DNA of 20,139 bases from a virus, in the IMG/VR virus record IMGVR_UViG_3300005433_000020, positions 1-20,139 of that record; one strand, written 5' to 3'. Positions within the stretch are counted from its first letter, which is position 1. The number at the start of each line of letters is the position of its first letter. Shown piece after piece: positions 1-20,139 of the stretch. Made by a program: the position numbers and the translations under genes. A model generated the notes under the pieces. The model saw only the letters and a list, made by a program, of their open reading frames with translations, did not search any database and was not told the DNA's origin.

Positions 1-407
1 AACATCTTAAACATACGAGTATCAAATTCATTTAACTTACACCATTGTTGTAACTGCTTAGATAACAAGTCCATCTCATGTGGAGTAGGCTCATCTCTAA
101 ACTCAAAGTTAAATGGTGTATGATTGTGATCATTCTTTTGTGTGCTGAATTCTGCAATGATATCTAAACAAGCATTGATCTCAGCATCGACATCCATCAT
201 CTCATACTGATTGTATCTTTCTATTCTGTTAGGATGTCCTGTGTAAACTTCAGGAAGTCTACTCATGTAATTCTTGTAACCGAAGTCAGTGTTTGAGTAA
301 CCTTCTTCTGAAGCACCTACGCCGTTCCAAGACCCAGGATTACTGTTGCCTCCCGATATCGGACTTGATACTCCGCTCTTGTTTAAAAATTTCTTTGTAT
401 ATGCCAT
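1..407 (-). CDS. gp20: Portal vertex protein, N-terminal part (gp20-like), cut by window edge
   Basis: Reading leftwards from the ATG at 407 there are 135 codons with no stop before the window ends. The product begins MAYTKKFLNKSG. It contains a Gly/Ser/Asn-rich arm and then RIERYNQYEMMDVDAEINA and CLDIIAEFS. That last block (Asp, acidic, small residues, then an Ile/Ala-rich helix) is the N-terminal pattern of T4-type portal proteins, where 'D-x-E-(I/V)-x-x-A-(I/L)-D' recurs. The portal is the dodecameric ring through which DNA enters the head and to which the tail joins. T4 gp20 is about 520 residues, so roughly a quarter is visible. The gene lies 33 bp beyond the stop of the tape-measure-like gene on the same strand, and a late-promoter-like octamer sits in the gap. 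The SD is weak (AAAGAGAA, about 11 nt from ATG). Family assignment is by eye. Confidence 0.8.
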   Translation of the reverse strand, partial: MAYTKKFLNKSGVSSPISGGNSNPGSWNGVGASEEGYSNTDFGYKNYMSRLPEVYTGHPNRIERYNQYEMMDVDAEINACLDIIAEFSTQKNDHNHTPFNFEFRDEPTPHEMDLLSKQLQQWCKLNEFDTRMFKM

Positions 408-432
408 GTGGTATAGGTTCTCTTTATATTAT

Positions 433-440
433 ATATTTAG
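433..440 (-). promoter_or_regulatory. Candidate late promoter of portal gene (CTAAATAT)
   Basis: On the minus strand the octamer CTAAATAT follows the tape-measure stop codon immediately and lies 26 bp before the portal ATG. It differs from the T4 late consensus TATAAATA mainly in the first two bases and matches the motif found upstream of gp26 and of the tape measure gene. Transcription would start near 426, giving a leader of about 20 nt. Short AT-rich words occur by chance, so position is the main support. Confidence 0.4.
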
Positions 441-3400
441 TTAAACTGCCGAGTTGATTGCAATTTTTTGGGTACCATCTGCGGTCTCTATAGATGCATT
501 TTCAATTCTAGCAAGTCTCTCATTCTGCTTTTCTAGTGCGGCTAGACTACGTTTTTCAAATTCAGTCATTTCTCCACCACCAGTATCAGTTTGGGCAAGT
601 TGACTATCGGACTGTACTTCAGCACTAGGTTCTTCTTCAGTTGGTTCTGGAGTAATATCAACAACGGGCATAGTTCCAGGTGATCCTGCATCTATTTCAG
701 CCATCATCTCAGCAAAGTTAGCATCCAACTTTGCTTGTAATTGTGCTTCCCATTCTTGAGGAGCGGCCATTGCTCTAAGGGCTTCTTCTTCGGTTTCAAA
801 GTGTCTTCTTTCCATTTCAGGTGCTTCACCTGTTAATGGATCTAATGAACCAAATTGACCATGAGCAATATATCCACCTCTCACCATGTCTCTTGTGACC
901 GTGTCTCCTAGAGTTCCACCAAAACCATTATCCATATTTCTTAATTCATCTAGTGGATCTACTGCTTTTTTAATTGCAGGTGATTCTATAAGAGTTGCTA
1001 CTTTAGATGAAGAAACTTGAACTTCTTTTAAAATATCATCTATAGGGACAGATTCTGCTGTAGTTGTGATTTCTTCTAATGCAGGGGTACTAATGGCTTT
1101 CCCTGCATCTGCTATCATATTTTCAACAACGTCTGTTGTTGCTAATAATTGTTCTGTATCAACTACTCCTGGAATAGGTGCGCCGCTTCCTGTTTCTTTT
1201 AATGCATTAGCAACAACTTCAGGTGTAATTTGTTCTGTAACAGTTTCTTCTTTTGCTTGTGCGAGTGCAAGTTGTTCTGCTTGTTTTTCTGCATTTCTTT
1301 TTTCTTCTGCTTTTATATCTGCCTCAAATATTTTGGCTAGATTTTCAGGAGACATATCTAATGTTCTGCCACCTACTTCTTCTTCTTTTACTTCTGCTAC
1401 TTCTTTTTCTTTTTCTTTTACTTCGTCTTTTTCGGCGTTTGCTTTCATCAAATCTAACTGTTTCTGCACTAATGCCGTGTCTGCTTCACTTAAATCATTA
1501 TCATATAGCATAGCCTCAAGCATTTCTTGTGAGAGAGTACCATCGTCTCTCATTTGGGCAAGCATTTCAAAGTTTACTTCACTATTACCAAGCAAGTCTT
1601 TGTCATATAGACCTATCTTCTGTATTTCCTCGTAATTGTCATTATATGCTTTTTCTAAACGTGTTGCTTCTTCTTCTTGTAATCGTGTTTGTTCCTTAAT
1701 AGCATCTCTGATCTCATTATATTTTTCTTTTTCTTCATCAGTCATTAAAGCATATTCAGCATCACTAGCATTATACATTTCTAAGTCTTCTGGACTTAGA
1801 TAGTTTTCTGCTATTGCACTTCCTGCTGAAGATCCGCCCCATGCTCCTAAGGCTCCGCCGATAATACCACCAATTGCTGTTCCAATGATTGGAATAAACG
1901 AACCTATGGCTGCACCTGCGGCCGCACCTGCAATGGCTCCACCAGTACCGCCGATTGCTGTACCGGCCCCCTTTCTGTTGGCTTGTTTAGTGTCTATTTC
2001 GTGCTGTTTTTTAGCACGATATATTTCTGCTACTGATGAGTCTTCGGCGTCTGTTACTTGGGCTAGTTGTGCATCTGCTTCATCTCGTCCTGCACTTGCT
2101 TCTGATACTCCACTATAAATAGACATTCCTGCGGCTAGTGGTACGGCTAATCTACTAACACCTTTTGATAAGAAGTTGCCGGCCGCTCTTAACCCTCTTG
2201 CTCGTTTACCGCCACCGTTACCGCCGCCGGTGAACATGTCTAACATGCCACTTCCTGCTCCTGAACCAGCCATGCCATATAATGCAGTTGTAGCGGTTCC
2301 TAATGCTATTGTAAAACCGCCTAGTGCAATAGTGCCTAATCCTAATCCACCTGTAAACGGATTAATCGAATTTAAAAACTCATCTGCGGCTGTTCTAACA
2401 TTAGTTTCAAATACTTGTAGTTCAGCGGCCAAATCTTTTTGTGTATCTACGCCTTCTTGTGTAGCCTCTGATACTTTATCAAAACTTTCTAATACTCTAT
2501 TCGTAGCCTGATCTTGGCTATCAAAAAGTCTGGCTGTATCTGTTGTTCTTTCGTTAATACCTACTGCGGCGCCGATCTCACTTGCGTTAGCGGCAAGTTC
2601 CATAGACTTACCGAACCTATCTACGTTTCGTCTAACACCACCTACGAGTTCACCTGTTGTTTCGGCAACTGCTTGTTTGTATTCGTCTGAACCAGCAGTC
2701 AAGCCTGCAAATCTTTCTTTAAGTTCTGCGGCATTAAGACCTAAGTTTGCTAGTTCTTTTGTATTCTCATCAAATGCCCCAGTACCAATAACGTTCATCA
2801 CTTTGGCAGCCATGTCTCTGCCTAGTAAACCTGCAAATTGGTTACCTGCATCGACTCTTACTTGTATTTCTTCTTCTCTTGCTCTTATTTCTGCTTCTAT
2901 CGATTTTCTTTTTTCAGCAGTAATGTTGCCGTCTAACTGTTGCTTAAGTCTTTCAATATCATTTTGATCACGTATATTACGAATCTTATTACGTAAGTCT
3001 GCTTGTACTGCGGCTTGTTCTTCTTTGAGTTGTCCGGCTTGAATACCTGTTAACTCTGATAATGTGTTTAATGTTTTTGCATACTGTAATGACTTAATAC
3101 GAACATCTTGTTCAGTCATCTCTCTGGCTTGCATATTAATACCAGATGTTCTTTGCAATTCTATGTAATATGCTTGTTGTTCTTGGGCTTCTCTTAGAGT
3201 GTACCCATATCTACGCATTTCTCTTTCTTGGTCATCAGATAATCTGAAGACTTCCAGCATTTTTGCTGTACCCTCAGAAGTACCTGCACCAAACGATGCT
3301 AATGCTTGAGAACTTTGAGTAATAACTACGGCTAATTCTTGTAAGTCACCTGCACTTGCGCCTGCGGCTCTTGCTTGTTCTGCTAAACCTTGGGTAGTTG

Positions 3401-3917
3401 TATCAACAATAGCACCCATTCGGTTCATTTCTTTTGCAAACTGATTTTGTGCATCAGCCTGTTTCATTGTAACGACTGTAAACTCGGCTAATATGTTTAC
3501 TGCGTTACCTAAAAACTTACCGAATCCACCTAATGCGTCACCAGTTTCTTTTGCTGAGTCTCCAAAGCCAGATACTGCTTTAGTATATTTGTCAAAACCG
3601 TCAACACCTGAAACTAATGCACCAGAAAAACTAACAACTGCACTAGTAGCAGTTCGCAATGCTCCTGACATTTTTTCAGCAGTTGTTTTTATTTGTTCGC
3701 CGGCTCTATCATCTGATTCTGTCTTCTTATTAGTAGAAGATGTTTGCTGTTTTGTGTTTTCTTCTGACTGTTTTGCGGCTTCCTGATTTGCCTGTGATGT
3801 TTGATTTAGGGTATTAGATAAATTTTGTAGTCCTGAATTTAATGCTCCCAAAGAGGCATTCATAGAATTTAAATTCTCATTAAATTCTCGCATTTCTTCA
3901 GGTGAAAAATCATCCAT
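441..3917 (-). CDS. Probable tail tape measure protein (1158 aa)
   Basis: A long protein with the make-up of a tape measure protein, which sets tail length inside the tube and helps DNA exit. Residues 1-70 are Asn/Gln/Ser-rich and likely coiled-coil. Charged helices follow, clearest at about 306-366 (RNIRDQNDIERLKQQL). A hydrophobic Gly-rich segment lies at about 506-560 and a glycine-zipper membrane-like segment at about 650-705 (GSFIPIIGTAIGGIIGGALG). A Lys/Glu-rich stretch is at about 826-849, and the last 40 residues contain a short coil (AALEKQNERLARIENA). Two hydrophobic segments within a helical protein are typical of tape measures. T4 gp29 is 590 residues, so this one is nearly twice as long. 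An AGGA SD lies 9 nt before the ATG. It is divergent from the gp26-like gene, as expected if that gene chaperones it. No single diagnostic motif was found, so another large virion protein cannot be excluded. Confidence 0.6.
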   Translation of the reverse strand: MDDFSPEEMREFNENLNSMNASLGALNSGLQNLSNTLNQTSQANQEAAKQSEENTKQQTSSTNKKTESDDRAGEQIKTTAEKMSGALRTATSAVVSFSGALVSGVDGFDKYTKAVSGFGDSAKETGDALGGFGKFLGNAVNILAEFTVVTMKQADAQNQFAKEMNRMGAIVDTTTQGLAEQARAAGASAGDLQELAVVITQSSQALASFGAGTSEGTAKMLEVFRLSDDQEREMRRYGYTLREAQEQQAYYIELQRTSGINMQAREMTEQDVRIKSLQYAKTLNTLSELTGIQAGQLKEEQAAVQADLRNKIRNIRDQNDIERLKQQLDGNITAEKRKSIEAEIRAREEEIQVRVDAGNQFAGLLGRDMAAKVMNVIGTGAFDENTKELANLGLNAAELKERFAGLTAGSDEYKQAVAETTGELVGGVRRNVDRFGKSMELAANASEIGAAVGINERTTDTARLFDSQDQATNRVLESFDKVSEATQEGVDTQKDLAAELQVFETNVRTAADEFLNSINPFTGGLGLGTIALGGFTIALGTATTALYGMAGSGAGSGMLDMFTGGGNGGGKRARGLRAAGNFLSKGVSRLAVPLAAGMSIYSGVSEASAGRDEADAQLAQVTDAEDSSVAEIYRAKKQHEIDTKQANRKGAGTAIGGTGGAIAGAAAGAAIGSFIPIIGTAIGGIIGGALGAWGGSSAGSAIAENYLSPEDLEMYNASDAEYALMTDEEKEKYNEIRDAIKEQTRLQEEEATRLEKAYNDNYEEIQKIGLYDKDLLGNSEVNFEMLAQMRDDGTLSQEMLEAMLYDNDLSEADTALVQKQLDLMKANAEKDEVKEKEKEVAEVKEEEVGGRTLDMSPENLAKIFEADIKAEEKRNAEKQAEQLALAQAKEETVTEQITPEVVANALKETGSGAPIPGVVDTEQLLATTDVVENMIADAGKAISTPALEEITTTAESVPIDDILKEVQVSSSKVATLIESPAIKKAVDPLDELRNMDNGFGGTLGDTVTRDMVRGGYIAHGQFGSLDPLTGEAPEMERRHFETEEEALRAMAAPQEWEAQLQAKLDANFAEMMAEIDAGSPGTMPVVDITPEPTEEEPSAEVQSDSQLAQTDTGGGEMTEFEKRSLAALEKQNERLARIENASIETADGTQKIAINSAV

Positions 3918-3960
3918 CTAATGTTGTCCTATTATTTTTAATTTAGCATGGTTTTGGGAT

Positions 3961-3968
3961 ACTAAATA
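3961..3968 (+). promoter_or_regulatory. Candidate late promoter of gp26 gene (ACTAAATA)
   Basis: The octamer ACTAAATA, followed by TAA, lies 57 bp before the gp26-like ATG. It is the left arm of a perfect 8-bp inverted repeat whose right arm (3981-3988) is the same octamer on the other strand. Start of transcription would be near 3975, giving a leader of about 50 nt with a good SD (GGGGA, 4014-4018). Confidence 0.4.
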
Positions 3969-3980
3969 TAATCACACTAG

Positions 3981-3988
3981 TATTTAGT
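3981..3988 (-). promoter_or_regulatory. Candidate late promoter of tape measure gene (ACTAAATA)
   Basis: Minus-strand copy of the same octamer as at 3961-3968, 12 bp away and pointing towards it. It lies 64 bp before the tape measure ATG, with a predicted start near 3974. The two promoters would therefore face each other and their transcripts would begin at nearly the same base pair. Confidence 0.4.
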
Positions 3989-4024
3989 TTTTTAAAATAC
4001 CGTATTTTATTATGGGGAACATAT

Positions 4025-4885
4025 ATGACAATTAATGAAAATAATCCGCTACGACAGTTTTTTCGTAGACCCGCTGTACATATCTCTTTACCGTCAGGTG
4101 GGGAAAGTTACGCACCTGAAGACATCGAATGGCCTGAGAACAAAGAATTACCTGTCTATCCTATGACAGCAATCGATGAAATAACGACAAAGACTCCAGA
4201 TGCTTTGTTTAATGGTACAGCCATGGTAGAGATTATTAAAAGTTGTGTACCAGCAATTAAGAATCCTTGGGCATTATTAAGTACTGATTTAGATACAGTA
4301 TTAATCTCTATCAAAGCCGCAGGTGGGCAAGAAACTATTGATGTTGAGTCTAAATGTGAGAAATGCGGTGAAGAAGGTACATATGGTATTAATCTACAAG
4401 TTCTACTAAGATCATTGGGGGCAGGAGATTATGAAACTCCTTTAAGAATGAATGAGTTAGAAATTTATTTTGCGCCCTTAAAGTACAAAGAAATGAATGA
4501 AGCAGGTCTAAAACAGTTTGAAATTCAAGCAAAATACAAAAACTTATCTGCTATTGAAGATCAACAAGAACGTACCTTAGTAAGTGCTGAAGCATTGAAA
4601 GATATTACAGTACTCACAATGGAAATCTTGTCTCAAACAATCGTAAAAATTGTTACTCCTGAAGGAGAAGTTACTGATACAGATCATATACATGACTTTC
4701 TAAAGAATGCTGACACGAAAACTTATGAAACTATAAGAGATCACAACACGCAACTTAGAGAGAAATCAACAATTAAGCCTCTAACTATTGTATGTACCGC
4801 AGGTTCAGATGATCCAGAAAAAGAAGAATGTGGACATGAGTACAAGCAACCATTCACATTGAACGCATCGGATTTTTTCGTCTAA
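4025..4885 (+). CDS. gp26: gp26-like baseplate hub / tail assembly protein, zero-frame product (286 aa)
   Basis: The N-terminus NNPLRQFFRRPAVHISLPSG and the Pro/Trp-rich segment after it match the T4 gp26 baseplate family (Pfam T4_baseplate) as I know it. Four cysteines form two pairs: C111-x2-C114 and C257-x11-C269-GH, the layout of a zinc ribbon. T4 gp26 is 208 residues and is needed for hub assembly; this protein is longer. A strong SD (GGGGA) lies 6 nt before the ATG. The zero frame ends in Asp-Phe-Phe-Val at TAA 4883-4885, on a slippery heptamer at 4873-4879. A -1 shift gives a 361-residue fusion with the downstream gp51-like domain. The gene sits next to the tape measure gene, as do the frameshifting chaperone genes of other tailed phages. 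The short form is presumably the major product. Confidence 0.82.
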   Translation: MTINENNPLRQFFRRPAVHISLPSGGESYAPEDIEWPENKELPVYPMTAIDEITTKTPDALFNGTAMVEIIKSCVPAIKNPWALLSTDLDTVLISIKAAGGQETIDVESKCEKCGEEGTYGINLQVLLRSLGAGDYETPLRMNELEIYFAPLKYKEMNEAGLKQFEIQAKYKNLSAIEDQQERTLVSAEALKDITVLTMEILSQTIVKIVTPEGEVTDTDHIHDFLKNADTKTYETIRDHNTQLREKSTIKPLTIVCTAGSDDPEKEECGHEYKQPFTLNASDFFV

Positions 4886-4922
4886 GACTCCTTTCACTCG
4901 ACCCTGAAGGGATAAGGGAGTT
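4873..4922 (+). promoter_or_regulatory. Programmed -1 ribosomal frameshift signal (slippery T TTT TTC plus stem-loop)
   Basis: In the gp26 frame the codons are GAT TTT TTC GTC TAA. The heptamer T TTT TTC (4873-4879) fits the X XXY YYZ rule for tandem -1 slippage, and the zero-frame stop follows one codon later. Eight nucleotides downstream begins a stem: 4888-4894 (CTCCTTT) pairs with 4914-4920 (AAGGGAG, one G-U). It can be extended by A-U and G-U pairs at 4886-4887/4921-4922. The 19-nt loop holds a small CCC-TGAA-GGG hairpin (4902-4911). Spacer and stem are in the range known for phage frameshift sites. Confidence 0.8.
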
Positions 4923-5109
4923 AATACAAAAATATGAAGAATACACTCAGGGCTTAAAGTCAAACGCCTTGACTTTGGCTTGGTACATGCGTGGTGGTGC
5001 CTCATATGAAGATGTCCTTAACATGTCCCTATCAGAACGTAAAGCCATAAACAAATTAATTGAGGAACACTTAGAAACTACTAAGAAAACTCAAATGCCA
5101 TTCTTCTAA
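4879..5109 (+). CDS. gp51: gp51-like domain, translated as -1 frameshift extension of gp26
   Basis: The -1 frame is open from 4840 (after TGA 4837-4839) to TAA 5107-5109. It contains no ATG, GTG or TTG before the conserved-looking part; the first ATG lies inside the core, in Trp-Tyr-Met-Arg-Gly-Gly. Reading from C4879 after slippage gives 76 codons: RLRLLSLDPEGIRELI, a helix with EEYTQGLKSNALTLAWYMRG, then MSLSERKAINKLIEEH and the end TTKKTQMPFF. Small proteins with a 'W-x-M-R-G-G ... E-R-x-x-I-N' core and a 'TKK...PFF' tail follow gp26 in T4-like phages and are usually called gp51, hub assembly catalyst; I recognise the pattern from memory. The full fusion is 4025-4879 plus 4879-5109, 361 residues. 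Stand-alone expression by internal initiation cannot be ruled out. Confidence 0.75.
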   Translation, partial: RLRLLSLDPEGIRELIQKYEEYTQGLKSNALTLAWYMRGGASYEDVLNMSLSERKAINKLIEEHLETTKKTQMPFF

Positions 5110-5127
5110 ACACTAGAGCATTCTTAA

Positions 5128-5146
5128 GGGTCTTCAAAGAAGACCC
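5128..5146. terminator. Perfect hairpin after gp26/gp51, candidate terminator
   Basis: GGGTCTTC (5128-5135) and GAAGACCC (5139-5146) form an 8-bp perfect stem with an AAA loop, 18 nt after the gp51-frame stop. No T-run follows on either strand, so it may block or protect mRNA 3' ends rather than act as a classic intrinsic terminator. It lies between convergent genes and could serve both. Confidence 0.45.
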
Positions 5147-5248
5147 AATTACTCATTCACTTCGTTCATTCGTAATTTCTTATTTAAAAGGATAAAGTAA
5201 AAGTTCTTAATGGTTATTGTTTAAAGTCTTATTACCGTTTTGAAGCCA

Positions 5249-5272
5249 TGGTAGTGCTACTCAGCACTACCA
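5249..5272. repeat. 10-bp perfect stem-loop
   Basis: TGGTAGTGCT (5249-5258) and AGCACTACCA (5263-5272) form a 10-bp perfect stem with loop ACTC. It is the strongest hairpin of the noncoding region. No T-run follows in either direction. The 9-mer TGCTACTCA across the arm and loop recurs at 11091-11099 inside another inverted repeat. Confidence 0.6.
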
Positions 5273-5588
5273 CGAAAAATTCAAGCCTCTTTACCGCCTG
5301 TCATCCATGTTGATTATCCCCAATCGATTACGTTACTATAATCAATTGCAACCGGTTGCTCTGTAATGTTTACTGGGCTGTAGTTGAGCCAATCATACTA
5401 ATGAGCATGACCTCTCAGCAACGCATGTTTCATATCATCAAATCAAAGTAGATATGAACTCATTCAGGGTTTGCTACCATAACAATTGCCCTGTCGGTTT
5501 ATTGTGTATAACACACTACTCCAAATCCGTCAGCAGGGTTACTGCATCCTCGAGGAGGGTCGAGTACAAATTACGACCATACTAAATT

Positions 5589-6176
5589 TTAAAAGTCTAC
5601 TGTAGTTGTTGTTGTGTTTAGTTTTAGTTCTGACTTGGTGTCATCGGTGGGTTCTGAGTTGGTCTCTGTGTCGCCTGCGTATGCTTTGAATATATCTTTA
5701 TTGAATTTAAAAAAGTGATCCCATCCAAATATTACCCAGTCACCATGATTGTCTGATGTGTAATATATGAATTGATCACTTACGAATGTGTATTTACTTG
5801 GTACACATACAAAACGTCCTTTACGATTAAACTTCATAAAGAGAACGTCAAAATCCCCTTCATCATGCACGTCCATTAATTGGTCGAGCCATTCTTCTAG
5901 TTGTCTGCATGAACCAGAAAGAAGTTGATGAAAAGGGAAATCTGCGTAGAACTTACATTCTACATTTAACTTGTGAAAACTTTCTCCGGGAACAATGTCG
6001 CCTTTGAAACTTCTGATTTGTCCTTCATGCAAAATCTCTGTACGATTTTGATTTTTGCCACCTACATAAGCACCAGAGCCAGGAGCACGTATGAAACTTT
6101 CTTCATAAGTCTCACTGAGAAATTTTGCAACTTCTCGTTCAAATCCTGATCCTTTGTTCTTAGATGGTGATGGCAT
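5589..6176 (-). CDS. PDDEXK-fold nuclease, Holliday-junction-resolvase-like (195 aa)
   Basis: Starts MPSPSKNKGSGFEREVAKFL, the opening of Hjc-type resolvases and related nucleases (K-G-x-x-F-E-R-E-x-x). The catalytic series expected for the PDDEXK fold is present: E13 in the first helix, D60 in KGDIV, and E73-x-K75 in NVECKF. These would bind divalent metal and cut DNA, perhaps branched DNA. Residues after 165 are Thr/Asp-rich and likely disordered. The ATG lies 17 bp after the radical SAM stop. AAGGAG overlaps that stop codon but is 13 nt from the ATG, a long spacing. It closes the gp47-gp46-radical SAM gene string, so a role in recombination or in resolving replication intermediates before packaging is plausible. 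T4 uses the unrelated gp49 for this. The exact substrate cannot be read from sequence. Confidence 0.65.
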   Translation of the reverse strand: MPSPSKNKGSGFEREVAKFLSETYEESFIRAPGSGAYVGGKNQNRTEILHEGQIRSFKGDIVPGESFHKLNVECKFYADFPFHQLLSGSCRQLEEWLDQLMDVHDEGDFDVLFMKFNRKGRFVCVPSKYTFVSDQFIYYTSDNHGDWVIFGWDHFFKFNKDIFKAYAGDTETNSEPTDDTKSELKLNTTTTTVDF

Positions 6177-6193
6177 TATATATAGTTATCTCC

Positions 6194-7210
6194 TTACCAC
6201 TCGGTGGCATAATTTTTATCTACCCTATGATGGGCACATTTTGTTTGGCACTCGTAAGAGTCATGTATAAAGTCGGCTTCCCAGAATTTATCTTTTACAA
6301 TTTTGGGTAACCTCAATTCATGTAGATTATATTTCTTGCCAATTTCATTCCATTTATTGTTGTGTCCATATCTTGTAGCAACCCAACAACAGGGGTAAAA
6401 TTCGCCCCTAGCATTAATGTAACTACCTTTATTGCCGATATGACATAGAGGTCGTTCATTTCCTACTAACTTAGATTCATCATACAACTTAATGTTTGTC
6501 TTCATCCAAGGTTCTTTAATTGTTTTATCTGTAAACTTAAAGACTTCTCTTTCAAATCTATGACTAGATGATAACAGATCATCACGTGGTTGTAAAGCAT
6601 CTTCTTTCCCATAAGAATCTTCGTATATCTTACCGAACTTAGTGCTACGTGTTAATTGAAATGCATCAAAACCTAAGTCTCTAGCATAATTCTGCATGTC
6701 GCCAATCTTATCTTCGTTAAACTTAAAGCCTATTGCGTCCCATACGGTATAACAATTAGACTTATCATTGATGATAGAGACGCCTGTAATGATACTAGAC
6801 CAATTAGAATTGATTCGATAGAGATTATTACTCTCATGGTCCCAGCCGTCGATACTGAAGTGAATCTGATCTTGCTCATCAAGCATTTCTGCTAGTCTTG
6901 CCCACCAGTCTTCATTTTTATATGATCCGTTAGTGACGATAATGATTGCTATACTAGGCTTAATTGATTTGAAATACTGGATGACTTCTAAGAAGTCATG
7001 TGCATAGATAGGATCGCCATCGTCACCACAGAACGTTAGTTTCTCTACGTGTTCTAATATAAAGAACGCAGGGAAGTTTTGTTTAAAAAAATCTAGTTTG
7101 AGTTCAGTACTGACTAATGTATCAGGAACTTCTTGTCTAGGACATCGTGGGCACTTTAAAGTACACTTACTGCTTACTTCAATATGCCAGTGCCACAAGG
7201 CTAGACTCAC
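6194..7210 (-). CDS. Radical SAM enzyme with SPASM-like C-terminus (338 aa)
   Basis: C16-x3-C20-x2-C23 (CTLKCPRC) is the [4Fe-4S]/S-adenosylmethionine motif. FCGDDGDP at about 60-67 stands where the SAM-binding 'GGE' strand is expected, and FSIDGWD is the usual 'S-x-D-G' strand motif. The C-terminal part has further cysteines in SPASM/twitch style: LCHIGNKG, then YPCCW, then ECQTKC near residue 325, probably binding a second cluster. Such enzymes start radical chemistry on peptides, RNA or small molecules; the substrate here is unknown. The start is GTG at 7210, in a GTGA overlap with the gp46 stop. GGAG lies 5-6 nt upstream and no Met precedes the cluster motif, so GTG is the only sensible start. 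It is coupled to gp46 and followed by the PDDEXK nuclease. Confidence 0.85.
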   Translation of the reverse strand: MSLALWHWHIEVSSKCTLKCPRCPRQEVPDTLVSTELKLDFFKQNFPAFFILEHVEKLTFCGDDGDPIYAHDFLEVIQYFKSIKPSIAIIIVTNGSYKNEDWWARLAEMLDEQDQIHFSIDGWDHESNNLYRINSNWSSIITGVSIINDKSNCYTVWDAIGFKFNEDKIGDMQNYARDLGFDAFQLTRSTKFGKIYEDSYGKEDALQPRDDLLSSSHRFEREVFKFTDKTIKEPWMKTNIKLYDESKLVGNERPLCHIGNKGSYINARGEFYPCCWVATRYGHNNKWNEIGKKYNLHELRLPKIVKDKFWEADFIHDSYECQTKCAHHRVDKNYATEW

Positions 7211-8973
7211 AACTGCTCCAACTCCCTAGTCGAATTGTATGTAGTGAATCCGTTCTCTTTAATAACTTGTAACACACTAGCAACTCTGCCTGCTAATTCT
7301 TCTCTGTGTGACACTAACCAAACAGATTTGTTACGTCTACGTGTCATGTCTTTAAGAATAGCCATAGCATTCTCAACACCTATAGTGTCAAGTCCTGAGT
7401 CAATCAACTCGTCAATAAACAATGTATTGATTGGGAAGTACAAGTTCTCCCAAACATCTCTGAACGCAAATGATAATCCTAAGATTAATCTGTTACGTTC
7501 TCCTCTACTTAAATTGTCAAAGTCTAACTCTCTGCCCAATTCTGTAATTTCTACAGACAAATCATTTTGGAATACTACTTGATGAGGTAGACCCATCTTG
7601 TCTAAGTAGTTTGTTAAACGTGAATTTAAGTAAGATAAGTTTTGATCAATAATCTTTTTACGTACAAATGAATCTTTGCTTGTTAATAGGTCTAACAAGA
7701 ACTTCTGATGATCTCCTATACGTGATAATTCGTTTACTTTATCAAAGTTTGCTTCTTGTAATGCACTAGACTCCATTTCAGATATTTGATCTGTGTATGG
7801 ATTTTCTTCTTGCTCTTTGCGTTTAACTTGTGCTGACAAGTCTTTGATTTTATTCTTATGTTCGATAGCCTCTTCTTCAGAACTATAATAAGTCTCTGGT
7901 TTCTCTCCTATCTCAAACAATGAATGTTTCTCTTTTTCTAATTCTACATAAACTTCTGCTAGTTCTTCGGCATGTTTAGTAGCCTCTGATAAACTTTCTT
8001 CTTTGTCTCCCATGATTCTAATATGCGTATCATCGCATATATCTTGTCCACATGTGTGACATTTATTTTGTTTTAGTATATCTAATTCTTTTTCAAACTT
8101 GGTTATTGACTTAGTTTCTCTATCAATATCGTTTTGAGTTCTTAACATTAATTTGTCGATATCTGCATGATCCTTAACTAAAGCATTATAGACAGCAAGT
8201 TGTTTATGTCCAAGTAATTCGGCATCGATATCCACTTTTTCTAGTGTTTCAATCTTATCTTTTAACGTGCCAATATCTTCATTAGTCTTTGCTGTCCATA
8301 GTCTTTCTCTCTTTCTAAGACTATCTATTTGTTCTTCAATTCTTTTGTTTGCTTCTTCTATTGCTTGGACTTTAAATTCTTCTTGTTGAATTTCTTCTTT
8401 GTTATTTTTTATAATGATTTTAATCTTCTCTGCTTTTTCTGATAACAGAGTTATACCCAACAACTGTTCGATGATATCACGTTGTTGTCCCTGTGTCATG
8501 CTTAAGAATGGTTGACTGTATGTATTAAGTGCAACGATGTTTCTAAACATCACTGAAGACATGCCTACGATGTCTTCGATAACTTGTTGTGTCTCTTTAT
8601 TTTCGCCCTGTGCTTCGTTGTCTTCTTCATCCACTCCGTTGATAAAGAACTTCATGCCATGAGGCTTACGTCCACGTTCAATACGATACTCAACGCCATT
8701 GGCTTCAAAGTCTAATGTCACCATCATGCCTTTGCCGTTAGTTCTATTGATTAAATTGTTTTGTTTGATATTGTTAAGTGGAACACCATACAATGCATAA
8801 CTGATTGCTTGTATAATAGTAGTCTTACCAGTACCATTTCTAGCACCGTCTCCACCTAAATCTAAGTTATCACCTAAGATGAGGGTTAGTTCCTCATTTT
8901 GCAAGTCAATTGCTTGTGTAACTGATCCTACACTTAAAAAGTTTCTGAGAGTTACATGTTTTAAATTGATCAT
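7207..8973 (-). CDS. gp46: Recombination endonuclease subunit gp46 (Rad50/SbcC-like ATPase)
   Basis: SMC-type ATPase that works with gp47 to resect DNA ends for recombination-dependent replication and host DNA breakdown. The Walker A motif GARNGTGKTT lies at 43-52. Two charged coiled-coil arms flank a zinc hook, CHTCGQ, near residue 305. The ABC signature LSRGERNRLILG is near 489 and Walker B LFIDELIDSGLD near 516. A His in a 'WLVSHREEL' segment near the C-terminus is the switch histidine. Length 588 is close to T4 gp46 (560). The ATG overlaps the gp47 stop (ATGA), and its own stop overlaps the radical SAM start. All expected active-site motifs are present, so the protein should be functional. 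Confidence 0.95.
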   Translation of the reverse strand: MINLKHVTLRNFLSVGSVTQAIDLQNEELTLILGDNLDLGGDGARNGTGKTTIIQAISYALYGVPLNNIKQNNLINRTNGKGMMVTLDFEANGVEYRIERGRKPHGMKFFINGVDEEDNEAQGENKETQQVIEDIVGMSSVMFRNIVALNTYSQPFLSMTQGQQRDIIEQLLGITLLSEKAEKIKIIIKNNKEEIQQEEFKVQAIEEANKRIEEQIDSLRKRERLWTAKTNEDIGTLKDKIETLEKVDIDAELLGHKQLAVYNALVKDHADIDKLMLRTQNDIDRETKSITKFEKELDILKQNKCHTCGQDICDDTHIRIMGDKEESLSEATKHAEELAEVYVELEKEKHSLFEIGEKPETYYSSEEEAIEHKNKIKDLSAQVKRKEQEENPYTDQISEMESSALQEANFDKVNELSRIGDHQKFLLDLLTSKDSFVRKKIIDQNLSYLNSRLTNYLDKMGLPHQVVFQNDLSVEITELGRELDFDNLSRGERNRLILGLSFAFRDVWENLYFPINTLFIDELIDSGLDTIGVENAMAILKDMTRRRNKSVWLVSHREELAGRVASVLQVIKENGFTTYNSTRELEQL

Positions 8974-9986
8974 ATAGACTGATAAATCTCCAGTAATACA
9001 CCTTTGTCATAGAAATCAGATTCTATGTTTTTAATTTGTTCGATAATAATTGAATCCACACTTTCAAATGATATCTCACCAGGTGCTAAGTCTTGTGCAT
9101 GTTCATCAGACTTAACAGGAATCAATGACATTTCTCTTAAATCATATTGTGGTATCAATTGTTCTCTTATAAAGTTCGATTCTTCATAAGATATATCGAT
9201 GTCTAAATGTACTCTAACATGAGCATTCTTAATTAACAACCCTTCTGGGTTATCTAATACTTCACTTAGTTTGTATACTCTATATACAGGTTGATTTGGC
9301 CATGAATGAAACTCAGGTTCTTTATCCCATTCTAGTACCATCATGCCTCTAGCATCATCACCTGCATCTGCATAGTTGTGTGGGAAAGCATTACCCATAT
9401 ACCAAATATTTTTTCTTGCTTGACGTTTATGGAAATGCCCAGAAAATACTTTTTCAAAATGAGATAAATGGTCAGCATTAGTCTCACCGTGATCAGGCAT
9501 TTCTATCATAGCATTCATATAAAAGTGCGGTAACTCTAAATGAGCAAACAAATACTTACCTTTCTTCTTTTTAAGAAGTTTATAGTCATCACCACACAAC
9601 CATGGAGCAATCACACAGTTACCCTCTTCGATAAAGTGATCGACAATGACTACGTTTTTAAGATGTTTAGCCCACTCGACTGAATGAATGTCACGTTTGT
9701 CTCTATAATAGAGATCGTGGTTACCTGTTATGAAATAGACTTTCTCAAATGCATCATTTAGTTTTTCTAACGCATTAAGTCCAAACTGTAAGGTATGCAT
9801 GTTAATACTTGCTCTGTGATGATTCCAATCACCTAAGAACAAACATGTTTCACAGCCTTCTTCTTTTGATTTCTCAATAAACCAATCCACAAAATCACTA
9901 CAGTCTCGGTTATGTTGTATGCTATTGCTCTTTAAACCGAAGTGTATGTCTGTGAATACGGCTGCCTTTTTAAAAAGATTTGACAT
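8970..9986 (-). CDS. gp47: Recombination endonuclease subunit gp47 (Mre11/SbcD-like)
   Basis: Metallophosphoesterase nuclease, partner of gp46. The metal-binding motifs come in the usual order: D13-x-H15 (FTDIHFG), GDWNHH with D53, GNHD at 88-91, a 'FAHLEL' histidine, and SGHFHKR near 180. The C-terminal third is the capping/Rad50-binding part. The 338 residues match T4 gp47 (339). It is the first gene of the coupled gp47-gp46-radical SAM string. GGGA lies about 10 nt before the ATG. A sigma-70-like promoter candidate and a hairpin lie in the 87-bp gap after gp55. Confidence 0.95.
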   Translation of the reverse strand: MSNLFKKAAVFTDIHFGLKSNSIQHNRDCSDFVDWFIEKSKEEGCETCLFLGDWNHHRASINMHTLQFGLNALEKLNDAFEKVYFITGNHDLYYRDKRDIHSVEWAKHLKNVVIVDHFIEEGNCVIAPWLCGDDYKLLKKKKGKYLFAHLELPHFYMNAMIEMPDHGETNADHLSHFEKVFSGHFHKRQARKNIWYMGNAFPHNYADAGDDARGMMVLEWDKEPEFHSWPNQPVYRVYKLSEVLDNPEGLLIKNAHVRVHLDIDISYEESNFIREQLIPQYDLREMSLIPVKSDEHAQDLAPGEISFESVDSIIIEQIKNIESDFYDKGVLLEIYQSI

Positions 9987-10013
9987 AATTAGTTTTCCCA
10001 GTATTCAATAACT

Positions 10014-10042
10014 AGTATACATGATAAAGGTAGGCAAAGCAA
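10014..10042 (-). promoter_or_regulatory. Candidate sigma-70-type promoter for gp47-gp46 operon
   Basis: On the minus strand TTGCTT (10042-10037) is followed after 17 bp by TATACT (10019-10014), 28 bp before the gp47 ATG. The -10 is good and the -35 weak. The -35 lies inside the hairpin at 10033-10065. A host-polymerase promoter fits genes used before the late phase. Confidence 0.35.
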
Positions 10043-10065
10043 GACATTTGGATGCCTTGTTTGCC
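10033..10065 (-). terminator. Long imperfect hairpin between gp55 and gp47
   Basis: GGCAAA-CAAGGCA pairs with TGTCTTG-C-TTTGCC: 13 pairs with one G-U and one bulged C, loop TCCAAA on the minus strand. It starts 8 nt after the gp55 stop. No T-run follows, so attenuation or RNA processing is as likely as termination. Confidence 0.4.
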
Positions 10066-10073
10066 CGAAAATG

Positions 10074-11027
10074 TTACTCAGAATATGCTTCTGCTTTCTT
10101 TTCGTAACCTAAACCGTTGTAATCTTTCATCTGTCTAGTGAATGAAGGATTCAACCCATTCATTTCTAAAATATCGTCTCTGATATTTTGGTTACGTTTT
10201 TCAGAGTTAAGAACTCTACAGAAACTGTTTGTAATTGCCGCAGTGTAATATGCGAATGGATTTGCTGACTTGGCTTCATTAAATCTTAAGCCCACATAAG
10301 TCAATTGAAGAATAGCACTTTGTCTCATTTCGTCATTGTAAGTATAACCACGCCAATTAAACTTCATAGCATACTTTTCACATAACATAATGTACATACG
10401 TGCTAACTTGTCTGTAAGATTACCGTCAGTTGCAGTAAACTTACCAGTCTTAAGACCACCCTTCCAATGTGACTTGCCAACTAAATGGGTAGACATTGTT
10501 TCAGCATCTAATCTAAAATGCTGAAAAGGAGGGAAGTTAACTTTTACATGAACTAAGTCTTCAACTTCTTTCTTTGTTTTCTTGTCTTCTATATCTGCAA
10601 ACAAATCTTGGTTTGCACTCAAATCATCTTCAAAGTCAATAATGTCTGCCGCTTTCTTTTTCTTAGCAACTTTTCTAGGTTGCTTTTGTGCAACAGGAAT
10701 ATGGTCCCAAGTCATAACTCTAAAGATTAATCCATCTGTTTCAATCGTTGCTGGATCAATTTTGTTCTTTCCAGTCAAGCCTTGCTCTGCTGATAAACGT
10801 GCGGCTTTGTTTTCTTTTGCTTGTTGAATCTGTTCTGGCTTAAGTGCCCATGTCAGACTCTTTTCAATGCCTGCTTGACCATCATTTGCAAGATCCAAAT
10901 CTGTAATTAGATCATATTGATGGTAGTCTTTTTTAGTGTAGTAGCAATAAGATGTTTTGCTTTTGTGGATTTCTTTAAGAATGTCTTTGTTATTAAGATA
11001 ATTTGTTGTTTTTCTCGGTGCTGGCAT
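10074..11027 (-). CDS. gp55: Late-transcription sigma factor gp55, enlarged form (317 aa)
   Basis: Directs host RNA polymerase to late promoters. The N-terminus NYLNNKDILKEI (9-20) parallels T4 gp55 NYVNNKELLQAI. Residues about 205-278 match the T4 sigma-2-like core in order: LARMYIMLCEKYAMKFNWRG, then YTYNDEMRQSAI, then NPFAYYTAAITNSFCRVLNS and EKR. Between these blocks lies an extra segment of about 150 residues (roughly 50-200) that the 185-residue T4 protein lacks. It is Lys-rich (VAKKKKAA) and then acidic (DFEDDLSANQDLFADIED). The T4 C-terminal clamp-binding tail (SLDFLYE type) is not visible here. The SD is AGAGGA at 11034-11039, 6 nt from the ATG. The promoter region holds a sigma-70-like candidate overlapped by an inverted repeat. 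Confidence 0.85.
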   Translation of the reverse strand: MPAPRKTTNYLNNKDILKEIHKSKTSYCYYTKKDYHQYDLITDLDLANDGQAGIEKSLTWALKPEQIQQAKENKAARLSAEQGLTGKNKIDPATIETDGLIFRVMTWDHIPVAQKQPRKVAKKKKAADIIDFEDDLSANQDLFADIEDKKTKKEVEDLVHVKVNFPPFQHFRLDAETMSTHLVGKSHWKGGLKTGKFTATDGNLTDKLARMYIMLCEKYAMKFNWRGYTYNDEMRQSAILQLTYVGLRFNEAKSANPFAYYTAAITNSFCRVLNSEKRNQNIRDDILEMNGLNPSFTRQMKDYNGLGYEKKAEAYSE

Positions 11028-11077
11028 TAATATTCCTCTAGTTTGATTATTTCGACAAGTGTGGAGTCGATATATCT

Positions 11078-11106
11078 ATTCTATAAGACTTGCTACTCAA
11101 ATGCAA
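11078..11106 (-). promoter_or_regulatory. Candidate sigma-70-type promoter of gp55
   Basis: On the minus strand TTGCAT (11106-11101) and TAGAAT (11083-11078) are separated by 17 bp, about 50 bp before the gp55 ATG. The -10 matches TATAAT at five of six positions and the -35 is weak. The inverted repeat at 11087-11109 covers the spacer and -35. Confidence 0.35.
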
Positions 11107-11109
11107 GTC
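11087..11109. repeat. 7-bp inverted repeat in gp55 promoter region, possible operator
   Basis: GACTTGC (11087-11093) and GCAAGTC (11103-11109) are perfect inverted copies separated by 9 bp. The dyad overlaps the candidate gp55 promoter, where a repressor or an RNA hairpin in the opposing transcript could act. The right arm is also part of a 15-mer resembling 16S rRNA. Confidence 0.4.
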
Positions 11110-11140
11110 GAACGGGTAAAATTTAGTGGTTTTTGTAATA

Positions 11141-11148
11141 GATAAATA
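11141..11148 (+). promoter_or_regulatory. Candidate late promoter of the baseplate operon (GATAAATA)
   Basis: GATAAATA matches the T4 late consensus TATAAATA at seven of eight positions and lies 64 bp before the first gene of the plus-strand tail operon. Start would be near 11155, giving a leader of about 57 nt that ends in a good SD (GGAG, 11200-11203). Confidence 0.55.
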
Positions 11149-11164
11149 TATCATGTAAGACTAC

Positions 11165-11172
11165 TATTTATA
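11165..11172 (-). promoter_or_regulatory. Candidate late promoter towards gp55 (TATAAATA)
   Basis: Exact T4 late consensus on the minus strand, 138 bp before the gp55 ATG. It faces the plus-strand octamer at 11141-11148 with 16 bp between. It would add late transcription to gp55 (self-activation) and make an RNA overlapping the start of the baseplate operon transcript. Confidence 0.5.
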
Positions 11173-11211
11173 CAAATAGGTAAGTCTTGGGAAATATTTG
11201 GAGAAAATGAA

Positions 11212-11985
11212 ATGCCTGATCCAGTAGACTCGCAAACCGAATCAGCCGCAGATATTAGACTGTCCGATTGGAGAGTACGTCTGTCGTTAGCACCTACGGC
11301 TAATTACTTGTACAGAGCAGACTCACCTGGTATTATGGCTCCTCTAGCAAAAACAGATGGAGTTGTTTTTCCATATACTCCTACAATTAATACTTCTTAT
11401 GTAGCAAACTATGATGGTGTATTGCCAACTCATACAAATTTTAGAATTCAGCAGTATATGAATAGTGCTGTAGAGCAAGTAACAATAACTGCGGACTTCA
11501 CAGCACAAGATACATTTGAAGCAAATTACTTGTTAGCATCAATACATTTTTTTAAGTCAATGACTAAAATGTTTTATGGACAAGATGAAAACCCAACAAA
11601 CGGAACTCCTCCCCCATTAGGCTTCTTTTATGGTCTGGGAGCATTCCAGTTAGATACACATCCTGTTGTTGTTACAAACTTTGCTTATAATCTACCTAAC
11701 AACGTTGACTACATTAGAGCAACCAATACAGATGCAGATGATCCATCAACTTCTCAATTTAATTTGATAGGTGGACAATTAACACCGGGCGGCAATAGGC
11801 CACCAGCAACGTTCTCAGATACAGCAGATCAAGCAATTACATATGTCCCTACAAAAATTACAATAACACTTACATGCGTACCTGTTGTCAGTAGAAATAC
11901 AATTAGTAATGACTTTAGTGTTAAAGAATATGCAACAGGAAAATTACTACGCGGATCACAAAATGATAAACCAGGAATTTGGTAA
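11212..11985 (+). CDS. Baseplate/tail-tube-initiator-like virion protein (gp48/gp54 type)
   Basis: First gene of the plus-strand baseplate operon, 257 residues. SD GGAG lies 8 nt before the ATG. After a flexible N-terminus there is a beta-rich body. A helix (FEANYLLASIHFFKSMTKMF) is followed by LGFFYGLGAF, VVVTNFAYNLPNNVDYI and a last strand VPTKITITLTCVPVVSRN. This order (a helical 'search' segment, a short loop with aromatic residues, a 'VxN..' strand and an end 'LP.TxTLxIT..E') resembles the C-terminal halves of T4 gp48 and gp54, the tail-tube-like proteins on which the tube polymerises. Both T4 proteins are longer (about 320-365). Its stop overlaps the gp53 start. The assignment rests on pattern and gene order; 'virion structural protein' is the safe call. 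Confidence 0.5.
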   Translation: MPDPVDSQTESAADIRLSDWRVRLSLAPTANYLYRADSPGIMAPLAKTDGVVFPYTPTINTSYVANYDGVLPTHTNFRIQQYMNSAVEQVTITADFTAQDTFEANYLLASIHFFKSMTKMFYGQDENPTNGTPPPLGFFYGLGAFQLDTHPVVVTNFAYNLPNNVDYIRATNTDADDPSTSQFNLIGGQLTPGGNRPPATFSDTADQAITYVPTKITITLTCVPVVSRNTISNDFSVKEYATGKLLRGSQNDKPGIW

Positions 11986-12302
11986 TGGCTCAGAATAATA
12001 TATATCCGCCAGCAAGTCCATATAACAGAACAAAAATTGTTGATGGCAAATATTTAGGTATACTAGATAATTTTCCAAAAATACCTAGATACAAATCAGA
12101 TGCATCCTTTACTATTACTCCGCAGTATGAATTTAGACCTGATATGTTAGCACAACATTTATACAATGACTCACGTTTGTGGTGGGTATTTGCGGCACGT
12201 AACCCTAATCTATTAGGTCCTGATCCATATTTTAATTTTACTTCAGGAGCAGAAATATATGTTCCTACTATGGATACTCTTAAAAGAGTACTGAGCATTT
12301 AA
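11985..12302 (+). CDS. gp53: Baseplate wedge protein gp53-like (105 aa)
   Basis: The core YEFRPDMLAQHLYNDSRLWW, followed by VFAARNPNLL, matches the T4 gp53 block 'Y-x-x-R-P-x-x-L-A-x-x-(I/L)-Y-x-x-x-x-(L/Y)-W-V'. The end (FTSGAEIYVPTMDTLKRV) is a LysM-like strand that often follows. gp53 clamps neighbouring wedges around the hub. T4 gp53 has 196 residues, so this is a short form with only the core. The start is taken as ATG 11985, which forms TAATG with the preceding stop, as at the next two junctions. An in-frame TTG at 11979 is less likely. Confidence 0.8.
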   Translation: MAQNNIYPPASPYNRTKIVDGKYLGILDNFPKIPRYKSDASFTITPQYEFRPDMLAQHLYNDSRLWWVFAARNPNLLGPDPYFNFTSGAEIYVPTMDTLKRVLSI

Positions 12303-14329
12303 TGACTAGCCCAACAGATGCACCTGGCAGAAGACTAAAAAACCCGCTTGGAGCGTTATCCTCGTATACATATCAATTAAGTTTGTATATGATTACTCCA
12401 GATGCATATGATGCTTTTAATGCAACAGGCAGAAGATCAATTAATGCATTAGCAGAAGCATCAGGAGAAGAAAATACAGGTGGTGCTTATTTAATTGCAC
12501 AATCAGGTGGAGTCAACAATGATGCATCTCAAAGGGCACCTGGTTTTGATTTAGATTATTATATAGATAATTTTAAACTAAAACAAGCAATCAATGGCGC
12601 AGCCACTCAATCATCTACTAACACTTATTCGGTCTCGTTTGATATCATAGAGCCTTATGGATTTTCTTTTAACACAAAATTAAAAAGAGCCAGTGATCAA
12701 CTACAAGCATATTATAATGAAACAGGGTATTCAGGTAATGGCTCAGTTGAAAATCCAAGTAGGCAGTTTTTTATTATAGGTGTTAGATTTTTAGGCTATG
12801 ATGACAGTGGTAATTTAATAACCGGTGACCAAGATTTTGAAGGCGACGTACTAGATCCAAATGCAAGTGGTAACTCTATTTTTCAAACATATTATGATAT
12901 TAGTATTACGGGTATTAAATTTTCAATCGAAGGCGGTGCAACAAGATATGCACTATCAGGTGTAGCATTATCTCCTGGAAAAGCATTCGGTACAAAAAGA
13001 GGTAGAATAGATTCAACAAAAACAATCTCTGGGCAAACGTTTGATCAAGCCATGCAAGGAGATAATGGATTATTTACACAACTTAATAATATAGAGGCAC
13101 AAAAAGTTCAACAAGAAGAAGCAAAATTTGCAAATGTATACAAAATAGAATACATAGGAGATGGTGTAGATGCTATTAAAGATGCTAGACTTATTTTGCC
13201 TACAGATACAGACAAAAGCAAATGGTGCGGCCCAGACGGCGGCCCTCTCAATACTCAGGAAGCAACTGATGCTGAAGCCGCGACAGCAGTACCAGACGAT
13301 GCACATAGAAAAATAATATTTAATGCTGATACTACGTTTATAGAAATCTTTGATGAAGTTCTTAAAGGCAGTGGTTATATGTACGATGCGTTAAAAGCCA
13401 TTTATAAAAGTCAGGTTACACCTGACTTAACAACAGGAGAACAACCACAAGAAGATCCAGGTAGTGATACAAAAGTTGCGTGGTATAAAGTAACACCGGT
13501 TATTCAAAAAGCCAAATGGGATAGTATTGTAGTTGATTGGGCATATCAAATTATTTTTAGAATAGAAAGATATGAAACACCTATTGTTACTACGAGTGTT
13601 ACAAACCCGGCACAAGATTATTATGGTCCCCATAAAAGATATGAATATTGGTGGACTGGAGAAAACAGAGAGATTTTAGAATACTCACAGAAATTAGATA
13701 ATTTATTTTATAATGAAGTATTGGGAAATGCAAATTTAAATAATGAAGACAACGATCAAAAAGGTAGAGGCTCTGGTGGAGCCGCACAAACTCCAGTTGC
13801 AACAAACAAAAATACGTCAATGCCCACACTCAATGCTGTAGGCGGAGGCAGATCATCACAGAATGAATATGTAACAAGTCTTTATTCTCCTGATTCTTAT
13901 GCTACTGCAAAAATTAAAATATTAGGAGACCCTGATTTTCTAGTACAAGAACATCGGGGAGGAGTAGATAGTGTTTATCAAAGATTTTACGGAGACGATG
14001 GATTTAGAGTTACTGCAAACGGCGGTCAAGTCTTTATTGAAATTGATTTTAAAGAAGCAATCGATTACAATGGCGAAACAGGTGTAATGGATCTCAATGA
14101 CTCTATTTTATTTTTCAGATATCCTGCAGAAATAGAAGAACAAATTAAAGGAGTAAGTTATAAAATCATAACTATAGATAGTACCTTCAGTGAAGGAAAA
14201 TTTACACAAGAATTATCTTGTGCAATTAATACATTCGCAGATCCTGAACCTATAGAAACAACAGGAGATGAAGCAGGCGCACAAGATCAGGGAACTGAAC
14301 AAGATGATGAAGGAACAGGTGATACATAA
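12302..14329 (+). CDS. Baseplate hub protein, gp27-like (675 aa)
   Basis: It sits between gp53 and gp5, joined to both by TAATG overlaps, where a hub subunit is expected. The N-terminal region begins YTYQLSLYMITPDAYDAF. Later come a tube-like block (FKLKQAINGAATQSSTNTYS, then FDIIEPYGFS) and FFIIGVRFLGYDD. The C-terminal segment (FFRYPAEIEEQIKGVSYKI, then STFSEGKFTQELSCAINTF) has the 'Y-x-I-x-x-V-x-x-x-F-x-x-G-x-F-x-Q-x-L' form that closes hub proteins such as gp27 and P2 gpD. In T4 the gp27 trimer adapts the gp5 spike to the tube. T4 gp27 is 391 residues; the surplus lies in the middle, about residues 255-520, which is acidic and low in complexity around the EGTGDT-like tail and the DNDQKGRGSGG linker. 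I do not recognise a peptidase or lysozyme motif. Family is inferred. Confidence 0.55.
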   Translation: MTSPTDAPGRRLKNPLGALSSYTYQLSLYMITPDAYDAFNATGRRSINALAEASGEENTGGAYLIAQSGGVNNDASQRAPGFDLDYYIDNFKLKQAINGAATQSSTNTYSVSFDIIEPYGFSFNTKLKRASDQLQAYYNETGYSGNGSVENPSRQFFIIGVRFLGYDDSGNLITGDQDFEGDVLDPNASGNSIFQTYYDISITGIKFSIEGGATRYALSGVALSPGKAFGTKRGRIDSTKTISGQTFDQAMQGDNGLFTQLNNIEAQKVQQEEAKFANVYKIEYIGDGVDAIKDARLILPTDTDKSKWCGPDGGPLNTQEATDAEAATAVPDDAHRKIIFNADTTFIEIFDEVLKGSGYMYDALKAIYKSQVTPDLTTGEQPQEDPGSDTKVAWYKVTPVIQKAKWDSIVVDWAYQIIFRIERYETPIVTTSVTNPAQDYYGPHKRYEYWWTGENREILEYSQKLDNLFYNEVLGNANLNNEDNDQKGRGSGGAAQTPVATNKNTSMPTLNAVGGGRSSQNEYVTSLYSPDSYATAKIKILGDPDFLVQEHRGGVDSVYQRFYGDDGFRVTANGGQVFIEIDFKEAIDYNGETGVMDLNDSILFFRYPAEIEEQIKGVSYKIITIDSTFSEGKFTQELSCAINTFADPEPIETTGDEAGAQDQGTEQDDEGTGDT

Positions 14330-17300
14330 TGGCTATTGACGTTTTTAAACCCAGAGGTAAATTAAAAAAGAGTCAACCCGGCGCGGGTGTAGCCTCTGTC
14401 ATCGAAGTACCTATTATCTGTACAGTAATGAGTACAGTCGATCCTACTCACCAAGGTCGTATTGCAGTCTATCCGTCAGAGAATCTTAACAAAGATGCAT
14501 ACAATCGTAATAATTGGTTATGGGTTGGCAGACTTTCAACATTTGCTGGACAAACAGCACCGTTAGGCCCTGACGGCCCAGATGATCAAGGTGGCGGTCA
14601 GTACGGAGCATATACTTTAAACCCTAGTTCATATGGACAATGGAACGCACCCCCGGATAAAGAAACACAAGTTATTTGTATATTTGTTAATGGTGATCCT
14701 AATTATGGTTTTTATATAGGTTCAATTCCTAAACCAGAAACATTGTCAATGATACCTGCAATAGGTGCATCTGAAAATGTAACTCTTAATGGAGCAGAAG
14801 CGGCATCCTATGGCGGCGCCGCAAGATTACCAACTACTAACATTAATACAAATAACAAAGATATTGCTGATAGTGTTAATTATTTAAGAGATGCAAAACC
14901 AGTTCATAGTTATACTGCATCTATCATGCAACAACAAGGTGTTCTCAGAGACAAATATAGAGGTCCTATAGGCTCAAGTGCAACAAGAGAAGCATCTAGT
15001 AGAGTAGGCTGGGGTGTTAGTACTCCGGGACGTCCTGTTTATATGGGCGGCGCAACAGATGAAGACATTGCAGGTAAATTAGGAGAGGATGCTGAAAACT
15101 TTAGAGTAGTAACAAGACGAGGCGGCCACTCACTTGTTATGGATGATGGAGACATCATTGGTAGAGACCAGTTAATTAGATTACGTACAGCATTAGGACA
15201 TCAGATAACGATGAGTGATGACGGACAAATGTTATCTATCCTACATGCAAATGGACAATCATATATTGAATTAGGTAAAGAAGGAACAGTAGATGTTTTT
15301 AGTACAAACTCTATTAACTTACGTACTCAAGGTGATCTTAATTTACATGCAGATGAAACAGTCAACATCAGTGGAAAAAACGTAAACATAAATTCATCAG
15401 AGGATACCTACTTAAATGCAGACAAACAATTTAAACAAAGGGTAGGAGAAGATTACAATCTTTTTGCATTGCAAAATTTAAAATTTAAAGCAGATGCGGC
15501 TGTTGCATTGGAAGCAGTCGGTCAAGTAGGAATAAAATCTGACTCTGAAATATACAATGAAGGCACAAAGATACATTTAAATGATGGTGCGGCTAGTTTG
15601 AGTCCTGACGTAGTTGAACCAATAGAAGTCATTATGCACCCAGATACTTTATTTGATGATAATAAAGGCTGGGCTGCCGCATTAGCAAAACTCCCAAGTA
15701 TTACTTCACGTGCGCCTGCTCACATGCCTTGGATGAATGCAAACCAAGGTGCAGATGTACAAGTAGACCCCACGGCTGAAGGCTCACTGCCAGCAGAACC
15801 TACAGAAACAATAGCGGGTTTAAATTCAGACTTAGCAGGAGATTTAGGAGGAGCCGTTCAACTAGCAAATCCTTCAATAGCCGCATCAATTAATGAAGTA
15901 GGTGGCATCAGTGATGCACTAGATAAAAATGCTACTGCACAAATGCTAGGTAGCATAGCACAAGATACTGGTACTGATTTCGGTGTGGGTATCGGGGTAT
16001 CAGGCAATGAAGTTCAAGCGGCTATTACTGATGTCGTTAACGATGTGACAGGAACTGCATCAACAGCAGTTGTAGGTGTGTTTGGTCAAACACCATCTCA
16101 GATGGCTCAAGGTGGTGTTCTTAAGCCCGGCGCAGACACTATGGTTAATACTTTAATTGGTCTTAATGCAGGAGGCATAGGTTCAAAGACTGAACAGGCT
16201 TTAGGTGTAGCAGAAAATAATGTAGGATGGATCAACCCGGATAAATTAGCCTCAGTAATGCCTGCTCAAGCCTTCTCTGGACAATCAGGTATTAATTCAT
16301 TAGAGCAATTTACAGGTGCATCTGCCGCACAAGCAAAGTCAGGTGCACAAGTTTTACAAAAAGGACAAAAAGTATTGCAAAAGTTAGGTGTTGTATCTGG
16401 TAAAGAATCTCAAGGAGGAATCGGAGCACTTGTGCAAGGTACAATGACAACAAAAGCCGATAAAGGTGATCTTTTTGAAAATGCAAAAGATGTGTCATCA
16501 ATTGTCAATAAGTATGCTGTCGAAGGTTCAGACATTAATCCTGTTGGAGGACAAACTTCAGTCTTGTCAAAAATGAAAAGCGGATCGGGTGCTATGTTAG
16601 CATCTGCTTTATCGGGTGCTACAGGTGGTATCGTATCAGCATTAGATACTCTCAATCAAAGTGGGCTTGACTTACCGGGTGTAGGTGCCGATCTAAATAT
16701 AGGGGCATCGGCTTCATCATTTAAGTCTATTGTAAATTCTTTCCCTGTTTTACCTGCTGACGTACCAGTTGATTTAGCGGCTACTGCAGGAGCAGCCGCA
16801 GCCGCAGTAGCAGGAGCAAGTGCAGGAATGACTGGCTTAGATATTCCAAGCACATCATCTATTTCTACAGGCCTTGCAGATGCAGTCGGAGCAGGCGCAA
16901 TTGATGCGTTCTCAGGCGCGGCAGTATCACAATCAGGTGCAGTAGCCGCACTAGTCTCCTCGGGTGACCCAACTGCTGTAGCGGCTATTAATGATGCAGT
17001 CAATGCTACGAATGCAATTGGAGTTAACCCTGAAACTTTAACACAGCAAGGAACACTGAGTGCCGCGGCAACACAAGTACAAGCAGGTCTACAATCAAAA
17101 ATAGCAGGAACAGTAGCATCGGGTGTAAGTCAATTACCCGGTGGACAAAAACTAGCAGGATCAGTTGTAAACAATGCTGTCGGCGCAGTTAATCCAATAG
17201 CAGACGGTATAGATAATGTTACTGGTGCATTACAGACATTAGGTCAACAAGCATTTTCAGGTGTTGATGCAGGAAATCTAGCATATACAGGAGAGTCTGC

Positions 17301-18381
17301 TTTAGGGGAAATCAGTAAGAGTTTCAACTCTATGACAGATCAATTGATCGGTGCTACTTCTGGACCGTTATCTAATGCATTGAGTCCAGGAGCATCAGCC
17401 GCACTACAATCAGCATTATCATCATTAACAGCAGGTGGCGGCTCAACTATCAAACTACCTGTAGTAGCAGTTAATACATATGATCGATCTAAAATTACAA
17501 ATTTAATAGACGGAGTGTTAGGAGATCCTATTGTACCTAGACCGAACTTATTAGGAGAAATACCTCAAGGTGCGATCACTGCGGCTACTGCTTTATTACA
17601 AGTTAAAAAAGAACTGTCAAATGATATACAAACATTAAGTGTGTTATCTAAAGGAATTGCTCAAAAGCAAAAGGCTCTGTTTGAAGCACAAACAAAATTC
17701 CCTGCAGGTTCACCCGAAATTGCGGCGGCTGAAGCGGCATATGAAGCGGCCGCATCATCACCTACATACACAAACTTAGTAAACAAAATTAAAGCCGCAG
17801 AAACATTGTTCGATAATATTACAGTAGAAGAAACAATACAACCAGAAACTAATCCGTTTAGTGATATTGAAAATACATTACAAAACTATGCTGATGCAGG
17901 ACTTACTGGAGATTCATTTGCTGATCCTTTTGGTGCAAACGGAGACGGCACGTTGGCAGGCACACCGCCTTCATACGAATCTAACTTCAATTACTTTACG
18001 GATACCATCTCAGCCGGTTTCATTCCTGTAGATAAATCTCAATACACCGACACAACATATTCAAACATTTTAGCAACTATTGCAAAAACGTATGTGGGTA
18101 CTGAATGGACAGCATATCTAACTGAACCTTACACAACTGACTATACACCCATTATAACTGGAACCGAATGGGTACCAGATAATACAGTTGAAAGTGTTGT
18201 TGGAGATGACCTTGGTGATGGTCCATTGACATCAGATAACACAGATGGCGCCGGAGGTGTAGGACAAGACGTTGCTATCGGCGGCACTATTAATATTAAT
18301 GAGAACTTTATCTCATCAGGTGTTGTAGGCGGCGGTGTACTTAAGTGGGTGTTTGATGGTGATACTTGGAAGTTAAAATAA
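14329..18381 (+). CDS. gp5: gp5-like baseplate spike with very long C-terminal extension (1350 aa)
   Basis: Residues about 25-140 form the gp5/VgrG OB-fold: VPIICTVMSTVDPTHQGRIA, then NNWLWVGRLSTFAG, and later VICIFVNGDPNYGFYIGSIP. The lysozyme domain that follows in T4 is absent; instead there is a 100-residue linker (VHSYTASIMQQQGVLRDKYR). Residues about 255-420 are a VgrG/gp5 needle: HSLVMDDGD, LGHQITMSDDGQ, then short beta repeats (INLRTQGDLNLHADETVNIS). From about 430 to 1090 follows Ala/Gly/Ser-rich sequence with poly-Ala near 820. Then come a coiled coil at about 1094-1124, a Thr/Tyr/Pro-rich part and the tip GVLKWVFDGDTWKLK. T4 gp5 has 575 residues. Its ATG overlaps the hub gene stop. 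The N-terminal half is a confident call; the extension has no function I recognise. Confidence 0.85.
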   Translation: MAIDVFKPRGKLKKSQPGAGVASVIEVPIICTVMSTVDPTHQGRIAVYPSENLNKDAYNRNNWLWVGRLSTFAGQTAPLGPDGPDDQGGGQYGAYTLNPSSYGQWNAPPDKETQVICIFVNGDPNYGFYIGSIPKPETLSMIPAIGASENVTLNGAEAASYGGAARLPTTNINTNNKDIADSVNYLRDAKPVHSYTASIMQQQGVLRDKYRGPIGSSATREASSRVGWGVSTPGRPVYMGGATDEDIAGKLGEDAENFRVVTRRGGHSLVMDDGDIIGRDQLIRLRTALGHQITMSDDGQMLSILHANGQSYIELGKEGTVDVFSTNSINLRTQGDLNLHADETVNISGKNVNINSSEDTYLNADKQFKQRVGEDYNLFALQNLKFKADAAVALEAVGQVGIKSDSEIYNEGTKIHLNDGAASLSPDVVEPIEVIMHPDTLFDDNKGWAAALAKLPSITSRAPAHMPWMNANQGADVQVDPTAEGSLPAEPTETIAGLNSDLAGDLGGAVQLANPSIAASINEVGGISDALDKNATAQMLGSIAQDTGTDFGVGIGVSGNEVQAAITDVVNDVTGTASTAVVGVFGQTPSQMAQGGVLKPGADTMVNTLIGLNAGGIGSKTEQALGVAENNVGWINPDKLASVMPAQAFSGQSGINSLEQFTGASAAQAKSGAQVLQKGQKVLQKLGVVSGKESQGGIGALVQGTMTTKADKGDLFENAKDVSSIVNKYAVEGSDINPVGGQTSVLSKMKSGSGAMLASALSGATGGIVSALDTLNQSGLDLPGVGADLNIGASASSFKSIVNSFPVLPADVPVDLAATAGAAAAAVAGASAGMTGLDIPSTSSISTGLADAVGAGAIDAFSGAAVSQSGAVAALVSSGDPTAVAAINDAVNATNAIGVNPETLTQQGTLSAAATQVQAGLQSKIAGTVASGVSQLPGGQKLAGSVVNNAVGAVNPIADGIDNVTGALQTLGQQAFSGVDAGNLAYTGESALGEISKSFNSMTDQLIGATSGPLSNALSPGASAALQSALSSLTAGGGSTIKLPVVAVNTYDRSKITNLIDGVLGDPIVPRPNLLGEIPQGAITAATALLQVKKELSNDIQTLSVLSKGIAQKQKALFEAQTKFPAGSPEIAAAEAAYEAAASSPTYTNLVNKIKAAETLFDNITVEETIQPETNPFSDIENTLQNYADAGLTGDSFADPFGANGDGTLAGTPPSYESNFNYFTDTISAGFIPVDKSQYTDTTYSNILATIAKTYVGTEWTAYLTEPYTTDYTPIITGTEWVPDNTVESVVGDDLGDGPLTSDNTDGAGGVGQDVAIGGTININENFISSGVVGGGVLKWVFDGDTWKLK

Positions 18382-18386
18382 CAGGA

Positions 18387-18394
18387 TATAAATA
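18387..18394 (+). promoter_or_regulatory. Late-promoter consensus TATAAATA directly before gp25
   Basis: Exact TATAAATA lies in the 18-bp gap between gp5 and gp25 and ends 5 bp before the gp25 ATG. With T4 spacing the transcript would start at or next to the A of that ATG, giving a leaderless mRNA. It may instead feed only gp6, or be chance. Confidence 0.4.
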
Positions 18395-18399
18395 GTATT

Positions 18400-18849
18400 A
18401 TGGCAACTTACATAGGATTTTCAACAATTAATGCAGATAAACCTCGTACAGTTAATCCTGCACCTGCTATTGATGGAGAAGCCAACGGCATAACTAACCC
18501 CATCGTTTTTGGTAAAAAGTTTAAATTAACTGATGAACAACTTGTTATACAAGACTTGGTTAATGCACTTAACATTAGACGAGGTGAAAAAGTAGGTAAG
18601 CCTAATTATGGAACTACATTATGGGACTTTATCTTTGAGCCTAATACAAGTGACGTTCAAACTGCAATACAAAATGAAGTCAGACGAGTTGCTGGTTTAG
18701 ACCCTCGCCTTACAATCAACACAATACAAGCATATCCTAGAGATAATGGCATTTTAATAGAAGTTCAATTGTCTATTACTCCATATAATAATGCAGGAGA
18801 TCTAGCATTATTCTTTGATTCTCAAACAAATACTGCCACAATAGCATAA
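18400..18849 (+). CDS. gp25: Baseplate wedge protein gp25 (149 aa)
   Basis: gp25-family (GPW/gp25) protein that binds the sheath-proximal wedge and starts sheath assembly. FKLTDEQLVIQDLVNALNIR, then RGEKVGKPNYGTTLWDFIFE, and later QNEVRRVAGLDPRLTINTIQ are the family's core: the 'R-G-E-(K/R)-x-x-x-P-x-x-G' turn, the 'W/F-D-x-(I/L)-F-E' strand and the EVRR helix. T4 gp25 is 132 residues; the extra length is at the N-terminus (GFSTINADK). The nearest SD-like word, AGGA at 18383-18386, is 13 nt before the ATG. The gene is followed after 49 bp by gp6, the usual partner order. Confidence 0.93.
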   Translation: MATYIGFSTINADKPRTVNPAPAIDGEANGITNPIVFGKKFKLTDEQLVIQDLVNALNIRRGEKVGKPNYGTTLWDFIFEPNTSDVQTAIQNEVRRVAGLDPRLTINTIQAYPRDNGILIEVQLSITPYNNAGDLALFFDSQTNTATIA

Positions 18850-18871
18850 AAAAAGTCGGTTTTTCCATAAA

Positions 18872-18879
18872 GATAAATA
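18872..18879 (+). promoter_or_regulatory. Candidate late promoter of gp6 (GATAAATA)
   Basis: GATAAATA, identical to the octamer before the baseplate operon (11141-11148), lies 19 bp before the gp6 ATG in the 49-bp gap after gp25. The leader would be about 13 nt and still include the AGGG SD at 18888-18891. Confidence 0.5.
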
Positions 18880-18898
18880 CTTGAAACAGGGAAAAACT

Positions 18899-20139
18899 AT
18901 GGCTACAAGTTCAAGGCAATCAGGTCTCTTTGGAGTAAATGATTGGAAAGCAATCTACGAAACCTTTCGTGAGGCAGACTTCCGATCATACGATTATGAA
19001 ACTCTAAGAAAAAGTTTTATCGATTATATTAGACTTTATTATCCTGAAACCTACAATGATTATATCGAAAGTTCAGAGTTTATTGCTCTACTTGATGTCA
19101 TGGCTTTTATGGGTCAAGGTCTTGCCTTTAGAAATGATTTAAACACACGTGAAAATTTCATCGACACGGCCGAACGCAGAGACTCTGTAGTAAAATTAGC
19201 AGACTTAGTTGGATACACACCAAAAAGAAATTCATGTGCATCTGGTTTCTTAAAAGTTCAGTCTGTCAGAACAACTGAAAATATCACAGATGCAAATGGC
19301 GTAAACTTAAGTAACAATCCGATCAGTTGGAATGATCCATCTAACACTAATTGGTTAGATCAAATGAACACAATATTTAATGCGGCTATGGTAGACTCGC
19401 AAAAAATAGGACGTCCAGGTAATACTGCTGAAGTCTTAGGTGTTACAACAAGTGAATATGGAATAAGACTTCCAGAAGGAACGATGCCAATTGTTCCCTT
19501 TACGTCACAAGTAGATGGTCAAGGAATGAACTTTGAATTAGTCAGTGCAACAACACTAGATGAAGATTATGTTTATGAAATTCCACCAGCACCAACTAAT
19601 CAAATCAACATGTTATATAGAAATGATAAATTAGGTTTTGGTAGTCCCAATACAGGATTTATGTTTTTCTTTAAACAAGGAACATTGACCCCATTCAATT
19701 TTAATTTTCAACAACAAATTTCAAACCAAACAATTAATATTGATGTTGTGGGTGTCAACGAAACTGATACATGGTTGTATCAAACAAACGCAGACAATAC
19801 ATTAGGGTCATGGAATCAAGTAGAAAATGTTTATGCCGATGCATACTTGCAAACAGAATCAAGTGATAAGAAAATCTTTTCTGTAAACTCACGTGTAAAT
19901 GATCAAGTTACATATGTATTCGGTGACGGTGTGTTTTCAGAAATGCCCGTAGGTAACTTTAGAGCATATGTAAGATCAAGCAATGCATTAACATATACTA
20001 TCGATCCTTCAGAAATGAACGGAGTAAGTGTTTCTATTAATTATATTGACAGAGTAGGTAGTACTCAAACTTTGACTATGAATTTTTCATTGCCGGTTGC
20101 AGTAACAAATGCTCAAGCAAGAGAACCAATAGCACAAAT
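18899..20139 (+). CDS. gp6: Baseplate wedge protein gp6, N-terminal part (413 codons visible)
   Basis: The frame starts at ATG 18899 (AGGG SD 7 nt upstream) and stays open to the window end. The N-terminus matches gp6 of T4-like phages: FREADFRSYDYETLRKSFID, then YIRLYYPETYNDYIESSEFI, then ALLDVMAFMGQGLAFRNDLN, TRENFIDTAERRDSVVKLA and LVGYTPKR. This is the helical core that dimerises in the wedge, shared with the Baseplate J family ('L-x-D-x-x-A-x-x-G-x-x-L-x-x-R-x-x-x-x-x-x-E-x-x-x-x-T-A'). Later residues form a beta-rich insertion. T4 gp6 is 660 residues, so about 60% is present. gp6 joins gp25 and gp53 in the inner baseplate ring. Confidence 0.93.
   Translation, partial: MATSSRQSGLFGVNDWKAIYETFREADFRSYDYETLRKSFIDYIRLYYPETYNDYIESSEFIALLDVMAFMGQGLAFRNDLNTRENFIDTAERRDSVVKLADLVGYTPKRNSCASGFLKVQSVRTTENITDANGVNLSNNPISWNDPSNTNWLDQMNTIFNAAMVDSQKIGRPGNTAEVLGVTTSEYGIRLPEGTMPIVPFTSQVDGQGMNFELVSATTLDEDYVYEIPPAPTNQINMLYRNDKLGFGSPNTGFMFFFKQGTLTPFNFNFQQQISNQTINIDVVGVNETDTWLYQTNADNTLGSWNQVENVYADAYLQTESSDKKIFSVNSRVNDQVTYVFGDGVFSEMPVGNFRAYVRSSNALTYTIDPSEMNGVSVSINYIDRVGSTQTLTMNFSLPVAVTNAQAREPIAQ

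Follow-up and report, generated by a model that had tools for sequence, protein, structure and literature searches.

A candidate −1 frameshift in a probable gp26-type tail assembly chaperone gene and its relation to T4 genes 26 and 51

Introduction

In phage lambda, one gene gives rise to two tail assembly chaperones, a short form, G, and, by a −1 slip near the end of the gene, a long form, GT, with an extra C-terminal part (PMC5009743, in part). A passage of the same source describes G-T frameshifting as widely conserved 'except T4'. For T4-like phages, a mechanism other than frameshifting is named in the title of a paper on their tail assembly chaperones (Vladimirov, Gautam and Davidson 2022, Virology 566:9-15). 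Passages citing that paper state that some T4-like phages dispense with frameshifting and have two genes, one short and one fused and long (PMC10885494), and that poly-T sequences are known shift signals in the TAC-N genes of T4-like phages (PMC12846349). The genes are unnamed in these passages, and we infer that the short and fused genes are the T4-like genes 26 and 51. Cyanophage gp51 was reported at ~20% of full length in a passage of PMC3037559, where cyanophage and marine vibriophage gp51 are described as being without the first ~200 residues.

A preliminary description of the DNA analyzed here proposed that gp26 and a small frame behind it are one gene with a programmed −1 frameshift, and knew of no published account of this. 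As far as T4-like phages are concerned, the idea proved to be largely in print (Vladimirov et al. 2022, as represented in the papers citing it). For giant phages, no description of a slippery site was found in the literature at the level of titles and abstract openings, and the relevant passages of PMC3711429, PMC3121705, PMC6102473, PMC11273794, PMC1821046, PMC12671138, PMC9603447, and PMC11821841 contained nothing on such a site.

Gene layout and predicted products

The window, i.e., the whole stretch of DNA that was analyzed, is the 20,139-nt virus record IMGVR_UViG_3300005433_000020 (positions 1-20,139). Its features relevant to this study are as follows.

4025..4885, + strand: gp26 / TAC-N zero-frame open reading frame, 286 aa (PF12322 T4_baseplate; phrog_150, baseplate hub)
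4873..4879, + strand: slippery heptamer T TTT TTC (106/106 and 79/79 usable loci; frozen codons)
4883..4885, + strand: zero-frame stop TAA, ending the short form (same offset in 106/106 and 79/79 loci)
4886..4922, + strand: downstream stem-loop with arms 4886-4894 and 4914-4922, a probable shift stimulator (fold and covariation)
4879..5109, + strand: −1 frame extension of 76 codons plus stop, TAC-C-like (pN/pS, structure model, profile comparisons)
441..3917, − strand: divergent tape-measure-like neighbor, 1158 aa (phrog matches)

The 3' end of gp26 reads GAT TTT TTC GTC TAA. It contains the heptamer in the exact X XXY YYZ register (GA-T TTT TTC) with the stop one codon past its TTC, just as first described. 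The −1 frame is open from 4840 to 5109; the 76 codons following the heptamer occupy 4879-5106, and the stop 5107-5109. The claim that this frame lacks an early start was likewise borne out, the first candidates being two TTG codons (residues 31 and 33) and an ATG (residue 37), with no Shine-Dalgarno-like sequence recognizable by eye in the 18 bases before them.

The zero-frame product matched PF12322 at 42.8 bits (cutoff 24.5) and also phrog_150. Cysteines 74, 111, 114, 257, and 269 and the Phe-Phe pair at 284-285 are invariant across 15 aligned sequences; by eye, the last four of these cysteines (111, 114, 257, and 269) resemble a zinc ribbon. No match to any Pfam family above cutoff or to any phrog was obtained for the extension of the window, and a Pfam scan of 44 extensions returned weak matches alone, the best with an E-value of 0.00077 in one member and no family in more than 8. 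The AlphaFold2 model of the extension is all-helical (mean pLDDT 88.0), and the gp26 model reached a mean pLDDT of 85.6. Sequence searches against solved structures gave nothing useful for either part. Foldseek with the gp26 model found no significant match among solved structures, and VIA-align 2 with both models returned weak rows that did not include tail chaperones; both results are compatible with a fold shared with lambda/HK97-type chaperones.

No separate gene of the T4 gp51 type was found in the downstream frame, which is without a PF12322 match and without an early start. A second gp26-like copy was not found in the record either, which is a 20-kb fragment, and such a copy could lie elsewhere in the genome.

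The arrangement resembles lambda G/GT in having a short form, a −1 slip near its end, a long form extended at the C terminus, and a tape measure gene nearby. It differs in the divergent orientation of the tape-measure-like gene in the window clade. The lambda heptamer, G GGA AAG, is also different from that of the window, and no link in sequence or solved structure between lambda G/GT and the window proteins was found. A similar case is described for Pakpunavirus Adele and Vandenendeviridae, where a T-run close to the end of TAC-N is the site of a conserved −1 shift and annotations mostly show the extension as a hypothetical gene of its own, but the motif there is GTTTTT and the phage group is a different one (PMC12846349, in part).

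Conservation in relatives

The closest annotated relatives of the window gene are from giant phages (Phosso, Atu_ph07, PA5oct, RaK2, 121Q, GAP32, and others), with 25-33% identity over most of gp26. When the extension alone was used in tblastn, with E-values up to 1, matches were confined to Atu_ph07 (two records) and Phosso. Inspection of 16 of the 62 matching annotated records for the slippery site revealed T TTT TTC in 14 and T TTT TTT in XacN1 and RAS14. From the first base of the heptamer to the zero-frame stop, the distance was 10 to 40 nt in 13 of the 14 T TTT TTC records, 70 nt in LR756511, 37 nt in XacN1, and 40 nt in RAS14. The slippery site was also present in S-SM2, ACG-2014f, Vibrio PVA8, Aeromonas 65.2, and BUCT608.

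Two larger sets were drawn from IMG/VR. The window clade set consists of 26 loci, 80 kept of 262, and the window itself, giving 107; two contigs are counted twice in it (L041/L134 and L042/L135), and one locus that runs off its contig (L177) was dropped. In all 106 usable loci, which represent 64 distinct 60-base sequences, the heptamer is followed by a stop 10 nt after its first base and by a 76-codon extension. The cyanophage-type set contains 80 loci kept of at least 598, one of which (L127) was dropped. All of the remaining 79 have the heptamer and a stop 10 nt after its first base, with extensions of 59-66 codons in 78 and one that is cut off. IMG/VR yielded few relatives of PVA8 or of the PA5oct and Atu_ph07 types (1 and 3 loci).

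A sequencing or assembly error in the homopolymer could also split one gene into two frames, and homopolymer indels are common sequencing errors. However, the same frame break recurs at the same place in many contigs, both across IMG/VR loci and in isolate genomes, which refutes this explanation and leaves it a negligible probability.

The slippery site is absent from gp26 in three two-gene phages, T4, Roth26, and avDM2. A separate start for the gp51 domain combined with absence of the site, named in the preliminary description as evidence against a shift, was seen in phages with two full genes alone. The exception among single-locus relatives is Ackermannvirus dinky, which has A ATT TTC instead and in which the −1 frame opens at that very spot, suggesting a non-canonical shift site. 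In this Salmonella phage, the −1 frame begins ahead of the gp26 stop (L048:2944-3117), and its extension matches phrog_9633 and, weakly, phrog_634 (0.0026). No gp26 was found in the 75-124 kb region of P-SSM4.

Codon conservation and selection

Codon choice was analyzed in 77 distinct gp26 coding sequences, leaving out L018 and L029, whose protein is identical to that of the window. Across the 67 degenerate columns conserved in amino acid at 95% or more, the median share of the commonest codon was 0.58. A single codon occupied at least 98% of rows in 3 of the 67 columns, and these are precisely the GAT, TTT, and TTC of the heptamer: GAT in all 76 rows that encode Asp, the remaining row having AAT, and TTT and TTC in 77 of 77 each. 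Outside the last three codons, the same genes use TTT 431 times vs. TTC 184 times for Phe, and GAT 1043 times vs. GAC 366 times for Asp. Conservation of the site, together with these frozen codons, rules out chance as its general explanation.

The extension had a median pN/pS of 0.35 in the −1 frame, compared with 1.09 and 1.51 in the other two frames (70 unique extensions; 1904 pairs at 60-95% identity, which are not independent). At the sequence level, this shows the −1 frame extension to be under purifying selection as a protein.

The start codons and the frozen heptamer also bear on whether the locus holds two separate genes, the downstream frame being translated by reinitiation or coupling at a start near the gp26 stop. 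Such a frame is annotated as a separate CDS in the records of 121Q, pEaSNUABM47, XbC2, Phosso, and ACG-2014f, and an early −1 frame ATG, within 15 codons, occurs in 21 of the 106 loci of the window clade and in 77 of the 79 of the cyanophage type, where 6 of the 77 also have a Shine-Dalgarno-like sequence. The expected lack of a start held for the window and for the 66 of 106 clade loci in which none of the first 15 codons is ATG, GTG, or TTG, but seldom for the cyanophage type. Separate initiation gives no need for frozen heptamer codons, however, and these together with the start-codon counts rule it out as a general explanation; we regard it as very unlikely. Given the early ATG in 21 and 77 loci, respectively, separate initiation is conceivable there, and reinitiation could add free extension to the frameshift product. 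Besides the heptamer, 19 of 106 window-clade loci (e.g., L143:6819-6878) have a −1 frame ATG that overlaps the stop of gp26, and in those 19 the extension may be reached by two routes.

Downstream stem-loop

The stem reported at 4886-4894/4914-4922 folds as described, at −13.1 kcal/mol, but the spacer between the heptamer and the stem (4880-4885) measures 6 nt rather than the 8 nt given at first. By fold energy alone, the window stem does not stand out (z −1.59; 13 of 200 shuffled sequences are as stable), and the support for the stem comes from covariation. In the 64 distinct ungapped sequences of the window clade, the covarying stem comprises 13 pairs (columns 14-26 with 36-50, with a bulge of 2), and 86.7% of cells are paired. 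Cells with double changes numbered 70, compared with 21.2 in shuffles (0 of 500 reached 70); slid controls gave no more than 35. Neither the count of pairs showing double changes (7 vs. 6.0, with 146 of 500 shuffles as high) nor that of further pair types (22 vs. 20.7 in shuffles) was exceptional. RNAalifold recovered 10 of the 13 pairs, and two inner pairs of the nine originally proposed were weak beyond the near relatives of the window. When the 64 sequences were folded singly, the six core pairs formed in 56, five of them in one, three or four in five, and none in L162 and L210. It is probable that this stem-loop stimulates the −1 shift.

The heptamer holds a run of six T, on which transcriptional slippage could also produce mixed mRNAs instead of the ribosome slipping. 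Yet the length of the run does not vary: all 185 usable loci of the two sets have exactly six T and then C, with the codon register fixed, and a covarying RNA stem lies 6 nt downstream in the window clade. A fixed short run followed by a stem better fits ribosomal −1 shifting, and we regard transcriptional slippage, too, as very unlikely. Ribosomal frameshifting within one gene, the core of the original proposal, is very strongly supported on this sequence evidence: heptamer, stop, extension, and stem are kept in divergent relatives in the alignments that had been suggested as a check, the stem within the window clade.

Relation to T4 gp26 and gp51

PF12322 is matched end to end by both T4 gp26 (8.8e-64) and T4 gp51 (3.9e-52), showing at the level of sequence that the two belong to one family. 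T4 gp51 has ~48 further residues; it resembles the long form, and gp26 the short form. T4 does have separate genes 26 and 51, as stated in the preliminary description, but they are not arranged as 26 followed by 51: the genes lie on opposite strands and are divergent, and gp51 contains a full PF12322 domain. T4 thus has two divergent genes where the window has one frameshifted gene, all in PF12322. The downstream frame was therefore rejected as T4 gp51 outright, that being a full PF12322 protein plus a tail. The label 'gp51' does not suit the window extension in the sense of a whole gp51, but it can hold in the sense of the T4 gp51 tail, to which the extension is probably equivalent.

This use of the label follows from full-length profile comparisons; the extension alone matches weakly. 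In hhalign, for which E-values were computed for single pairs and the gp51 profile consists of three sequences, the fused profile of five cyanophage/Straboviridae-type phages aligned with gp51 at 99.1%, through the FF junction (98.6% with deeper alignments), and with the fused profile of window and jumbo phages at 99.3% (99.1% with deeper alignments, reaching the end of the extension). The window/jumbo fused profile compared directly with gp51 gave 8.7% (deeper, 11.8%). With extensions alone, the cyanophage type matched the gp51 tail at 97.8 and 97.3%, the window clade matched the gp51 tail at 83.9 and 83.7% over 29 columns, and the window clade matched the cyanophage type at 6.8% (deeper, 37.8%). 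These profiles make the link between T4 and the cyanophages firm; the window is linked firmly through the main domain and more weakly through the extension.

The family phrog_634, 'baseplate hub assembly catalyst', matches residues 147-246 of T4 gp51 and the −1 extensions of S-SM2, ACG-2014f, PVA8, and 65.2, but it was not matched by the extensions of the window, BUCT608, PA5oct, or RAS14. The window extension thus differs from cyanophage gp51 in this respect. Extensions of RaK2, CBB, and 121Q match phrog_18291, a family of unknown function.

In a duplication tree, three T4-type gp26 and three gp51 sequences clustered inside the cyanophage/Straboviridae group, with support of 83/86, under the 95/80 mark, and with long gp26 branches that were flagged. 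The tree is consistent with one duplication. We consider it fairly likely, after allowing for the weak matches of the extensions alone, that a single frameshifting chaperone gene like that of the window was the ancestor of both the T4 'hub' protein, gp26, and the 'hub assembly catalyst', gp51. After a duplication, one copy would have kept the short form, and the long form would have become fixed in frame in the other. The ancestral frameshift and its RNA stimulator would have persisted in giant and marine relatives, and the short cyanophage gp51 would be the −1 extension, with no separate gene.

Neighboring genes

The product of 441-3917 matches phrogs including the tail length tape measure families phrog_794 and phrog_167, its two best matches being of unknown function. 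The adjacency to a tape measure gene assumed in the preliminary description stands in so far as a tape-measure-like gene adjoins, but its orientation is divergent. Counted by ORF length only, a divergent ORF of 500 aa or more starts within 400 nt in 99 of the 100 window-clade loci with at least 2 kb upstream, six loci having too little sequence. In the cyanophage type, a long same-strand ORF, again counted by length, follows directly downstream in 53 of the 57 loci with room (22 had too little sequence). In annotated relatives, the evidence from neighbors was mixed: weak tape measure matches in S-SM2 (2.2e-05); unknown families alone for the downstream proteins of PVA8, 65.2, and BUCT608; just 'virion structural protein' in RaK2 and Vibrio 2.275.O; and no phrog match in Phosso and PA5oct. 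The records of RaK2 and pEaSNUABM47 annotate their neighbors as tape-measure-like. In Atu_ph07, the flanking genes are small and a long neighbor is absent.

Elsewhere in the window, a gene for a radical SAM protein (6194-7210; PF04055, 31.9 bits, cutoff 29.5; phrog_21308) adjoins a PDDEXK / RusA-like nuclease gene (5589-6176).

Implications for tail assembly

With a probability of roughly 0.9, positions 4025-5109 are one gene that encodes a tail assembly chaperone pair through a −1 frameshift. Most ribosomes would stop at 4883 and release the short form, gp26 / TAC-N, and a minority would shift into the −1 frame at T TTT TTC, probably aided by the stem-loop 6 nt downstream, to make a 361-residue long form, TAC-NC. 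Both the occurrence of the shift and its rate are predicted. Homology and position further predict that the pair acts as chaperones of the tape measure protein; by analogy with lambda gpG/gpGT, this protein would be bound by the part common to both forms, and the tail tube protein would be brought in by the extension. T4 would make each form from its own paralog, the short one from gene 26 and the long one from gene 51.

None of the annotated records inspected (L001-L004, L006-L015, L017, L045-L049, and L051) gives a joined CDS; several give a separate small CDS, and the extension is unannotated as a CDS in those of PA5oct, RaK2, Aeromonas 65.2, and dinky. Because these single-locus annotations never join the two parts, the long form would be hidden from proteomics searches.

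It is highly probable that the window gene yields two tail-building helper proteins, one short and one longer, by a ribosomal slip back of one base, and the gene represents a strong new example of the known kind of frameshifted tail assembly chaperone. The basic idea is already published for T4-like phages, as the papers citing Vladimirov et al. indicate; what is gained is its breadth across giant and marine relatives and the sequence evidence. A frameshift could also account for the cyanophage and marine vibriophage gp51 described in PMC3037559, in the passage concerned, as being without the N-terminal part.
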